The position numbers and the translations under genes are program-made. A DNA stretch of 64,000 nt from Erysipelothrix sp. HDW6C (GTDB lineage: Bacteria; Bacillota_I; Bacilli_A; Erysipelotrichales; Erysipelotrichaceae). Positions 1-64,000 of the stretch are shown in pieces. The stretch is from contig NZ_CP049861.1 of NCBI RefSeq assembly GCF_011299615.1, positions 806,001-870,000 on the forward strand. The letters are read 5' to 3'. Below the pieces are notes generated by a model. The model was not told where the DNA came from and did no database searches. It worked only from the letters and a program-made list of their open reading frames with translations. Within the stretch, counting starts at the first letter, position 1, and each line of letters begins with the position of its first letter.

Positions 1-870
1 AAGAGCATGGGAGTAGTTGGTATTGTAAACTTAGATGGTTTCTGGGGGCATGATACTGATGCAATGAATCAAAAAATTGCTGGATATGAGGATTTCATTC
101 ATACGTTTATGTGGATTGATACATCAATTATTGATGATCCAGAGTTTACATCAAAAACGAAAGCGGCAATTCTTGAAGGAATCGGCAAAGGCATGGTTGG
201 TATCAAAATGTGGAAGGACATCTCACTCGGACAGATTGACCAAAATGGCAATTATATCCGTACGGATGATCCTCGACTGGATATCATCTATGAAATGGCA
301 GCAAAATATAGGCTACCAGTTTTGATTCATATTGCCGATCCAACCGCTTTCTTCAAACCGTTAAATGACACAAACGAACGTTATGAGGAAATATCTGAAA
401 ATCCTGACTGGAGTTTCTCTGATGACAAATTTATGACGTTTGCGGAATTGATGGAGATGCAAGATCGTATGATTGCGCTTCATCCTGAAACAGTATTTGT
501 TATTGCTCATGTCGGTTCTTATGCTGAAAACCTTGAACATGTGAGCGAGCGCATGCGTCGTTATCCGAATATGTATGTTGATGTTTCTGCACGTATTGCG
601 GAATTGGGTCGTGTTCCTTATAGCAGTCGCAAATTCTTCCTCGAATTTCAAGATCGCATTCTATTTGGAACCGATTGTACGCCCTTAGATGTTGGTGCAC
701 ACCATCCGATTATTTACCGTATGGCAGAAACAGACGATGAGTATTTTCCATACAGTGATGAAATCGTGGGTGGACAAGGTCGCTGGAATATTTACGGTTT
801 GAATCTACCGGATGAAGTCTTAGAGAAGTTCTATTATAAGAATGCAGCTCGAATTCTTAATCTAGACTAA
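1..870 (+). CDS. Amidohydrolase family (Amidohydro_2-like) protein, 5' end cut by the window
   Basis: The frame is open from base 1, so the N-terminus lies outside the window; the first ATG is at 7. About 289 residues are visible. They match the C-terminal two thirds of a metal-dependent TIM-barrel amidohydrolase: a beta-strand with His (LIHIADP, about residue 105), a second (FVIAHVGS, about 165) and a metal or catalytic Asp (ILFGTDCTP, about 220). The N-terminal HxH metal pair would sit upstream and is not visible. Family members hydrolyse or decarboxylate small cyclic or aromatic acids; the substrate cannot be read from this fragment. A strong terminator follows the stop directly. Confidence 0.8.
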   Translation, partial: KSMGVVGIVNLDGFWGHDTDAMNQKIAGYEDFIHTFMWIDTSIIDDPEFTSKTKAAILEGIGKGMVGIKMWKDISLGQIDQNGNYIRTDDPRLDIIYEMAAKYRLPVLIHIADPTAFFKPLNDTNERYEEISENPDWSFSDDKFMTFAELMEMQDRMIALHPETVFVIAHVGSYAENLEHVSERMRRYPNMYVDVSARIAELGRVPYSSRKFFLEFQDRILFGTDCTPLDVGAHHPIIYRMAETDDEYFPYSDEIVGGQGRWNIYGLNLPDEVLEKFYYKNAARILNLD

Positions 871-875
871 AGTAG

Positions 876-905
876 AAAACAATCCCATGCGGATTGTTTT
901 TTTTT
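876..905 (+). terminator. Rho-independent terminator after the amidohydrolase
   Basis: A 10-bp stem (876-885 with 891-900), a 5-nt loop and a run of T to 905. Confidence 0.9.
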
Positions 906-920
906 ATCGCTTGGTGATGG

Positions 921-926
921 TATAAT
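921..926 (+). promoter_or_regulatory. -10 box (TATAAT) for the tandem GNAT gene
   Basis: A consensus TATAAT lies 36 nt before the ATG at 962. The -35 region falls in the T-tract of the preceding terminator and is poor. Confidence 0.55.
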
Positions 927-961
927 CAACGCATGTTTAGTTATTGGAAAGGATAATCCGT

Positions 962-1798
962 ATGATAACACTTAAGTCGCTCAGTGGGTTTTCTTTAGAA
1001 ACCATCCATGATGCATTTGTTAAGGCTTTTTCCGATTATGCTGTACCCATGAACCCAGACATCCATGCTTTTAAAGCGATGTTATTACGACGTGGTTTTG
1101 ACAAGCATGTTTCAGTCGGGGCTTTTGCGGATGATCTGCTCGTTGGGTTCATTCTAAATGGCAGTCGCTTGTGGACTGGGAAATCGACAATCTATGATTT
1201 GGGAACGGGCGTATTGCCAAGTTATCGCAGGCAAGGGCTAACTACGCGTATGTTCTCTTTTGCATTAACGCTTTTCAATCACGATCAATATCTCTTAGAA
1301 GTGCTTCAATCCAATACATCCGCAATCGCATTGTATGAGAAACAAGGGTTCAAAGTTGTTCGAAACTTTGATTGTTATCAAGGAAAGCAAGACCAAATTC
1401 GCTGCCAAGATATTGTGGAGGTAAAGCGCGTTGAGTCTTTGAATGCTGTTCCTTTGGGTATGTTTACAGACTGTAATTATGCGTGGCAAAATGCTACGGA
1501 TTCGGTTAATGCAGTCGTCGATATCTTTCATTACTATTGTGCATACGATGGATCTCATGTTATCGGATATGGATGTGTTGATCCAATAACGGGTGATGTT
1601 CCCCAGTTTGCAGTTTCAAAGGAGTACCGTCGTCGTGGGATTGGTACACAACTTCTAAAAAAACTTGGTGCGGTTTCGCAAACTGGCGTTGTTAAATTTA
1701 TCAATGTTGATGAAAGTGTTGATTCAATGCGTCGTTTCTTGGATGCAAATGGGATGCATGTTTTCGTAAAACAATTTGAAATGATACGTGTACTGTAA
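962..1798 (+). CDS. GNAT acetyltransferase with two tandem GNAT domains
   Basis: The protein has 278 residues and two acetyl-CoA binding cores. The first carries GVLPSYRRQGLTTRM (about residue 85), the second AVSKEYRRRGIGTQLL (about 215); both fit the R/Q-x-x-G-x-G/A pyrophosphate loop. The first domain is followed by the usual NTSAIALYEKQGF segment. Such fusions transfer acetyl groups to small amines or to protein N-termini; no substrate is indicated. A longer frame begins at a TTG (944), but ATG 962 has GGAAAGG nine bases upstream and a TATAAT at 921, so 962 is preferred. It is a single-gene unit closed by a shared terminator with the convergent AraC gene. Confidence 0.85.
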   Translation: MITLKSLSGFSLETIHDAFVKAFSDYAVPMNPDIHAFKAMLLRRGFDKHVSVGAFADDLLVGFILNGSRLWTGKSTIYDLGTGVLPSYRRQGLTTRMFSFALTLFNHDQYLLEVLQSNTSAIALYEKQGFKVVRNFDCYQGKQDQIRCQDIVEVKRVESLNAVPLGMFTDCNYAWQNATDSVNAVVDIFHYYCAYDGSHVIGYGCVDPITGDVPQFAVSKEYRRRGIGTQLLKKLGAVSQTGVVKFINVDESVDSMRRFLDANGMHVFVKQFEMIRVL

Positions 1799-1824
1799 AA
1801 AAGCGAGATGAGAGTCTCGCTTTT
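1799..1824. terminator. Bidirectional terminator between GNAT and AraC genes
   Basis: A 10-bp perfect stem (1799-1808 with 1815-1824) is A-rich on one side and T-rich on the other, so it serves both convergent genes. Confidence 0.85.
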
Positions 1825-2704
1825 ATGATTGTTTTCGTATGGGTAGGTAAATATCACAAAGTAGTGATTGATCATCAAGAGAATCGATGGGATAGTATTC
1901 ATAATCCAATCCAACGGTATCGAGCTCGTATCCGGAAGTAGGGAACCATTCATTAAAAATGTAGTTCCAAGTCTCTTGAATATTTTGGACGAAGTTATCT
2001 GGTACTGAAGCAGGAACTGTAAATACGGCATACGTTGCTGCAGGAATGCGTGCGCTTTGGTATGTCGTTGATGCCGTTGTAGCAGCGACACCGATTATAT
2101 AATCAAATGATTTTGAATCAACATCTTCGGGCATGCAAACACCGTATTCTCCATGGTTCTTAACAAAGGGTTCATTATGGAGACGAACCATGTCTCCGCT
2201 CTGATGGTAATTTCGCCACATTGCAGCGATGTCTTGATTGTTTTGACCATCAATATTCGATGTTGTAATTTTGTAGCCAACGATTGAAATTTCTGGTTGT
2301 GTAACGATACGTGGTTTCATTAAAAGACCTCCTATTGTATATGTTGTTAATGATACCAACGACGGGTGCTGTGGATAGTTCTTTTGTGCTTGGCTTCTAT
2401 AAGCATCGGGAGTGCAATTAAAATGCTTTTTGAATGCTTTAGAAAAACCAGAGTGTGTCTCGAATCCTAAAGCCATGGCGATATCAATGATTTTTAAGGG
2501 CAAGCTCAAATAGTAAGCCGCCATGTTCATTTTTCGAAGACGAACATACTCCATCATGGATGTGCCAAGTCCCCAAGAGAAAACACGTGAAAAGTGGTAG
2601 GGCGAATACCCAGCTTGTCGTGCCAACTCTTCGACCGAAAGTGTCTTATCCAAGTTTGCGTCGATGTACTTGAGAACATGTTCTAAGGTGTCAATATTTT
2701 TCAT
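1823..2704 (-). CDS. AraC family regulator with C-terminal GyrI-like effector domain
   Basis: The protein has 293 residues. The N-terminal 100 hold two helix-turn-helix motifs of the AraC type (LSVEELARQAGYSPYHFSRV and a second ending in GFETHSGFSKAFKKHF). After a linker, about residues 125-290 resemble the GyrI/AraC effector-binding fold (MKPRIVTQPEISIVGYK start). Proteins of this layout (Rob/BmrR-like) sense small, often cationic, ligands. The start at 2704 is chosen because GGAGG lies seven bases upstream; an in-frame ATG 12 nt earlier overlaps that site. It is divergent from the SDR gene at 2823, a possible target. Confidence 0.88.
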   Translation of the reverse strand: MKNIDTLEHVLKYIDANLDKTLSVEELARQAGYSPYHFSRVFSWGLGTSMMEYVRLRKMNMAAYYLSLPLKIIDIAMALGFETHSGFSKAFKKHFNCTPDAYRSQAQKNYPQHPSLVSLTTYTIGGLLMKPRIVTQPEISIVGYKITTSNIDGQNNQDIAAMWRNYHQSGDMVRLHNEPFVKNHGEYGVCMPEDVDSKSFDYIIGVAATTASTTYQSARIPAATYAVFTVPASVPDNFVQNIQETWNYIFNEWFPTSGYELDTVGLDYEYYPIDSLDDQSLLCDIYLPIRKQS

Positions 2705-2772
2705 TATTGCCTCCATCCTGATCAGTAAACCAATCATAACATAATCACAAAATGCATCTGTTCCAAACGTGC

Positions 2773-2800
2773 TTATATTTAAATTAAGGTATGGTATACT
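2773..2800 (+). promoter_or_regulatory. Sigma-A-like promoter for the SDR gene
   Basis: TTATAT (2773-2778) and TATACT (2795-2800) are separated by 16 bp and lie 23 nt before the ATG, in the gap shared with the divergent AraC gene. Confidence 0.5.
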
Positions 2801-2822
2801 CTACTTAATGAGGAGGGATACA

Positions 2823-3605
2823 ATGCAAGGAATATTGAAAGACAAGCACATACTCGTAACAGGGGTGAGTCGTGGCCAAGGAATTGGGGCAGGAATTGTG
2901 AGGGTATTGGCAGAAAGTGGTGCCACGGTTCTTGTTCATGGGTATGCACCCTACGATAAATCGGTTGCGTACGAAGATGCGGATGCATCCTTTATATCTC
3001 AATTTGTATCAGAACTAAAAGATCGAGAATTGGATGTACGACTGCTTGATGAAAGTGATTTATCCATTGAAGGGAACGCAGTTCGACTAATCGAAGCGGC
3101 AGCTCAAACGATAGGGTATGTGGATGGACTTGTGCTTAATCACGCATACTCAACACACTCGCCCATAGGGTCATGGACACAGGTAAATATTAACAATCAT
3201 TTACACACTAATGTCACAGCGACAATGTTAATGATTCAAGCGTTCCATGCCCAACTACCCAATGAGAAACGCGGTGCTATTACGCTATTTACAAGCGGTC
3301 AATACTTAGGTCCGATGACCTCCGAAATAGCGTATGCAGTTTCGAAAGATGCGATTATCAGCATTACCAAACAAACAGCAGCTGCGCTTGGGGCGGATAA
3401 TATACAAGTGAACTGTATTAACCCAGGTCCCACAGACACAGGTTATGCTTCAGGAAATGATTTTGAGGCAGTCCGTAAAAAAATGCCAATGGGAAGATGG
3501 GGTACACCAGAGGACGCAGCGCGTCTTGTTCGCTTCTTACAAAGTGATGATGCCTTGTGGATTACCGGAGAAGTTATTGCCAGCGAAGGTGGTTTCAGGC
3601 GATAG
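2823..3605 (+). CDS. Short-chain dehydrogenase/reductase (SDR)
   Basis: The protein has 260 residues, the normal size for a classical SDR. The nucleotide site TGVSRGQGIG is at 13-22, with an extra Gln before the GIG; NHA near 106 stands for the usual NAG; the catalytic triad is Ser148, Tyr161 and Lys165 (YAVSK). The C-terminus ITGEVIASEGGF resembles FabG-like 3-oxoacyl reductases, though single SDRs act on many sugars and alcohols. The ATG at 2823 follows GAGGAGGG; longer in-frame starts upstream lack a ribosome site and fall inside the promoter. The substrate is unknown. Confidence 0.88.
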   Translation: MQGILKDKHILVTGVSRGQGIGAGIVRVLAESGATVLVHGYAPYDKSVAYEDADASFISQFVSELKDRELDVRLLDESDLSIEGNAVRLIEAAAQTIGYVDGLVLNHAYSTHSPIGSWTQVNINNHLHTNVTATMLMIQAFHAQLPNEKRGAITLFTSGQYLGPMTSEIAYAVSKDAIISITKQTAAALGADNIQVNCINPGPTDTGYASGNDFEAVRKKMPMGRWGTPEDAARLVRFLQSDDALWITGEVIASEGGFRR

Positions 3606-3635
3606 GTGGTTAGAAGAAAAATAGAATAATGTACG

Positions 3636-3654
3636 ACTCCACGATACGTGGAGT
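3636..3654 (+). terminator. Weak hairpin after the SDR gene
   Basis: A 7-bp stem (3636-3642 with 3648-3654) is followed by only a short T-rich stretch, so it may terminate weakly or mark an mRNA end. Confidence 0.4.
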
Positions 3655-3695
3655 TATTCGACAAAGGAATGCAGCAGGTAATGAAAGAGTGATGC

Positions 3696-3701
3696 TATAA
3701 T
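3696..3701 (+). promoter_or_regulatory. -10 box (TATAAT) for the XRE regulator
   Basis: TATAAT lies just upstream of an AGGAGG site. It overlaps an alternative upstream ATG (3700), which argues that the real start is 3721. Confidence 0.6.
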
Positions 3702-3720
3702 GACTTCAGGAGGATACATT

Positions 3721-4407
3721 ATGAACACTGTACTTGTTGGAAGTTATATTAGTAATCTTCGTAAAAAAAGAGGTCTTACCCAAGCGAAACTGGGGGAGAT
3801 TATTGGGGTTAGTGATAAAGCAATATCGAAATGGGAGAATGGTGATGGTCTTCCAGACGTGGCAATTCTTCAGTCACTCGCTGTTGCTTTAAATACCAGT
3901 GTTGATAGTATTTTGAATGGGGGACCAATTAAAGTGCGACGGCTCCTTATGTCTTTGGGCAACGACGAAGATATTCGGTATTTTAAGCAAGGTATCATCG
4001 CAGTTGTTTCGGCGCTTATTGCGAGTCTGAGTATAAAAAATCTCGTCTCTTATGTAATCCTAAAAGACTCAATTATCAATATGACGTTTGAGTATGGCGA
4101 CGGATTGTATCCCTATGAAGGCAGCAATCCATTTAGTGGGTATTCAATTCCATTTATTATAGTGTTGTTGATGGGATTCAGCTATTTTGTCTATGTTTAC
4201 TTTAGAAAGATGTTGCCTGATAATGGAGATATAAAGCACTTTCGCTTCTTTGAGTCGGTCATGGTATGTATTTGGCTTGCTCCACTTATTTATATCTTCT
4301 TTTATGAGGTGCGTATCGATTTTATCGATCCACGACTGATTTTCTTTATCCCAACGCTCATCTTTATCTTAATAGTAACACTTCAAGTTCGTAAGCTTAT
4401 GAAATGA
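3721..4407 (+). CDS. XRE-type HTH regulator with C-terminal membrane domain
   Basis: The protein has 228 residues. An N-terminal Cro/CI helix-turn-helix occupies about residues 1-60 (ISNLRKKRGLTQAKLGEIIG and VSDKAISKWENG). About four hydrophobic segments follow (near 85-105, 140-160, 180-200 and 208-225). The layout is that of membrane-tethered XRE regulators found widely in Bacillota, whose ligands are mostly unknown. The ATG at 3721 has AGGAGG eight bases upstream. It is a single-gene unit with its own promoter and a strong terminator shared with the convergent HxlR gene. Confidence 0.87.
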   Translation: MNTVLVGSYISNLRKKRGLTQAKLGEIIGVSDKAISKWENGDGLPDVAILQSLAVALNTSVDSILNGGPIKVRRLLMSLGNDEDIRYFKQGIIAVVSALIASLSIKNLVSYVILKDSIINMTFEYGDGLYPYEGSNPFSGYSIPFIIVLLMGFSYFVYVYFRKMLPDNGDIKHFRFFESVMVCIWLAPLIYIFFYEVRIDFIDPRLIFFIPTLIFILIVTLQVRKLMK

Positions 4408-4442
4408 AAGGAACACGCATCCAATGGTGCGTGTTCCTTTTT
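4407..4442. terminator. Bidirectional terminator, XRE / HxlR
   Basis: A 13-bp perfect stem (4407-4419 with 4428-4440), A-rich on the left and T-rich on the right, lies between convergent genes. Confidence 0.9.
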
Positions 4443-4779
4443 AGACTTCAGTTGCAAACAGTTGATACTTCTCTCCCCAATGCCAAAGGCTGTCAATAAC
4501 ATCTTGTAACTCCCATCCAATCGTTGTTAGTGAATATTCAACACGGACTGGGACTTCTGCAAAGACTTCGCGCTCCACCAATTCACGCGATTCTAAAGCG
4601 CGGAGGTGTTGTGTCAAAACCTTATTTGATATTCCTGGTAATCCTTTAGCGAGGTCGCCAAAACGGTGTGTCCCTTTGAGTAACTCGCGAATTATCAAAA
4701 TTTTCCACCGATCTCCAATTAACAAAACTGTTGTTTCAACGGGACATTGTGGTAGTTCGTAACTTTTTAAAGATTCCAT
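4441..4779 (-). CDS. HxlR family winged-helix regulator
   Basis: The protein has 112 residues, typical for HxlR. Family hallmarks are visible: a conserved Cys near the N-terminus (CPVETTVLLIGDRWKILIIR), the GTHRFGDLAKGLPGISNKVL helix-turn-helix and a wing with VPVRVEYSLT. Several family members (YodB, QorR, HypR) use the N-terminal Cys to sense electrophiles or quinones; Cys12 here could do the same, which is inference. It is divergent from an NAD(P)-binding protein gene, and a perfect palindrome sits between them. Confidence 0.92.
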   Translation of the reverse strand: MESLKSYELPQCPVETTVLLIGDRWKILIIRELLKGTHRFGDLAKGLPGISNKVLTQHLRALESRELVEREVFAEVPVRVEYSLTTIGWELQDVIDSLWHWGEKYQLFATEV

Positions 4780-4790
4780 AATTCTCCTAA

Positions 4791-4810
4791 TAGTTACTAA
4801 TCAGTAACTA
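4791..4810. promoter_or_regulatory. Palindromic operator, probably bound by HxlR
   Basis: TAGTTACT and AGTAACTA are perfect 8-bp inverted arms separated by 4 bp, 11 bp upstream of the HxlR start and upstream of the divergent promoter. Confidence 0.75.
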
Positions 4811-4830
4811 AGTTCTGTGTGGTTCCCTAG

Positions 4831-4858
4831 TTGTATTTGGATACCAGAGTATTATAAT
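4831..4858 (+). promoter_or_regulatory. Promoter of the NAD(P)-binding protein gene
   Basis: TTGTAT (4831-4836) and TATAAT (4853-4858) have a 16-bp spacer and begin 20 bp after the HxlR palindrome. Confidence 0.65.
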
Positions 4859-4897
4859 TATAGTATAAGTGTAACAAATAGAAAAGAGGCAAACACT

Positions 4898-5518
4898 ATG
4901 AATATTGCAGTAATAGGTTCTACAGGAAAGCTAGGAAATATTATCACCGAGAAATTACTCGAAAATGGGTACACGCCAACAGCGATCGTACGTGATCATC
5001 GTAAAGTTACGATTGGTGTTCCAGTTATTGAGAAAAATATCTTTGACTTAACAACTGAGGATATATCTGTGTTTGATGTCGTAATCAGTGCATTTGGAGC
5101 ACCGATGGATGATTTGAATCAATTCACTACAACAACACAACATTTCATAAAAATATTTAAAGATACTGATACCCGACTCATTGTTGCGGGAGGCGCAGGT
5201 GGCCTGTATGTGGCAGATGGTGTTCGATTAATTGACACTGATAATATTCCTCCACAATTTGTCCCGCTAGCAGAAGCAGAGGTTGCAGCATTTGAACTCT
5301 TGGCGGACGAACAGCGTTTTGCATGGACATACATGGCACCACCTGCAGTAATGGAATATGGTGTTCCCAAGCGTGGCAATTTTGTCCTGTCAGGGGATAA
5401 ATTAGGATTCAACGCGAAGGGTGAGAGCTACACAACGTATGTGGATTATGCGAATGCATTCATTGAGGTCTTATCAAAACCGTTCAACCATGAAACCGTT
5501 GGAGTCTATTCAAACTAA
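4898..5518 (+). CDS. NAD(P)-binding protein, NmrA/atypical SDR type
   Basis: The protein has 206 residues. A Rossmann motif sits at the very N-terminus (VIGSTGKLGNIITEKLLENG; G-x-x-G-x-x-G), followed by a typical NmrA-like core (VVISAFGAP; LIVAGGAGGLYV). The pattern is that of YwnB/NAD(P)H-binding proteins commonly paired with HxlR repressors, so an oxidoreductase or redox-sensing role induced by electrophiles is likely. The ATG at 4898 is preferred because the promoter ends at 4858; the longer frame would start upstream of it. Confidence 0.86.
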   Translation: MNIAVIGSTGKLGNIITEKLLENGYTPTAIVRDHRKVTIGVPVIEKNIFDLTTEDISVFDVVISAFGAPMDDLNQFTTTTQHFIKIFKDTDTRLIVAGGAGGLYVADGVRLIDTDNIPPQFVPLAEAEVAAFELLADEQRFAWTYMAPPAVMEYGVPKRGNFVLSGDKLGFNAKGESYTTYVDYANAFIEVLSKPFNHETVGVYSN

Positions 5519-5521
5519 TAT

Positions 5522-5562
5522 AAAAGTGCAGTATCTGAGGTAATCAGAACTGCACTTTTTTA
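5522..5562. terminator. Bidirectional terminator, NmrA-like / TetR
   Basis: An 11-bp stem (5522-5532 with 5549-5559) has an internal stem extension and T/A-rich flanks. It lies between convergent genes. Confidence 0.88.
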
Positions 5563-6267
5563 GTAATTCATGGCCAGGATTGTTTGCGGATTTATAATTT
5601 CAGAATCACCTTGTAAATGGTTATTAAGAAACTCCGTTACATAGTTTAGAAACATTGAAACTGCTTGGGAGGCATCGGTGTAATGGTTGGATACAATGCG
5701 TTTCGAGATACCTTTATGAACGACATAACAAAACTCCATAATATATGTCTTCTCTGACTCCTTGAAGTACCCATCATCAATGCAAGGGGAAATTAAGAGT
5801 GCATCACGGTTTTTGAGATTTTGTCCTGCGGCAACACTGGGTGATACGTTATCATACAAACCACTCTCAGGCGCATAAACTGAAAAGTAAGCATCAATTT
5901 GTGAAAGGACATAGTCGGAATGATTGGAATCAAAAATATAGGCATAGATTTCAGGATTGGCAAAAGAACACTCAGCATAGCATCGCCACGCTAAAAGAAA
6001 TGTTGTGAGTGAATCTAAATCCAATGCTGTAATTGCTGTAAGACGGTGAAGGTATTCGGTAATACTGTCGACCATACTGATCGCAATTAATTGGTCAAGA
6101 TTCTCAAAATAATTATAAAGTGTTGCACTATTGTATCCAGCCAGTTCAGCAACATTACGAATTGTGATGCGGTTAATCCCTTCGGAAGTCGCGATATGTT
6201 TTGCTGCATCGATAAAGTAGCGAACGGTTCGTTGTCGTTGAAGATCGCGTTTTGGTGATAAATCCAT
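5560..6267 (-). CDS. TetR/AcrR family regulator
   Basis: The protein has 235 residues. The N-terminal 60 form a TetR helix-turn-helix (ITIRNVAELAGYNSATLYNYF); the rest is an alpha-helical ligand domain with no recognised subfamily. It is divergent from a BCCT transporter and an ornithine cyclodeaminase-like gene, which it most likely controls: the 223-bp gap carries two palindromes, one directly after the transporter -10 box. Ligand unknown; a quaternary amine or amino acid related to the transported substrate is an inference from context. Confidence 0.87.
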   Translation of the reverse strand: MDLSPKRDLQRQRTVRYFIDAAKHIATSEGINRITIRNVAELAGYNSATLYNYFENLDQLIAISMVDSITEYLHRLTAITALDLDSLTTFLLAWRCYAECSFANPEIYAYIFDSNHSDYVLSQIDAYFSVYAPESGLYDNVSPSVAAGQNLKNRDALLISPCIDDGYFKESEKTYIMEFCYVVHKGISKRIVSNHYTDASQAVSMFLNYVTEFLNNHLQGDSEIINPQTILAMNY

Positions 6268-6304
6268 TCAGATACCTCTTTCTTCTATATGTAGTATATC
6301 ATTG

Positions 6305-6314
6305 TTGATATCAA
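6305..6314. promoter_or_regulatory. Palindrome TTGATATCAA upstream of the TetR gene
   Basis: A perfect 10-bp palindrome lies 38 bp before the TetR start, inside a longer imperfect repeat (CATTG...CAATG). It is a candidate autoregulatory site. Confidence 0.35.
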
Positions 6315-6448
6315 TGGTGGTCACTAAAGTATGTGAATAAAATACCAAATGACCACAAGCATGTAATAATTTATCAAATTTATGTTAAGGATTGCTGTTT
6401 TCTATTGAATCCTTTGAATCTATTATAGCAAACATAATCAAGTGATTA

Positions 6449-6466
6449 TATAATAATCGTACGATT
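6449..6466 (+). promoter_or_regulatory. -10 box plus adjoining palindrome before the BCCT gene
   Basis: TATAAT (6449-6454) is followed at once by the perfect 12-bp palindrome AATCGTACGATT (6455-6466), covering the expected transcription start. This is the usual position for a TetR operator. Confidence 0.6.
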
Positions 6467-6490
6467 GATGTAATCGATAAGGAGAGAGAT

Positions 6491-8077
6491 ATGGAAAAGA
6501 ATAAAAGAGTTACAACTCCTAAAGCAACGACGGATAAGGCATTGTTTTTTATACCCTTAGCGATCGTTATCGTATTCTGTGCACTGGTTGCCTTGTTCCC
6601 AGAGGGATCAGCTGCAGCATTTAATACGATCTTTGGAGTTATTACAGGGAATTTTGGATGGGCCTTACAATGGTTCTTCTTTGCAAATACAATCATCATG
6701 GTGTATTTAGCATTTAGTAAGTACGGTAATAAAAAACTGGGGAATGAGAAACCTGAATTCAGTACGCCAGTTTGGTTAGGAATGCTATTTGCTGCAGGAA
6801 CTTCAGGAGTCGCAATCTATTGGGGATTTAGCGAATGGTTCCAATACGCAACTGCACCGCCCTTTGGATTGGAGCCACTATCACGAGAAGCCATGAACAT
6901 GGCTTCAACCTATAGTTTCTTTCACTGGGGACCATCAGCATATGGATTGTATGCGACAGTAGCCGTTGTCTTTGGATTCTTTTTCTTTGTAAAACGTGAG
7001 GATACAAACCGTCCAAGTACTGCTTGTGCTTCTGTTATTGGAGAAAAAAATGCTAAAGGACTCTTAGGTAAGATTATTGACATTGTTTATATGATGGGAA
7101 TCATCGGGGCTGTATCGGCAGCAATCGGACTCTCGACACCATTAATCAGTGCAATAATTGTTGACTTATTTAATATTGAATACACATTGTGGATTGATGC
7201 CGGTGTGCTTATTTTCTTTACAGTATTCTTTGTATTTGGAGTCTATGGCGGACTGCAAAAGTCAATGAAATTTATCAGTAATGCAAAGCTTGCAATGGTT
7301 ATCGGTTTGCTTGCTTTCGTATTCTTAATTGGCCCCAAATCATACATGCTGAATACATTTACAGACAGTATGGGGACATTCGTAAGTGATTACTTTAGAA
7401 TGATGCTCACAACAGAACCACACAGTGCAGGAACATTCCCGCAATCGTGGACAATCTTCTTCTTTGCATGGTGGTCTGCTTATGCATTGAATACGGGAAT
7501 ATTCCTAGCACGAATATCGCGTGGTCGTTCGATCAAACAATTGGTACTGGGTGCTACTGGAGCATCATGTGTAGGTTGTTGGTTGCACTTCATGATCTTA
7601 GGTTACTATGGAATGAACGCATACGAAACCGGACTTGTAAATGTCATTGAAATATTCCAAACACAAGGGATTACAGATGCAATCATTGCAATAATTAAAA
7701 CTATGCCATTAGCAACTGTTGTTCTTGTCGTAATGTTAGCGGTTATGGCTGTATCAACAGTTACCGTTATTAACAGTGCTGCTTACACATTGTCAATTGT
7801 CTCAACAAACAACCTACCCGCTAATGAAGAGCCAGCTCGTGTTAATCGCATCTTCTGGGCTATCGCATTGGGGGCGCTTGGTTTGGTCTTGATTTTCATC
7901 GGTGGTCTGGGACCAATCCAAACTATCAGTCTTTCAACGGGGATTTTGACGATGGTGATCATTATAATTATATTTATAGCTTTCTTTAAATATGATGGTA
8001 AGAAATGGGATGAGTATATGGAACGAAACGAACGTGAGGATCGTGAGAAACTTGCGGCAGAAAGTGAGGAAGCATAA
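6491..8077 (+). CDS. BCCT family transporter (betaine/carnitine/choline type)
   Basis: The protein has 528 residues and 12 predicted membrane helices. The BCCT signature is clear in the region FFAWWSAYALNTG followed by ARISRGRSIKQ (about residues 325-350), together with WGFSEW near 112. The family carries trimethylammonium compounds or related zwitterions, driven by Na+, H+ or exchange. The charged C-terminal tail (EYMERNEREDREKLAAE) is short, unlike long osmosensing tails. GGAGAG lies six bases before the ATG. It is co-transcribed with the following cyclodeaminase-like gene (stop and start abut) and probably repressed by the divergent TetR protein. Confidence 0.92.
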   Translation: MEKNKRVTTPKATTDKALFFIPLAIVIVFCALVALFPEGSAAAFNTIFGVITGNFGWALQWFFFANTIIMVYLAFSKYGNKKLGNEKPEFSTPVWLGMLFAAGTSGVAIYWGFSEWFQYATAPPFGLEPLSREAMNMASTYSFFHWGPSAYGLYATVAVVFGFFFFVKREDTNRPSTACASVIGEKNAKGLLGKIIDIVYMMGIIGAVSAAIGLSTPLISAIIVDLFNIEYTLWIDAGVLIFFTVFFVFGVYGGLQKSMKFISNAKLAMVIGLLAFVFLIGPKSYMLNTFTDSMGTFVSDYFRMMLTTEPHSAGTFPQSWTIFFFAWWSAYALNTGIFLARISRGRSIKQLVLGATGASCVGCWLHFMILGYYGMNAYETGLVNVIEIFQTQGITDAIIAIIKTMPLATVVLVVMLAVMAVSTVTVINSAAYTLSIVSTNNLPANEEPARVNRIFWAIALGALGLVLIFIGGLGPIQTISLSTGILTMVIIIIIFIAFFKYDGKKWDEYMERNEREDREKLAAESEEA

Positions 8078-9037
8078 ATGATTTATATTACAGAGAAACA
8101 AATTGAAGGCATTGTGAATATGAAAATGGCCTTGGATGTATTCCGTCAGGCTTATGTTGATAATGTAAATGGCGATATTTATACAGGAGAGCGCATGGTT
8201 ATGCCGATTCGTGGTGAAGAAAACTGTGGCCAATGGCTCACTGCTATTTGCAAGAATGTTCCGTTTTTTGGATCAAAGTTCTCTTCAGTATTTCCAGGTA
8301 ACTTGAAGAAAAATCTTCCAAGTGTTTGTTCGACAATAAGTTTATATTCTGCTGAAACAGGTCATCTTCAAGCACTGTTGGAAGCAGATTATCTGACTGC
8401 AATTAAAACTGGCGGTAGTGCTGGGGTTGCGACGGATGTCATGGCACGTCGCGATGCAAGCCGATTGGGAATTATTGGCTCGGGTCTGCAAGCATTTACT
8501 CAAGTCATGGCAATTCAAGAAGTTCGCGATCTTACGGAAGTCATCGTGTACGACTTAAATCCCGAGTATGCAGCCGCTTTTGTGGAAAGAATTAAGAAAA
8601 TACAAAATCGTCCTTACACGGTTACCGTTGCGAAAAGTGCCGATGCATGTGTCGAAAGTTCAGATATTATTTGTACTTGCACCACGTCACTCAAACCTGT
8701 GTTTAGTGCCAGTGCAGTTAAAGAAGGTACACATATTAATGCAATTGGTTCATTTACACCGTTTATGCAAGAAATTGAAGAGGCCGTTGTCGTCGCATCA
8801 AGTCGCATAATTACGGAGCATGTTGATGGACTGTGGGCAGCCGCAGGCGATGTTCTTATTCCTTTTGAAAAAGGACTCATTGAGAAAGAACGCGTCACGG
8901 GCTCAGTTGGTGATGTTTTAACAGGAAAAATAACAGGGCGTGACAACGATCAAGAGATTACATTGTATGAAAGTGTAGGATCATGTGTGTTGGATATTGC
9001 GATCGCAATTGCAGTTTACAATCAAGTTGTTCAATAG
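8078..9037 (+). CDS. Ornithine cyclodeaminase / mu-crystallin family protein
   Basis: The protein has 319 residues, full length for the family. Features include the substrate-binding N-terminal half (FGSKFSSVFPGN; ALLEADYLTAIKTGGSAGVAT) and a Rossmann NAD(P) site (LGIIGSGLQAFTQVMAI, about residues 130-145). Members include ornithine cyclodeaminase, alanine dehydrogenase (archaeal), ketimine reductases and opine-type synthases, so the reaction is not fixed by family. Its ATG begins directly after the transporter stop codon, so the substrate is probably what the BCCT protein imports or a product of it. A strong terminator follows. Confidence 0.9.
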   Translation: MIYITEKQIEGIVNMKMALDVFRQAYVDNVNGDIYTGERMVMPIRGEENCGQWLTAICKNVPFFGSKFSSVFPGNLKKNLPSVCSTISLYSAETGHLQALLEADYLTAIKTGGSAGVATDVMARRDASRLGIIGSGLQAFTQVMAIQEVRDLTEVIVYDLNPEYAAAFVERIKKIQNRPYTVTVAKSADACVESSDIICTCTTSLKPVFSASAVKEGTHINAIGSFTPFMQEIEEAVVVASSRIITEHVDGLWAAAGDVLIPFEKGLIEKERVTGSVGDVLTGKITGRDNDQEITLYESVGSCVLDIAIAIAVYNQVVQ

Positions 9038-9043
9038 ACAAAG

Positions 9044-9081
9044 AAAGCCGGGTTATCTTTAGGATAATCCGGCTTTTTTTT
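9044..9081. terminator. Bidirectional terminator, cyclodeaminase-like / M20 peptidase
   Basis: A 14-bp stem (9044-9057 with 9063-9076, one wobble) is followed by eight T; on the other strand it ends the M20 gene. Confidence 0.92.
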
Positions 9082-10207
9082 ATTCTGTTACCAACCAAAG
9101 AACTTGTTGGATATTTGCAAGGAACTCATCAATAATGAGTCGTTCGCGAAGTTCGTGAGCATATTCGCCACCCGCTGCAAGACAAATAGCATCGATGCCA
9201 TTAAATGTAAGTCCGCTGACATCCGTACCACCACGCATGACGATGCCTTCGTACTCAAGTCCATGGCGTTCACACATTGCTTTGTAGCGTTGAATAACGG
9301 GTGTGCTATCATCATGATGATAAGCATGAAGTGATTGGCTTACTTCAAATTCCAAACGAGCTCCAAATTTATCAGCCGATGCTTGTAGTGTATCTTGAAC
9401 ATGTTTCAATTGTTTCTGAGCTTTTTCAGGAACAAGGCTACGTATTTCCATTTCAAAACGTGTTACTTCTGGAACAACATTGGTTGGATAGTCACAGATG
9501 ACACGACCAATGTTTGTAGTTGTATCTTCATCAACTTTAAGCAGTTTCATATTGCTAATGGCATCGGCCATCACTTGAATGGATGAGATACCTTGATCGG
9601 GTGCAACTCCGGCATGTGAAGCCTTACCGATAATTTTACCAACAATGTCATAATAGTCCGGTCCACCAATAATTGCTGTACCCGGGCCTCCGCCGCCATC
9701 GAGGACAAAGCCCATTTTACCTTTTACAATACCCGTATCAAGGTTGAATGCACCCAGTAAACCAATTTCTTCAGAAATTGCAAAAACAAGCTCAAGTGGT
9801 GGGTGATCTAAATTGTTTTCACGCAATACAGCCTCAACTTCGAGGATTTGCGCAATTCCCGCTTTATCATCAGCACCCAAGATTGTAGTACCATCAGAAA
9901 CAACATACAGTCCATCTTCTGTAATTGAAGGCTTAACACCATTCCCAGGTTCAACTGTATCCATATGCGCTTCGAGAATAATAATGTCATCTTGTGCTTT
10001 TGTCCCAACTCCAGGAATCTTTACAATAATGTTCCCAGCATTTGCTTGGGGTGCTGCGGCACGTGACTTTTGGTCCTCAAAGACTTCATAGCCCAATGCT
10101 TCAAAGTATGCTGTCAGATTATCAGCAACACCACGTTCATTCAAACTGACACTATCAATTTGAACAAGTTCCATAAACTTTGCAATCGCACGATCTTTAT
10201 TAATCAT
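9080..10207 (-). CDS. M20 family zinc peptidase (tripeptidase T-like)
   Basis: The protein has 375 residues. The co-catalytic metal ligands are visible: LEAHMDTV (His, about 80), GADDKAG (bridging Asp, about 113), the general base pair in FAISEEIG (Glu-Glu, about 147) and FVLDGGG (Asp). The middle of the chain forms the M20 dimerisation insert. The length and the EAHMDTV/GADDKAG spacing fit the PepT-like cytosolic aminotripeptidase group rather than carboxypeptidases. GGGAGG lies ahead of the ATG. It stands alone between two transcription units. Confidence 0.9.
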   Translation of the reverse strand: MINKDRAIAKFMELVQIDSVSLNERGVADNLTAYFEALGYEVFEDQKSRAAAPQANAGNIIVKIPGVGTKAQDDIIILEAHMDTVEPGNGVKPSITEDGLYVVSDGTTILGADDKAGIAQILEVEAVLRENNLDHPPLELVFAISEEIGLLGAFNLDTGIVKGKMGFVLDGGGGPGTAIIGGPDYYDIVGKIIGKASHAGVAPDQGISSIQVMADAISNMKLLKVDEDTTTNIGRVICDYPTNVVPEVTRFEMEIRSLVPEKAQKQLKHVQDTLQASADKFGARLEFEVSQSLHAYHHDDSTPVIQRYKAMCERHGLEYEGIVMRGGTDVSGLTFNGIDAICLAAGGEYAHELRERLIIDEFLANIQQVLWLVTE

Positions 10208-10364
10208 ATTTGTAACGCCTCCCTATTTTTTTATATTGTTATCATTGTAACAGAGTAAGATGAAATCTGCATACAAATGTAATTGAAATGTGTTGGTATT
10301 GTTAAAGATAGTGCACCCTTGGTGAAACAAAGTTAAAAATCAAGCAGCTGGTGAAAATTAGGTC

Positions 10365-10370
10365 TATAAT
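10365..10370 (+). promoter_or_regulatory. -10 box (TATAAT) of the class I aldolase gene
   Basis: A consensus TATAAT lies 26 nt before the ATG, followed by AAAGGGAGG. The rest of the 189-bp gap (10208-10396) shows no clear -35 or operator. Confidence 0.6.
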
Positions 10371-10396
10371 AAAAGTATGAAAGGGAGGTACTATTT

Positions 10397-11290
10397 ATGG
10401 ATACAAAGAAACTAGAAATCATGAAGAATGGAAAAGGTTTTATTGCTGCGCTGGACCAAAGTGGTGGAAGTACACCAAAGGCTTTGAAAGCATACGGTAT
10501 TGATGAAACGGCATATCATAACGATGAGGAAATGTTTTATCTGGTTCACCAAATGAGAACACGTATTATTACAGCACCTGTATTTACATCAGAAAATATA
10601 TTGGGTGCAATTTTGTTTGAACAAACAATGGATCGCTTGATTGATGAGCGTTACACAGCGGATTACTTGTGGGATGTAAAAGGAATATTGCCTTTCCTTA
10701 AAATCGACAACGGTCTTGCCGAAGAAGCGGATGGCGTGCAATTAATGAAACCAATTCCAGAATTGGATGCCTTGCTTGAACGTGCTGTTGCACGTCATAT
10801 TTTCGGAACTAAGATGCGCTCAGTTGTTAAGCGCGCCGACAAAAAGGGAATTGAAAGACTTGTTGACCAACAATTTGAAGTCGCAAAGAAGATTGCCAGT
10901 TTTGGATTGGTACCAATCATCGAACCTGAAGTCGATATCACAATTCCTGATAAAGAAGAAGCAGAAGTGCTACTTAAGATTGCAATCTATGAACGTCTTT
11001 TGGAATTGGATGAAGATGTGAAGGTAATGTTTAAATTGTCGTTACCAACAGTTGATGATTTCTATCTTGATTTAATGGATGATCGTCACGTTGTTCGTGT
11101 TGTTGCATTATCTGGTGGTTATTCTCAAGCAGAAGCCAATGATAAGTTGCGTCAAAATCATGGACTTATCGCTAGTTTCTCACGCGCACTTGTCGAAGGG
11201 CTCAGTGACCAACAAACTGAAAAAGAATTCAATCATACATTAGGGAACTCGATCAAACAGATTGCCGAAGCATCAACCATTAAATTCTAA
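10397..11290 (+). CDS. fda: Fructose-bisphosphate aldolase class I
   Basis: The protein has 297 residues and closely matches the Staphylococcus/Lactobacillales class I aldolase by its N-terminus (GFIAALDQSGGSTPKALKAY) and the Schiff-base lysine segment VMFKLSLPTV (Lys213). It splits fructose 1,6-bisphosphate into glyceraldehyde 3-phosphate and DHAP in glycolysis. It has its own promoter and terminator, so it is a single-gene unit beside, not inside, the PTS cluster. Confidence 0.95.
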   Translation: MDTKKLEIMKNGKGFIAALDQSGGSTPKALKAYGIDETAYHNDEEMFYLVHQMRTRIITAPVFTSENILGAILFEQTMDRLIDERYTADYLWDVKGILPFLKIDNGLAEEADGVQLMKPIPELDALLERAVARHIFGTKMRSVVKRADKKGIERLVDQQFEVAKKIASFGLVPIIEPEVDITIPDKEEAEVLLKIAIYERLLELDEDVKVMFKLSLPTVDDFYLDLMDDRHVVRVVALSGGYSQAEANDKLRQNHGLIASFSRALVEGLSDQQTEKEFNHTLGNSIKQIAEASTIKF

Positions 11291-11313
11291 GCGGATGAAA
11301 ATCCGCTTTTTAT
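11289..11313 (+). terminator. Terminator after fda
   Basis: An 8-bp stem (11289-11296 with 11301-11308), a GAAA tetraloop and a T run. Confidence 0.88.
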
Positions 11314-11407
11314 GTACCGTGACACAAAAAAGTGACCAATCTTTAGTTTCTGAACCAATTGAATTCCTTTGTAAATGCCGTAACCTTAAATATAGAGGTG
11401 ATAGAGA

Positions 11408-12037
11408 ATGAAAAAGGTAAATGTAACAAAGAGATTGTACGATGTTGGTGCATTGGCGATTGTTCGTGCAGAAACATTAGAACGTGCTTGCGAAATTGCG
11501 GATGGGTGTATCGAAGGTGGTGTACCTGTCATGGAAATGAGTTACACGCTAAACAATGCAGGCGATATTATTGAGGGACTTGTCAAGAAATACGGTGATT
11601 CTCTGTGCGTTGGTGCAGGAACTGTTTTGGATTCAGAGACTGCGCGACATGCGATTCTCAAGGGCGCGGAGTTTATCATTGCACCGAACTATTCTGAAGA
11701 TGTTGCAAAAATTTGCAATCGTTATCAAATTCCTTATGCTCCGGGCTGTACATCACTCACTGAAGCGGTAGAAGCATTGAGTAATGGCGCTGCGTTCATT
11801 AAAGCGTTTCCTATCTCGGATTTCTACGGTGCAAATCTTGCGAAGGTATTCAAGACACCAATTCCTGAAATGCCACTTTTGGCGAGTGGTGGAATCACAA
11901 TTGATAACCTTGGTACATGGATTAACAATGGTGTTGATGTTTGCGGATTTGGTGGATTGTTAACAAAGGGAACATCTCAGGATATTGCTCGCAATGCGTC
12001 CTTAATTCGATCGACAATTGATTCGCATCGAAAATAA
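11408..12037 (+). CDS. KDPG/KHG aldolase family protein
   Basis: The protein has 209 residues. The family active site is present: Glu43 (VMEMSYT), Arg20 (AIVRAET), the phosphate loop GAGTVLD, and the Schiff-base Lys132 (AAFIKAFP). It splits a 2-keto-3-deoxy-6-phosphogluconate-like compound into pyruvate and a phosphorylated aldehyde. It precedes the mannose-type PTS genes, separated by a terminator, and fits the last step of a sugar-acid route such as Entner-Doudoroff or the DgaF step of glucosaminate use. The ATG at 11408 follows AGAGGTG. Exact substrate unknown. Confidence 0.88.
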   Translation: MKKVNVTKRLYDVGALAIVRAETLERACEIADGCIEGGVPVMEMSYTLNNAGDIIEGLVKKYGDSLCVGAGTVLDSETARHAILKGAEFIIAPNYSEDVAKICNRYQIPYAPGCTSLTEAVEALSNGAAFIKAFPISDFYGANLAKVFKTPIPEMPLLASGGITIDNLGTWINNGVDVCGFGGLLTKGTSQDIARNASLIRSTIDSHRK

Positions 12038-12043
12038 TTATAA

Positions 12044-12059
12044 AACTTGTATACAAGTT
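12044..12059. promoter_or_regulatory. Perfect 16-bp palindrome of GntR (FadR-subfamily) operator type
   Basis: AACTTGTATACAAGTT is a perfect palindrome just after the aldolase stop. Its core CTTGTATACAAG matches the known Bacillus subtilis GntR operator core. No GntR gene is in the window. Confidence 0.6.
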
Positions 12060-12097
12060 ACCCCACATTTGGTTTACTCAGTGTGGGGTATTTTTTT
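12059..12097 (+). terminator. Terminator after the KDPG aldolase gene
   Basis: A 9-bp stem (12059-12067 with 12082-12090) is followed by eight T. Its left edge touches the GntR-type palindrome. Confidence 0.88.
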
Positions 12098-12167
12098 GCA
12101 AATAAATGACTTTGTGTTCATGAACCAAAAGTTATTAATTTTTTTGGGTGGAACAGACATACTAATA

Positions 12168-12181
12168 TGAAACCGATTACA
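12168..12181. promoter_or_regulatory. cre site (CcpA) ahead of the PTS operon
   Basis: TGAAACCGATTACA fits the consensus TGWAANCGNTNWCA at every fixed position. It lies 28-41 nt before the EIIB ATG, so CcpA bound there would block the promoter or early transcription. Confidence 0.7.
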
Positions 12182-12208
12182 TTATCATAGAGGTACGGAG
12201 GTAGTTAT

Positions 12209-12691
12209 ATGAGTATAGTTTTAACAAGAGTTGATTTCAGAATGATCCATGGACAGGTAATCACACGTTGGCTGCCACAACTCCATGTCAATGAAATCGT
12301 TGCAGTGGACACAGATTTGAGTAAAGATGACTTTATGCAAGAAGTCTTCAAGATGGCGGCACCTCAAGGTGTTCGTATTCGCATTCTATCTGTAGAAGAT
12401 GCAGTATTAGCCCAAGGGAATAACGAGTTTGATGCCAATCGTGTCATGGTGTTATTCAAGAATGTCCAAGAATTGGATAAAGCTGTCAAAGCTGGGTTCA
12501 AATTGGAAGAAGTACAAATCGGGGGTCTTGGGGGAGGTCCTGGACGTAAAGCTGTGAACAATGCGATTACATTGGATCGTATTGATGCGGATACACTAAC
12601 TGCGCTTGAGCAAACAGGGATTAACATCTACTTGCAAACAACGCCAGATTATCCGTCGGAAACACTGCAAAAAGCAGTTGCTAAATTATAA
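12209..12691 (+). CDS. PTS mannose-family EIIB
   Basis: The protein has 160 residues. The phosphohistidine loop is canonical: RVDFRMIHGQVITRW with His14. This cytosolic subunit takes phosphate from EIIA and passes it to the sugar held by IIC/IID. It opens the run IIB-IIC-IID. A GGAGG site precedes the ATG. The upstream gap carries a perfect cre-consensus match and a GntR-type palindrome. The substrate is not identifiable from IIB; family relatives carry mannose, fructose, amino sugars, glucosaminate and glucose- or fructose-lysine. Confidence 0.94.
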   Translation: MSIVLTRVDFRMIHGQVITRWLPQLHVNEIVAVDTDLSKDDFMQEVFKMAAPQGVRIRILSVEDAVLAQGNNEFDANRVMVLFKNVQELDKAVKAGFKLEEVQIGGLGGGPGRKAVNNAITLDRIDADTLTALEQTGINIYLQTTPDYPSETLQKAVAKL

Positions 12692-12706
12692 AAGGAGGAA
12701 ATGAAT

Positions 12707-13456
12707 ATGGTAATTAGAGCTATATTGGTTGGACTGATTTATTGGATTGCAATGGGTCGCGCACAGTATTTTTTCTCATTCGCGTTTCGTAAGCCTGTTG
12801 TTGTCGGGGTATTTATTGGTTTGGTATACGGAGATGTTCAAATGGGACTGCTTTATGGAGCAACCATTCAATTGATGTATATGGGTGGAATTGAAGCAGG
12901 GGGAAATATCCCAAGTGATCAAGCACTTGCAGCTTGTATCGCAATCCCAGCGGCAATTGTAAATAATCTCGATCCAGGAACCGCAGTAGCCTTGGCGGTA
13001 CCTTTCGGAGTTTTGGGAGTCTTGATTAACAACGTACGACGTACAATCAACTCATTTTACAATAAGAAAGCAGATGAGTTTATTGAAACAGAGGCATATG
13101 ACAAATTATCAACATTCTCATTCTTGTTCCCATGGTTAACAGGTGGAGTTCTCTACTTCACACCTGTATTCGTAGCAACACTCTTTGGTCCAGCAGTTGT
13201 TGAGGCATTCATCAATGTCATTCCCGCACAACTGATGACCGGTCTTGCCAATGCAGGGGGTATGTTACCCGCACTCGGATTTGCATTGACACTTGTTGTA
13301 ATGGGTAAGAAACAATATCTACCGTTCTTTGTTTTAGGATTCTTCGCTTATGCAGTCGCAGGATTCTCAATGTTAACAGGTGCAGTATTCGCACTTTGTA
13401 TCGCACTCATTGTTTCATTATTCAAACAAAATAATGAAGAAGGAGGTATCGCATGA
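12707..13456 (+). CDS. PTS mannose-family EIIC membrane subunit
   Basis: The protein has 249 residues and several hydrophobic helices, with family motifs MGLLYGATIQLMYMGGIEAGG and NIPSDQALAAC near residues 45-85. ATG 12707 is preferred over 12701 because AGGAGG (12693-12698) is then eight bases away instead of two. The stop overlaps the EIID start (ATGA), a sign of translational coupling. Confidence 0.93.
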   Translation: MVIRAILVGLIYWIAMGRAQYFFSFAFRKPVVVGVFIGLVYGDVQMGLLYGATIQLMYMGGIEAGGNIPSDQALAACIAIPAAIVNNLDPGTAVALAVPFGVLGVLINNVRRTINSFYNKKADEFIETEAYDKLSTFSFLFPWLTGGVLYFTPVFVATLFGPAVVEAFINVIPAQLMTGLANAGGMLPALGFALTLVVMGKKQYLPFFVLGFFAYAVAGFSMLTGAVFALCIALIVSLFKQNNEEGGIA

Positions 13457-14298
13457 GTAAAGTAGTTACAGCCATTGAGGAAACGCAAACAATTGTTACA
13501 AAGAAAGATTTACTAATTGCTTGGTGGAAATGGTGTCGTGCCGTTGAAGTCCCTGTTAGTTTTGATCGCATGCAAGCTCTTGCGTTTGGGTACTCACTCA
13601 ATAAGGTACTCCGGAAAATCTACAAAGATGATCCAGAAGAACTTCAAGAAGCAATGCGTCGTCATGTCACAATGTTTAATACTAACTGTGACTGGGGAAG
13701 CATTATCCATGGGATTACTATCTCACTTGAAGAACAACGTGCTCTGGGAAACAAGGATATTACCCCGGAAATCATTCAATCATTGAAAATTGGATTAATG
13801 GGGCCATTAGCGGGTATTGGTGACAGTGTTGACCAAGGAATTGTTGCGACGATTCCATTGGCAATCTTCGTTCCTATGGCTCTTGAAGGGTCGGTATTAG
13901 CAGCGTTTATTCCCGGAATCATCTACCTGGCGTGGTCGTATGGATTCTCATGGTTCTTATTCCAAAAAGGGTATAAATTAGGTAAGAACTCAGTGCTTGA
14001 GATTCTACATTCTGGAAAAATTAAGAAAGTCATCGATGTCGCAAGTATTGTTGGACTCTTTATGATTGGGTGTTTATCGGCCTCATTTGTTAAAGTATCT
14101 ACAATTCTAACGTTCACAAGTTCAACGTCAACAGTAGCACTTCAAGATATATTGGATGGTATTTTACCACGTCTCTTGCCATTTGCAGTTGTTATGGGGA
14201 TGTATCTTTACATCACAAAACGCGGACCAAAATACTTGCGTTTAATTGGATATACGATGATTATTGCGATTGCACTCACATTCTTAGGCGTCATTTAG
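13453..14298 (+). CDS. PTS mannose-family EIID membrane subunit
   Basis: The protein has 281 residues. EIID hallmarks are present: an amphipathic N-terminal half with FNTNCDWGSIIHGITISLEE, then LMGPLAGIGDSVDQG (about residues 115-130) and C-terminal hydrophobic helices. With EIIC it forms the sugar channel. It is translationally coupled to EIIC (ATGA overlap). The 58-bp gap to the next gene has only a weak hairpin, so the operon probably continues. Confidence 0.93.
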   Translation: MSKVVTAIEETQTIVTKKDLLIAWWKWCRAVEVPVSFDRMQALAFGYSLNKVLRKIYKDDPEELQEAMRRHVTMFNTNCDWGSIIHGITISLEEQRALGNKDITPEIIQSLKIGLMGPLAGIGDSVDQGIVATIPLAIFVPMALEGSVLAAFIPGIIYLAWSYGFSWFLFQKGYKLGKNSVLEILHSGKIKKVIDVASIVGLFMIGCLSASFVKVSTILTFTSSTSTVALQDILDGILPRLLPFAVVMGMYLYITKRGPKYLRLIGYTMIIAIALTFLGVI

Positions 14299-14356
14299 AG
14301 CCATCTCGGTGCGTCAGAAAATTTGGCGCATCGACCAATTGTGAAAAGGAGTAAAA

Positions 14357-15301
14357 ATGAAAGTATTAATAACACCAAGAGGGTTTCATAAAGTTGGTCA
14401 AACCTATGTGAAACTCATGGAAGACCATGGATTGACCGTTCACTACAACGATACAGGTCTAGCCTATACACATGAAGAATTTATTGCACTCGCACATGAT
14501 GCGGATGCTATCATTGTTGGCGTTGATCGTATGGATCGAGAAATGATGTCCCAATGTCCCAATTTACGCGTTATATGCAAATTTGGAGTGGGTACTGACA
14601 ACATTGATCTTGATTACGCTCGAGAAAGTGGCATACATGTGGGACGCACTGTTGGTTCAAACTCGCGCTCTGTTGCCGAACATGTAATGGCACTGATGTT
14701 TGCTGAATCAAAAAATATATATCCTGTTGTTCGTGATGTAAAAGCGCACAAATGGGAAAAACCAACCGGGTACGAATTAGCCCAAAAGACACTGGGTATT
14801 GTGGGTTTTGGTGCCATTGGAAAGCACTTAGCGACAATCGCGAATGGTATTGGTATGAATGTAGTTGCATATGATGCATTTGACATTCCCAATGAAACGG
14901 CAACATCATATCAAACGTCAGTTGTGTCATTTGATACACTAATTGCAACGAGTGATTATATTTCGCTTCATGTTCCACTGACAGATGAAACTGCAAATAT
15001 GTTCTCAGAGAAAACTTTCAATCAAATGAAGAATACAGCTAGTATCATTAATGCTGCACGTGGTGGAATTGTTGATGAAGACGCTTTGTATAGGGCACTT
15101 GTTAATCGCGATATTCGCGCTGCGTGTTTCGATGTATTCTCAATTGAACCACCATCGCACGATGAAAAACTTTTAGAATTGGATAATTTCTTGTTAACCC
15201 CACATACTGCTTCAAGAACTGTTGAGTCAGAGCTGCGAACATGTGAAATGTCCTCGCAGATTGTTATGGAGCATCTTGGTGTAGAGGTGAAGCATGGATA
15301 A
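14357..15301 (+). CDS. D-isomer specific 2-hydroxyacid dehydrogenase (PGDH-like)
   Basis: The protein has 314 residues. The NAD site GFGAIG is at 150-155 and the catalytic triad is Arg235 (NAARGGIVDEDAL), Glu264 (SIEPP) and His283 (TPHTAS). It lacks the C-terminal ACT domain of many phosphoglycerate dehydrogenases. In this operon it more likely reduces or oxidises a sugar-derived 2-hydroxy acid than makes serine; that is inference from context. AAAAGGAG precedes the ATG; its 3' end overlaps the SIS gene by 8 nt. Confidence 0.9.
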   Translation: MKVLITPRGFHKVGQTYVKLMEDHGLTVHYNDTGLAYTHEEFIALAHDADAIIVGVDRMDREMMSQCPNLRVICKFGVGTDNIDLDYARESGIHVGRTVGSNSRSVAEHVMALMFAESKNIYPVVRDVKAHKWEKPTGYELAQKTLGIVGFGAIGKHLATIANGIGMNVVAYDAFDIPNETATSYQTSVVSFDTLIATSDYISLHVPLTDETANMFSEKTFNQMKNTASIINAARGGIVDEDALYRALVNRDIRAACFDVFSIEPPSHDEKLLELDNFLLTPHTASRTVESELRTCEMSSQIVMEHLGVEVKHG

Positions 15302-15911
15302 AATGCTCACTGACTTCTCAAGCACTCTACGTCATGAAATCAATGCAAATATTGACCGTCTAAACTTTGAAGCGATAACTCAAGCAGCAGACTTAATTAT
15401 TCAACAAGAATCTAAAGGCAATCGTGTCCACGTAACAGGAGTTGGGAAACCTGGCCATGTTGCAGGATACATTGCCTCACTGCTATCGAGCACCGGAACA
15501 AGCGCATACGAGTTGAATGCAACAGAAGCAGTTCATGGATCCAGTGGACAGGTAAAGCCAGGTGATGTTGTTATTGCCATCTCAAACAGTGGAGAAACAG
15601 TTGAACTTAAGGCAACTGTCGAAACATTGAAACGAAATGGTTCATATATTATCAGTTGTACGCAGAACAAAGAATCGTGGCTGGGACGTCAAAGTGATGT
15701 CTGTCTTGAGGCTTTTGTGAGTCAAGAAGGAGACACATTAAACAAACCGCCGCGAGCATCCATTGTTTCGGAGATTATTGTGTTGCAATGCTTATCTGTA
15801 GTTCTACAAGATGCAAAGAATTTAAACTCCCAAGAATATCTGAAATGGCATCCTGGCGGTAGTCTGGGTGCAAGTATAAGGCATGAAAATGAGAAAGAGG
15901 ATTGCGAATGA
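15294..15911 (+). CDS. SIS-domain sugar-phosphate isomerase (KpsF/GutQ-like, no CBS domains)
   Basis: The protein has 205 residues and a single SIS domain: HVTGVGKPGHVAGYIASLLS (about 45-64), AVHGSSGQVKPGDVVIAISN with SGET (about 80-103) and HPGGSLGAS near the end. The pattern is that of arabinose-5-phosphate isomerases, but the CBS pair of KdsD/GutQ is absent. SIS proteins inside mannose-type PTS operons can be deglycases or isomerases of the imported phosphorylated sugar, which fits here. The gene overlaps both neighbours (8 nt and ATGA). Confidence 0.88.
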   Translation: MDKMLTDFSSTLRHEINANIDRLNFEAITQAADLIIQQESKGNRVHVTGVGKPGHVAGYIASLLSSTGTSAYELNATEAVHGSSGQVKPGDVVIAISNSGETVELKATVETLKRNGSYIISCTQNKESWLGRQSDVCLEAFVSQEGDTLNKPPRASIVSEIIVLQCLSVVLQDAKNLNSQEYLKWHPGGSLGASIRHENEKEDCE

Positions 15912-16312
15912 AAACCCTAAATATTGTGATAGGAACACATGGACGATTTGGCGAAGAACTTGTTCGATCCGCTGAAATGATTGTAGGAAAAATGGACAAT
16001 GTTAATACAGTATCCTTAGATCCCGAAACCTCTTTTGAAACTTATATGCAAGAAGCAGATGCATTACTCTCCACCCTCGTCGGTCCCATCATCACACTTG
16101 TGGATCTGTTCGGAGGAACTCCAAGCAATGTATTCACGGTATTAAGTAAGAAACATGGAAATGCTGTTATCACGGGATTGAATCTTCCCATGTTAGTGGA
16201 TCTCTATCTAAGCACGAACCATGCAGACGCAATCGATGTTTCGATATCTGCACAACGCTGCTTGGATGCGCTAAGTGAAAGTGGCACATGGACAAACCAA
16301 AAACTTGATTAA
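15908..16312 (+). CDS. PTS mannose-family EIIA
   Basis: The protein has 134 residues. The phosphohistidine is His11 in VIGTHGRFGEELVRSAE, and VDLFGGTPSN near 70 is the family loop. It takes phosphate from HPr and gives it to EIIB. ATG 15908 is used because GAGG (15897-15900) is seven bases upstream and the previous stop overlaps as ATGA; a longer frame starts at a TTG. Separation of IIA from IIB/C/D by two enzyme genes is unusual but does not break the set. Confidence 0.92.
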   Translation: MKTLNIVIGTHGRFGEELVRSAEMIVGKMDNVNTVSLDPETSFETYMQEADALLSTLVGPIITLVDLFGGTPSNVFTVLSKKHGNAVITGLNLPMLVDLYLSTNHADAIDVSISAQRCLDALSESGTWTNQKLD

Positions 16313-16350
16313 TCAGTGTATGAAGACTCAGTCGTTATTGATGCCTGTGG

Positions 16351-16356
16351 TATGAT
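16351..16356 (+). promoter_or_regulatory. Possible -10 (TATGAT) before the CdaR-type regulator
   Basis: TATGAT is 38 nt before the ATG at 16395; no convincing -35 is seen, so the gene may depend mostly on read-through. Confidence 0.3.
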
Positions 16357-16394
16357 AAAGGCAAGAATATTGGCTGTTGAAGGGATTGAAACGT

Positions 16395-17510
16395 ATGAAT
16401 TCAAAACACGTCATGGATTATAGTGTAAGTCATGTATCGGTGGATACAATTTTTGTTGAATTTATAAATGTAGTGCAGGAAAATAATAAATATATTATTG
16501 GTCTCCTCGATACAAACGATACAATTGTTGCCTGCAGTTCGGAAGGATACATTGGCAAGTCTCGCCGTACAATTCCCGACACCCAACAAAATTGTGTATT
16601 TGAAATTACCGTTCACGATCAGACCTTTGGTTCGTTATGGGTCAATGGCGAAGAAAGTCTCAAAATGATGAGTAGCCTACTTTTGGAGTCACTTACAACA
16701 CGAATCATGTATGAAATGAACGAACAACGCCTTCAACAAAAAATTACAAAAGATGATGAACTCATTGAAATCTTACTAAAAAAAGATGCTTTTGATCGAA
16801 AAAGAGTCATCGAACTGAGCGAAGAACTTGAGATTGATCAAGATAAAACACGCATTGCAATTCTTGTTACGCATGAAACAGGATTCGACCGCAACGAAGT
16901 TGTTCGACTCAAACTAAAAGAAGACAGCAAAGAATTGATCTATTCTCTCATTGATGCAAAGACGCTGCTCCTTTTTAAAGATGTGCCCGAAACACTATCA
17001 AATGATAAACTTAAAAAACATGTATTAAAGTATATCAATGGACTGCAGAATTGGGGGCTGAGTGACAGTAGCTACAGTATTGGGTCAATGCAAAACAAGC
17101 TCATTAACTACAAAGAGAGCTATCAAAATTGCGTATGGTTATACCAACACAAGCGAAGTCAAGCTACGATTACCTTCTTCATGGACTATTTGTCTGAGTA
17201 CTATGTAAAACAAGTTCCCATTGACAGCATTCGAAATTACTTTGACTATTATGTGGATCGTGCGAAAGGTCTGGATGCAGAAGAATTAATTGAAATCACC
17301 GAAAGACTATTTCAAAATAGCTTTAACATCACCCAGACTGCCGATGACCTTTATATCCATAAGAACACGCTCATATACAAACTAAAACGATACGAAACAA
17401 TTTTTGATATCGATGTGAGGGGAAGTTTTGAAGGGAAGGTTTTCCTGATGCTTATCATCGAAGCACTCAAGGAACACCAACAACAAAAACAAGTAGGTGA
17501 AATTATATGA
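16395..17510 (+). CDS. CdaR/PucR-type transcriptional regulator
   Basis: The protein has 371 residues. The N-terminal 130 resemble the sugar-diacid recognition domain (VDTIFVEFINVVQ; IIGLLDTNDTIVACSSEG then YIGKSRR). A middle GGDEF-like degenerate region follows, and the C-terminus carries the PucR/CdaR helix-turn-helix (NITQTADDLYIHKNTLIYKL, about residues 306-325). Such proteins activate sugar-acid operons. ATG 16395 has AAGGG ten bases upstream; the longer frame begins at TTG. It overlaps the following EIIB by ATGA, so the regulator is made with a PTS subunit that might signal to it. Confidence 0.87.
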   Translation: MNSKHVMDYSVSHVSVDTIFVEFINVVQENNKYIIGLLDTNDTIVACSSEGYIGKSRRTIPDTQQNCVFEITVHDQTFGSLWVNGEESLKMMSSLLLESLTTRIMYEMNEQRLQQKITKDDELIEILLKKDAFDRKRVIELSEELEIDQDKTRIAILVTHETGFDRNEVVRLKLKEDSKELIYSLIDAKTLLLFKDVPETLSNDKLKKHVLKYINGLQNWGLSDSSYSIGSMQNKLINYKESYQNCVWLYQHKRSQATITFFMDYLSEYYVKQVPIDSIRNYFDYYVDRAKGLDAEELIEITERLFQNSFNITQTADDLYIHKNTLIYKLKRYETIFDIDVRGSFEGKVFLMLIIEALKEHQQQKQVGEII

Positions 17511-17983
17511 GCACAAAAGTGAAACTTGCAAGAATAGACAAACGGCTGCTCCATGCAACGGTTGCGGTTAATTGGGCTCCCTTTGTAAACGCAAACTATG
17601 CAATTGTCGTCGATCCCAAATATGTTGGTGATCCATTTATTGAAAATGTTATGCAGCTTTGTCTGCCGAAGTCGATGAAAGTGAAAATATTTAATGTAGA
17701 CCAACTTTTAGGATTTGTGAATGAACACACCTATGAAACCCGCAATGTTATGTTGATTTTTAAAGACCTTGCGACTGCACTCGAAGCAATTAAAGCTGGT
17801 CTTGTTCTTAAAGAAATTCAACTACCCTATCCAGCAAGCCGAATGATGATCAAGCGACTCCCTGATTATTTTAATGAAAATGAAATTGAAACAATTAGAG
17901 CAATACAAACTCAAGAAACGCGTTTATATTTTCAAACGGCTCCATTGGATACGAAAGAGTACAGTATATTTACAAAAAAATAA
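17507..17983 (+). CDS. Second mannose-family EIIB, with altered phosphorylation loop
   Basis: The protein has 158 residues and the EIIB fold. The loop reads RIDKRLLHATVAVNW: the phosphohistidine (His16) is kept but the usual Gly-Gln after it is Ala-Thr. The first EIIB of the cluster has the normal HGQV. Translational coupling to the CdaR-type regulator suggests this copy may report PTS state to the regulator, or serve a different carrier; both are inference. Confidence 0.85.
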   Translation: MSTKVKLARIDKRLLHATVAVNWAPFVNANYAIVVDPKYVGDPFIENVMQLCLPKSMKVKIFNVDQLLGFVNEHTYETRNVMLIFKDLATALEAIKAGLVLKEIQLPYPASRMMIKRLPDYFNENEIETIRAIQTQETRLYFQTAPLDTKEYSIFTKK

Positions 17984-17995
17984 GGAGTATAGAGA

Positions 17996-18880
17996 ATGTT
18001 TGAAGGAATAATAACACCCATCGTTACCCCCTTTAATCGGGATAACGAACAATCTATTAATTATGAAGCTCTTGAACCATTGTTGGAACACTTAATTGCC
18101 AAGGGCGTTGATGGTATTTTTGTATTAGGAAGTAATGGAGAGTTTCATGTGATGGACGAGATGGAGAAGATTGTTTTCTCAAAGCGCGTCATAGAAATTG
18201 TCGCCAAACGTGTACCAGTTTATATTGGAACTGGAAGCTGTTCAACACTTGAAACAATTCGACTTTCAAAAAAAATGGAAGCAATGGGCGCAGACGCTTT
18301 ATCCGTCATTACGCCATATTTTCTCACGCCAACTGACGAGGAAATTTATCAGTACTTTGAAGATGTTGCAAAAAGTGTACGCATCCCCATTATCTTATAC
18401 AATATCCCTAAAGCAACTGGATGTAATATATCTAAAGCGGTCGTTAAACGACTTGCAAAGATAGACAATATCAAAGGTATCAAAGACAGCAGTGGTGACA
18501 TTCAAAATTTGAAAGATTATATTGAGGCAACCAAAGGAACAGATATGAATGTTCTGGTAGGATCTGACTCAAAGATTTCCGAAGGATACCAACTGGGTGC
18601 ACACGGAGCCATTGCAGGAACAAGTAATGTTATTACCGAGGTAATCGTCAATCTAAATAAAGCGCTTAAAGATGGAAATCATGATGAAGCGCAACGCTAC
18701 CAAAAAGATATCGATGTTCTTCGAGGTGTATTAAAGTATGGAACAGTTCCATCAATCATGAAACGTGCCGTAGAACTTGCAGGTATTGCTCCTGTAGGAC
18801 CCGCGCGACTACCCGTTCAAGAGACTACATCAGATGTCGATTTAAAAATTAGAGAGATGCTTTCTTATTACAATCTCTAA
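17996..18880 (+). CDS. DHDPS/NAL family lyase (KDG aldolase-like)
   Basis: The protein has 294 residues, full length. Schiff-base Lys163 (GIKDSSGD), Tyr135 (ILYNIPKATG) and the GSNGEF loop (45-50, in place of GTTGE) are present. The family adds or splits pyruvate: dihydrodipicolinate synthase, N-acetylneuraminate lyase, 2-keto-3-deoxygluconate aldolase and keto-deoxyglucarate dehydratase. Being last in a sugar-acid type operon, an aldolase or dehydratase role is more likely than lysine synthesis. A GGAG site precedes the ATG and a strong terminator closes the operon. Confidence 0.87.
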   Translation: MFEGIITPIVTPFNRDNEQSINYEALEPLLEHLIAKGVDGIFVLGSNGEFHVMDEMEKIVFSKRVIEIVAKRVPVYIGTGSCSTLETIRLSKKMEAMGADALSVITPYFLTPTDEEIYQYFEDVAKSVRIPIILYNIPKATGCNISKAVVKRLAKIDNIKGIKDSSGDIQNLKDYIEATKGTDMNVLVGSDSKISEGYQLGAHGAIAGTSNVITEVIVNLNKALKDGNHDEAQRYQKDIDVLRGVLKYGTVPSIMKRAVELAGIAPVGPARLPVQETTSDVDLKIREMLSYYNL

Positions 18881-18898
18881 AGTATTGCAGAGTACACG

Positions 18899-18930
18899 AA
18901 AGGGCGGATACACCAGTATCCGCCCTTTTT
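18899..18930. terminator. Terminator closing the PTS cluster
   Basis: A 12-bp stem (18899-18910 with 18917-18928) is followed by T; it also lies just past the convergent acetyltransferase stop. Confidence 0.92.
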
Positions 18931-18931
18931 C

Positions 18932-19588
18932 CTATTTGAAGTGATGTTCTTTGAAATACTCATACAAATCATCAATGTTGCTAGATGCGATTAGAGAAAG
19001 CGCATCAATCACATCGCAGTGTTCCCAATCGAACCAACGTATTTCTAAGAGTGTGTCAATGTCCCTAATACTAAACCGATGTTTAAGAACACGGCCAGGA
19101 TTCCCACCGATGATAGTATAAGGGGCAACATCCTTCGTAACAACAGATTCGGCTGCAATAATTGCACCCTCTCCAATAGAGACACCTGGCATGATTGTCG
19201 CATTCATACCAATCCAAACATCACTTCCAATAGTGGTGTTACCGCGTGCCTTATAGGATTCAATAATTGCCTCCGCAAATGGATAAACTGAAATCCAATG
19301 GGGATTATGATTGTGGTTTCCACCCATCAAGATCGTAACACCACTTGCAATACATACGTAGTTTCCAATAATGAGTTCATCAATGTGCCACCCATTTTGC
19401 TCAATTGGATTAGAGAGTGATTGTGAAAAACGATCACCCCACATATAACGCACACATCCATCTTCAAATGGCATTCCATCATAGTATCCAGAGTAGTAGG
19501 AATGATGCCCGACCTTGATAAGCGGATTTGTTATGATATCTTCTAAATAACGTATTTCAGACCAATGTTTATAATATTCAGTTTTCAT
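18932..19588 (-). CDS. CatB-related O-acetyltransferase (hexapeptide-repeat xenobiotic acetyltransferase)
   Basis: The protein has 218 residues. The N-terminal NPLIKVGHHSYYSGYYDG, the catalytic-loop segment MGGNHNHNPHW with His94 at the expected place, left-handed beta-helix repeats (IGSDVWIGMNATIMPGVSIG) and the C-terminal SSNIDDLYEYFKE tail follow type B chloramphenicol acetyltransferases; Vat streptogramin acetyltransferases are the next nearest group. It would acetylate a drug hydroxyl in the cytosol. A ~15-residue insertion near 55-70 is absent from classical CatB. A 17-codon leader and a stable hairpin lie just upstream, suggesting drug-inducible translation. Confidence 0.85.
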   Translation of the reverse strand: MKTEYYKHWSEIRYLEDIITNPLIKVGHHSYYSGYYDGMPFEDGCVRYMWGDRFSQSLSNPIEQNGWHIDELIIGNYVCIASGVTILMGGNHNHNPHWISVYPFAEAIIESYKARGNTTIGSDVWIGMNATIMPGVSIGEGAIIAAESVVTKDVAPYTIIGGNPGRVLKHRFSIRDIDTLLEIRWFDWEHCDVIDALSLIASSNIDDLYEYFKEHHFK

Positions 19589-19596
19589 AAGTTCCT

Positions 19597-19629
19597 CGTT
19601 TCTAAATTTTAATTTTAAATCTAGAAACG
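19597..19629 (-). promoter_or_regulatory. Attenuator hairpin sequestering the acetyltransferase start region
   Basis: On the minus strand a 13-bp stem (arms 19617-19629 and 19597-19609, one G-U pair) closes a 7-nt loop. The 5' arm holds the last two sense codons and the stop of the leader ORF; the 3' arm ends inside the GAGG ribosome site of the CatB-like gene. Confidence 0.8.
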
Positions 19630-19674
19630 CGTCACCACGGCGACATTTTTCAGTCGCTTTAATCTACGAACCAT
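19621..19674 (-). CDS. 17-residue leader peptide of the CatB-like gene
   Basis: ATG at 19674 is preceded by AAAGGAG with a 7-nt gap and ends at TAG 19621. The peptide reads MVRRLKRLKNVAVVTRF. It is basic with two R-L-K tripeptides and a VAVV segment. Such motifs are reminiscent of macrolide-stalling leaders (+x+ and IAVV types), and its Ala and Thr residues are of the kind favoured for chloramphenicol stalling. The ORF end is built into the hairpin, as in cat and erm translational attenuators. Function is inferred from architecture. Confidence 0.75.
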   Translation of the reverse strand: MVRRLKRLKNVAVVTRF

Positions 19675-19695
19675 AATCAGACTCCTTTGTGCAAT

Positions 19696-19724
19696 AGTTT
19701 AACTTTCGATAGACTGGTTGTCAA
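19696..19724 (-). promoter_or_regulatory. Sigma-A promoter of the leader/CatB-like unit
   Basis: On the minus strand TTGACA (19724-19719), a 17-bp spacer and TAAACT (19701-19696) precede the leader. The predicted transcript begins just before the leader ribosome site. Confidence 0.8.
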
Positions 19725-19744
19725 TCTAACAGATTTGGAAATCT

Positions 19745-19760
19745 TGTGACAACAATCACA
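19745..19760. promoter_or_regulatory. CRP/FNR-family type site
   Basis: TGTGA and TCACA are separated by 6 bp, a perfect match to the Crp/ArcR-type palindrome. The centre lies about 64 bp upstream of the predicted leader transcript start. It sits between two divergent genes. Confidence 0.45.
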
Positions 19761-19871
19761 GTCTTTATTCATTTGTGACATTTAAAGGGCCACTGATGAC
19801 ATTATGCACGGATTGTGAAGAATATATGGTAATTTGAACATTGTTAATAAAATAAATAAAAGGAGAACACT

Positions 19872-21494
19872 ATGAAAAAAACAATGACTCTGGTCCTCAT
19901 CATGGCAATGGGGATTCTCTCGGTTACTGGAAATAGAGTATTCGCAGATGATACAGATGGGAATACTCCTGTGAATTTCGTGGATTCAAACTTGGAACGA
20001 TACCTTCGCATCAGCTACTTTTATGATCTTCCAGAAGGTGAACCAATAACACGTGATATGATGACAACGGTTCATTCCGTATCTTTAACCTTCTGTGACT
20101 ATAATGATGAATGGGAATGTGAGTTGCGAACGATTCGTGATTTTTCTGGAATTGAATATGCACTGAATCTGGAGTATATTACTATGGATCCTGAACCAGG
20201 AAACATAATTATTCCAGAGAATCTAGCGCTGCTCTCAGGATTACAAAATGCAAGATATCTCAATTTAGGGATTGCTCAATCTTATGATACATGGACAAAT
20301 CCGCTAACTGAAACAGAAACAAATGCTCTTAAGGATTTCTATCTCACAATTTTAAGTGAACTTGGTAACACAGGTTTTGAAGAGGTGCTTATAAACTATA
20401 TGTTCGTAACGATGGATTATTCATGGATTGTTGGTTTGGATCTTCATGCACTCACCCACGGATTCAGAAATTACTTTGAGGAAATGCCTTCATCCGATGT
20501 CGTGAATTATACCATCGAAACCAATGATGATGGCGATATTGTATACCGCTTCCGTTATGAAAACCCTATAAATACGGTTTATGTTGGTGAGGATGGATTC
20601 ATTCGCGAAGATTCAAATAGAGACTACCAAAATCTTCAAATAATAAGTTATGGCGAAAGTCAGCTTGATGAATCACGAATAGCTGTTTATGACAGTGAAG
20701 GAAACGAGGTTGACGAAACAAACTTTTCATATTTGGAGTTTGAGTTGTCCGAAGCGGAATTTCAAAATCTTAATCAAGATATGGCTCTAATATCCTTGTC
20801 GATGTTTCAAGAGTCATCTACTACAGAAACAAACTTATCACTCCATAATTTAGTTTCAATTTATGTTGGAGAGGAAACAACGACTCCCGAACCGATACAA
20901 ACGTATACGGTACAGTTCAATTCTCATGGAGGGTCAGATGTTGCGTCGATTACAAATGTGGAATCGGGAAGCAAAATCGCACAGCCCTCTAATCCTTCCC
21001 GAGTTGGCTACAATTTTGAAGGATGGTATCAGAGCGAGAATTACGAATTAACATGGGACTTTGAGTCTGATTCTGTTGTGGCTGACACAACACTTCATGC
21101 AAAGTGGTCGATGGTTCTTAATCCTGAGCCAACACCGCGATACACGGTGCGCTTTGATTCGCATGGTGGTACTTCAGTTGCTTCACAAGTAAACCTTGCT
21201 CCAAATTCATTGGTTGAGCAACCAGGAATTCCAACGCGTGAAGGGTATCATTTTGTGGGTTGGTATCAGCAAGCAACTTACATGACAAGTTGGGACTTTG
21301 AAAATGATACAGTAAACGAAGATATTGTACTTCATGCACAATGGCAAGTAAGTACGGGTCCTGTCAATCCAGACGAAAATATTCAACCAAAATTGCCAGA
21401 AACGGGTATTTCTTCAATGCTAAATGCTCTAGGTTTCTGTACAATCATTGCGGGAACGATTATTATATCTTACAAAAAGAAATCAGAATTATAA
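19872..21494 (+). CDS. LPETG-anchored surface protein with internalin-like N-terminus and two B-repeats
   Basis: The protein has 540 residues. A signal peptide (1-25, cleavage likely after VFA) leads into an N-terminal region with NFVDSNLERYLR and SGIEYALNLEYITM, resembling the cap and first leucine-rich repeats of internalins but degenerate. Two Listeria-Bacteroides (Flg_new/InlB B) repeats follow, each with YTVxFxSHGG...GYxFxGWYQ...LHAxW (about 345-412 and 422-490). The C-terminus has LPETG (508-512), a hydrophobic helix and KKK, the sortase A signal. A wall-bound adhesin is likely. AAAGGAG precedes the ATG. Confidence 0.92.
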   Translation: MKKTMTLVLIMAMGILSVTGNRVFADDTDGNTPVNFVDSNLERYLRISYFYDLPEGEPITRDMMTTVHSVSLTFCDYNDEWECELRTIRDFSGIEYALNLEYITMDPEPGNIIIPENLALLSGLQNARYLNLGIAQSYDTWTNPLTETETNALKDFYLTILSELGNTGFEEVLINYMFVTMDYSWIVGLDLHALTHGFRNYFEEMPSSDVVNYTIETNDDGDIVYRFRYENPINTVYVGEDGFIREDSNRDYQNLQIISYGESQLDESRIAVYDSEGNEVDETNFSYLEFELSEAEFQNLNQDMALISLSMFQESSTTETNLSLHNLVSIYVGEETTTPEPIQTYTVQFNSHGGSDVASITNVESGSKIAQPSNPSRVGYNFEGWYQSENYELTWDFESDSVVADTTLHAKWSMVLNPEPTPRYTVRFDSHGGTSVASQVNLAPNSLVEQPGIPTREGYHFVGWYQQATYMTSWDFENDTVNEDIVLHAQWQVSTGPVNPDENIQPKLPETGISSMLNALGFCTIIAGTIIISYKKKSEL

Positions 21495-21519
21495 AAAGCA
21501 TAACCCCCATGCTTTTTTT
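21493..21519 (+). terminator. Terminator after the LPETG protein gene
   Basis: An 8-bp stem (21494-21501 with 21509-21516), with T to 21519. Confidence 0.85.
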
Positions 21520-21561
21520 CTTGAACTCATAAATCTCTGCACGATTTTGTTATTAATGACA

Positions 21562-21587
21562 CATGTATTACTGATTTGTAATACATG
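21562..21587. promoter_or_regulatory. Inverted repeat ahead of the deacetylase promoter
   Basis: Perfect 10-bp arms (CATGTATTAC / GTAATACATG) with a 6-bp centre end 18 bp before the TATAAT at 21606-21611, so the repeat covers the -35 position. It is a candidate operator. Confidence 0.55.
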
Positions 21588-21605
21588 GAATCGAATCCTT
21601 CATGA

Positions 21606-21611
21606 TATAAT
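21606..21611 (+). promoter_or_regulatory. -10 box (TATAAT) of the deacetylase gene
   Basis: A consensus hexamer 26 nt before the ATG at 21638; the -35 position is occupied by the inverted repeat. Confidence 0.55.
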
Positions 21612-21637
21612 AAAAACAAGAGGAAGAAGGTCATGTA

Positions 21638-23056
21638 ATGGGAACAAAAAGGGTAATTCGTAAACCAAGATGGGGGATGATAATTGGCTTGACAAGCTTG
21701 TGTGTGGCGCTCATTATTAGTGGTATTGTACTTTATCGTACTATTAGTACTGGAAATATTTTGGGGAAGTCTTATTATAATGATTTAGAAACAGAACGAA
21801 TCTCAGAAAATTCGCCTCAGAATATCCACATTGAATATCCACGCACTGGCAATGAAACTGTCAATGCATTTATCAAAAACTTTATAGATACGAAATACTC
21901 AGATTTTAAGAAAACACTGAACGCGGACATTGAGAATGCTGAGTTTAACATCAGTTATGAGTCATCAGTATTTAATGAAGATATCGTTTCGTTCTATTTT
22001 TCAACATACGCAATTCAACCGGGGATGGCACACGGAGATCGTGGAATTGATACATTTACATTTGATATGAAATCGGGGAAATGTGTCACTCTAAACGAAC
22101 TTTTTGTGGACCAAAAATATCATGAAAAGTTTCTTAAACAATTACAAGAAAAAGTTACGGACATTGTCAGTGAGGATTCTGATAATCCATATTTAAGTAC
22201 TGATGAAGTTATTCGTGTTGTCAAAGACACCAAACATTTCACCATATCGCATAACTCCTTGTTTGCGTACTTTGAACCCTATCAAATTGCGCCTGGATAT
22301 AAAGCAACACAAATAATTTCAATTAGTTTATCAGATGTTCAAGGTCTCAAACTTGAACAAATTGAGAAAGTAGCACAGAATATTACAGTACAAAACTTCG
22401 CAGAATCACAGTTCTATAAAGAACAACACCGTAGGTTTGTTAAATCATATGAAGGTAAGAAATTGATCGCACTGACCTTCGATGATGGGCCACACCAAAC
22501 GCTAACACCCCAACTCCTAGATATTCTGAAACAAAAGGATACTGAAGCAACCTTTTTTGTATTAGGGTCTCAAGTCAAGAAAAACCCAGAAATTGTCCGC
22601 AGAGCATACGCCGAAGGTCATGCAATCGGCAGCCACACGTATTCTCACTATAACTTAGTTAATTTAACACCCGAAGAAGTCGCCTCGGAATTTGAACGTA
22701 CGAATGAACAAATTCTTCTTGCAACTGGAGAGTCGCCGATAATGATGCGACCCCCTTATGGCTCATTCAATGATGAAATAGCCCAAAATGCGAATGCGGC
22801 AATCATACTTTGGTCAGTCGATACGCAAGATTGGAATGGTCTCGATGCAAAAACTATTGTTGATAATGTTGTCTCGGATTCTAAAGACGGATCGATTGTT
22901 CTAATGCATGACATTCATAAGGCAAGTATTGAAGCAGTTCCGGTTATTATTGATGCACTTCATGAAGAAGGCTACACTTTAGTGAGTGTGGAGACCTTGC
23001 TTGAAGTCCGTGGTGGTCTTGAGAATGGGGAAGCATATTACGCAGCCTATGAATGA
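21638..23056 (+). CDS. Membrane-anchored polysaccharide (peptidoglycan) deacetylase, PdaC/PgdA-like
   Basis: The protein has 472 residues. One N-terminal membrane helix (about 13-35) is followed by an extracytoplasmic DUF4163/RsiV-like region (about 60-245) and a NodB deacetylase domain (about 275-455). All five NodB motifs are present: TFDDGP, SHTYSH, RPPYG, WSVDTQDW and VLMHDIH, so it should be an active metal-dependent GlcNAc or MurNAc deacetylase. In pathogens such enzymes give lysozyme resistance. A start at 21638 follows GAGGAAGAAGG. It lies next to the LPETG surface protein but has its own promoter. Confidence 0.93.
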   Translation: MGTKRVIRKPRWGMIIGLTSLCVALIISGIVLYRTISTGNILGKSYYNDLETERISENSPQNIHIEYPRTGNETVNAFIKNFIDTKYSDFKKTLNADIENAEFNISYESSVFNEDIVSFYFSTYAIQPGMAHGDRGIDTFTFDMKSGKCVTLNELFVDQKYHEKFLKQLQEKVTDIVSEDSDNPYLSTDEVIRVVKDTKHFTISHNSLFAYFEPYQIAPGYKATQIISISLSDVQGLKLEQIEKVAQNITVQNFAESQFYKEQHRRFVKSYEGKKLIALTFDDGPHQTLTPQLLDILKQKDTEATFFVLGSQVKKNPEIVRRAYAEGHAIGSHTYSHYNLVNLTPEEVASEFERTNEQILLATGESPIMMRPPYGSFNDEIAQNANAAIILWSVDTQDWNGLDAKTIVDNVVSDSKDGSIVLMHDIHKASIEAVPVIIDALHEEGYTLVSVETLLEVRGGLENGEAYYAAYE

Positions 23057-23142
23057 TTTGAAACAGATGTACGAAGGTTGAAAAAAATACGTTTTAATGG
23101 CACAATAAGTGTCGATACAAAAACACAGAATGAGGAATTACA

Positions 23143-24114
23143 ATGAAGCATAATTTTTGGAATGAACTACCGACACCTTTTTTCGTATTGGCTCCAATGG
23201 AAGATGTTACCAATGTCGTCTTTCGTCATGTTATTGCGAAAGCTGCACGTCCAGATGTCTTCTTTACGGAATTCACCAATAGCGAAAGTTATTTTCATAC
23301 AGAGGGTCGTGAAAGCCTGCGCGGTCGTTTGACGTTTACTGAAGATGAACAACCGATGGTTGCGCACCTTTGGGGTGATAATCCTGAGTATTTTCGACAA
23401 ATGAGTATTGGGATGGCAGAAATGGGATTCCAAGGAATCGATATCAATATGGGATGCCCTGCACCCAATGTGTTTAAACACGGTCGCGGATCGGGATTAA
23501 TTTTACGTCCTGATGTTGCTGCGGAAATTATTCAAGGTGCTAAAGCGGGAGGACTTCCTGTAAGTGTGAAGACACGTTTGGGTCACTCTAAAGTTGACGA
23601 GTGGCGCGGGTGGTTAACACACCTGTTGCAACAAGATATTGCGAATCTCTCCATACATCTTCGCACAAAAACGGAAATGAGTAAGGTAGATGCCCATTGG
23701 GAACTGATTCCAGAAATCATGAAACTTCGTGATGCGGTAGCCCCACAAACGAAAATTACAATAAATGGTGACATTCCCAACTATGAAGTTGGCATGGAAC
23801 TTGCAACAAAATATGGAGTCGATGGCGTTATGATTGGGAGGGGTGTCTTCCACAATCCGTATGCTTTCGAGAAATCTGGAGAAACTCATTCCTCAAAAGA
23901 ACTTTTGGATTTATTCCGTTATCACTTGGATATGTTTGATAAGTACACAGGTAATGAACCGAGCCTTTTCAAACCCCTCCATCGTTTTTTTAAGATCTAT
24001 ATTCGTGAGTTTTCTGGAGCAAGTGATCTTCGTGTTCAGCTAATGGAAACCAAATCTACGCAAGAAGCGCGCACTCTTTTGGACGCATTTGAAGCAAATA
24101 ACTCAATTGACTGA
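23143..24114 (+). CDS. dus: tRNA-dihydrouridine synthase
   Basis: The protein has 323 residues, full length. The FMN-binding barrel start [13 protein letters not shown], catalytic Cys105 ([10 protein letters not shown]), Lys/Arg in SVKTRLGH, and [16 protein letters not shown] are all present. It reduces uridine in the D-loop of tRNA. The subfamily looks like the DUS family around DusC/Dus3 of Bacillota rather than DusB, but the class is not certain. A GAGGAA site precedes the ATG. Confidence 0.93.
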
Positions 24115-24130
24115 TTGAGTTATTTTTATT
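24100..24130 (+). terminator. Terminator overlapping the dus stop codon
   Basis: Stem AACTCAAT/ATTGAGTT (24100-24107 with 24114-24121), then T-rich. The stem begins inside the last codons. Confidence 0.75.
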
Positions 24131-24142
24131 AAGGAGGTTTTG

Positions 24143-25000
24143 ATGTTAGAGGATATTCTGTCTCAATATGGTTTTGATGATGAAACTTTAATTCAGCGGT
24201 TTACGCAAGGTACACAATCGGAAGTCTACCACATCATATCTAAGCAGGGGGATGCAATATTGCGTCTTCTTAACAGTCGAAAGCTCATCGAAAACTATAT
24301 TCAAATTTTCATAAATGATAAACATGCTGTTACTCCGAAGATAATTCAAACATCAAATGGGCAGCACTACGTGTGTATTACAGAAGATCGTTTCGCAATA
24401 GTTCAGGAGTTTTGTTTGGGTGATTACCCACAGAAAAATAATCCGGAAATATTAAGGCGTATCGCACGCACAGTGCAAGAACTTGAATTCGTTTTGTCGG
24501 CATCGGAATACACAACAACGCCCGATAAGTTTGATTTGTCATCACGATACCAATTACTTGGTTCATACCAACAAACGGTGTTTACTGAAAATGGAATCAC
24601 CAAGGCATTTATTGATTCGTATAAAGGTGAAAAATTTGATGGCGATGACTACATACATGGCGATGCAGGTATATGGAATATGATCCAAAATGATGATAGG
24701 TTGAGAATCATTGATTTCTCAGAGTTGCGTGTGGGGTCATGTTATCTAGATCGGGCTGCAGGTTTTCATTCTGCACTTGAATTTGGAACACTTGACACGC
24801 ATGCGTTTCGTGAACTCTATACGGGTTACAGTGAAATGTTTGAATCATTTGATAAGGAGTTGTTCAACGGTTTTCTTGAATTGTGGGAGTTGCGCGGTAT
24901 TGTTGCGCTTGTTTCAGATCGGACAGATATTCCGGATTCTACAATCAAGATGTTAATTCAAAACTTTGTGCGTCTGCGTGAACTTCTCAATGATTTGTGA
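24143..25000 (+). CDS. APH-fold kinase (aminoglycoside/choline kinase-like)
   Basis: The protein has 285 residues. The APH catalytic loop YIHGDAGIWNMI (HGDxxxxN) and the metal site RIIDFSE lie near residues 172-195; an N-lobe with GTQSEVYHI is present. The family phosphorylates small alcohols or amines, including antibiotics, homoserine and methylthioribose. No neighbour suggests the substrate. ATG 24143 follows AAGGAGG by five bases; the longer frame uses TTG. A terminator lies right behind the stop. Confidence 0.82.
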   Translation: MLEDILSQYGFDDETLIQRFTQGTQSEVYHIISKQGDAILRLLNSRKLIENYIQIFINDKHAVTPKIIQTSNGQHYVCITEDRFAIVQEFCLGDYPQKNNPEILRRIARTVQELEFVLSASEYTTTPDKFDLSSRYQLLGSYQQTVFTENGITKAFIDSYKGEKFDGDDYIHGDAGIWNMIQNDDRLRIIDFSELRVGSCYLDRAAGFHSALEFGTLDTHAFRELYTGYSEMFESFDKELFNGFLELWELRGIVALVSDRTDIPDSTIKMLIQNFVRLRELLNDL

Positions 25001-25028
25001 GACTTCTGAAATAAGGAAGTCTTTTTTT
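25000..25028 (+). terminator. Terminator after the APH-fold kinase gene
   Basis: Stem 25000-25006 with 25016-25022, followed by a run of T. Confidence 0.85.
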
Positions 25029-25041
25029 ATAGGGTGCTATA

Positions 25042-25070
25042 TTGACGTTTCTCTATATGCTTTGTATAAT
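25042..25070 (+). promoter_or_regulatory. Promoter of the arsR-arsC-MATE-gshF operon
   Basis: TTGACG (25042-25047), a 17-bp spacer and TATAAT (25065-25070). Confidence 0.9.
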
Positions 25071-25071
25071 G

Positions 25072-25091
25072 ATATAGATAGTTATCTATAT
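25072..25091. promoter_or_regulatory. ArsR operator
   Basis: ATATAGATA and TATCTATAT form perfect 9-bp arms around GT, right after the -10 box and before the arsR ribosome site. The position suits repression by the first gene product. Confidence 0.82.
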
Positions 25092-25104
25092 AGAGGAGAA
25101 ATGT

Positions 25105-25422
25105 ATGTACGCAAACGCAGATTATGTATTAATGTTTAAAGCATTGGCCGATGAAACACGACTTAATATTATGCTTATGCTTCAAGAGGAAAGTCTTTGT
25201 GCTTGTCATATTCTTGAGAGATTTGCAATTACACAGCCAACACTTTCGTATCACATGAAGATATTGGTTGAGAGTGGACTTGTATCGGGTGCTAAAGAAG
25301 GAAACTGGATGCGTTATACAATCGATGCGGAAGCAATTCAAATGCTTCATGTATTGACGGGGCAACTTGTTGCTCCAGTAAGTAAGAAAGGCGATGCGTG
25401 TTCGGTGCGCAAGGACTTATAG
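25105..25422 (+). CDS. arsR: ArsR family metal(loid)-responsive repressor
   Basis: The protein has 105 residues. A winged helix with FKALADETRLNIMLML, the metal-site helix ESLCACHIL (Cys pair in the ArsR ELCVC-like position) and TQPTLSYHMKILVESGLV are typical. As(III) or a related metalloid binding to these cysteines would release DNA; a third ligand might come from Cys98 near the C-terminus. It is the first gene of the operon with arsC, a MATE exporter and gshF, downstream of a clean promoter-operator. Confidence 0.93.
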   Translation: MYANADYVLMFKALADETRLNIMLMLQEESLCACHILERFAITQPTLSYHMKILVESGLVSGAKEGNWMRYTIDAEAIQMLHVLTGQLVAPVSKKGDACSVRKDL

Positions 25423-25423
25423 T

Positions 25424-25831
25424 ATGAAACCAAAAGTTGCCTTTATTTGTGTGCATAATTCGTGTCGAAGTCAAATGGCAGAAGCAATTTCAAAAGTCAT
25501 CGCTAGTGATGTTTTTGAAGCATACTCCGCAGGGACTGCTTTAAAACCTGCGATAAACCCCAGTGCTGTGGCCGTGATTGCGGACAAGTATCAACTAGAT
25601 ATGAATAAGACACAATATTCCAAGTTGATTGAGACTCTTCCAGCTATTGATATCGTCATTACCATGGGATGTAATGTGTCATGCCCAACTTTAGCATGTC
25701 GACATCGCGAAGATTGGGGTCTTGAAGATCCAACAGGTCAAAGCTTGGATGCGTTTGAGGGTACTATGAATGAGATTGAAGCGAAAGTAAAAAATCTGAT
25801 GCATCGAATCCAAAGACAAGAATTGTTATAG
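25424..25831 (+). CDS. arsC: Arsenate reductase, LMW-phosphatase (thioredoxin-coupled) fold
   Basis: The protein has 135 residues. The P-loop CVHNSCRS (Cys9 to Arg15), the redox cysteines Cys83 and Cys87 (VITMGCNVSCP) and EDWGLEDPTG mark the LMW-PTP-type ArsC. It reduces arsenate to arsenite with electrons usually from thioredoxin. It begins one base after the arsR stop. No ArsB or Acr3 pump is in the operon; the next gene is a MATE exporter. A longer frame from 25394 overlaps arsR and lacks a ribosome site. Confidence 0.9.
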   Translation: MKPKVAFICVHNSCRSQMAEAISKVIASDVFEAYSAGTALKPAINPSAVAVIADKYQLDMNKTQYSKLIETLPAIDIVITMGCNVSCPTLACRHREDWGLEDPTGQSLDAFEGTMNEIEAKVKNLMHRIQRQELL

Positions 25832-25847
25832 ATTATGAGGAGTTTAA

Positions 25848-27194
25848 ATGAAACAACATATTGATATGCTCCATGGAGACATTAAACCAACGCTAATTAA
25901 AATATCATTTCCGATAATTCTATCGAACTTTATTCAAACTGCGCTTGGGATGTTTGACATGATCTGGGTTGGAAGGCTTGGAAGTGGCGCAGTGAGTGCG
26001 GTAGGAACTGCGAGTTTCTATGTAAATTTAGCGACGGCAATCTCAACGATTATCACAATTGGGACCGGCGTTCGTGTTGCACAAATGCTGGGGAAAGGTG
26101 ATAAAGAGAGTGCCCGTGTTTATAACAAAAATGGCCTTCTTGTCGGCGTGATACTAGGGCTTTTATTCAGCCTTGTCGTTGGTATATTCTCACCGCAACT
26201 ATTGGCATACTTTGGAATAATAGATACATCGATCCTAACCATGGCGAAGGAGTATCTTGTGGTATCCCTTTTAGGAATTCCCCTTATGTTCTTAATATCT
26301 GTTTACACCACAATCTATACAAGTTATGGTGATACCAAAACAACATTTAAGGCCAATGCAATTGGGTTGGTGATAAACTTAATTCTTGATCCTGTATTCA
26401 TTTTTGGATTGGGAATTATGCCGGCGCTTGGGGTTGTCGGAGCGGCATGGACGAATAATATTGCCCGAGTGATTACGCTGGTTCTTTTGATTGTTTATTC
26501 GAATGAAGAGATCAAACAGAGCCTTCATGCGCGATTTAACTTTAAGCGCACACTTGAAGTTTTTAAATTAGGGTTACCAATTACTGCACAGCGAGTGCTT
26601 TTTTCCTATATATCAATGGCAATGGCAAAAATCATTGTTCAATTTGGTGCAGAGGCAATTGCGGTACAGAAAATTGGTATTCAGATTGAGTCAATAAGCT
26701 ATGTCACAGTTGGAGGTCTACAGGGGGCGATATCTGCCTTTGTAGGTCAAAACTTTGGCGCAGGAAAGCTCAGTAGAATTAAAGATGGATACCGACAATC
26801 GCTCCAACTTGTACTCATTTTCGGTATCGCTGTATCAGCACTCTTCATAATTTTTCCTAAGCAGATATTCAGTGTTTTTATCGCTGAACCGGAAATTATT
26901 AACGATGGTGTCGGATACATGCGTGCCATTGGGTTATCACAAGTCTTTATGTGCATTGAACTCTTAACAGTAGGAGCCTTCAATGGTATTGGGAAGACCT
27001 ATATCCCACCAATTATTTCTGTTATCTTTACGATCATGCGCATCCCATTGGCACTGCTCTTGTCACAATCAATGGGGCTTATGGGCGTATGGTGGAGTAT
27101 CAGTTTAACAAGTGTATTCAAAGGTGTCAGTTTGTTCTTGTGGTTCAATTACACAATGTCAGAGAAACGAGGAACTCAAAATGTCGCAGTATAA
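25848..27194 (+). CDS. MATE family efflux protein
   Basis: The protein has 448 residues and 12 predicted helices in two homologous halves; typical MATE signatures include the N-terminal GDIKPTLIKISFPIILSNF and SAVGTASFYVN. The family exports cations, drugs or metabolites using Na+ or H+. Here it sits between arsC and gshF, replacing the usual arsenite pump, so export of an arsenic species or thiol conjugate is possible but unproven. Its 3' end overlaps gshF by 14 nt. Confidence 0.92.
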   Translation: MKQHIDMLHGDIKPTLIKISFPIILSNFIQTALGMFDMIWVGRLGSGAVSAVGTASFYVNLATAISTIITIGTGVRVAQMLGKGDKESARVYNKNGLLVGVILGLLFSLVVGIFSPQLLAYFGIIDTSILTMAKEYLVVSLLGIPLMFLISVYTTIYTSYGDTKTTFKANAIGLVINLILDPVFIFGLGIMPALGVVGAAWTNNIARVITLVLLIVYSNEEIKQSLHARFNFKRTLEVFKLGLPITAQRVLFSYISMAMAKIIVQFGAEAIAVQKIGIQIESISYVTVGGLQGAISAFVGQNFGAGKLSRIKDGYRQSLQLVLIFGIAVSALFIIFPKQIFSVFIAEPEIINDGVGYMRAIGLSQVFMCIELLTVGAFNGIGKTYIPPIISVIFTIMRIPLALLLSQSMGLMGVWWSISLTSVFKGVSLFLWFNYTMSEKRGTQNVAV

Positions 27195-29436
27195 TCTATT
27201 CAAAGGGATGTTTGGCATCGAAAAAGAGAATATTCGTGTTACGAATGATGGGGTAATATCTCAAAGCCAACATCCAAGCGTGTTTGGCGAACATAATCCC
27301 TATATCATGCGTGACTTCTCAGAAGCCCAACTTGAAATGGTAACGCCACCCGTTAAATCGATCACAGAGGCCTACCAGTTCTTGGGGAATATTCAAGATA
27401 TCGTACTGCGCACACTTGAATCCGAATACCTATGGCCGCAAAGTAATCCTCCGATTCTTCCCAACGAAGCTGCGATTCCAATTGCTGAATATCGGGATAC
27501 GAATAAAAAAGAATATCGAGACTATTTAAGCAAAAAGTATGGAAATAAACGTTCAGTAATTTCCGGTATTCATTTTAACGTGTCATTTGATGATACAGTA
27601 TTACGCAAACTGTGGAAGCAGACTCATGAAGTGGACTTTGAAGACTTTAAAGATTCGCTATACTTAAAGGTCGCAAAGTACTTTCAATACTATCGATGGT
27701 TCTTTATTCACGTGATGGCAGCAAGTCCAGTGTTTCACGACAGTTTTGTTGAGAAATGTGTGCAAACTAGCCAACACAACAAGCAAGGAGACTGTTCCTA
27801 TGAAGGGCTTGCTTCGTTGCGGAATAGTGTGTGCGGATATCGTAATGATGCGTTACTGTTGTTGGACTATAACTCTTTTGAAGGCTATAAAAATTCGATC
27901 GAGAGCCATATAGCGCAAGGCTCATTGAGTGGTGCATCGGAACTTTACGAGGCTGTACGCCTGAAGTCTAAAAACAACAATCACATTACCTATCTTGAAT
28001 TACGATTTATTGATATTAATCCCCTGTTTTCGATTGGGGTAAATCAAAGTGATCTCGAACTCATTCACATGTTTATGGTATATTTTGCGATGCAACCTGA
28101 TTTTGATTTTAATGATAAACTACAAGAAATTGCGGCAGTAAATCATGATATTGCCAGCAGAAATTTCGCAGATGATGAGATTATCGACTCTAATCAAGCT
28201 CTGCAAACCATTACGGATGCATCGCTTCAACTGCTGCGCTCGCTTGAAGAATACGTGAACTTAATTGAGAATGTGCCTTATGATTCGAATACAGTTTTAA
28301 CGCAGACACGATTGCGCATTGAAACCTCTACTATGAGTTACAGTTCACAGATTCGTTCTGAAATCGCATCTCAAGATTACATATCGTTTCATATGGATAT
28401 GGCGCGCAATTACACCCAAGAAAGTCTAGATAATCCCACACGCTTCTACGGTTATGAAATGTTGGAACTTTCGACACGAATCGTGTTGCAAGCAGCAATT
28501 CGTAAGGGTTACCACTTCGAAATCATGGACGCTGATGCGAATTTCATCCGCATTAAAGATGGTAATGCAAATGCCTGGGAATATATTAAAGAAGCTACAA
28601 AGACTCGATTGGATCCCTATAGTTCAGTTCTTGTTATGGAAAATAAAGCAGTGACCAAACGCGTGCTTGATGAAGATGGAATCCCTGTTCCACAAGGGTT
28701 TGTGGTTGCAAACAAGCGAGAAGGTTTGCAACTGTATCGTGAAGGTCTTTTGCCATCAGCACTCGTTGTGAAACCAAACAATACCAATTTTGGAGTTGGA
28801 ATTACCATATTTCCACATACCTATACAGAGTTACAGTTTCAAACAGCCCTTGATCATGCTTTTGAAGCCGATTCAACGGTTTTACTGGAATCATTCATTT
28901 CTGGTGAAGAGTACCGTATTCTCATCATTGGGGGAAAAGTAGAAGGCATTCTTTATCGCAGACCTGCCAGTGTCGAAGGGGATGGCATTCACACGATCAA
29001 GGAACTGGTAGAAATTAAAAACAGGAATCCACTTCGTGGGTACCACTATACAAAACCCTTGGAGAAGATTCAAATTGATAATGTTGTTATTGATTTTCTT
29101 CGCCAAAACGATGCCAATGTTGATACCGTTCCACTTCAAGGAGAACGCATTTTCTTAAGAGAAAATTCAAACATTAGTACGGGTGGGGACAGTATTGATG
29201 TAACGGATAATGTTCATAGATCATACTTTCGGATTGCGGAACAAGCCGCACGGGCATTGGATGTTTCCATAACAGGTGTAGATATGATGATAGCGAATAT
29301 TAGTGAACCCGCAAACGATACGAATCATGCAATCATTGAAATGAATTTTAATCCCGCAATTCATATTCATTGTTTTCCTTACAAAGGTAAAAACAGAAAT
29401 ATTGGCGATACAATTCTTAATGTACTCACTAAATAA
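27181..29436 (+). CDS. gshF: Bifunctional glutamate-cysteine ligase / glutathione synthetase
   Basis: The protein has 751 residues, matching GshF/GshAB. The N-terminal two thirds are a GshA-like ligase (GIEKENIRV; MRDFSEAQLEMVTPP; LRNSVCGYRN); from about residue 480 an ATP-grasp domain follows (VLVMENKAVTKRVLDEDGIP, GVGITIF, LESFISGEEYRILIIGGK, and a C-terminal IIEMNFNPAIHIH). It makes glutathione from Glu, Cys and Gly in one protein. ATG 27181 has GAGGA upstream; it lies inside the MATE gene end, so translation is coupled. Linking glutathione synthesis to an ArsR-controlled operon is notable. Confidence 0.96.
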   Translation: MSQYNLFKGMFGIEKENIRVTNDGVISQSQHPSVFGEHNPYIMRDFSEAQLEMVTPPVKSITEAYQFLGNIQDIVLRTLESEYLWPQSNPPILPNEAAIPIAEYRDTNKKEYRDYLSKKYGNKRSVISGIHFNVSFDDTVLRKLWKQTHEVDFEDFKDSLYLKVAKYFQYYRWFFIHVMAASPVFHDSFVEKCVQTSQHNKQGDCSYEGLASLRNSVCGYRNDALLLLDYNSFEGYKNSIESHIAQGSLSGASELYEAVRLKSKNNNHITYLELRFIDINPLFSIGVNQSDLELIHMFMVYFAMQPDFDFNDKLQEIAAVNHDIASRNFADDEIIDSNQALQTITDASLQLLRSLEEYVNLIENVPYDSNTVLTQTRLRIETSTMSYSSQIRSEIASQDYISFHMDMARNYTQESLDNPTRFYGYEMLELSTRIVLQAAIRKGYHFEIMDADANFIRIKDGNANAWEYIKEATKTRLDPYSSVLVMENKAVTKRVLDEDGIPVPQGFVVANKREGLQLYREGLLPSALVVKPNNTNFGVGITIFPHTYTELQFQTALDHAFEADSTVLLESFISGEEYRILIIGGKVEGILYRRPASVEGDGIHTIKELVEIKNRNPLRGYHYTKPLEKIQIDNVVIDFLRQNDANVDTVPLQGERIFLRENSNISTGGDSIDVTDNVHRSYFRIAEQAARALDVSITGVDMMIANISEPANDTNHAIIEMNFNPAIHIHCFPYKGKNRNIGDTILNVLTK

Positions 29437-29646
29437 ATTCGTCATATTTCATGAGATAATTGTGGTATAGAAATTAATATTTAATCTTAACTGCTTTACT
29501 CATCACAATTTTGTGTAAAATTATTCTAAAACTCACAAAGATGACTCGTTTTTTGCGCAACTGCGCGTAAAATAATTGTAATTGCACTAAATGAGAATAA
29601 TCGCTCTCGCTTATAGTCTATACTTAAACTATACAAGGAGAATCAG

Positions 29647-29976
29647 ATGAAAAAAGAGATGAAAGTACTAATTTCCATCGTAGTATGCTTGGTTTTTGTA
29701 GTCGTCGGTTCGTTGTTCGTTAATAAGCGACGGGTAGTTTTTGATCGAAACGAGATAACTCATTTCAAATCCCCCCTGTTTGTGATGCCACTTAATCGAG
29801 TTCAATCCGGTATGGAATGGGACTATTCATACCGTGGACTGGGCTATAATGTTTTTGTAAAGAACAAGAGTGATAAGACGGGTAAAATTAACGAAAACCT
29901 AATGAGCTGTTTTGCACCGTGGGGCGTTACAGTAGACCATGAGAATATGGACAAGTACTGTTCTATCTCAGAGTAA
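29647..29976 (+). CDS. Small membrane-anchored protein of unknown function
   Basis: The protein has 109 residues: a signal-anchor (about 5-25), no lipobox Cys, then a short external domain with two cysteines (MSCFAPWG and KYCSISE) that could form a disulphide. AAGGAG precedes the ATG and a strong terminator follows, so it is a separate unit. I do not recognise the family. The upstream 210 bp (29437-29646) hold an AT-rich stretch with TATACT near 29622 but no clear terminator for gshF. Confidence 0.7.
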   Translation: MKKEMKVLISIVVCLVFVVVGSLFVNKRRVVFDRNEITHFKSPLFVMPLNRVQSGMEWDYSYRGLGYNVFVKNKSDKTGKINENLMSCFAPWGVTVDHENMDKYCSISE

Positions 29977-29982
29977 AATTGG

Positions 29983-30011
29983 AAAAGCGATTTCTAGGAA
30001 TCGCTTTTTTT
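29983..30011 (+). terminator. Terminator after the small membrane protein gene
   Basis: A 10-bp stem (29983-29992 with 29999-30008) and T run. Confidence 0.9.
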
Positions 30012-30091
30012 GAACACCGTAATAGTGGTTATATCAATTGTGATAGATTCGTGAGTGTGTTAAAATTCGACTATAGTCTAGGAGGGGAAAT

Positions 30092-30907
30092 ATGACTAAG
30101 AAGAAGATAGTGAAGGCAGATACGCCTGAAACTGCTGAGAAAGCTGTTAAAGTATCGAAAGTGGTCGAAGATAATGTTGAAAAGACTACGGAAAGTGCCG
30201 CTGAAAAACCTGCAGCCAAAGTTTTCAAACCTACAGATGAAAATAAGAAAAAAGCAACTCAGTTTCGAATAATTGCCGGAATCTTATGGGCCATCGCGAT
30301 TGGATTGGAAATCTTTGCAATTATGCAATTACGTAAAACTCCGATTAACTTGGGACTCATCATTGGTCTCTTAATCGTAGATGCAATTTTTGCAATTGGG
30401 GGATCGCTATTATGGAAACAAGCCAACCGTTTGGATCCAGCATCTGAGAAAGATAAAGTACGATTCTTCGTGCAAAATCAATTGGGATTCATTGTTGGGA
30501 TTATTGCTTTCTTACCTTTAATCGTCTTGATGTTAACAAACAAAGATATGGATGGAAAACAAAAAGGAATTGCGACTACAGTAGCTGTTATTGCGCTGGC
30601 AATCGTAAGTGCATTTGGACTTGATTTCAACCCTGCATCCATCGAAAAGTATACTGAGGAAACAGCGTTGGTAGAGTCACTTATGGGTGATGATGCTGTA
30701 TTCTGGACAAAGTCGGGTCGTGTATACCATCTATTTGATGATTGTTATACAATTAATTCAGATCGTACCGATGAAATTATTACAGGAAAGGTTTCTCAAG
30801 CATACGAACTCCGTAACATTGAAGAAATTTGTAAAATCTGTCTCAAACGTGCACAAGCTGGTACAACAGCACATGTTGAAGATGGTGGTCACGACCATCA
30901 TCACTAA
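30092..30907 (+). CDS. Membrane protein with charged N-terminus, Cys-rich C-domain and His-rich tail
   Basis: The protein has 271 residues. The first 55 are Lys/Ala/Glu-rich and likely disordered; about four hydrophobic segments span 60-185. A small domain then carries HLFDDCYTI and ICKICLKRA (Cys near 219, with a CxxC near 251), followed by a tail ending GGHDHHH. The cysteines and histidines suggest metal binding. No named family is recognised. AGGAGGGG precedes the ATG; a terminator follows the stop. Confidence 0.75.
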   Translation: MTKKKIVKADTPETAEKAVKVSKVVEDNVEKTTESAAEKPAAKVFKPTDENKKKATQFRIIAGILWAIAIGLEIFAIMQLRKTPINLGLIIGLLIVDAIFAIGGSLLWKQANRLDPASEKDKVRFFVQNQLGFIVGIIAFLPLIVLMLTNKDMDGKQKGIATTVAVIALAIVSAFGLDFNPASIEKYTEETALVESLMGDDAVFWTKSGRVYHLFDDCYTINSDRTDEIITGKVSQAYELRNIEEICKICLKRAQAGTTAHVEDGGHDHHH

Positions 30908-30916
30908 AAGTATATG

Positions 30917-30950
30917 AAAAACTCGGTTCGTATGATCCGAGTTTTTTAAT
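30917..30950. terminator. Bidirectional terminator
   Basis: A 10-bp stem (30917-30926 with 30937-30946) between convergent genes, with A- and T-rich flanks. Confidence 0.9.
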
Positions 30951-31455
30951 GCAAATTCTCGATGAGGGTTGTGAACCATTCGATATTTACCAAATGATGT
31001 GCGCGTGAATTCGCGAGCATCATCGTGAAATAGGATGGCTCTGCAGTCACTAAGCTCATTTCAAGAAGTTCAACTTTTGCTTGTGTTTGCTGAATTTGTA
31101 ACTCAAGTAGCTCTAATAGTTCTTTTTTATCGTACATATCTGCGAAGAGAAGTGGCCCATACAGTGTAAGGTTTACATAATCTGTTATGGATCCATAATG
31201 CTTCATGAGTTCATTGAAAGTATTGATACCAGAGTCAGTGATTTTGTAGTGACGCGCATCATGACTGCTCACTTCACCTGTATCAACCTGGTTGATATGA
31301 CCTTTTTCCTCAAGCTGTTGTACATTGTAGTAAAAAGATCCTTTTGTGACTTTCACAATGTATTTGTAATGACGCTCATCCATAAGTCGCAAAAGGTCAT
31401 AGCCACTTGAATCGGGATTTTGGTAGATTAAGCCCAGAATCAACAATGGAATCAT
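30946..31455 (-). CDS. PadR family transcriptional regulator
   Basis: The protein has 169 residues. The N-terminal winged helix has the PadR start (LLILGLIYQNPDSSGYDLLRLM) and KGSFYYNVQQLEEKG; the C-terminus is the usual coiled dimerisation helix pair. It is translationally coupled (4-bp overlap) to the upstream esterase gene in the same operon, so it probably regulates its own operon through the 26-bp palindrome at 32315. Confidence 0.9.
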   Translation of the reverse strand: MIPLLILGLIYQNPDSSGYDLLRLMDERHYKYIVKVTKGSFYYNVQQLEEKGHINQVDTGEVSSHDARHYKITDSGINTFNELMKHYGSITDYVNLTLYGPLLFADMYDKKELLELLELQIQQTQAKVELLEMSLVTAEPSYFTMMLANSRAHHLVNIEWFTTLIENLH

Positions 31456-32291
31456 GACTTACCTGTAAGACTTTCTGTGAAAGTTTGGTAGTCGATTTTT
31501 CCTTTTGCAAGCTTTGTTGTAAGATCATGCATGGTTTCGTTAGGCGTTAGTGTCCGTGATTCGATGGCCATCACCATATCCATCTCGTTTTTGAGTGGCT
31601 CGTCCACATTCTTTTGTTCTTTGAATGCCGCATAATAACGAAGTCCGAATCTTCGCAGTGAAACTGCATCCATATGGATTCCGTCGGGGTTACTCGTTAA
31701 GAGTTGCGAACTTACTATATAGGTGTTGGTATGGTCGTTTGTATAGTGTCGAAGGACGTGGTTTATTTCCTTGTACTCACTGCTGTAGAGCCCAAATCCC
31801 GATTTACCAAGGAAGTCTCCCAGTTCGCCAATGATAAGGGGAACGGCATGGAGTTGGAGGGTATCTTTAAGTGTTCTCATGTTAACTGAGAGTTTATCGT
31901 AGTAACTTTGGTGTAATCCTGAATGACTGTCACTTTCACCTTGATGCCAAAGAATTCCGATAATTTCACTGGTCTCCATAGCGAAACGTGCCTCGCTGAG
32001 CGCATGGCGGAAAAGATGCCCATCGACATTCCAGTCTTCTAAAGAACTACCGCCCTCTGCACAAGGAATGAGCCCAATTTGTTCACCGGGGTTATCATGT
32101 GACCATGCATCTGCAAACGTTGCTGCAAGGCTAATACCTGCTACACTGCGATCGGGATTGATCGGTTCAGCCATCATTTGCCAGCGCCCATTGCGCAGCA
32201 TAAATACGTGCTCGTTAATTAAGGGGGCGACATCGGCGATAAAACCGCGTCCAGCCATGTTTGATTGGCCAATCATTAAAATTGATTTCAT
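31452..32291 (-). CDS. SASA/SGNH carbohydrate esterase (sialate O-acetylesterase-like)
   Basis: The protein has 279 residues. SGNH blocks are visible: MIGQSNMAGRG with the nucleophile Ser9, GGSSLEDW, WHQGESDS (about 113) and DGIHMDAV (Asp-His, about 208). The family removes acetyl groups from sugars such as sialic acid or xylan. No signal peptide is present, so it acts in the cytosol. A ~55-residue C-terminal extension has no recognised domain. It is the first gene of an operon with the PadR regulator. Confidence 0.88.
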   Translation of the reverse strand: MKSILMIGQSNMAGRGFIADVAPLINEHVFMLRNGRWQMMAEPINPDRSVAGISLAATFADAWSHDNPGEQIGLIPCAEGGSSLEDWNVDGHLFRHALSEARFAMETSEIIGILWHQGESDSHSGLHQSYYDKLSVNMRTLKDTLQLHAVPLIIGELGDFLGKSGFGLYSSEYKEINHVLRHYTNDHTNTYIVSSQLLTSNPDGIHMDAVSLRRFGLRYYAAFKEQKNVDEPLKNEMDMVMAIESRTLTPNETMHDLTTKLAKGKIDYQTFTESLTGKS

Positions 32292-32314
32292 ACATATTTC
32301 CTCACATTCAAAAA

Positions 32315-32344
32315 TAGTATAGTCTAATTAGACTATACTATCAA
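32315..32344 (-). promoter_or_regulatory. Promoter with perfect 26-bp palindrome (PadR operator candidate)
   Basis: On the minus strand TTGATA (32344-32339), a 17-bp spacer and TATACT (32321-32316) form a sigma-A promoter. A perfect palindrome occupies 32315-32340 (half-site TAGTATAGTCTAA), spanning the whole spacer and -10. Confidence 0.85.
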
Positions 32345-32358
32345 GTACAATAAATATT

Positions 32359-32886
32359 TTAGTCGTTGAATACTTCGATAACATAGTATTCGAAATCATA
32401 ACCTTCAGAGTAATCGCCAATTGTGATTGTAAAATGGCCAGTTTGTGGGACTATTTTTTCGATATTGCGTGAAGGATCAGCACTCACCAAAACATCAAAA
32501 AGTTCCACATTTCCAGGAATTGTGTAATAAAATGCAGTAACATCTCCAACACTTGTGTAATTTGAAGTAATCTGTCTGCCTTCTTCATCCCAGCCAAGTT
32601 GCAGTGCGCGTTGGCGGTAATTGAATGATTTAACATGACTGTCTATCTCCAAAGTATAACGAGCGATATCAGGAATGTCTGTTTTTTCCCAATCAACAAT
32701 ATAAAATTGAACGAGACTAGCAACCGTTTCTGGGCTCACGTTAGCATTGTATTCAACAAAGATGCGCTCTTGGAGTACAACTGTAAAATCGGGTCGTTTG
32801 GGTTTTTGAGTGATGTACCAAGCCAGCGCAACCACAATAATTAATGTGCTTGAACTTAAGAAAATACAAAGTCGTTTATGTTTCAT
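32359..32886 (-). CDS. Membrane-anchored protein of unknown function
   Basis: The protein has 175 residues. A signal-anchor (about 8-28) is followed by an external beta-rich domain with no cysteines or known motif. The start at 32886 is chosen because AGAGG is six bases upstream; an ATG two codons earlier abuts that site. It could be a DUF-type extracytoplasmic protein; no function can be assigned. Confidence 0.65.
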   Translation of the reverse strand: MKHKRLCIFLSSSTLIIVVALAWYITQKPKRPDFTVVLQERIFVEYNANVSPETVASLVQFYIVDWEKTDIPDIARYTLEIDSHVKSFNYRQRALQLGWDEEGRQITSNYTSVGDVTAFYYTIPGNVELFDVLVSADPSRNIEKIVPQTGHFTITIGDYSEGYDFEYYVIEVFND

Positions 32887-32951
32887 ATGCATCCTCTATG
32901 CGATCATTAAAGCCAAACATTTCTATACTAAAAAAAACGATACAAGACCGT

Positions 32952-33320
32952 TTAATTCAATGTGATTGCATCGCTATTTTTCAAACGTTTTCCATAGTAA
33001 AGTGTCAGTAGCACAACGATAAATTGCAAGATTAAAAAGGGTCCAAAAGAGGAAGGGATAATTGGTAAAACCATCATATAGAGAAGGTATGTTGCACCAA
33101 TTATGATGGCGAGTTCAATTAGAACAACACCTTTTTTCTTGTCCATCTTTAAGGGAATTTCCAAGAAAATAATTGCGACTGTCAAACCATAAAGGACACT
33201 TGCGAGAGTCATCAAGATTAGGACCCAAGAACCCATACCTAAGAGGGTGGTGTTTAAAAACCATTGTAAGGCGATAAATGTTAGTGTTATGAGAATAACA
33301 CTGAAGTATTTCTTTTTCAT
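32952..33320 (-). CDS. Small polytopic membrane protein of unknown function
   Basis: The protein has 122 residues with about four hydrophobic segments (6-25, 29-52, 63-82, 88-110) and a Lys-rich loop DKKKG between the second and third. GGAGGTC precedes the ATG. No family is recognised. Confidence 0.65.
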   Translation of the reverse strand: MKKKYFSVILITLTFIALQWFLNTTLLGMGSWVLILMTLASVLYGLTVAIIFLEIPLKMDKKKGVVLIELAIIIGATYLLYMMVLPIIPSSFGPFLILQFIVVLLTLYYGKRLKNSDAITLN

Positions 33321-33423
33321 ACGGACCTCCGTTTTAAGAATTATACCATATTAGATTTTGTAAATATCGCAAAGTATGCTAATCTTGAACCATTAAATAT
33401 GTCTAGGTGATGTGAGGTAAATT

Positions 33424-34530
33424 ATGAAATACGATTATTTAGTTGTGGGAGCAGGTCCCTTTGGATCGATATTCGCATATGAAGCAACAAAACGCGGCAA
33501 GCGTGTTTTGGTTATCGATAAACGTGAACATGTTGGTGGAAATCTTTATTGTAAGCCCATTGCGGGTATTAATGTTCACTGGTATGGTGCGCATATCTTT
33601 CATACCAGCAACAAAAGCGTATGGGACTATGTAAATCAATTTGCGACGTTTAATCATTTTACAAATGCGCCACTCGCCAACTACAAGGGAACATTGCTTA
33701 ACTTGCCTTTTAACATGAACACTTTCAATCGATTATGGGGTGTTAACACGCCTGAGCAAGCAAAACAGATAATTGCTGAACAACGTAAGAATTATGGTGT
33801 GTCAAATCCGAAAAACTTGGAAGAGCAGGCAATAAATTTAGTTGGCTTGGATATTTATGAAAAACTGATAAAGGGATATACGGAGAAACAATGGGGTAGA
33901 CCGTGCACAGAATTGCCTGCTTTTATTATTAAGCGTCTACCGGTTCGGTATACCTTTGACAACAATTACTTCACGGACATTTACCAAGGGATTCCTGTCG
34001 GAGGATACAATGTCCTGTTTGATAAATGGTTGAAAGATATTGATGTTACATTAAATGCGGATTACTTTGAGAATCGGACGATGTATGAGGGGATGGCAGA
34101 GAAAATAATATTTACAGGAATGATCGACCAGTATTATGACTATGAATTTGGGGAATTAGAATATCGAAGCTTGCGATTTGAACATGAACTCTTGGAAAGT
34201 GACAATTACCAAGGCAATGCAGTGATAAACTACACGGATCGTGAAACAGAATTTACGCGAATCATAGAGCATAAGCACTTTGAGTTTGGACAGGCACCAA
34301 AAACTGTAATCACACGTGAATATCCCCAAGACTATACCAAGGATGTTGAACCCTACTATCCAATTAACGATGCGCTGAATAATGAAATCTATGAAAAATA
34401 CCGCCAAAAAGCTGAAAAAGAGGCGCACGTAATTTTCGGAGGACGGTTGGGACAGTACCGTTATTTTGACATGCATCATATTATCGAAAATGTCTTAAAG
34501 CTTGTTGACACTGAATTTGACAATCAATAG
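33424..34530 (+). CDS. glf: UDP-galactopyranose mutase
   Basis: The protein has 368 residues, the usual size. The FAD motif VVGAGPFGSIFA (8-19), HVGGNLYC, YGAHIFHT and the signature YTEKQWGRP are characteristic. The flavoenzyme converts UDP-galactopyranose to UDP-galactofuranose, the donor for Galf in surface polysaccharides. Next downstream is a GT2 glycosyltransferase. GTGAGG precedes the ATG. Confidence 0.97.
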   Translation: MKYDYLVVGAGPFGSIFAYEATKRGKRVLVIDKREHVGGNLYCKPIAGINVHWYGAHIFHTSNKSVWDYVNQFATFNHFTNAPLANYKGTLLNLPFNMNTFNRLWGVNTPEQAKQIIAEQRKNYGVSNPKNLEEQAINLVGLDIYEKLIKGYTEKQWGRPCTELPAFIIKRLPVRYTFDNNYFTDIYQGIPVGGYNVLFDKWLKDIDVTLNADYFENRTMYEGMAEKIIFTGMIDQYYDYEFGELEYRSLRFEHELLESDNYQGNAVINYTDRETEFTRIIEHKHFEFGQAPKTVITREYPQDYTKDVEPYYPINDALNNEIYEKYRQKAEKEAHVIFGGRLGQYRYFDMHHIIENVLKLVDTEFDNQ

Positions 34531-34574
34531 GTCCTTTTCTATAATGAAAAAAAGCAGTGAAAGCAGGAGTCGTA

Positions 34575-35576
34575 ATGAAATTACTTAGTATTGTGGTACC
34601 GTGTTATAACTCGCAAGAATACATGAGTGTGAGTATTGATTCACTCTTAATGGGTGATGATCGGATAGAAATAATTATTGTGAACGATGGTTCAACGGAT
34701 GATACTGCAAGGATTGCGGATGCATATCACCATCGTTTTCCCGAGATGATTCGTGTCATTCACAAAGAAAACGGGGGACATGGATCCGCGATTGATGCTG
34801 GTCTGGCAGTGGCACAAGGGTTGTACTTCAAAGTTTTAGATAGCGACGATTGGTTAAATCAATCTGCACTCGAGAAAATATTAAACTATATCGAGCATAA
34901 CCAGACTGTTGATTTAATAGTGGCAAACTATCGGTATGAAAAAAAAGGTGCCCGTCACAAAAAGATAATGCATTATCGCCGTTCTATTCCCCAAGAAACG
35001 ATTGTTGGTTGGGATGCGATACACTTTCCGCTTGGTACCTACTTTATGATGCACTCCATGATTCATCGAACAGAGATTCTTCGCACAACAAAACTGGCGT
35101 TACCTGAACATACATTCTACGTTGATAATCTTTTTGTCTTTCGCTCGTTGATGCATGTTCAGACAATTGTATACTTCGATGAAATTCTTTATCACTATTT
35201 TATTGGAAGAGATGACCAATCCGTAAATGAACAAGTCATGATACGGCGCATTGATCAACAACTGCGAGTTAATCACCTCATGATTGCATACTATGTTGAA
35301 AATAGTCAGCGTGATTTCGCTGTAGATAATTATCTTTTCCACCACTTAGAAATTATCATGGCAATTTCATCAACAATGCTACGAATTGAAAACACACCAG
35401 AGAGTGAGCTGAAGCGTGCAGCACTTTGGCAGACAGTGCAAAAGAGCGACCCGCAATTGTATTCTCGTCTCACACATCGTTTGATGGGATGGAATCTTTC
35501 AAAAAAAGACGGCTTCAGTCGCCGTCTTGGAATTGTGGTCTATCGTATTACGCAGAAACTGTTTGGATTTAACTGA
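34575..35576 (+). CDS. Family 2 glycosyltransferase
   Basis: The protein has 333 residues. A GT-A fold is clear: LSIVVPCYNSQEYM at the N-terminus, IVNDGSTDDT, and the metal-binding KVLDSDDWL (about 90). The C-terminal half is soluble with no clear membrane helix. It probably transfers galactofuranose or another sugar to a polyprenyl-linked glycan, in view of the adjacent glf. ATG 34575 follows GCAGGAG; a GTG six codons earlier is less likely. Its stop overlaps the convergent kinase gene by 8 bp. Confidence 0.9.
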   Translation: MKLLSIVVPCYNSQEYMSVSIDSLLMGDDRIEIIIVNDGSTDDTARIADAYHHRFPEMIRVIHKENGGHGSAIDAGLAVAQGLYFKVLDSDDWLNQSALEKILNYIEHNQTVDLIVANYRYEKKGARHKKIMHYRRSIPQETIVGWDAIHFPLGTYFMMHSMIHRTEILRTTKLALPEHTFYVDNLFVFRSLMHVQTIVYFDEILYHYFIGRDDQSVNEQVMIRRIDQQLRVNHLMIAYYVENSQRDFAVDNYLFHHLEIIMAISSTMLRIENTPESELKRAALWQTVQKSDPQLYSRLTHRLMGWNLSKKDGFSRRLGIVVYRITQKLFGFN

Positions 35577-36870
35577 TCGATTGTTTCGCAAAGAGTACTT
35601 TAAGCTTGAACCAACCGTCATCATCGTTGATGCTGAGGTTCCCATGATATTTCTCAACAATGTAAGACATGCTTTTAATACCGTATCCATGGTATTGCGT
35701 GTCTTTTTTTGTGGTTCGCGGAAAACCGTCTTCATATTCAAGCGTACCAGAATAGGGGTTTTCGAGGGATATAATTACAAAATCATCTTTTGCGAAAATG
35801 CGTAAATTAATGACGCGTTGGTTACCTTCAAGTTTGGACACAGATTCAAACGCGTTGTCCAGCGCGTTTCCGAGAATGCTGTAGATATCAAGTGCATCCA
35901 TAAAGTTTAACTGATTTCCATCGGTCATACATGTGAATGAGATATTGTTCTGTAAACACATGAGGTTTTTCTGCGTGAGCACAGTGTCAAGAATTGGGTT
36001 TCCTGAAGCGATGGTTGCATCGTACTGTTTGATTAATTCCTCAATATCCGTTAGAACACGATTTTTAATCGTTGCATCAATGGGTTCCATGTTAAGTAGT
36101 TGGAGTTGATGTTTTAAATCATGTACTTTTTGATCGATCATACTGTTGTTTTGCCGATACTCATTGTATTGACGATATTGGTAGTAAAGCGCATTGTTAA
36201 TGGCGCCTATTTCTTCTTGTAAGTTTGACTCCCGTCGTTGGCTCTCTTGAATGTAAAGAATCGCCAACCCTAGGACATCAATCATTGTCCGGAAAATGAA
36301 AACTGCAGATGTGTCACCCAGGGGATAGGCGGTGGTTGATAATAGAAATCCTAGGTTACTCATCATAAAGATGATGGTACATGTGAGTAGCGTTATCAGT
36401 AAACTTCGTGATTGAACGGACGTATAGTCTTGTTTTGATCGCAGTGTCACAAAAAAGTAGACGGCTGCAGACACAGTGTTAATGATGAATGCAGTGATGA
36501 GAATGAGCGGTGTAATCGTTTGGTGTGCAGATGCGAAGAAGTAAAGGCTCAAGAGCCATGCGAATGAAGCTGAGAATTCAGCAAAGATAAATGCTTTCAT
36601 TGTGTTGTAAATAATTACCGTTCGATTGGCGCTGACACAAAAATTGATGGTCAGGTACATCCACAAAATATTTAGAATCATACCAAGAATCCAAAAAGAC
36701 AGTGGCCATGATTCGACAGTATGTTGTAGTACGATTTGTCCCATTGCAAACCCTAAAAATTTCAAATGCCAATAGGGTTGCTTCTTTGTAAAACTTAAAA
36801 TAATGATTAGGCATGCCATGGACTCAGCTAGGGCGGTCAAGAAACGTGGGATATTCATAAAAAGTTCCAT
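35569..36870 (-). CDS. AgrC/GHKL-type sensor histidine kinase
   Basis: The protein has 433 residues. About six membrane helices (1-205) precede a short coiled segment and a GHKL kinase domain. The phospho-acceptor is His in QKVHDLKHQL (about 246); the N-box is NALDNAFES (about 337) and the G-box HGYGIKS. Kinases of this type pair with LytTR regulators and often sense peptides; no peptide precursor gene is visible nearby. It is co-transcribed with the response regulator (TAATG overlap). Confidence 0.9.
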   Translation of the reverse strand: MELFMNIPRFLTALAESMACLIIILSFTKKQPYWHLKFLGFAMGQIVLQHTVESWPLSFWILGMILNILWMYLTINFCVSANRTVIIYNTMKAFIFAEFSASFAWLLSLYFFASAHQTITPLILITAFIINTVSAAVYFFVTLRSKQDYTSVQSRSLLITLLTCTIIFMMSNLGFLLSTTAYPLGDTSAVFIFRTMIDVLGLAILYIQESQRRESNLQEEIGAINNALYYQYRQYNEYRQNNSMIDQKVHDLKHQLQLLNMEPIDATIKNRVLTDIEELIKQYDATIASGNPILDTVLTQKNLMCLQNNISFTCMTDGNQLNFMDALDIYSILGNALDNAFESVSKLEGNQRVINLRIFAKDDFVIISLENPYSGTLEYEDGFPRTTKKDTQYHGYGIKSMSYIVEKYHGNLSINDDDGWFKLKVLFAKQSIS

Positions 36871-37574
36871 TAGCGTCCTCCTAAGTGTTCGGTCAGTGCA
36901 TTCATAAAGTCCTTCTTACGAGGTCGACTAATGCGTAGCGCATACTTACCTACAAACGCAGTATCATCTTTAATCGAGGATACATGGTTGAGATTCACAA
37001 GGTAATGATTGTTGCAGCGATAAAATGCATAGGGTGCAAGTTGTTCTTCGATGGCTTTGAGTGTCTCAATGGAGATAACGGATTTACCATCGGTATGGTA
37101 GTGAACATAATGCCCTTGGCTCTCAATGAAGTAGATATCATCAAGGCGCAGTTTCGTAATTTCATTTTTATATTTTACCGTTATTGTGGGTGCGTTGTCT
37201 GTTTGTGAATAGCGTTTTAAAAATTTATTAAAATGATTCTCAAACTTAAAAGGGTTGATTGGCTTAAGAATGAAGTCAAATGCTTCAACACTGTAACCTT
37301 CGACAGCATATTGAACAAAATTTGTGACAAATACAATCGGTGCATCAGATGGGAAACTCCGTATTGCTTGGGCGGTTTGCATGCCGTTAAGCTCTGGCAT
37401 TTCAACGTCCAGATAAATGAGGTCAAAATTATTTTGGAATTGGTCAATAAAGGATTGTCCGTTGCTAAAGCAAGAAATTTCGATTTCGAGTGCTGCCTTT
37501 TGGCTTGCCTCTTGGATAACATCGTGAAGTTGTTGTTGCATTAATTCGTTGTCTTCGACGATTGCAATTTTCAT
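36870..37574 (-). CDS. LytTR-family response regulator
   Basis: The protein has 234 residues. The receiver domain has the acidic pair VEDNE and the phospho-Asp in LIYLDVEMPE (about 54), with KPINP. The LytTR DNA-binding domain (about 130-232) contains DIYFIESQGHYVHYHT and YRCNNHYLVNLNHV. ATG 37574 is preceded by AAGGTGG. It is divergent from the GH3/GtrA/GH3 genes, whose promoter region has spaced direct repeats. It probably activates them; that is inference. Confidence 0.93.
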   Translation of the reverse strand: MKIAIVEDNELMQQQLHDVIQEASQKAALEIEISCFSNGQSFIDQFQNNFDLIYLDVEMPELNGMQTAQAIRSFPSDAPIVFVTNFVQYAVEGYSVEAFDFILKPINPFKFENHFNKFLKRYSQTDNAPTITVKYKNEITKLRLDDIYFIESQGHYVHYHTDGKSVISIETLKAIEEQLAPYAFYRCNNHYLVNLNHVSSIKDDTAFVGKYALRISRPRKKDFMNALTEHLGGR

Positions 37575-37665
37575 GGTTCCACCACCTTGTGCCTTAATAG
37601 TAACTGAATCATGGCAATTAGGCAAAAATAAATTACAGATTATGTCACAATGTTGACAGGTTGTG

Positions 37666-37701
37666 TGATTCTGTTTGATTCCGCTTACAAGGCATTATAA
37701 A
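37666..37701 (+). promoter_or_regulatory. Promoter region of the GH3-gtrA genes with direct repeats and cre-like site
   Basis: TGATTC occurs at 37666 and 37676, one helical turn apart, upstream of a TATAAA -10 (37696-37701) with a poor -35. The segment 37676-37689 (TGATTCCGCTTACA) matches 12 of 14 cre positions. It would suit activation by LytTR and repression by CcpA. Confidence 0.45.
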
Positions 37702-37732
37702 CTAGACTTAGATAAGGCTAGGAGTTATGACG

Positions 37733-40147
37733 ATGGATATCAAACAAACAATAAAAAAAATGACACTTTTACAAAAAGCATCCCTTATGTCAGGGCAAAC
37801 CCAATTTGACTCAAGAGCAATTGCGAGTTTAGACATACCCAGCATAAGCTATGCTGATGGACCGCATGGCGTGCGTAAACAACTGGGTTCAGCAGACCAC
37901 TTGGGACTGAATGAAAGTGCGAAAGCAACGTGCTTCCCTACGTCGGCGACAACTGCGAATTCGTGGGATGTTGCGCTTGGCGAACGCGTGGGTCGCGCTC
38001 TTGGCGAAGAATCACTGTATCATAATGTCGATGCACTACTTGGTCCCGGACTGAACATCAAACGCAATCCGAAATGTGGTCGCAACTTTGAGTATTTTAG
38101 TGAAGACCCCTATCTCTCAGGTAAGATGGCTGCCGCATATATTCGTGGTATCCAGGCAAATGGAACCATTGCAACACCGAAACATCTTGCCGTAAACAGC
38201 CAAGAGTACAAACGAATGACTTCAGATTCCATTGTTGATATGCGTACGTATCGTGAGATTTATACGACAGCATTCGAAATAGCTGTAAAAGAAGGTGGCG
38301 CAAAGTCAATCATGACATCTTATAATCTCATCAACGGCATTTATGCAAATGAATCAGAACAGTTGTTGCGGTCGATTCTCGTTGATGAATGGGGCTTTGA
38401 AGGATTTGTTGTCTCGGACTGGGGTGGGAGCAACGATCATGTATTGGGTGTAAAAAATGGAAGTCATGCTGAAATGCCGGGTACAGGAATCAATGGACCA
38501 ATTGAACTTGTTGAAGCGGTCCAAGCAGGACATCTCAGAGAGGAAATTCTCGATCAAAGGGTTGAAGAGTTCCTGCGCATTGTTATGACTTCAAATGCAA
38601 ACAAGCCCCAAAATGTAATTGATGAAAATGAACATCATGAGATTGCACGTGAAGCAGCATTAAAAAGTGCGGTCCTATTAAAAAACGAACACAATATCCT
38701 GCCTTTAAGCGCAAACACAAAGGTTGCGATTGTAGGTGACTTTGCATATACACCACGATATCAAGGTGCGGGCTCATCGGTTATTAACCCAACCCAGCTT
38801 GAATCAATCCAATCAGTTTATAAAAACTATCCCATCAATGTTGTGGGAATGGCACAAGGCTTCGAACGCTGTAAGCCTTTGGACGTAAAGACTCTACCGA
38901 CGACCAATGCAGCAATCAAAGATGCAGATGTTGTAATCCTGTTTCTTGGTCTTGACGAAATCAGTGAAAGTGAGGGGATGGATCGCGCATCCATTCAATT
39001 ACCACAGGCACAACGCGAACTGCTCAAATATGTTAAGGATCAGAAAAAACAAACAATTGTCGTTTTGTCCTCAGGATCGGTTGTTGATATGTCATGGGAT
39101 GTGAATGCGGATGCAATCCTTCACAGTTATCTATCGGGCCAAGCAGGTGCTGGTGCAACTTTGGAATTATTAACAGGGGCAGTGAGCCCAAGTGGAAAAC
39201 TTGCAGAAAGCTATCCTGTAAGTTATGACGATGTTCCTTTTGGAGAAGATTTTCCAGCAATGGGAACGTATGCGTACCATCGTGAAGGTATTTTTGTTGG
39301 CTATCGTTATTATGAAACACAAAATGTAGCGGTCAAGTATCCCTTTGGATTCGGTTTGAGTTATACACAATTTGAATACAGCAATATCAAAGTAGAATCC
39401 AATAATGTATCAGTTGATGTTCGCAATACAGGATCTGTCTTAGGTTCAGAAATCGTACAAATGTATGTGGGTAAAAAAGATTCATTGATTCCACGTCCTG
39501 CTAAGGAATTAAAAGCATTTGCGAAAATTACATTGGAACCCAGTGAAACACAAACTGTATTATTAAATTTTGATGACAAATCATTCCGTCATTACAGTGG
39601 TATTAACATGCGTTGGGAAGTTGAAGGCGGTGTGTATCAAATTATGGTGGGCCGTGATGTACAGTCCATTGAAGGGTGTGTTGACGTTACGGTCGAACCC
39701 ACAAATTTCAATGCGGATACATTAGATCCATTTTATCCAGAATATTTCCTTGGAAATGTTCGTGCAAGTTCTATGAAAGATTTTGGTCGTCTGCTTGGCT
39801 ACGATGCGCCTCGAGAATCGGGGAAAAGAAATGTTATCGAGAAGAACAGTACAATTATGGACCTTAATGATGCAAAGAATCCCCTTGCGCGATTCGTAAG
39901 TTACTGCTTTAGAAAACTCATTACACGCAATGAACGCAAAGAAAAACCAGACCTGAATCTTCTGTTTATGTTCAATATGCCGTTTAGAGCGATTGGAAAA
40001 ATGACGAATGGTCTGGTGGATAATGCCATGATTGATGGATTACTCACAATTTGCAATGGGCATTTCTTCAAAGGTTCGTCTCAATTCATAAAGGCCTGGA
40101 ATGCGAATCGAAAACGTCGTAAAGATCCGCAATGGGAGATTCACTAA
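37733..40147 (+). CDS. Glycoside hydrolase family 3 (beta-glucosidase-like), cytoplasmic
   Basis: The protein has 804 residues and the normal GH3 order: N-terminal barrel with nucleophile Asp229 (GFVVSDWGG) and YADGPHGVR, NFEYFSEDPYLSG; GH3_C domain; fibronectin-III-like domain (about 535-660, starting after YPFGFGLSYTQFEYS). A ~130-residue C-terminal extension (MPFRAIGKMTNG...NGHFFKG) is additional. No signal peptide is present, so it cleaves imported beta-glycosides in the cytosol. ATG 37733 is eight bases from AGGAG; 37727 would be only two. TAATG overlap couples it to gtrA. Confidence 0.92.
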   Translation: MDIKQTIKKMTLLQKASLMSGQTQFDSRAIASLDIPSISYADGPHGVRKQLGSADHLGLNESAKATCFPTSATTANSWDVALGERVGRALGEESLYHNVDALLGPGLNIKRNPKCGRNFEYFSEDPYLSGKMAAAYIRGIQANGTIATPKHLAVNSQEYKRMTSDSIVDMRTYREIYTTAFEIAVKEGGAKSIMTSYNLINGIYANESEQLLRSILVDEWGFEGFVVSDWGGSNDHVLGVKNGSHAEMPGTGINGPIELVEAVQAGHLREEILDQRVEEFLRIVMTSNANKPQNVIDENEHHEIAREAALKSAVLLKNEHNILPLSANTKVAIVGDFAYTPRYQGAGSSVINPTQLESIQSVYKNYPINVVGMAQGFERCKPLDVKTLPTTNAAIKDADVVILFLGLDEISESEGMDRASIQLPQAQRELLKYVKDQKKQTIVVLSSGSVVDMSWDVNADAILHSYLSGQAGAGATLELLTGAVSPSGKLAESYPVSYDDVPFGEDFPAMGTYAYHREGIFVGYRYYETQNVAVKYPFGFGLSYTQFEYSNIKVESNNVSVDVRNTGSVLGSEIVQMYVGKKDSLIPRPAKELKAFAKITLEPSETQTVLLNFDDKSFRHYSGINMRWEVEGGVYQIMVGRDVQSIEGCVDVTVEPTNFNADTLDPFYPEYFLGNVRASSMKDFGRLLGYDAPRESGKRNVIEKNSTIMDLNDAKNPLARFVSYCFRKLITRNERKEKPDLNLLFMFNMPFRAIGKMTNGLVDNAMIDGLLTICNGHFFKGSSQFIKAWNANRKRRKDPQWEIH

Positions 40148-40647
40148 TGTACAAAATTAAAGAAGTTATCGCATCATTCAAAGCAAAGAATCCCAATATC
40201 TATGAATTCATTATGTTCAATATCATGAGCAATGTCGCAACAATCGTAAACTTTATTGTGTTATGGATTGGGAACGCCGTTCTTTTTAAAGCCTTGGCAG
40301 ATAGACCCTTTAAATGGTTCATCTTCGATTATCCTGTTAAGGTTGGGGGACTTGCAGGAATACTGAGTTTCTTACTGGCATATGTTTGTGCTCAGATTGT
40401 AAACTTCATTGTTCAACGTAAAGTAGTATTTAGCGCAAATGTTTCGATTAAAAAAGTCTTGCCATGGTATATCTTGACTGTTACTGTAGCAGGATTGATA
40501 TCCGTATGGTTGCCACCTTATGTGATAACGCTCATCCAACCGTATGTTGGATCGTGGGCACCTACAATTTCGAACATGGTGAATATTATGGTGCAAGTAC
40601 TGATTAACTATCCGATGATGAAGTTCAAAATAATGAAACAAGACTGA
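40147..40647 (+). CDS. GtrA-like membrane protein
   Basis: The protein has 166 residues with four membrane helices, and matches GtrA family features (YEFIMFNIMSNVATIVNFIV; FLLAYVCAQIVNFIVQRKVVF). GtrA-like proteins are linked to flipping or modifying lipid-linked sugars at the membrane. Its start overlaps the GH3 stop (TAATG), and GGGAG lies eight bases upstream inside the GH3 gene. It sits between two GH3 genes, close to glf and a GT2, which points to surface glycan modification. Confidence 0.87.
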   Translation: MYKIKEVIASFKAKNPNIYEFIMFNIMSNVATIVNFIVLWIGNAVLFKALADRPFKWFIFDYPVKVGGLAGILSFLLAYVCAQIVNFIVQRKVVFSANVSIKKVLPWYILTVTVAGLISVWLPPYVITLIQPYVGSWAPTISNMVNIMVQVLINYPMMKFKIMKQD

Positions 40648-40649
40648 GC

Positions 40650-40663
40650 GTTAAACGCTTTCA
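40650..40663. promoter_or_regulatory. cre-like site before the membrane GH3 gene
   Basis: GTTAAACGCTTTCA matches 12 of 14 cre positions, and AGCGTT/AACGCT forms a short palindrome around it. It lies 60 bp before the TATAAT at 40724. Confidence 0.45.
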
Positions 40664-40723
40664 ATCTATGCGTTTATATGAACAGGTTATGCACTATTCA
40701 GTGAAATGATTACGGTTACATAC

Positions 40724-40729
40724 TATAAT
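40724..40729 (+). promoter_or_regulatory. -10 box (TATAAT) of the membrane GH3 gene
   Basis: A consensus hexamer 37 nt before the ATG at 40766; the -35 is weak. It shows the third gene can be transcribed separately. Confidence 0.5.
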
Positions 40730-40765
40730 CGGTGTATCAAAAGATTTACAAATGGAGGAAGAGAA

Positions 40766-43666
40766 ATGAAGAATTTTGATTGGAAGAAAAATGGTATCAA
40801 AATTGGCTTCGGCGCAATTATGGCTATTGGAATTATTATCATGGGTTTTGCAACATTTGATAATAGTTTCTATGGAATCAATGTCGTTCGTTCGCTAAAT
40901 ATCTTGAAATGGGTCACAACTGGATTGTTAGTCATTGCGCTCGCATATTCGATTTATCGTATTGTGACACTGAAGAAAACACGCAAGGTACTCTACTCGT
41001 TGGTCGTGGTATTGTTGGTTGCTTTGGTTGCAGCAAACTTCATCCTACCATCTTATGGTATCGCAGCAAACCGTTTTGTTGGTGTTGGGAATTATGATAA
41101 AGAACTTGCCCAACAATACAAAGAAGAAGGGCGTGCACTGACTGAAAAAATTCAAGACGAAGGAATCGTCATGCTTGAGAATAAAAACAACACGTTGCCA
41201 CTTCAAGCTGAAAAAATTAATGTATTTGGATATGTCTCAAACTCCGTGATTTACGGTGGTACAGGGTCGGGTGGTGGAAAGCCTGACAACAACGTCACAC
41301 TACGTCAAGGTCTTGAGAATGCGGGATTCCAACTCAATGATGAACTCACAACATTCTATGAGGACCGATTTGTTCCGCGCGAAAAAGTTGATATTCATAA
41401 ACTCGTCGGAGGTGACTACAACGTTCACGAACCTGCGTTGAGTGAATATACAGATGAAATGATTGCAAACGCAAAAGCACACAGTAATACAGCGGTTGTT
41501 ATGTTTGGTCGTAATGCTGGAGAAGGTGCTGATATGGCAGCGGATATGGCGAATTACGAAGGTGGAACAGCCGGTGATCACTATCTTAAATTAACTGCAA
41601 ATGAGAAAGACTTGTTGGGTATGTTGGAAAAAGAGTTTGAGAATGTTGTTGTACTTCTTAATGCTCCAAACCAACTTGAACTTGGCTTCCTTGAAAATGA
41701 GGGTGTGGATGCTGCTCTATGGCTTGGCTATCCTGGATCAACAGGTTTCAACGCTGTTGGTAATGTCTTGTCTGGTAAAGTGAATCCTTCAGGACGCCTG
41801 GTAGATACATATGCTTATGATTTAAAAACAGCGCCATCATTCTATAATACGGGTGAATTTGAGTATACAAATGCTGACTTAGTATTTGGAAAAGATACAT
41901 GGCATCATAAATATATTAACTATGCGGAAGGAATCTACATGGGATATATGTTCTATGAAACACGTTTTGTAGATAATGCAACGGGACTGGTTGATGAAGC
42001 AGCGTACAATGCTACGGTTCAGTATCCGTTTGGATATGGATTATCCTACTCACAATTTGAACAAAAAATATCAAATTATGCAGTTGCTGACGGTAAAGTT
42101 AGCATGGAAGTAACGGTAACAAATACTGGAACTTCAGCAGGGAAAGATGTCGTTCAGTTGTACTATACTGCGCCTTATACACTTGGTGGAATTGAGAAAT
42201 CGCATGTTGTCTTGGGTGATTTTGGAAAAACAGCAATCCTTGAACCAGGACAAAGTGAAAAAGTAAACGTAACGTTTGATGTCGAAGACATGGCAAGCTA
42301 TGACTATGGCAAAGAAAAAGCATACGTACTTGAGAGTGGAAACTACGAAATCAAATTAATGAAGAATGCTCACGAAGTGATTGACGCACGCACATATACT
42401 GTTGATGCACCCATTGTTTATGGTGAAGGAAACAAACGTGCTTCAGATGATGTCACTGCAATCAACCAATTTGATGATATTCATGGTGATGATGTAGTCT
42501 ATCTATCCCGAGCAGATTGGGAAGGAACATTCCCGAAAGGAATGGCACAACCTAAAGAAGCATCGGCAGCACTTATCGAAGAACTTAACAGTGAAAACTA
42601 TGTCGTTGACGAGAATGCTGAACCAATCGTATTTGCAAAAAATGGACTTACATTGAAAGACATGAAGGGTCTTGATTATGATGATCCACAATGGGAAAAA
42701 CTGTTGGAGCAACTTTCAATCGATGAAATGCGTGAACTTATCACATCCGGTGGATTCCAAACTGCAGCCATCCATTCAATCAAAAAACCAGCAACCATTG
42801 ATACGGATGGGCCAACAGGTGTCAACGATATCTTTGCAGGGCTTGCTGGAAATCAATATACAAGTGAAGTAACACTTGCTTCAACATGGAATCGTGATCT
42901 AGCATATGACATGGGTGTTGCCGTTGCGAATGAGGCTATCTCAATGCATATGACAGGACTTTATATGCCAGGCGTTAACTTACACCGTTCAACATTGGGT
43001 GGACGTAACTTTGAGTACTATTCAGAAGATCCATTTATTTCGGGAATCATGGGTGGATCAACAGCACAAGGTGTTGCTGATCAAGGTGCTTATGTATATA
43101 TTAAGCATTATGCAATGTATGATATGGAAACGAAACGTTACGAGTATCCAACCGGAGCTGTTGTTTGGGCAAACGAACAAACAATGCGTGAAGTCTATCT
43201 TAAGGCGTTTGAAGTTGCCATTAAGAACTATGATGTAACTGGTGTTATGTCATCGTACAACCGTCTTGGCGGAACCTGGGTTGGATCATCACAAGCACTT
43301 ATGCAAACAGTATTACGTGATGAATGGGGCTTTAGAGGTGTAGTTATCAGTGACTTCTATAAACCACAATACATGGACGTTGATGCAGGACTTGCCGGTG
43401 GAAATGACTTGATTCTGTATCCGGTTGTAACACCATTATCGGATGATACCTTGAAGACAAATTGGGGTCATCAAAATATGCGACGCGCAAGTCACAACAT
43501 TCTTTATGCAATTGGTAATAGTGGTGCTTATGAAAATGCACACCGTCAATTACCGCAATGGATGTTCCTCTTTGCAGCACTCGACTTTGTTGGAATTGGA
43601 CTGATTACATTCGGATTAATTAAGACAACCAACAGCAAAAAAATCAAAAAAGAAACAATAAAATAA
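40766..43666 (+). CDS. Membrane-anchored GH3 hydrolase with permuted domain order
   Basis: The protein has 966 residues. Three N-terminal helices (about 12-32, 45-67, 73-93) lead to a GH3_C domain (about 130-365), then YPFGYGLSYSQFE with a fibronectin-III-like domain (about 425-550), and only then the catalytic GH3_N barrel (about 640-910; NFEYYSEDPFISG; nucleophile about Asp863 in VVISDF). One more helix and a KK-rich tail end the protein. Positive charges place the catalytic part outside the cell. Reversed GH3 order is known from some rumen beta-glucosidases; anchoring at both ends is unusual. GGAGG precedes ATG 40766. Confidence 0.92.
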   Translation: MKNFDWKKNGIKIGFGAIMAIGIIIMGFATFDNSFYGINVVRSLNILKWVTTGLLVIALAYSIYRIVTLKKTRKVLYSLVVVLLVALVAANFILPSYGIAANRFVGVGNYDKELAQQYKEEGRALTEKIQDEGIVMLENKNNTLPLQAEKINVFGYVSNSVIYGGTGSGGGKPDNNVTLRQGLENAGFQLNDELTTFYEDRFVPREKVDIHKLVGGDYNVHEPALSEYTDEMIANAKAHSNTAVVMFGRNAGEGADMAADMANYEGGTAGDHYLKLTANEKDLLGMLEKEFENVVVLLNAPNQLELGFLENEGVDAALWLGYPGSTGFNAVGNVLSGKVNPSGRLVDTYAYDLKTAPSFYNTGEFEYTNADLVFGKDTWHHKYINYAEGIYMGYMFYETRFVDNATGLVDEAAYNATVQYPFGYGLSYSQFEQKISNYAVADGKVSMEVTVTNTGTSAGKDVVQLYYTAPYTLGGIEKSHVVLGDFGKTAILEPGQSEKVNVTFDVEDMASYDYGKEKAYVLESGNYEIKLMKNAHEVIDARTYTVDAPIVYGEGNKRASDDVTAINQFDDIHGDDVVYLSRADWEGTFPKGMAQPKEASAALIEELNSENYVVDENAEPIVFAKNGLTLKDMKGLDYDDPQWEKLLEQLSIDEMRELITSGGFQTAAIHSIKKPATIDTDGPTGVNDIFAGLAGNQYTSEVTLASTWNRDLAYDMGVAVANEAISMHMTGLYMPGVNLHRSTLGGRNFEYYSEDPFISGIMGGSTAQGVADQGAYVYIKHYAMYDMETKRYEYPTGAVVWANEQTMREVYLKAFEVAIKNYDVTGVMSSYNRLGGTWVGSSQALMQTVLRDEWGFRGVVISDFYKPQYMDVDAGLAGGNDLILYPVVTPLSDDTLKTNWGHQNMRRASHNILYAIGNSGAYENAHRQLPQWMFLFAALDFVGIGLITFGLIKTTNSKKIKKETIK

Positions 43667-43671
43667 CAGTG

Positions 43672-43707
43672 AGCAGGTTCAGATACAACAGTCTGAACCT
43701 GCTTTTG
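43672..43707 (+). terminator. Terminator after the permuted GH3 gene
   Basis: A 12-bp perfect stem (43672-43683 with 43692-43703) followed by T. Confidence 0.92.
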
Positions 43708-43752
43708 TCTCTATTGGCAATATGATATAGTAATAGAGAAATGGAGGCTATT

Positions 43753-43788
43753 ATGTTCCAATTATACTTGAGCAATCTTCTTCGCTAA
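43753..43788 (+). CDS. 11-residue leader peptide of a GNAT gene
   Basis: ATG 43753 with GGAGG five bases upstream gives MFQLYLSNLLR and TAA, 22 nt before the GNAT start. The last codons (CTT CTT CGC) pair with the GNAT ribosome site. A TATAGT -10 candidate lies at 43726. The architecture is that of a translational attenuator; the inducer is unknown. Confidence 0.68.
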   Translation: MFQLYLSNLLR

Positions 43789-43803
43789 TACATATGAAGG
43801 AGG
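43776..43803 (+). promoter_or_regulatory. SD-sequestering hairpin before the GNAT gene
   Basis: TCTTCTTC (43776-43783, inside the leader codons) can pair with GAAGGAGG (43796-43803, the GNAT Shine-Dalgarno) as 8 bp with two G-U pairs and a 12-nt loop. A ribosome stalled near the leader end would free the site. Confidence 0.6.
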
Positions 43804-43810
43804 ACAATAC

Positions 43811-44224
43811 ATGAAATTTGTCGAAAATAATACAATTGAATATTCGCAGTTAATGAATTTGTATAAATCTGTAGCGTGGACGGGTTACACCGATTTCCCA
43901 AACAAGATGCAGACAATGCTCACGAAGTCATTGTGGTGGTGCGCCTGTTGGGACGGTGAAACACTCATCGGACTGATTCGTGTTGTTGGTGATGGGGTAT
44001 CCATTGTTTATGTTCAGGATATTTTGGTGGATCCACGATACCAACGCCTTGGTATTGGTGGCAAACTCATGGATAAGATGATGGCGACTTTTACGGCAGT
44101 GCGACAAATCGTGTTAATTACAGATAATAAGGAAGAAACACGACGCTTTTACGAATCTGTCGGCATGCGGTCGCTTGAGAAAACACATGGGTGTGGATAT
44201 ATTCGTTATAATTTTGAATGCTAG
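43811..44224 (+). CDS. GNAT acetyltransferase behind a leader peptide
   Basis: The protein has 137 residues, one GNAT domain. The acetyl-CoA loop DILVDPRYQRLGIGGKL (about 74-90) and LIGLIRVVGDG are typical. The C-terminal region has LITDNKEETRRFYESVGM. The family includes antibiotic and small-amine acetyltransferases; no substrate can be named. Its ribosome site GAAGGAGG can pair with the upstream leader codons, so translation may be induced by an agent that stalls ribosomes. A strong terminator follows. Confidence 0.87.
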   Translation: MKFVENNTIEYSQLMNLYKSVAWTGYTDFPNKMQTMLTKSLWWCACWDGETLIGLIRVVGDGVSIVYVQDILVDPRYQRLGIGGKLMDKMMATFTAVRQIVLITDNKEETRRFYESVGMRSLEKTHGCGYIRYNFEC

Positions 44225-44233
44225 ATGTTTAAT

Positions 44234-44267
44234 AAAGCTGAATCCACAATGTGGGTTTGGCTTTTTT
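44234..44267 (+). terminator. Terminator after the GNAT gene
   Basis: A long stem (44234-44247 with 44251-44264, three wobbles) and T run. Confidence 0.82.
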
Positions 44268-44292
44268 GTGAGGATATTTCTGATAAAACGGG

Positions 44293-44321
44293 TTGCATTG
44301 AGAAAAGGTTAGGTGTATACT
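44293..44321 (+). promoter_or_regulatory. Promoter of the metal ABC transporter operon
   Basis: TTGCAT (44293-44298), a 17-bp spacer and TATACT (44316-44321). Confidence 0.78.
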
Positions 44322-44329
44322 AGTATTAA

Positions 44330-44345
44330 ATTAGGCAAGCCTAAT
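44330..44345. promoter_or_regulatory. DtxR-family type operator
   Basis: ATTAGGC and GCCTAAT are perfect arms around AA, directly downstream of the predicted transcription start. The half-site TTAGGC resembles DtxR/IdeR-type boxes. No dtxR or mntR gene is in the window. Confidence 0.7.
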
Positions 44346-44397
44346 AATCATAAAATACAGATTGGTAATACAACAATACGATTGGAGAGAAGGAACA

Positions 44398-45303
44398 ATG
44401 AAAAAAGTACTGATACTATTACTTACATCCTTATTAATACTGACAGGATGTACGAATCGAAAAATCGACAATCCGGATGGAAAACTTGTCGTCATTGCCA
44501 CAACGACAATGGTTACAGATCTTGTAAAAACAATTGGTGGTGACCGAGTGATTGTTGAAGGAATGATGGTTGCCGGCGTAGATCCTCATCTCTATAAAGC
44601 AAAACCAAGCGATGTACAAGCGGTCCAAGATGCTGATGTTGTTGCATTCAGTGGGGTTCACTTGGAAGCGAAATTGGATGATGTGCTTACAGGCCTTGAG
44701 AAAACAGGCCGAAACATTATTAAGTTAGAAGATGGTTTAGACCCAAGTGATATCATTGAAGATGAAACGCAAGGGGGTCATGATCCACATATATGGTTTG
44801 ACATTAATCTTTGGAAGAAATCGGCACAACATGTTGCAAATGAGTTGGGTAAGATTGATCCTGAGAACAATGACTATTATCAAGAGAATGCAAAACAGTA
44901 TATCTCCGAACTGCATGACCTTGAAGTATATATTCAAAATAGAATCAATGAAATACCTGAAGAACAGCGTGTCTTGGTTACCGCACATGATGCTTTCGCT
45001 TACTTTGGTCGATACTTTGGAGTGCATGTAGAAGCAATTCAAGGAATATCGACGCAATCGGAAGCAGGAATTGCCGATATTAATCATGTCTCAGATTTGA
45101 TCGTAAATCGAAAAATTAAAGCAATTTATACGGAATCAAGTGTTCCAAAGAAAACAATTGAAGCTTTGCAAGCGGCAGTTAAGGATCGCGGATTTGAAGT
45201 TGAAATCGGTGGTGAAATCTATTCCGATTCACTCAAGGAAAATACAAGTTACATTGAGACTTATAAACTCAATGTCGATACAATTGTGGATAGTCTAAAA
45301 TAA
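44398..45303 (+). CDS. Metal ABC transporter substrate-binding lipoprotein (TroA/MtsA-like)
   Basis: The protein has 301 residues. A lipoprotein signal ends in LILTGC (Cys17). Cluster A-I metal ligands are visible: GVDPHLYKAKPSD, HDPHIWFD, TAHDAFAYFG and an acidic ligand near GEIYSDSL. GISTQSEAG is typical of the family. It binds Mn, Zn or Fe outside the membrane and delivers it to the two permeases. ATG 44398 follows AAGGA. It is the first gene of four, downstream of a DtxR-like box, so repression by metal is likely. Confidence 0.93.
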   Translation: MKKVLILLLTSLLILTGCTNRKIDNPDGKLVVIATTTMVTDLVKTIGGDRVIVEGMMVAGVDPHLYKAKPSDVQAVQDADVVAFSGVHLEAKLDDVLTGLEKTGRNIIKLEDGLDPSDIIEDETQGGHDPHIWFDINLWKKSAQHVANELGKIDPENNDYYQENAKQYISELHDLEVYIQNRINEIPEEQRVLVTAHDAFAYFGRYFGVHVEAIQGISTQSEAGIADINHVSDLIVNRKIKAIYTESSVPKKTIEALQAAVKDRGFEVEIGGEIYSDSLKENTSYIETYKLNVDTIVDSLK

Positions 45304-45319
45304 AGGGAAGGGAAAAAGT

Positions 45320-46060
45320 ATGTCAGAGAAAAAATATGCAATTGAAGTTGAAGATTTAACCGTTACATATGATGTAAAACCCGTGCTTTGGGATTGTGAC
45401 GTGAAATTTGAAACTGGAAAATTAACAGCAATCGTGGGGCCGAATGGTGCAGGTAAGTCGACCATGATCAAAGCGATTATGGGGCTTCTTAAACCAATTT
45501 CGGGAAAAATCACAATTAATGGAAATAGCAAACACGAAGATTATAAGAATATTGCCTATGTTCCTCAAAGTGGCAGTGTTGACTGGGATTTCCCAGCAAC
45601 CGTTGAAGACATTGTTCTCATGGGACGTTATGGTCATATAGGATGGATCAAACGACCCGGAAAAGAAGATCGTCGCATTGCCGATGAAATGCTTGAACGT
45701 GTTGGTATGGGTGCCTATCGTGATCGCCAAATCAGTCAATTATCAGGAGGGCAACAACAACGTGTATTCTTAGCGCGTGCACTTACCCAACAAGCTGATA
45801 TCTATATCCTTGATGAGCCTTTGAAAGGCGTCGATGTTAAGACTGAAGAAATCTTGATGACACTTTTAAAAGAACTGGCTGCTGCGGGTAAGACTGTGAT
45901 AGTTGTTCACCATGACCTAACCAGCATTGAAGGATATTTTGACAACATTGCTTTGGTCAACATTAAACTTGTTGCATGGGGAAGTGTGAAAGATACGTTT
46001 ACACAAGAAAACCTGAAACTTACCTACCATACAGATGTAGGAGGGATTACAAAATCATGA
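45320..46060 (+). CDS. Metal ABC transporter ATP-binding protein
   Basis: The protein has 246 residues. Walker A GPNGAGKST (about 40), the Q-loop in YVPQSGSVDWDFP, signature LSGGQQQR, Walker B IYILDEP and the H-loop VVHHD are all intact. The VDWDFPATV segment is typical of Mn/Zn (MntB/ZnuC-like) ATPases. It overlaps the next permease by ATGA. Confidence 0.95.
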   Translation: MSEKKYAIEVEDLTVTYDVKPVLWDCDVKFETGKLTAIVGPNGAGKSTMIKAIMGLLKPISGKITINGNSKHEDYKNIAYVPQSGSVDWDFPATVEDIVLMGRYGHIGWIKRPGKEDRRIADEMLERVGMGAYRDRQISQLSGGQQQRVFLARALTQQADIYILDEPLKGVDVKTEEILMTLLKELAAAGKTVIVVHHDLTSIEGYFDNIALVNIKLVAWGSVKDTFTQENLKLTYHTDVGGITKS

Positions 46061-47190
46061 TGCAAACAATTATTGATTTGTTTGGAAACTATACATTTCA
46101 AATTGTTGCACTTGGTTCAATTGCCTTGGGTGTACTCACAGGTGTTACGGGTACATTTGCAGTCCTTAGAAAACAAAGTCTCTTGGGAGATAGTATTGCC
46201 CACTCTGCTTTAGCAGGGATTACAATGGCATTCATTCTAACCAATACCAAAAATACTGAGGTACTTCTAATTGGTGCTTTGGTTGCGGGACTTCTTGCAA
46301 CATATATTATTAATATGGTTTCCAAAAATACACGAATTAACTTTGAAAGTGCAATGGCACTTGTAATGTCAGTGTTCTTTGGGATTGGGTTTATTTTATT
46401 GACTCAAATTCAAAAATCACCAGACTCGCAACAAGCGGGATTGGAACGATTCTTGTTTGGTCAAGCAGCTACAATTCTTGAACGGGATGTCTACTTTGTA
46501 GTCGGCGTCACTGTGATTGTTTTGGTACTAATGCTGCTCTTGTGGAAAGAAATTAAAGTGTTCTCATTCGATCCAGTCTACGCACATTCAATTGGGCTTT
46601 CAACAAACTTTCTAAACGTTGTACTGTCAGGTTTCATTGTGGCTGCCATTATCATGGGAATTCAGATGGTTGGGGTTGTCTTGATGTCTGCACTCATTAT
46701 AGCGCCAGCTGTAGCTGCCCGTCAGTGGACGAAGTCTCTTGCTGGGATGACAATCCTTGCCGGTTTCATTGGAGCGCTGAGTGGACTGGGTGGGACGATT
46801 GTAAGTACAGTTGTTGATAAATTTCCAACCGGTCCTGCGATTGTTGTGATTGCAAGTATCGTTGTTATCCTAAGCCTTCTACTTGCGCCAGGTCGGGGAA
46901 TTATTAACAAACTCATCCGTCAGCATGGTGCGAAACAAGCATTCGAAGCTGATATGGCGATTATAAATCTTTTAACACATCAGCTTTTGGATATTGATGC
47001 AGAATTCAGTAAAGATCAACTTCAAGATGCATGCATTATTGATCATCATCGTGAAGGAAAATCGTTTGACCGACTTTTCAATAACTTAACCAAACGTCGC
47101 ATGGTTGAACGCGTTGACGATTCCAACCGTTTCCGTCTAACCAATGTTGCGAAACTTGAATACGAACAGAATCGAGGTGATCACATATGA
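46057..47190 (+). CDS. Metal ABC permease with C-terminal winged-helix-like extension
   Basis: The protein has 377 residues. About eight membrane helices of the ABC-3 (ZnuB/MntB) family span 10-285, with SLLGDSIAHSALAGI near 45. The last ~90 residues are soluble: INLLTHQLLDIDAEF and RMVERVDDSNRFRLTNVAKLE resemble a DtxR-like winged helix. TAGGAGGG lies 12 bases before ATG 46057, which overlaps the ATPase stop. A much longer frame from 45976 overlaps the ATPase and is rejected. Confidence 0.92.
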   Translation: MMQTIIDLFGNYTFQIVALGSIALGVLTGVTGTFAVLRKQSLLGDSIAHSALAGITMAFILTNTKNTEVLLIGALVAGLLATYIINMVSKNTRINFESAMALVMSVFFGIGFILLTQIQKSPDSQQAGLERFLFGQAATILERDVYFVVGVTVIVLVLMLLLWKEIKVFSFDPVYAHSIGLSTNFLNVVLSGFIVAAIIMGIQMVGVVLMSALIIAPAVAARQWTKSLAGMTILAGFIGALSGLGGTIVSTVVDKFPTGPAIVVIASIVVILSLLLAPGRGIINKLIRQHGAKQAFEADMAIINLLTHQLLDIDAEFSKDQLQDACIIDHHREGKSFDRLFNNLTKRRMVERVDDSNRFRLTNVAKLEYEQNRGDHI

Positions 47191-48305
47191 GCTCAACACA
47201 AGTTGAAATAATCTTAATTGCATCCGTTGTAGCACTCTCGTGCTCTTTGCTTGGCGTGTTTTTGGTACTAAAAAAGATGGCCATGATGAGTGATGCGATC
47301 ACCCATACAATCTTACTTGGAATTGTCATCGGTTTCTTTATAACACATGACTTTAACTCACCGTTGTTGATCATCGGTGCAGCGATAACAGGTGTTCTGA
47401 CTGTCTACCTAATTGAAATGCTCCAACGGACGCGGCTTCTCTCAGAAGAATCCTCGATTGGTGTTGTGTTTCCCTTATTATTCAGTATCGCGATAATCTT
47501 GATTACACGTTATGCGGGTTCTGTCCATCTTGATACCGATGCTGTACTCCTTGGTGAAATATCCTTTGCACCCTTTGATCGAATGATGATCTTTGGGCTC
47601 GATATTCCCAAGAGTCTATTTACAGGTATTGTTATATTGGGTGTGGACGCCTTATTTGTGTTGATATTCTTTAAAGAATTAAAACTTACAAGTTTTGATC
47701 CATTGCTAGCAGCCACTTTAGGATTTGCTCCTGTGTTGTTGCATTATGCATTAATGACGCTTATATCCGTCACTGCAGTTGGGGCGTTCAATGCCGTTGG
47801 TTCAGTACTGGTTATTGCATTTATGATTGGACCACCAATCACTGCATTCCTCCTAACGCATGATTTAAAGAAGTTAATTGGAATCAGTTCATTGTTTGCT
47901 GTATTTAATGCAGTAGTAGGGTACTTCTTCGCAATGTACTTTGATGTTTCGATTGCCGGAAGTATGGCACTCATTACAGGATTATCATTCGGAGTCGTAT
48001 TCTTATTTTCGCCACGCGAAGGATTGCTTTCAACCAAAGTGCGACGCAAACATCAAAAAAGGGAATTTGCAGAACTTACGGTTCTCTTCCATTTATTCAA
48101 CCATGAAGCAAGTGAAGATGAAGCTGAAGAAGCAGGTGTTTGGAGCATTTATGAACATCTAAATTGGTCTCAAGCAAAGATTCAAAAAATTATCGAAGCG
48201 TTGGAGTCAAAACGTCTCATTCTCATTGATCGTGATGTTATCAAACTAACGGAACTGGGTCGAGAAATGAGCATTGACTACGCAAATTCAATTTTCGACC
48301 GTTAA
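47187..48305 (+). CDS. Second metal ABC permease with C-terminal winged-helix-like extension
   Basis: The protein has 372 residues. ABC-3 family helices span about 5-280 (KKMAMMSDAITHTILLGIV near 30). The C-terminal ~85 residues include LFHLFNHEASEDEA, LNWSQAKIQKIIEALESKRL and IKLTELGREMSIDYA, again like a winged helix. With the previous gene it forms a heterodimeric channel. Overlap is ATGA; a strong terminator ends the operon. Confidence 0.92.
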   Translation: MSSTQVEIILIASVVALSCSLLGVFLVLKKMAMMSDAITHTILLGIVIGFFITHDFNSPLLIIGAAITGVLTVYLIEMLQRTRLLSEESSIGVVFPLLFSIAIILITRYAGSVHLDTDAVLLGEISFAPFDRMMIFGLDIPKSLFTGIVILGVDALFVLIFFKELKLTSFDPLLAATLGFAPVLLHYALMTLISVTAVGAFNAVGSVLVIAFMIGPPITAFLLTHDLKKLIGISSLFAVFNAVVGYFFAMYFDVSIAGSMALITGLSFGVVFLFSPREGLLSTKVRRKHQKREFAELTVLFHLFNHEASEDEAEEAGVWSIYEHLNWSQAKIQKIIEALESKRLILIDRDVIKLTELGREMSIDYANSIFDR

Positions 48306-48330
48306 AAAGGAGCATGTCTCCTTTTTTTTT
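48304..48330 (+). terminator. Terminator of the metal transporter operon
   Basis: AAAAGGAG/CTCCTTTT stem (48305-48312 with 48318-48325), a 5-nt loop and ten T. Confidence 0.92.
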
Positions 48331-48345
48331 GATGCAGTAAATATC

Positions 48346-48387
48346 ACAGTTAACTGTAAGCACTGATTTGGTGAGGTATGATATAAT
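48346..48387 (+). promoter_or_regulatory. Palindrome and -10 box before the GH1 gene
   Basis: ACAGTTAACTGT (48346-48357) is a perfect 12-bp palindrome near the -35 position of a TATAAT at 48382-48387. It is a candidate operator. Confidence 0.5.
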
Positions 48388-48414
48388 TTAATGAGAAAGA
48401 GAGACGGAGGATAA

Positions 48415-49856
<1,442 letters not shown>

Positions 49857-49873
49857 TTAAAAGAGGAGCAAGC

Positions 49874-50755
49874 ATGAGAATCATTGTACCTGAAAATATA
49901 AAATTAGACATTCCGAATGTTGAGTATTATGGAACGGAAATCTTAAATCCGGAGACGGTTGACGTATTTGTTGGTAATATTGGGGTCTTTAATGCCTACC
50001 GTGATCAATTAGAAAACGTCAAATATATCCAATTACTATCTGCGGGTTATGACAGTTTAGAACTAAAAGGGTTGGAGAATAAAGTGGTGTGTAATGCGCG
50101 TGGTGCCTACAGTGGGCCTATTGCTGAATATACTGTTGCATACCTCCTTTCGATTTACAGACAACACGATGCATTTAAGCAAAGTCAAAAAGACCATAGA
50201 TGGAATCGTGATATTCCAGTTACAACCCTTTATGGTAAGCAAGTAGCGTATCTTGGTGCAGGAGACATAGCCTTTGAAACACAATCGCGATTGAAACCAT
50301 TTGGCGTTTCCAGTATTGCTGTTAATAGTAACGGTCGTGAGGTACCTGGATTTGATGCATTCTTTGCGCTCAATGATTTACAACAAGCATTAAGTGATGC
50401 GGATATTGTGATTTGTTCACTTCCGCTAAACCCCCACACAGATGGTTTGCTGGGAAGCGAACAATTCGCAATGATGAAAGAAGGCAGTATCTTTGTGAAT
50501 GTCGGACGTGGACCCGTCGTTAAATCAAAGGATCTTCTTGAAGCACTGGAAGAAAATGTCGCATATGCAATTTTGGATGTATTCGAAAAAGAACCGGTTC
50601 CAATGGACGACCCTATATGGGACCATCCTCGAGTTATTATGACACCACATGTATCAGGCGATGCACAAGAGAGTGTAATAAAACTTCAAAACCTTCTAAC
50701 TCAGAACATACTACTGTTTCAAAATGGTGAAACACCTAAAAATCAAATCAATTAA
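49874..50755 (+). CDS. D-isomer specific 2-hydroxyacid dehydrogenase family protein
   Basis: The protein has 293 residues. Catalytic Arg (NVGRGPVV), Glu (VFEKEPVP) and His (MTPHVSGDA) are present. The dinucleotide loop reads YLGAGDIAFETQSRL, with Ala where the third Gly of GxGxxG is normal. The short N-terminal domain resembles GhrA/phosphoglycerate dehydrogenase-like reductases. It follows the GH1 gene by 17 bp with AAGAGGAGC as ribosome site, so it is probably in the same operon. Confidence 0.87.
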   Translation: MRIIVPENIKLDIPNVEYYGTEILNPETVDVFVGNIGVFNAYRDQLENVKYIQLLSAGYDSLELKGLENKVVCNARGAYSGPIAEYTVAYLLSIYRQHDAFKQSQKDHRWNRDIPVTTLYGKQVAYLGAGDIAFETQSRLKPFGVSSIAVNSNGREVPGFDAFFALNDLQQALSDADIVICSLPLNPHTDGLLGSEQFAMMKEGSIFVNVGRGPVVKSKDLLEALEENVAYAILDVFEKEPVPMDDPIWDHPRVIMTPHVSGDAQESVIKLQNLLTQNILLFQNGETPKNQIN

Positions 50756-50760
50756 TCAAG

Positions 50761-50791
50761 AGATCGCATCGTCGCAGATGCGGTCTTTTAC
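50761..50791 (+). terminator. Terminator after the hydroxyacid dehydrogenase gene
   Basis: A 10-bp stem (50761-50770 with 50777-50786, one wobble), with a short T run. Confidence 0.75.
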
Positions 50792-50850
50792 TTTGAGAAC
50801 AAAAAAACAAAGATTCATAACACGTGTATAAAGTATGTGTGCATCTGGTG

Positions 50851-50856
50851 TATAAT
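50851..50856 (+). promoter_or_regulatory. -10 box (TATAAT) of the flotillin gene
   Basis: A consensus hexamer 27 nt before the ATG; no good -35. Confidence 0.5.
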
Positions 50857-50882
50857 GTAACCAAAATAAGGGAGGTTCTATT

Positions 50883-52262
50883 ATGAACTGGGTCGCAGTA
50901 GGAATTGGAGTAGCAGTCGTACTTATTGTTGTGATTGTTACCACAGGATATGTCAAAGCATCACCTGATATTGCATTTATTATTACAGGATTTAGAAAGA
51001 ATGTTCGCTATGTTATTGGACGTTCTGCAGTGATGATTCCTTTTTTGGAAAAGAAAGACTATTTGATTCTAAAACTCGTACAAGTTGATATTCGTACAGA
51101 ATCAGCAGTGCCAACACAAGAGTTTATCAACGTTCGTGTTGATGGTGTTGCCAACGTTAAGATTGATAAGCAATCCGATTTGATTGAGCGCGCTGCAGAA
51201 AACTTCTTAAATAAAGATGATAAATATATTGCAGCAATCGCCCAACAAGTCCTTGAAGGGAACATGCGTGAGATTATTGGACAAATGAAACTCACTGAAC
51301 TTGTTCATAACCGTGATGTCTTTGCACAGAAGGTGCAAGAATCAACCGAAGACGAACTCGGACGTATGGGACTTATTGTTGTTAACTTGACCATTCAAAA
51401 TTTTGTCGATGACAATCAAGTGATCGAAAACCTTGGTATTGATAACATTACAAAGATTAAAAAAGAAGCTGCCATTGCAAAGGCACAAAGTACGCGTGAT
51501 ATTGCCATTGCCCAATCAGAGTCTGACAAAGAGGCAAATGATGCACGTATAACAGCAGAAACAGAAATTGAACAAAAGAATACAGACCTCGAAATCAAGA
51601 AATCACAACTCAAAGATATAGCGGAACGTGAACGTGCGCGTGCTGATATTGCCTATCAAATCGCCACAGAACAATCACGTAAAGCATTAGAAATTGAACG
51701 TGAGAATGCGGAAATTGCAAAGGCTGAAAAGCAATCAGAACGTCTTGATAAAGAGATTGAAATTCAAGAACGAAAACTAAGTGCAGAAGTTGGAAAAGTT
51801 GCGGAAGCAGATCGTTATCGTGAACAACAAATTGCGGATGCAAAGGCATATGCAATTGAAAAAGAAGCTGAAGCAATGGCGAAAAAAGCCATTGCGGTTC
51901 GAGAACTTGGATTGGCTGAAGCTGATGTTATGCGTCAAAAGGCCGAAGCGCAAAATGTGCTTAACCAACAAGCCCTTGCAACACGCGTTATCGACCTGTT
52001 ACCTGAAATGATTGGCAGCCTATCTGCACCTTTAAACAATGTAGATACAATTACAATGTATGGTGAAGGAAACGTAAGCCAATTCATGGGTGATCAAGTC
52101 AAATCCATGGAATCCGTATTTAGCGGTGTGAAACAAGCAACAGGCTTGGATCTTGCGGAGATAATGCAAGGAAAGATTATTGCTGAAGCCACGGGTGATG
52201 CAATCGGAAAAGGATTACATTCTGAGATTGTAAACCATGATGAAGTAAAAGTAGAAGAGTAG
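50883..52262 (+). CDS. Flotillin-like SPFH protein
   Basis: The protein has 459 residues. An N-terminal membrane helix (5-24) leads to a PHB/SPFH domain (about 28-190; ITGFRKNVRYVIGRSAVMIP, AAENFLNKDD), then a long Ala/Glu/Lys-rich coiled coil (about 190-380) and a flotillin C-terminus (VIDLLPEMIGSLSAPLNNVDTITMYG is the region type). Flotillins organise membrane microdomains. No NfeD-like partner is next to it. GGGAGG precedes the ATG; a strong terminator follows. Confidence 0.92.
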   Translation: MNWVAVGIGVAVVLIVVIVTTGYVKASPDIAFIITGFRKNVRYVIGRSAVMIPFLEKKDYLILKLVQVDIRTESAVPTQEFINVRVDGVANVKIDKQSDLIERAAENFLNKDDKYIAAIAQQVLEGNMREIIGQMKLTELVHNRDVFAQKVQESTEDELGRMGLIVVNLTIQNFVDDNQVIENLGIDNITKIKKEAAIAKAQSTRDIAIAQSESDKEANDARITAETEIEQKNTDLEIKKSQLKDIAERERARADIAYQIATEQSRKALEIERENAEIAKAEKQSERLDKEIEIQERKLSAEVGKVAEADRYREQQIADAKAYAIEKEAEAMAKKAIAVRELGLAEADVMRQKAEAQNVLNQQALATRVIDLLPEMIGSLSAPLNNVDTITMYGEGNVSQFMGDQVKSMESVFSGVKQATGLDLAEIMQGKIIAEATGDAIGKGLHSEIVNHDEVKVEE

Positions 52263-52264
52263 TT

Positions 52265-52304
52265 AAGAAGACAAGCGCAAGATACTGTGCTTGTCTTCTT
52301 TTTG
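52265..52304 (+). terminator. Terminator after the flotillin gene
   Basis: A 12-bp perfect stem (52265-52276 with 52289-52300), then T. Confidence 0.92.
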
Positions 52305-52448
52305 AATGTAACTTCCCTTTAGATACTCTCCTAGAATTTATCGACTATTGATGACATAAAAATGTGGTTTAAGAACATATGGTTCAATTAATACACTAAT
52401 TTGATAAACTTCATAAGTAATTATAGGGAAAGAAAAAGGAGAAATAAT

Positions 52449-52940
52449 ATGGAAGAATTAAATTTTGTTGAAGAGGGGTATCAAAAATTTGGGGGATGGC
52501 TCATGTTCTTTGCAATCGCTCAGGGGCTAGGTATTATTTTTGTAATATTTACGTATTTGAACTTTAGCTCACAATTTAGCCAATTGGGTTCGTATGTTGC
52601 TATTGCACTGGGATCCATTAAAAACACATTGTTATTGATGACAATTGTTGGAATTGCATGTTCAGCGGCTTTAATCTATTTTGTGACTCAACCAAATCCG
52701 AAAGCTATCAAAACTGTGAAAATGATCTTAGTCGGATCTCTTGTAGCTCAATTCGTATTTTCGATGATGCTGTCCGGTCAATTTGCAGAATTTGGAGTGA
52801 GCTATCCAATGACAAATACAATTTCAGGGGTAGTTGGTTTGGGAATTTGGTTAGCATATTTCAGTAAGTCCAAACGCGTACAAATTTTCTATAAATTAGA
52901 TCCACGTCTTGCTCAAGAAGTTCCATCCGAATTGTCGTAA
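52449..52940 (+). CDS. DUF2569-like four-helix membrane protein
   Basis: The protein has 163 residues. The N-terminal GYQKFGGWLMFFAIAQGLG and four membrane helices resemble DUF2569 proteins (often start with GGWL), whose role is unknown. ATG 52449 follows AAAGGAG; the longer frame from 52401 has no ribosome site. The 186-bp gap before it holds the flotillin terminator and AT-rich sequence with no clear promoter. Confidence 0.75.
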   Translation: MEELNFVEEGYQKFGGWLMFFAIAQGLGIIFVIFTYLNFSSQFSQLGSYVAIALGSIKNTLLLMTIVGIACSAALIYFVTQPNPKAIKTVKMILVGSLVAQFVFSMMLSGQFAEFGVSYPMTNTISGVVGLGIWLAYFSKSKRVQIFYKLDPRLAQEVPSELS

Positions 52941-53016
52941 ATTATGTTACTCGCTGGCAAGTCTTAGCGACGCAGGTGTCGTATGATATAATATGACTAA
53001 TGAAGTAGGTGAGACT

Positions 53017-53589
53017 ATGAAAAAGCGAAAACCTAAATTTGGATTTTTATTGGGGTTAAATGCTGTTTTGGGTATTATTTTCTTAGCGCTATTGATTCGT
53101 AATTTTCAAGTTCAAGCGGAAACGCGCGGCACTAAAGTGGCGAAGACACTTGCGAAGCAAACGCGTGAATATGGAATTCAGTTATTACCGGAAGTTGTCA
53201 TCGATGAAGACTACGAGTTTCTCGATGGCGATATTTCCAGTTTTGACCGCTTAAAAAGCATTACCATTGCCGAACAAAGCAGATACGATGATCTTAAGTT
53301 CTATGTTACCAAAATAGACAAGACAAAAGGCTACACTGTGATGTGTTCTTTGGATGAGAAACGTGTCGTTGGCTGGGAACATAATCCGAATCCTGATGAT
53401 GGAGACAAGGGTTATCCGACAGGACCAATGCTTGAGTCGGATTGTGCTGCATTGGTTGATTATGAGGAAGAGACAGTATCGATTCATGAAGATACGATGG
53501 TCACCTTCGAGGCGACATTCAATGGTAAAGTGCGTCGTATCGCCGTCAATGTGATAGATTTAACGAAACCTTTTAACCTTATACCATAA
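53017..53589 (+). CDS. Membrane-anchored protein of unknown function
   Basis: The protein has 190 residues. A Lys-rich start and one signal-anchor (about 8-28) are followed by an external domain with two cysteines (VMCSLDEK; ESDCAALV) and no known motif. A TATAAT at 52987-52992 abuts an upstream ATG (52993), so ATG 53017 with AGGTGAG ahead is preferred. It is a single-gene unit with a terminator. Confidence 0.68.
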   Translation: MKKRKPKFGFLLGLNAVLGIIFLALLIRNFQVQAETRGTKVAKTLAKQTREYGIQLLPEVVIDEDYEFLDGDISSFDRLKSITIAEQSRYDDLKFYVTKIDKTKGYTVMCSLDEKRVVGWEHNPNPDDGDKGYPTGPMLESDCAALVDYEEETVSIHEDTMVTFEATFNGKVRRIAVNVIDLTKPFNLIP

Positions 53590-53592
53590 ATT

Positions 53593-53620
53593 GAGGGCCG
53601 CAAATGCGGCTCTTTTCTTT
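53593..53620 (+). terminator. Terminator
   Basis: A GC-rich 9-bp stem (53593-53601 with 53606-53614, wobbles included), AAAT loop and T-rich tail. Confidence 0.75.
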
Positions 53621-53684
53621 TGTGCATCCACTCGTAAAGTTAGTATCTATGGTAAAATTAGAGTAGAGAGCAAGAGGGAATGCT

Positions 53685-54506
53685 ATGAGTGAACATTATT
53701 TTTTAATTAATGAAGTTGCTAAATTGCACAATATGAGTAAGAAGACGCTGATCTATTATGATCGCATTGGGATTTTTAAGCCGGATCACATTGATGAAGA
53801 AACAGGATACCGATACTATTTACGCGAGCAGTTTCCTTATTTGAAACAAATCATGTACCTAAAGAAGCTTGATTTCTCATTGGATGAGATTCAAGAACTC
53901 TTGGAGAATCGCCAGTTTGCACCACTAATTGATAAATTATCGACACGCCTGGTTGAAGTGGACACTGAAATTACCCACCTTCATGAGATGAAACAGGACT
54001 TAGAATACTTAATTGACTTCTATCAACAAGTCCAATTCATCGATGATCGGGATCTTTTTAAGCCGGGAATAAAATTATTTAATACAAGAACAGTTATTTA
54101 TGAGCTCTGTGATGATCAAAATGATAAGCAACAAGTGATGTTGGCATACCGTAAAATGTTGCGAACTTTGATAAGTTTGAACATTTTTTCACAAATGCCG
54201 TATGGGACAATTCACCTTGCACCTGAGGAATCTGGACAAGATTACTATCAAAAAGTGGGCTCGTTTATTTCATTACCTCACAGTATGGGTTTACCAAATG
54301 AGATTGAACAACCACGTGGAAAGTACGCTTATATGTACAAGAAAGGCGGTTATTATGATGAATCGTCGCTTAATAAATTATTGAAATGGATTAAAGATAA
54401 TGGCTATACTCCTGTGGGTAATGTATATGATTTTTCACTGATCGACTATACATTTACAAAATCTGAAAGTGATATGATTCAAGAAATTCAAATAAGAATT
54501 GAGTAG
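53685..54506 (+). CDS. MerR family regulator with C-terminal effector domain
   Basis: The protein has 273 residues. The MerR winged helix (FLINEVAKLHNMSKKTLIYYD and TGYRYYLREQ) occupies 1-75, followed by a coiled coil (about 80-120) and a GyrI/BmrR-like ligand domain (about 130-270; RTVIYELCD, PRGKYAYMYKKGGY). BmrR-type proteins bind hydrophobic cations or metabolites. A classical MerR promoter starts 8 bp after its stop codon and drives the EIIC-like/D-LDH genes, so those are its probable targets. AGAGGGA precedes the ATG. Confidence 0.9.
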   Translation: MSEHYFLINEVAKLHNMSKKTLIYYDRIGIFKPDHIDEETGYRYYLREQFPYLKQIMYLKKLDFSLDEIQELLENRQFAPLIDKLSTRLVEVDTEITHLHEMKQDLEYLIDFYQQVQFIDDRDLFKPGIKLFNTRTVIYELCDDQNDKQQVMLAYRKMLRTLISLNIFSQMPYGTIHLAPEESGQDYYQKVGSFISLPHSMGLPNEIEQPRGKYAYMYKKGGYYDESSLNKLLKWIKDNGYTPVGNVYDFSLIDYTFTKSESDMIQEIQIRIE

Positions 54507-54513
54507 TAATCCC

Positions 54514-54544
54514 TTTACCATGCCCCTAGGGCATCCCTTACGAT
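54514..54544 (+). promoter_or_regulatory. MerR-type promoter with 19-bp spacer and central palindrome
   Basis: TTTACC (54514-54519) and TACGAT (54539-54544) are 19 bp apart; the spacer starts with the palindrome ATGCCC-CTA-GGGCAT (54520-54534). Long spacers of 19-20 bp with a dyad are the hallmark of MerR-activated promoters. Confidence 0.82.
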
Positions 54545-54583
54545 AGTTGTGAAAAGTATAACAAGACTTTCGGAGGAGAAAAA

Positions 54584-55612
54584 ATGAAGGATTATACATT
54601 TAAAGATTTTATCAATAAAATCTTAACAGGTATGAGTGTGGGTATTGTTGTTGCACTGATACCAGGCGCACTCTTGGGGGAATTAGCAAAAGCGTTTAAC
54701 TGGACACAAGTTGCAGAACTTACAAACATTGCAACACGTTTACTCTCAGTTGTTATGGGGCTAACAATTGCGATGCAATTTAAACTAACACCAATTCAAT
54801 CGGGAACACTTGCAATTACAACTGCTATTGGTTCGGGCGCATTTAAGTTTGTTGATGGAACATTGGTTCTTGGTGGTATTGGCGATGTTATTAACGCTGG
54901 CTTAATTGCTGGAATTGCAGTTGCTGCAATGCTGCTTATTGGGGGCCGACTCAAGGCTTATACCATCTTAGTTGTACCAGCACTTATTATTACTGTCATC
55001 GGTAGTTTGGGTCTCTTTACACTTCCATATGTTTCATCCCTTACAGGATATATCGGACAATTGGTTGCACAATTTACAAACTTTACACCAGTTGTAGCAG
55101 GTATCTTAATCAGTATGACATTCGCATTGATGATCGTGTCACCAGTATCAACAGCTGGCGTTGCGATGGCAATTTCATTAGCTGGTGTTGGATCGGGTGC
55201 TGCAAACTTAGGAATTTGTGCTGCTGGCTTTGGCTTGGCAGTTGCAGGATATAAAGCAAATGGCTTTGGTACAAGTATTGCGCACTTCTTGGGTTCACCA
55301 AAAATGCAAATGGCCAATCTTATTAAAAATCCAAAAATTATGTTACCGATCCTATTGAATGCTGCAGTAACCGGAGCATTCGCAGGGATCTTATGCATTC
55401 AAGGAACACCAGCAAGTGCTGGATTTGGAATTAGCGGACTCATTGGACCTTTAAATCACTTAAATATCGTTGGATACACCGGTGGAAACTTATTGATAAC
55501 AGTCATTGCATTTGTTGCGATTCCTGTTGTGATGTCATTTGTTTCAACGTACATCTTTGATAACAAACTTAAAATTGTATCAGCTGATGATTACAAAGTG
55601 GATTTTAAATAA
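54584..55612 (+). CDS. PTS_EIIC_2-type membrane protein
   Basis: The protein has 342 residues, about ten membrane helices. Repeated Gly/Ala-rich segments (ITTAIGSGAFKFVDG; AISLAGVGSGAANLGICAAG) match the PTS EIIC_2 (PF13303-type) family of stand-alone membrane proteins with no EIIA or EIIB beside them. The transported compound is unknown. GGAGGAG precedes the ATG; the promoter is MerR-type. A D-lactate dehydrogenase-like gene follows in the same operon. Confidence 0.85.
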   Translation: MKDYTFKDFINKILTGMSVGIVVALIPGALLGELAKAFNWTQVAELTNIATRLLSVVMGLTIAMQFKLTPIQSGTLAITTAIGSGAFKFVDGTLVLGGIGDVINAGLIAGIAVAAMLLIGGRLKAYTILVVPALIITVIGSLGLFTLPYVSSLTGYIGQLVAQFTNFTPVVAGILISMTFALMIVSPVSTAGVAMAISLAGVGSGAANLGICAAGFGLAVAGYKANGFGTSIAHFLGSPKMQMANLIKNPKIMLPILLNAAVTGAFAGILCIQGTPASAGFGISGLIGPLNHLNIVGYTGGNLLITVIAFVAIPVVMSFVSTYIFDNKLKIVSADDYKVDFK

Positions 55613-55626
55613 AAAGGAGCCAATTT

Positions 55627-56613
55627 ATGATGAAAGTTATCGCATTCGCTGTTCGTCCTGACGAGCAAGCAGCATTTGAAAAATATACAAATGAATTAGG
55701 AATTGATATGACCTATGTTAATGAAAGTCTTGGTATGGAAAACGTAGCAATGACGCAAGGGTTTGAAACGGTATCCTTTCTTGGAAACTGTGATTTAAGC
55801 AGACCCGTCCTTGAAATTCTTGCTGCAAATGGTGTCAAATTCTTGGCATCGCGCAGTGCTGGTTTCAACAATGTTGATATGGACGCAGTAAGGGATTTGG
55901 GACTTCGTTTCTCAAATGCAAACTATTCACCAAACTGTGTATCAGATTTCGCAGTTATGTTGATCCTTATGTCCATCCGTAATATGAAAGCAATTATGAA
56001 ACGTACTGAAATCAATGATTATTCACTTCCTGGCATTCAAGGTCGTGAGATGCATAACCTAACATTTGGAGTCATTGGTACCGGTCGTATTGGCTGTGAA
56101 ACAGCGCACAGTCTTGCTGGATTCAATGGACGAATTATTGGTTATGATGTCTATGAGAATGAAAGCATTAAGGATGTCTTGGAATATGTATCATTAGATA
56201 CACTTTTCCGAGAAGCAGATGTTATTACATTACACACACCCTTGTTCGAATCAACTTATCACATTATCAATGCGGAAAATCTAGCGAAAACTAAGCCAGG
56301 TGTTGTTATTGTAAACTGTGCTCGTGGAGAACTTGTTGACAGTGATGCATTGATTGAATATGTTGAAAATGGACATATTGGCGGTGTTGGCCTCGATGTA
56401 CTTGAAGGTGAATTGGGAATCTTCCACAATAACCATCGTTTAAGCACCTTGAGTAACCACCAGTTAGCAATCCTTGAACGCCATAAAAATGTCATCGTAA
56501 CACCACACTGTGCATTCTATACAGATCAAGCGGTGTCCGATATGGTTGAAGTTGCACTGCGCTCACTTGTATCTTTTGTCGAAAATGGCGAAAGCAGCGT
56601 CGAAATAAAATAG
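55627..56613 (+). CDS. D-lactate dehydrogenase-like 2-hydroxyacid dehydrogenase (LdhA/VanH group)
   Basis: The protein has 328 residues. The family segment SRSAGFNNVDMDA near 78, NAD motif GVIGTGRIG (about 146), catalytic Arg (NCARGELVD), Glu (DVLEGELG) and His (TPHCAFYT) are all present, as in D-LDH and VanH. It interconverts a 2-keto acid and D-hydroxy acid. AAGGAG lies seven bases before ATG 55627. Being with the EIIC-like gene under a MerR promoter, it may process the transported compound rather than serve fermentation. Confidence 0.9.
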   Translation: MMKVIAFAVRPDEQAAFEKYTNELGIDMTYVNESLGMENVAMTQGFETVSFLGNCDLSRPVLEILAANGVKFLASRSAGFNNVDMDAVRDLGLRFSNANYSPNCVSDFAVMLILMSIRNMKAIMKRTEINDYSLPGIQGREMHNLTFGVIGTGRIGCETAHSLAGFNGRIIGYDVYENESIKDVLEYVSLDTLFREADVITLHTPLFESTYHIINAENLAKTKPGVVIVNCARGELVDSDALIEYVENGHIGGVGLDVLEGELGIFHNNHRLSTLSNHQLAILERHKNVIVTPHCAFYTDQAVSDMVEVALRSLVSFVENGESSVEIK

Positions 56614-56619
56614 TTCTTG

Positions 56620-56654
56620 ATACACTGTCCTTATAAAGGATGGTGTATTTTTTT
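56620..56654 (+). terminator. Terminator of the EIIC-like/D-LDH operon
   Basis: An 11-bp stem (56620-56630 with 56637-56647, two wobbles) and eight T. Confidence 0.87.
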
Positions 56655-56690
56655 CAACTCGTGTATGATTGAATATAAAGGTGGTGCATC

Positions 56691-57143
56691 ATGTTTCAAT
56701 ACACGTATCAGTTTACAACAGGGGAATATACGATAACAGAACGGGATGGCGCCATTATCGCAATTGAGAGTGTGGCAATGCCAAATCAAACAGAGTTTGA
56801 AACCCCGCTTATCAAAAAGTGTGCTCAAGAGATTCGAGAATACCTTCTAGGAAAGCGGATTGAATTTACGGTTCCCTATCGTCTAGAGGGGACTGATTTT
56901 CAAATCGAAGTCTGGAAGGCAATTGCCGCAATACCTTATGGGGAGACACGATCCTATCGAAGCATTGCTGAGCAAGTTGGACGGCCACGCGCAGCGCGCG
57001 CAGTCGGAACAGCATGCAACAGGTGCCGTCTATCCTATTTGATACCATGCCAACGTGTGTTATCCTCACAAGGATTAGGCGGTTATGGTGATAATATCAG
57101 TGAAAAAGTATTGCTCCTCAATTTGGAAGCATCAACACTTTAA
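56691..57143 (+). CDS. ogt: Methylated-DNA--protein-cysteine methyltransferase
   Basis: The protein has 150 residues. The DNA-binding helix region VWKAIAAIPYGETRSYRSIA and the Arg finger RPRAARAVGTACN are typical. The active site reads LIPCQRVLSSQG: acceptor Cys120 is present but the usual His of PCHRV is Gln. It moves O6-alkyl groups from guanine to itself. Loss of His may reduce cysteine activation; it is not an ATL protein because the Cys remains. GGTGG precedes the ATG. Confidence 0.9.
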   Translation: MFQYTYQFTTGEYTITERDGAIIAIESVAMPNQTEFETPLIKKCAQEIREYLLGKRIEFTVPYRLEGTDFQIEVWKAIAAIPYGETRSYRSIAEQVGRPRAARAVGTACNRCRLSYLIPCQRVLSSQGLGGYGDNISEKVLLLNLEASTL

Positions 57144-57192
57144 GTAACGTATTTGAATAAAATGCAGTATCGAGTGCAGGTGGAGGGAAGAT

Positions 57193-58362
57193 ATGAGAAA
57201 ACGTATCAAGTTTGTTACCGTCGATAAGATCGAGTACCGTGAATACGAAGACTTTCTAAATAGAATGGGTGCGGATGGTTGGCACCTCAGTCATGCCAAT
57301 GCTTTTTGCCAAACCTTTGAGTATCAACCAGACATGAAACGATACTACGCAGTGATTCCCAACTTAAAGATGACGGGTATGGGCCGTATTCATGAATATG
57401 AAAAACAAAAGGTGTCCTTAGAAGAATCTGGATATGCGTGGCATACGGCAGCAGGAGCGACAGATGTCTATACTTCGACCACTATGAAGAATTTTCATGA
57501 GCATGTGGGCATTGATTATCAAGCGTTGTTAGAAATTATGGAAACTGATCGTAAAACGCACATCTTTTTGATTGTGGTATATGCGATAATATTTGCCTTT
57601 TATCTTTCAATGCCGCAAAGTATCGTGTTAAGTAGGATGAGCCAACTTTTAATGATCAGCTACTTCCTTATCGTGGCAAGCTCAATTCGATATCTTTGGA
57701 ATTATAGTCGCCTTAAGAAAAGAATCTATAAACCTACAAAAACAAAATTTAAATCCTTAAGAACGGACATTCTTAGCAACAGCTGGCACATTATCTACCT
57801 CTGTGTGTTGCTTCTTATTTTTCAAACTATTTCATACAATAGAGGGTGGCAAATCATTGTCTATTACATCGCGCTTTTTAGTGTTACACTGGTACTTATT
57901 GTAGTGCTCAATAGAGTGGCGAGTGCGGGGAAGCTTGCTGGAAAAAATCATTTCCGATTTTCTCTGTTGATTGTACTGGTATTCTTTTTGAGTGGTATGC
58001 TTGTTGGGTCGAAAATCGATAGCGATACCAAACCCCCTCATTTGCCACAAAAGTTTATTGACATCGGTTGTTTTGCACCTGAATCGCAATTCTTCGAACC
58101 TTCTTGGATTGTTCAGAGAACAGAAATGACATGTCAGGGTGAAAATGTTAGCCTGTTTGAATACAAAATTCCTTTTATGAGAACACTTTTGCGTAGTATT
58201 ATAGTGCGTCAAGATGTCGTGGTTTCAGAAGGGGTTGTTACTGAAATTCAAAATTATCATTACAACGGCAGTGTGTATGTTCTCGAATTCGACAATTACA
58301 TGGTTCTAAGCTATGAGCAAATCTCTGCATCTTTATCCGAGCGACTTCTGGAAATTAAATAG
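57193..58362 (+). CDS. DUF2812-like membrane protein
   Basis: The protein has 389 residues. A soluble N-terminal domain (1-110; DFLNRMGADGWHL; RYYAVIP) resembles DUF2812, followed by membrane helices (about 117-180 and 195-275) and a C-terminal external-looking domain with two cysteines (GCFAPES, EMTCQGEN). DUF2812 proteins often accompany PadR regulators, but none is adjacent here. GGAGGGAAG precedes the ATG. Function unknown. Confidence 0.78.
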   Translation: MRKRIKFVTVDKIEYREYEDFLNRMGADGWHLSHANAFCQTFEYQPDMKRYYAVIPNLKMTGMGRIHEYEKQKVSLEESGYAWHTAAGATDVYTSTTMKNFHEHVGIDYQALLEIMETDRKTHIFLIVVYAIIFAFYLSMPQSIVLSRMSQLLMISYFLIVASSIRYLWNYSRLKKRIYKPTKTKFKSLRTDILSNSWHIIYLCVLLLIFQTISYNRGWQIIVYYIALFSVTLVLIVVLNRVASAGKLAGKNHFRFSLLIVLVFFLSGMLVGSKIDSDTKPPHLPQKFIDIGCFAPESQFFEPSWIVQRTEMTCQGENVSLFEYKIPFMRTLLRSIIVRQDVVVSEGVVTEIQNYHYNGSVYVLEFDNYMVLSYEQISASLSERLLEIK

Positions 58363-58426
58363 CGCTGTTGACTTGCATTTCAACGCTGAACACGTTATTC
58401 TTTCAATAATAAAAGTGAGGTTAACG

Positions 58427-58870
58427 ATGACACTTATTGAACAGCAAACACAGGCTTTAATTGAGGGAGAAACGGATCACATTGCCATTCTTTCAAATAT
58501 ATCTGCACTTCTGAATGAGATGTTGGTGGATATAAATTGGGTAGGTTTTTATCTCTTTGAAGAAGAGCATCTTATTCTTGGACCTTTTCAAGGCAAGGTA
58601 GCGTGTGTTCACCTTTATCCTGGTAAAGGCGTATGTTCTGCAGCACTTGAAAAAAGAAAAACGCTCTGTGTGGAGGATGTTCACGCGTTTCCGGGCCATA
58701 TTGCTTGTGACTCTGCATCAAACAGCGAATTAGTTGTCCCGATGTTTGTTGATGGGAAACCGTACGGTGTTCTGGATATTGATTCACCAACCATCGGACG
58801 ATTCTCGCAAGAAGATGCCAAGACAATGGAAGGTGTCGTGATGTTGCTCACAAATCACTTCGCACAATAA
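58427..58870 (+). CDS. msrC: Free methionine-(R)-sulfoxide reductase (GAF domain)
   Basis: The protein has 147 residues and one GAF domain. The three redox cysteines have the fRMsr spacing: Cys60 (GKVAC), Cys70 (GKGVC) and Cys94 (HIACDSASNSE), with INWVGFYL and VLDIDSP. It reduces free Met-R-sulfoxide using thioredoxin. ATG 58427 follows GTGAGG; the longer frame overlaps the DUF2812 gene in another frame and has no ribosome site. Confidence 0.93.
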   Translation: MTLIEQQTQALIEGETDHIAILSNISALLNEMLVDINWVGFYLFEEEHLILGPFQGKVACVHLYPGKGVCSAALEKRKTLCVEDVHAFPGHIACDSASNSELVVPMFVDGKPYGVLDIDSPTIGRFSQEDAKTMEGVVMLLTNHFAQ

Positions 58871-58874
58871 AAAT

Positions 58875-58902
58875 AAAACTCAGGAAAACCTGAGTTTTTA
58901 TT
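58875..58902 (+). terminator. Terminator after msrC
   Basis: A 10-bp perfect stem (58875-58884 with 58889-58898), AAAA loop and T run. Confidence 0.92.
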
Positions 58903-59004
58903 ATCCTTGTATGAATTAGTGACACTAATAATGATTTTCACACCATTTTGGTAGGCGCAGGAGGTTTATAGTGTAAAATGATAGTAAAGTCTCGGAGGAA
59001 AATT

Positions 59005-59466
59005 ATGAAAAAAATAAGCATGATGCTCGTAATGTTATTAATGCTAGCGGGTTGTGGTACATCGCAAAAAGAAAAGACAACGGTTTGTCTCAATGACACG
59101 GCGTATTTGGCATATGATTCAAGTGAGCAAATTTTTGAATCGAAAGGGGATGTCGTTCGTCACATGAGAACGAAGTCAGTGCTCTCAATGGAGAAAAACT
59201 TCGGGGTTAATGCCGATGAGTTTATTGAAATTGCACAACCAGGGTTTGACGAAATTAACAAACTGGAAGGTGTACATGTATCCATAGAAAAAATTGACGA
59301 TTCAACAATTTATGACAAAATGGAGATTGACTTTGATACTGCCGATTTTAAGCAACTTGCAAAACTAGGTCTTGTTCAACTCGATGAAAGCGATGCAACA
59401 TTTATCTCGTTGCTACGTTCGGTCTCGATGCTTGAAGAAACTGGTTTCACCTGCACGGCAGAATAG
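59005..59466 (+). CDS. DUF1307 (YehR-like) lipoprotein
   Basis: The protein has 153 residues. A lipoprotein signal ends in LMLAGC (Cys17). The mature part, with a DTAYLAYDSSEQIFESKGDV segment typed like DUF1307/YehR, has a conserved fold of unknown role. ATG 59005 has CGGAGG upstream; a longer start at 58978 sits at the predicted transcript start (TATAGT at 58967). The kinase gene follows after 4 bp. Confidence 0.83.
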   Translation: MKKISMMLVMLLMLAGCGTSQKEKTTVCLNDTAYLAYDSSEQIFESKGDVVRHMRTKSVLSMEKNFGVNADEFIEIAQPGFDEINKLEGVHVSIEKIDDSTIYDKMEIDFDTADFKQLAKLGLVQLDESDATFISLLRSVSMLEETGFTCTAE

Positions 59467-59470
59467 GACG

Positions 59471-59965
59471 ATGGCAACGCTTATCATTCTTCGTGGTAAT
59501 TCTGGGAGTGGAAAGACCACCGTTGCAAAACAACTCCAACATGAAATATCCGGTGCGATGCGAATATCCCAAGATGAAGTGCGTCGTGATGTTTTAGGTG
59601 TTGGCGATGGACAGGGTAATTTAAGTGTCAATTTAATGGAAAAGATGGCACAGTATGGTAGTGAACATTGCCCTGTGGTTATCGTTGAAGGTATTTTAAA
59701 GACGTGGGTTTATCGTGACATGCTAGAAACCATGATATCTTTCTTTGACACAACCATCAGTGTTTACTTTAAAGTATCGTTTGCTGAAACAGTTGTACGT
59801 CATCAGACAAAGCCGAATTGTGACGATTTTGGTGAGGCAGAACTGATAAGCTGGTGGAATGAAGATGACCGTTTGGGCTATGATGATGAACTTGAAATTG
59901 ATGATGCCATGACACTCAGTGAAAGTGTAAAAATGATCTTGAAAAGATACAAGGAGATACGATGA
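59471..59965 (+). CDS. P-loop (AAA_33-type) kinase
   Basis: The protein has 164 residues. Walker A RGNSGSGKTTVAK is at 7-18, followed by RISQDEVRRDVLG and VIVEGIL; it resembles small zeta-toxin or shikimate-kinase-like P-loop kinases. Substrate unknown. ATG 59471 begins the conserved fold; a longer frame overlaps the lipoprotein gene. It overlaps the next gene by ATGA. Confidence 0.83.
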   Translation: MATLIILRGNSGSGKTTVAKQLQHEISGAMRISQDEVRRDVLGVGDGQGNLSVNLMEKMAQYGSEHCPVVIVEGILKTWVYRDMLETMISFFDTTISVYFKVSFAETVVRHQTKPNCDDFGEAELISWWNEDDRLGYDDELEIDDAMTLSESVKMILKRYKEIR

Positions 59966-60324
59966 ACGTTCTCAACGAATACATCGCAGCAACGAATACA
60001 CATGATTTCGACAACCTTAATCCCTTGGTTGCAGATGCTGCAGTTTATTATTTTAGTAATACGACAGTCGATACCCGTCAAGCCATCAGGGAATATTTTG
60101 AAAATGCATGGGCTACAATTGTTGATGAATATTATAGTGCAACTGATGTCGAATGTATCACAAGTACAGAAACAGTGTGCGTCTATTTGTACACATATAA
60201 TTATGAAGGTTTCATATCCGGTAAATTTGTAAGAGGTTCAGGCCGTGCTACCAATGTATTTCAATATATTGATAATCGATGGCAACTTGTTCATGAGCAC
60301 CTTAGCGCAAAACCAAGCATTTAG
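59962..60324 (+). CDS. SnoaL/NTF2-like protein
   Basis: The protein has 120 residues and an NTF2-like cone fold pattern (NEYIAATNTHDFDNLNPLVA; IDNRWQLVHEHLS), as in DUF4440/SnoaL proteins. Such proteins can be small enzymes or ligand binders. It is coupled to the kinase gene by a 4-bp overlap. Confidence 0.8.
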   Translation: MNVLNEYIAATNTHDFDNLNPLVADAAVYYFSNTTVDTRQAIREYFENAWATIVDEYYSATDVECITSTETVCVYLYTYNYEGFISGKFVRGSGRATNVFQYIDNRWQLVHEHLSAKPSI

Positions 60325-60374
60325 ATGCGCGCAGTCATGAGAACGTGGTATGATTTAAAAAAAAAGGAGGCTTT

Positions 60375-60899
60375 ATGAACATACGAGCATTAGAACGCAG
60401 TGATCTTCATGATATTCACCGTTTAAATAACCTCAAGAGTGTGATGTCATATTGGTTTGAAGAACCCTATGAGTCAACAGATGAGCTGCACAGTCTTTAT
60501 GAGAAACACATTCACGATAACACCGAACGTCGGTTTGTTATTGAAGATAATGGTGTATTCGCAGGTGTCATAGAGTTGGTAGAAATATCCTTTTTACACC
60601 GAAACTGTGAGATTCAAGTTGCAGTTTTTCCCGAGCACGAAGGAAAAGGTTTAGCAAGTCGCGCAATGGCAAAAGGAATCGAGTATGCTTTTAATATTTT
60701 AAACTTACATAAAGTGTATCTCTATGTTGATGTCGATAATGAGAAAGCAGTCAATATCTATAAGAAACTCGGTTTTGAGTTAGAAGGCTGTTTGAAAGAA
60801 CAATTCTTTGCTGCAGGTTCGTACCATGATAGTTATTATATGGGGCTATTGGTTGGTCAGTTTAAGGATACGGATGAAAATTTAGAATTGGAGAACTGA
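60375..60899 (+). CDS. speG: Spermidine N1-acetyltransferase
   Basis: The protein has 174 residues. VMSYWFEEPYESTDELHSLY, EKHIHDNTERRFVIE and AGVIELVEI match SpeG closely along the length, including the acetyl-CoA loop EHEGKGLASRA and NIYKKLGFELEG. It acetylates spermidine and spermine, protecting from polyamine stress. AAAAGGAGG precedes the ATG; a terminator follows. Confidence 0.94.
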   Translation: MNIRALERSDLHDIHRLNNLKSVMSYWFEEPYESTDELHSLYEKHIHDNTERRFVIEDNGVFAGVIELVEISFLHRNCEIQVAVFPEHEGKGLASRAMAKGIEYAFNILNLHKVYLYVDVDNEKAVNIYKKLGFELEGCLKEQFFAAGSYHDSYYMGLLVGQFKDTDENLELEN

Positions 60900-60904
60900 T
60901 CATT

Positions 60905-60933
60905 AATGTGCATGTAAAGGTGCACATTTTTTA
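60905..60933 (+). terminator. Terminator after speG
   Basis: AATGTGCA/TGCACATT stem (60905-60912 with 60921-60928) and T-rich tail. Confidence 0.88.
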
Positions 60934-61009
60934 TTATAAAGAATCTAAATTACAATAAATATGTTACATTATAATAAGTAATCAGAGTTTGTTCGGGGAT
61001 AGAAAAGGA

Positions 61010-61432
61010 ATGGCGTACGCGCGTATTGCCATACAGAAGAAGATGTTAATTACAATATTTGGTGAGAGTTGTACTGGAAAAACAACGTATGCTGAGCGTA
61101 TAAAAAGAGAAAAATTTGAAATTTATCAAGGTAAAGATTACTTGAGGTTGGATAAGAGTCCGTCGGAAGCGAAAATAAAATTTCAAAAGATCTTACAAGA
61201 TGCGGTTGCTGATAAGTGTCAAATTATTTATGTGATTACGGAGGTGGGCGATATTGAGTCCGTTCCTGAAGGAGCTCATCGCATTCTCATGAAGCAAGAT
61301 TTAGAAACCATCAAGACGCGCTTTGCAAAGCGAATGAATCTTGCAGAACTTCCAGAACCAATATCAAAAATGTTGGAGCGAAAACATCGTAGTTTCGATG
61401 CCGTTCCACATGATGAAGTCATTATCTTGTAA
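61010..61432 (+). CDS. Small P-loop NTPase/kinase-like protein
   Basis: The protein has 140 residues from this ATG. Walker A is FGESCTGKTT, then YQGKDYLRLDKSPSEAKIKF and a degenerate Walker B (IIYVITE). It has no recognised partner. The start is uncertain: ATG 61010 directly abuts AAAAGGA, while ATG 61043 gives MLITIFGESC, a natural N-terminus for this fold. TATAAT at 60970 would start the transcript near 60982. Confidence 0.7.
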   Translation: MAYARIAIQKKMLITIFGESCTGKTTYAERIKREKFEIYQGKDYLRLDKSPSEAKIKFQKILQDAVADKCQIIYVITEVGDIESVPEGAHRILMKQDLETIKTRFAKRMNLAELPEPISKMLERKHRSFDAVPHDEVIIL

Positions 61433-61559
61433 GGGCGCAATTCTACACAAATTATCTGGAATGCTGTAGGATGTGCTGGTAATTGAGCATTTATGTTATT
61501 GAATTTCAAAAGCGATATGTTCTTAGTGGTATTTTTTATTCGAATCTTTTAAAAATTGA

Positions 61560-61588
61560 TTGAACATTAATTGCTTAGCATGTATAAT
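61560..61588 (+). promoter_or_regulatory. Promoter of the uracil permease gene
   Basis: TTGAAC (61560-61565), a 17-bp spacer and TATAAT (61583-61588). The preceding 127 bp of the gap from 61433 show no other feature. Confidence 0.82.
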
Positions 61589-61599
61589 GTGGGAAAGGT

Positions 61600-61671
61600 C
61601 CTTTAAGTTGATTCTGTGAGATCAACAAGGTATGTTAACTAACATAAGAAGGGCGGATGACGCCTTTTTTT
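61600..61671 (+). promoter_or_regulatory. PyrR-type transcription attenuator
   Basis: Anti-antiterminator: CCTT (61600) and GTTGAT (61607) pair with ATCAAC (61621) and AAGG (61627), exposing the loop TCTGTGAG like PyrR sites. A second hairpin is at 61631-61646. The terminator stem is 61649-61655 with 61661-61667, then T. UMP-bound PyrR would favour termination. Confidence 0.78.
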
Positions 61672-61706
61672 GTGCAAAAATTCCTTGGACCTCAAGGAGG
61701 AAAGAT

Positions 61707-63059
61707 ATGAAGAAATCAGAAACAATCATGGGGTATCTACCCGATGAAAAACCATCTTTGGGGAAGATGATCCTGTTCGCAATTCAGCAAATACTTGTTA
61801 TGTTCCCTGCGACAGTAATGGTAGCCTTACTAACAGGATTCCATGTATCCACAACAATCTTTGCAAGTGGATTTGCAACATTGTGCTTCTTGTTTATTAC
61901 AAAAGGCAAGATTCCATTGTACTATGGATCAAGTTTTTCATATATTACGGCTATTGTTGGTATCACGGGTGGTGCAAGTGGTGCGATTGCCATGGGAAAT
62001 GTTGCACCGGACCACTTAATCAGCCAAGCACAGTTTGGAATTATTGCATCCGGACTTGTGTCAATTCTTGCGGGATTTGTTGTGAATAAATTTGGTCAAG
62101 AAAAAATTGAAAAATTCTTACCAGCAACCGTAACCGGTAGTATCGCTATTATTATTGGTCTTTCACTTGCGGGAAGTGCAATGACGGGTGCTATTGGCTA
62201 TAATGAAGTCGCAAATACAATGGACATGAACTCGGTGATCGTCGCATTTGTTACGCTGACTGCAACTGTTATCTTTTCTGTTTATGTTAAAAAGGGAATT
62301 CTTGGTCAGTTGCCAATTCTCTTGGGAATTGGGGTTGGGTATATTTTAGCCTTATCACTTGGAATGATTGATTTCAGTGGAGTCATGGCGAATGGAGTGT
62401 TTTCTTTGCCGCACTTTACTTTACCAGAACCGAATATGGCAGCGATTTGGGCGATTATGCCAATTGCGATTGCAACAATTCCTGAATCAACTGCGCATGT
62501 TTTCCAACTCGATATTTATGTGAATAACTTGGCAAAGAAAATGGGTTCAAAAAAGAAATATGACATTGAAAACAAACTTGGATCAAATCTAATTGGTGAT
62601 GGGGTTGCCGATATTGTCAGTGCTGCAATTGGTGGTCCTGCTGGGACAAACTATGGCGAGAATATCTCAACCATGGCCATTACCAATAATTTCTCGGTCT
62701 ATGTACTAGGTGCCGCAGCTGTGTTAGCAATGATAATCTCATTCTTCAGTCCATTGGCTGCTATCGTAACTTCAGTTCCTGCATCGGTTATTAACGGTGC
62801 TGGTATCTACTTGTTTGGTGTTATTGGTGCTCAAGGGATTGCGATTATTATCAACAAGGAAGTCGACCTCTTTGATCCAAAGAATTTAGCAATCATCGCG
62901 ATTATCTTGGTAGTTGGATTGGGTGGAAACTTCGCCTTCCCTGGAGGAATGATTCCAATTGGAACAATGCAACTTCCTGCCATTGCTACCGCATCAATCT
63001 TGGGAATTTTATTCAATATCCTCTTAAATTTTAGAGAAATATTCTTAGGTAGAAAATAA
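61707..63059 (+). CDS. uraA: Uracil permease (NCS2 family)
   Basis: The protein has 450 residues and about 14 helices. The NCS2 signature GPAGTNYGENISTMAIT (about 315) closely resembles UraA/PyrP; the proton-coupling Glu in ATIPESTAHVF (about 262) is kept. It imports uracil with protons. The PyrR-type leader supports pyrimidine control. ATG 61707 follows AAGGAGG; the longer frame starts inside the attenuator. Confidence 0.93.
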   Translation: MKKSETIMGYLPDEKPSLGKMILFAIQQILVMFPATVMVALLTGFHVSTTIFASGFATLCFLFITKGKIPLYYGSSFSYITAIVGITGGASGAIAMGNVAPDHLISQAQFGIIASGLVSILAGFVVNKFGQEKIEKFLPATVTGSIAIIIGLSLAGSAMTGAIGYNEVANTMDMNSVIVAFVTLTATVIFSVYVKKGILGQLPILLGIGVGYILALSLGMIDFSGVMANGVFSLPHFTLPEPNMAAIWAIMPIAIATIPESTAHVFQLDIYVNNLAKKMGSKKKYDIENKLGSNLIGDGVADIVSAAIGGPAGTNYGENISTMAITNNFSVYVLGAAAVLAMIISFFSPLAAIVTSVPASVINGAGIYLFGVIGAQGIAIIINKEVDLFDPKNLAIIAIILVVGLGGNFAFPGGMIPIGTMQLPAIATASILGILFNILLNFREIFLGRK

Positions 63060-63063
63060 AAAC

Positions 63064-63086
63064 AAGAGTCGCGATAAGCGACTCTT
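63064..63086. terminator. Bidirectional terminator, uraA / ATPase
   Basis: AAGAGTCGC/GCGACTCTT stem (63064-63072 with 63078-63086). It overlaps the last bases of the convergent ATPase gene. Confidence 0.85.
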
Positions 63087-63870
63087 ATTTGTTATCCTTG
63101 AACAGGTAATGCAGTGTCCGTTGTGGGTCTTCAAGAAACATACGTGTATTTGTAACGATGGGATGTTGATCGTAACGGATGGCTTCAATCGTATGATTGA
63201 AATGATAAATTGTTGCACCAGGAAATGCTAAAAGTATGGGTGAGTGGGTGCAGATAATGAACTGGCATCCACGATTTGATGCCTCATGAATCATTGTCAT
63301 AAGTGCAAGCTGTCCGTGAAATGATAAAGGGGTTTCGGGCTCATCAAGTAAATAGAGCGCATTGTCGCGAAGTCGTGTTTTGAAAAATTCGAGATACCCC
63401 TCTCCATGTGAAGCATTGCCCACATTTTCTGTGATGGCGTCCATATGCTGTGCATTTCCGCGTTGCAATCCGGACTCAAGAAGGTATCCCATCGATTGTT
63501 TGTTTGTATGTTTTCTTTCTACAGCAGCAAGTTCGTCATGATAGAATGCCGATTCACTTTTTGCCCACTCAATATAATTGATAAAGTCTTCACTTTGGAG
63601 GTAAAATCCGCGCTGAGATTTGGTCTGCCATGCTAGCGTAAAATGGTTGGGGAGTTCTCTTCGAATGGACTCACTAAAAGGACGCCCATGGCCAATATCA
63701 ATTGCAGTTGAAAGTTCCTTAAGGATCCGTAAAAGCGTTGATTTCCCGCTCCCGTTGTCTCCAGTTAAGAAGGTTACTGGCTGCGTAAAATGCAATGTCT
63801 CAAAGGCGATGACATTGTATGGATATTCGGTATTGGGTGCTGATATAGTCTGGATTGCTTTAAGAATCAT
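63085..63870 (-). CDS. ABC-type ATPase domain protein (AAA_15/21-like)
   Basis: The protein has 261 residues. Walker A FLTGDNGSGKSTLLR (about 33), a signature-like SHGEGYLEFF (about 153), Walker B LYLLDEPETPLS and the switch His in FIICTHSP are present. It is a stand-alone predicted ATPase without membrane partner, of the class sometimes tied to DNA repair or phage defence, though nothing here shows that. The start at 63870 has GGTGA upstream; an ATG four codons earlier lacks a ribosome site. Confidence 0.87.
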   Translation of the reverse strand: MILKAIQTISAPNTEYPYNVIAFETLHFTQPVTFLTGDNGSGKSTLLRILKELSTAIDIGHGRPFSESIRRELPNHFTLAWQTKSQRGFYLQSEDFINYIEWAKSESAFYHDELAAVERKHTNKQSMGYLLESGLQRGNAQHMDAITENVGNASHGEGYLEFFKTRLRDNALYLLDEPETPLSFHGQLALMTMIHEASNRGCQFIICTHSPILLAFPGATIYHFNHTIEAIRYDQHPIVTNTRMFLEDPQRTLHYLFKDNK

Positions 63871-63987
63871 GGGAATCACCATCGAGTCTATGCAGTTGAG
63901 TGCATAAATTCACCCTTTGATTACAATTATATCAAATTTCAGAAATCTTCTATAGTATAGAGACAGGTATAAGGGAGAAACATATAT

Positions 63988-64000
63988 ATGACACAAATTA
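63988..64000 (+). CDS. Start of a gene cut by the window end
   Basis: AAGGGAG (63971-63977) lies ten bases before ATG 63988. Only four codons (MTQI) are visible, so no product can be named. Confidence 0.5.

Follow-up and report, generated by a model that had tools for sequence, protein, structure and literature searches.

The closest described systems are GH3 enzymes with a permuted domain order, in which GH3_C and FnIII domains precede the GH3_N barrel. The ruminal beta-glycosidase GlyA1 (5K6L-5K6O, PMC5104943) has this arrangement, and the available part of that paper places the order mainly in Firmicutes, and also in Actinobacteria and Archaea. In GlyA1 the glycon stacks on Trp710, and Arg538 is well placed for binding the sugar in subsite +1 (PMC5104943, available part); the word 'transmembrane' does not occur in that paper. 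The rumen enzyme BrGH3A is likewise permuted, has no signal peptide and is considered intracellular by its authors in the accessible part of PMC11233000. A beta-glucosidase from Paenibacillus barengoltzii (5WUG, 5WVP) shares the order, so that an earlier note placing it in a few rumen-bacterial beta-glucosidases was too narrow in scope. In the cited papers, as far as their available parts go, the permuted GH3s are soluble and linked to plant fibre; the enzyme described here combines the same swap with tethering at both ends and a changed sugar site. The reversed order itself is already known, and the new part is an anchored clade together with its gene set.

The window, a stretch of 64,000 nucleotides from Erysipelothrix sp. 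HDW6C (positions 806,001 to 870,000 of NZ_CP049861.1), encodes such an enzyme. Its parts run from N-terminal helices through GH3_C, an Fn3-like domain and the GH3_N barrel to a C-terminal helix and a basic tail:

40766..43666, plus strand: anchored permuted GH3, 966 aa (Pfam; hydrophobicity; predicted model; PDB matches)
40802..41044, plus strand: three N-terminal hydrophobic helices, aa 13-31, 46-64 and 75-93 (hydrophobicity; model helices)
41165..41947, plus strand: GH3_C domain, including the acid/base Glu253 at 41522-41524 (Pfam)
42146..42358, plus strand: Fn3-like domain (Pfam)
42776..43360, plus strand: GH3_N barrel, including the nucleophile Asp863 at 43352-43354 (Pfam)
43550..43606, plus strand: C-terminal hydrophobic helix, aa 929-947, followed by a Lys-rich tail (hydrophobicity; model)

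The length of 966 residues is preferred over a 986-aa ORF because GGAGG lies directly 5' of the start at 40766. The Pfam scan was made on the longer ORF, whose positions minus 20 give the numbering used here: PF01915 GH3_C covers its residues 154-414 (E 1.9e-33), PF14310 Fn3-like 481-551 (E 4.3e-11) and PF00933 GH3_N 691-885 (E 1e-26). The reversed order read from the sequence by the earlier note was thus confirmed, and solved permuted GH3s superpose on the protein's predicted model from end to end. The barrel Asp nucleophile and the sandwich-domain Glu acid/base that mark GH3 enzymes are both present, in the sandwich, FnIII, barrel order of the GlyA1-type subfamily. Asp863, the residue near which the nucleophile had been placed, sits in an SDF motif and Glu253 in an AGEG motif; both are invariant across 30 aligned relatives.

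An AlphaFold2 model built from the alignment of 30 relatives reached pLDDT 84 and pTM 0.86, with low values in the first three helices. Foldseek ranked the permuted GH3s 5K6O/5K6N/5K6M and 5WUG at the top (E 4.7e-58 to 4.2e-57), far above the best normal-order GH3 (E 6.7e-28). VIA-align gave the same picture: 5WVP superposed with Z 40.0 and rmsd 2.6 over 721 residues and 5K6M with Z 37.9 over 720 residues, whereas normal-order GH3s reached Z of at most 20 over approximately 270-350 residues. The P. barengoltzii enzyme is the best structural match; residues 26-830 of a chain of ∼930 pair with model residues 110-930, and the helices of the anchored enzyme have no counterpart within that match. 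GlyA1 shares domain order, nucleophile and acid/base with the anchored enzyme (Z ∼38 over 711-720 residues), but it carries an extra C-terminal domain and keeps Trp710 and Arg538, which are Phe and Asn in the anchored GH3. As the permuted-GH3 superposition covers about residues 111-928 of the 966, the helices lie no more than ∼20 residues from the fold on either side, in keeping with the proposal of tethers short enough to hold the enzyme close to the membrane.

Kyte-Doolittle peaks occur at residues 13-31 (2.23), 46-64 (1.62), 75-93 (2.70) and 929-947 (1.68), and the predicted model has helices at 6-31, 40-67, 74-96 and 931-955, with pLDDT below 60 over most of the first three and approximately 60-73 in the last. 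Topology was derived from hydrophobicity and the positive-inside rule. Lys and Arg occur at the N-terminus, between helices 2 and 3 and in the tail behind the C-terminal helix, so the catalytic part is predicted to face outside. Both this orientation and anchoring at the two ends had been proposed for the single sequence, and as predictions they extend to the whole family. Both termini carry hydrophobic helices in 72/79 complete anchored ORFs, as against 0/14 soluble permuted GH3 controls, a departure from the soluble character of GlyA1-type permuted GH3s; the 79 exclude two ORFs cut by contig ends. The count drops loci L141 and L143 (which overlap L110 and L112), identical proteins and ORFs shorter than 700 aa. 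Some of the seven ORFs without helices at both ends resemble pieces of broken genes. A single N-terminal helix is the commonest state (54 ORFs), followed by two (15), three (7) and none (3). N-termini with two helices tend to lack the basic residues found with one or three, and this charge pattern would hold the enzyme outside whatever the helix number. Past the C-terminal helix, up to 20 residues contain 4.3 Lys and Arg on average, compared with 1.4 in the 20 residues preceding it.

The active site is conserved in its chemistry and altered in its sugar contacts. Among anchored rows with a letter at the position, the nucleophile is Asp in 77/77 and the acid/base Glu in 76/78, while the equivalents of Lys630, His631 and Arg597 (GlyA1 numbering, matched by alignment and motif) are kept in 81/81. 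In contrast, the Trp710 equivalent is retained in only 4 of 77 anchored rows, against 14/14 soluble permuted and 30/30 partner rows (the normal-order GH3 described below), and the Arg538 equivalent in 2 of 81, against 13/14 and 30/30, respectively. The window sequence reads SDF and DGPTGVN, with neither a stacking Trp after the nucleophile nor the Arg of DGPxGxR. The Tyr677 position is held by Tyr in 23/80 and by Phe in 42/80 anchored rows. Because the catalytic residues are kept and the equivalents of Trp710 and Arg538 nearly always lost, the anchored enzyme should be active with an altered fit, most clearly on the leaving-group side. The same losses could be read as those of a catalytically dead GH3 serving as a membrane-bound glycan-binding protein; the near-invariance of nucleophile, acid/base and the Lys630, His631 and Arg597 equivalents makes such a protein very improbable. 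The exo-alpha-(1->6)-L-arabinopyranosidase model NF041610 was rejected as an identity for either GH3 of the locus, at 251.2 bits for the anchored enzyme and 641.3 bits for its partner with a curated cut-off of 1300.

Anchored permuted GH3s make up a separate, large and apparently undescribed clade. A scan of genome contigs yielded 38 loci in Bacillota and Actinomycetota, with 33-56% identity in the best segment. When 392 sampled genomes of the window's phylum were searched with a profile, 19 had matches at or above 484 bits, and the next score was 285 bits. One of them, G037 (484 bits; loci L115 and L144), was rejected as a member: its protein has no N-terminal helix, keeps both Arg and Trp and clusters with the soluble rows. 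Its removal leaves anchored enzymes in 18 of the 392 genomes; it is still among the 82 anchored rows of the alignment used for the residue counts. Lower-scoring permuted GH3s from 14 loci served as controls. Of 12 other genomes from the window's genus just one (G003) has a match, so the gene is patchy there. In a tree made from 125 of 126 barrels (one shorter than 200 residues was dropped), all anchored rows except G037 fall on one side of a branch with support 100. Three anchored sub-groups have supports of 85-88, under 95, and are usable as a guide only; the tree does not tell a single from a double origin of the permuted order. The window's row groups with those of L003 and L033 with support 100, and both of these loci carry Glf, GT2 and GtrA. 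Two anchored permuted GH3s are unusually long, at 2037 and 1949 aa (L093:130-6240 and L095:9690-15536); one contains a CBM-like part (PL4 domain III) and the other a sub-threshold CBM6 match. A search of the open-licence literature found no membrane-anchored permuted GH3 and no such gene set; the available parts of PMC11418510 and PMC11127362 concern neither.

The gene set surrounding the enzyme in the window comprises six further genes, arranged in the order Glf, GT2, kinase/regulator (divergent), normal-order GH3, GtrA and anchored GH3:

33424..34530, plus strand: UDP-galactopyranose mutase, Glf (NCBIfam TIGR00031, 406.8 bits, cut-off 303.75)
34557..35576, plus strand: GT2 glycosyltransferase of the module (Pfam; co-occurrence)
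35569..36870, minus strand: GHKL histidine kinase (Pfam HATPase_c_5)
36870..37625, minus strand: LytTR response regulator, divergent from the normal-order GH3 gene (Pfam Response_reg, LytTR)
37727..40147, plus strand: normal-order GH3, 806 aa, no hydrophobic helix, with a helical C-terminal extension X, aa 655-806 (Pfam; hydrophobicity; X co-occurrence; neighbour test)
40132..40647, plus strand: GtrA-like membrane protein, 171 aa (Pfam GtrA_DPMS_TM, PF04138, 31.6 bits, cut-off 26.1)

Enterococcus caccae (L003) has all seven module genes as well, and so, with several ORFs broken, do Listeria floridensis (L033) and Cellulomonas timonensis (L005). In the last of these the partner GH3 (L005:10532-11659) consists of the barrel start and extension X, the middle being missing. 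At another locus, L154, a lipoprotein with an alpha-L-rhamnosidase domain (L154:2314-4713) adjoins Glf, GT2, GtrA, an anchored GH3 and kinase and regulator genes. Near the anchored GH3 at L092, L094, L097 and L154 there are small ORFs that look like lipoproteins and belong to no known family; the two that were scanned gave no Pfam match.

The widest linkage is that of the GHKL kinase and the LytTR regulator, which stand side by side in the window. Both were present in the fetched stretch at 40 of 63 anchored loci (23/38 and 17/25 in the two sets) and at 0/14 controls, and the kinase gene is often directly 5' of the anchored enzyme gene. With six LytTR matches in the 2.36 Mb of the window's genome, approximately 0.05 would be expected by chance in 20 kb. 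To judge from gene linkage only, the pair may control the anchored GH3. A search for LytTR binding repeats (two 9-mers 21-22 bases apart) upstream of the module genes, in the window and at L003 and L033, gave nothing above first-order shuffles (p ∼0.36-0.995). The prominence of the pair also raises the idea of an accessory role in sensing and not in feeding, in which the anchored enzyme would generate or break down a glycosylated signal or inhibitor to which the neighbouring kinase responds; as the linkage fits ordinary gene regulation equally well and the module contains glycan genes, such a role is unlikely.

Residues 3-664 of the normal-order GH3 match Clostridium thermocellum BglB (7MS2) and the sesaminol-triglucoside glucosidase PSTG1 (8J9F; enzyme paper PMC3622683) at Z ∼50 with 45-46% identity. 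Among the structural matches listed, the rows end at model residue 660-664 and none covers extension X. The notion that X is unique to these loci was dropped: a further 26 genomes have ordinary GH3s that match it weakly (25-48 bits in the 16 examined), and only the strong matches track the anchored enzyme. Strong X, at 131 bits or more, was found in 17 of the 392 genomes, all within the 18 that have an anchored enzyme, G177 alone lacking it; in this sample, then, the strong-form partner gene was not found without the anchored enzyme (Fisher 7.5e-29 with kinship ignored; seven families). Nine of these genomes have their best X gene on another contig or more than 20 kb from the anchored gene. 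Since it has no hydrophobic helix, the partner is probably located inside the cell.

Genes for glycan synthesis or transfer accompany this partner. A GtrA, GT2 or Glf gene lies within 6 kb of X at 30/34 strong-X loci, as against 0/16 ordinary GH3s with weak X; in this test L141 repeats L110, L101 and L142 come from one genome, and the Glf of L110, more than 6 kb away, is uncounted. Three of the four exceptions (G122, G229 and G274) have Glf and GT2 together elsewhere in the genome. GtrA-type proteins are lipid-sugar translocases; the window's protein also exceeds the GtrA_DPMS_TM cut-off, but differs in that the start of its gene overlaps the end of a glycosidase gene, that of the normal-order GH3. 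Several GtrA relatives score under the Pfam cut-off and have long charged extensions. The GtrA-like proteins next to GH3-X at L091, L094, L101, L112, L134 and L142 have lengths of 308-394 aa; those inspected bear long charged extensions, most with a GGGGLAYFLAVQ-like stretch. Of the 18 anchored genomes, 16 have a GT2 at or above 418 bits; so do 13 genomes that lack the anchored enzyme, of which 12 belong to the window's order but to another family. In five of these 12 that were examined, all five have a similar-looking ORF of four to six helices close to GT2; two of these ORFs were scanned and both match PAP2, one above the cut-off, and a diacylglycerol kinase lies nearby at one locus.

These observations suggest, tentatively and with somewhat less than even confidence, a retaining exo-glycosidase held at both ends on the outer membrane face that cuts the terminal sugar off a surface glycan attached to membrane or wall, as part of a regulated module. 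The helices at its two ends would fix the permuted GH3 to the cytoplasmic membrane, on the outer face, where it would act on such a glycan under the control of the GHKL kinase and LytTR regulator; the normal-order GH3 with X would carry out a matching step inside, and GtrA, GT2 and UDP-galactopyranose mutase would build or move the sugar-lipid or glycan. The substrate is a guess, and so is its being the cell's own glycan or sugar-lipid, which is proposed because of the GT2, Glf and GtrA linkage. Across the family, more than one substrate is probably used. Action on membrane- or wall-attached glycan, as the earlier note had it, fits the GtrA, GT2 and Glf partners and the short tethers, but sits less well with the GH2 and GPH symporter genes near relatives, which point to sugar uptake.

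Those genes favour the main competing account, in which the module scavenges nutrients: the anchored enzyme would free sugars or trim glycosides from outside glycans of diet or host, the inside GH3 would finish the imports, the kinase pair would sense glycan or products, and GT2, Glf and GtrA would be mere frequent neighbours. GH2 genes are neighbours of anchored enzymes or of X loci in 12 genomes and GPH symporter genes in five; a single 19-row part of the tree holds eight of the former and all of the latter. Long paralogs with CBM-like, CBM6 or Ig-like domains resemble enzymes of outside-glycan harvest, soluble permuted GH3s break down plant oligosaccharides (available parts of PMC5104943 and PMC11233000), and beta-glucosidases, 8J9F and 7MS2 among them, are the nearest solved kin of the inside GH3. 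The window, however, has no sugar transporter in the module or directly adjoining it, GtrA, GT2 or Glf accompanies the inside GH3 at 30/34 loci (vs 0/16), and the +1-subsite Arg and the stacking Trp are lost. Scavenging is a serious possibility, only slightly less likely than the surface-glycan reading. That reading, in turn, is weakened by an alpha-L-rhamnosidase lipoprotein beside GtrA, GT2, Glf and an anchored GH3 at one locus, by the 13 genomes that have GT2 without an anchored enzyme, by the failure to find a LytTR binding repeat and by the shared phylogeny of the loci.

A more specific form of the surface-glycan reading is two-sided turnover, with the anchored GH3 on the outer side and X-GH3 on the inner side acting on the same galactofuranose-containing lipid-linked glycan, made and flipped by GT2, Glf and GtrA under the dedicated pair. 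This is unlikely in so detailed a form; the release of galactofuranose is hinted at by the linkage to Glf. If true, it would represent a new surface-glycan remodelling system common to Bacillota and Actinomycetota. The gene set, the invariant residues and strains such as Enterococcus caccae offer testable handles on this likely surface-glycan system.

No tRNA genes were found in the window. Downstream of the module, positions 44362-48305 encode a ZnuA-like binding protein, an ABC ATPase and an ABC-3 permease, an ordinary metal-uptake operon. A GH1 gene at 48418-49856 is spread over two overlapping frames, both halves of which match PF00232, indicating a broken gene or a sequencing error. At 27112-29436 a glutamate-cysteine ligase is fused to an ATP-grasp part, an arrangement like that of the bifunctional proteins of glutathione synthesis.
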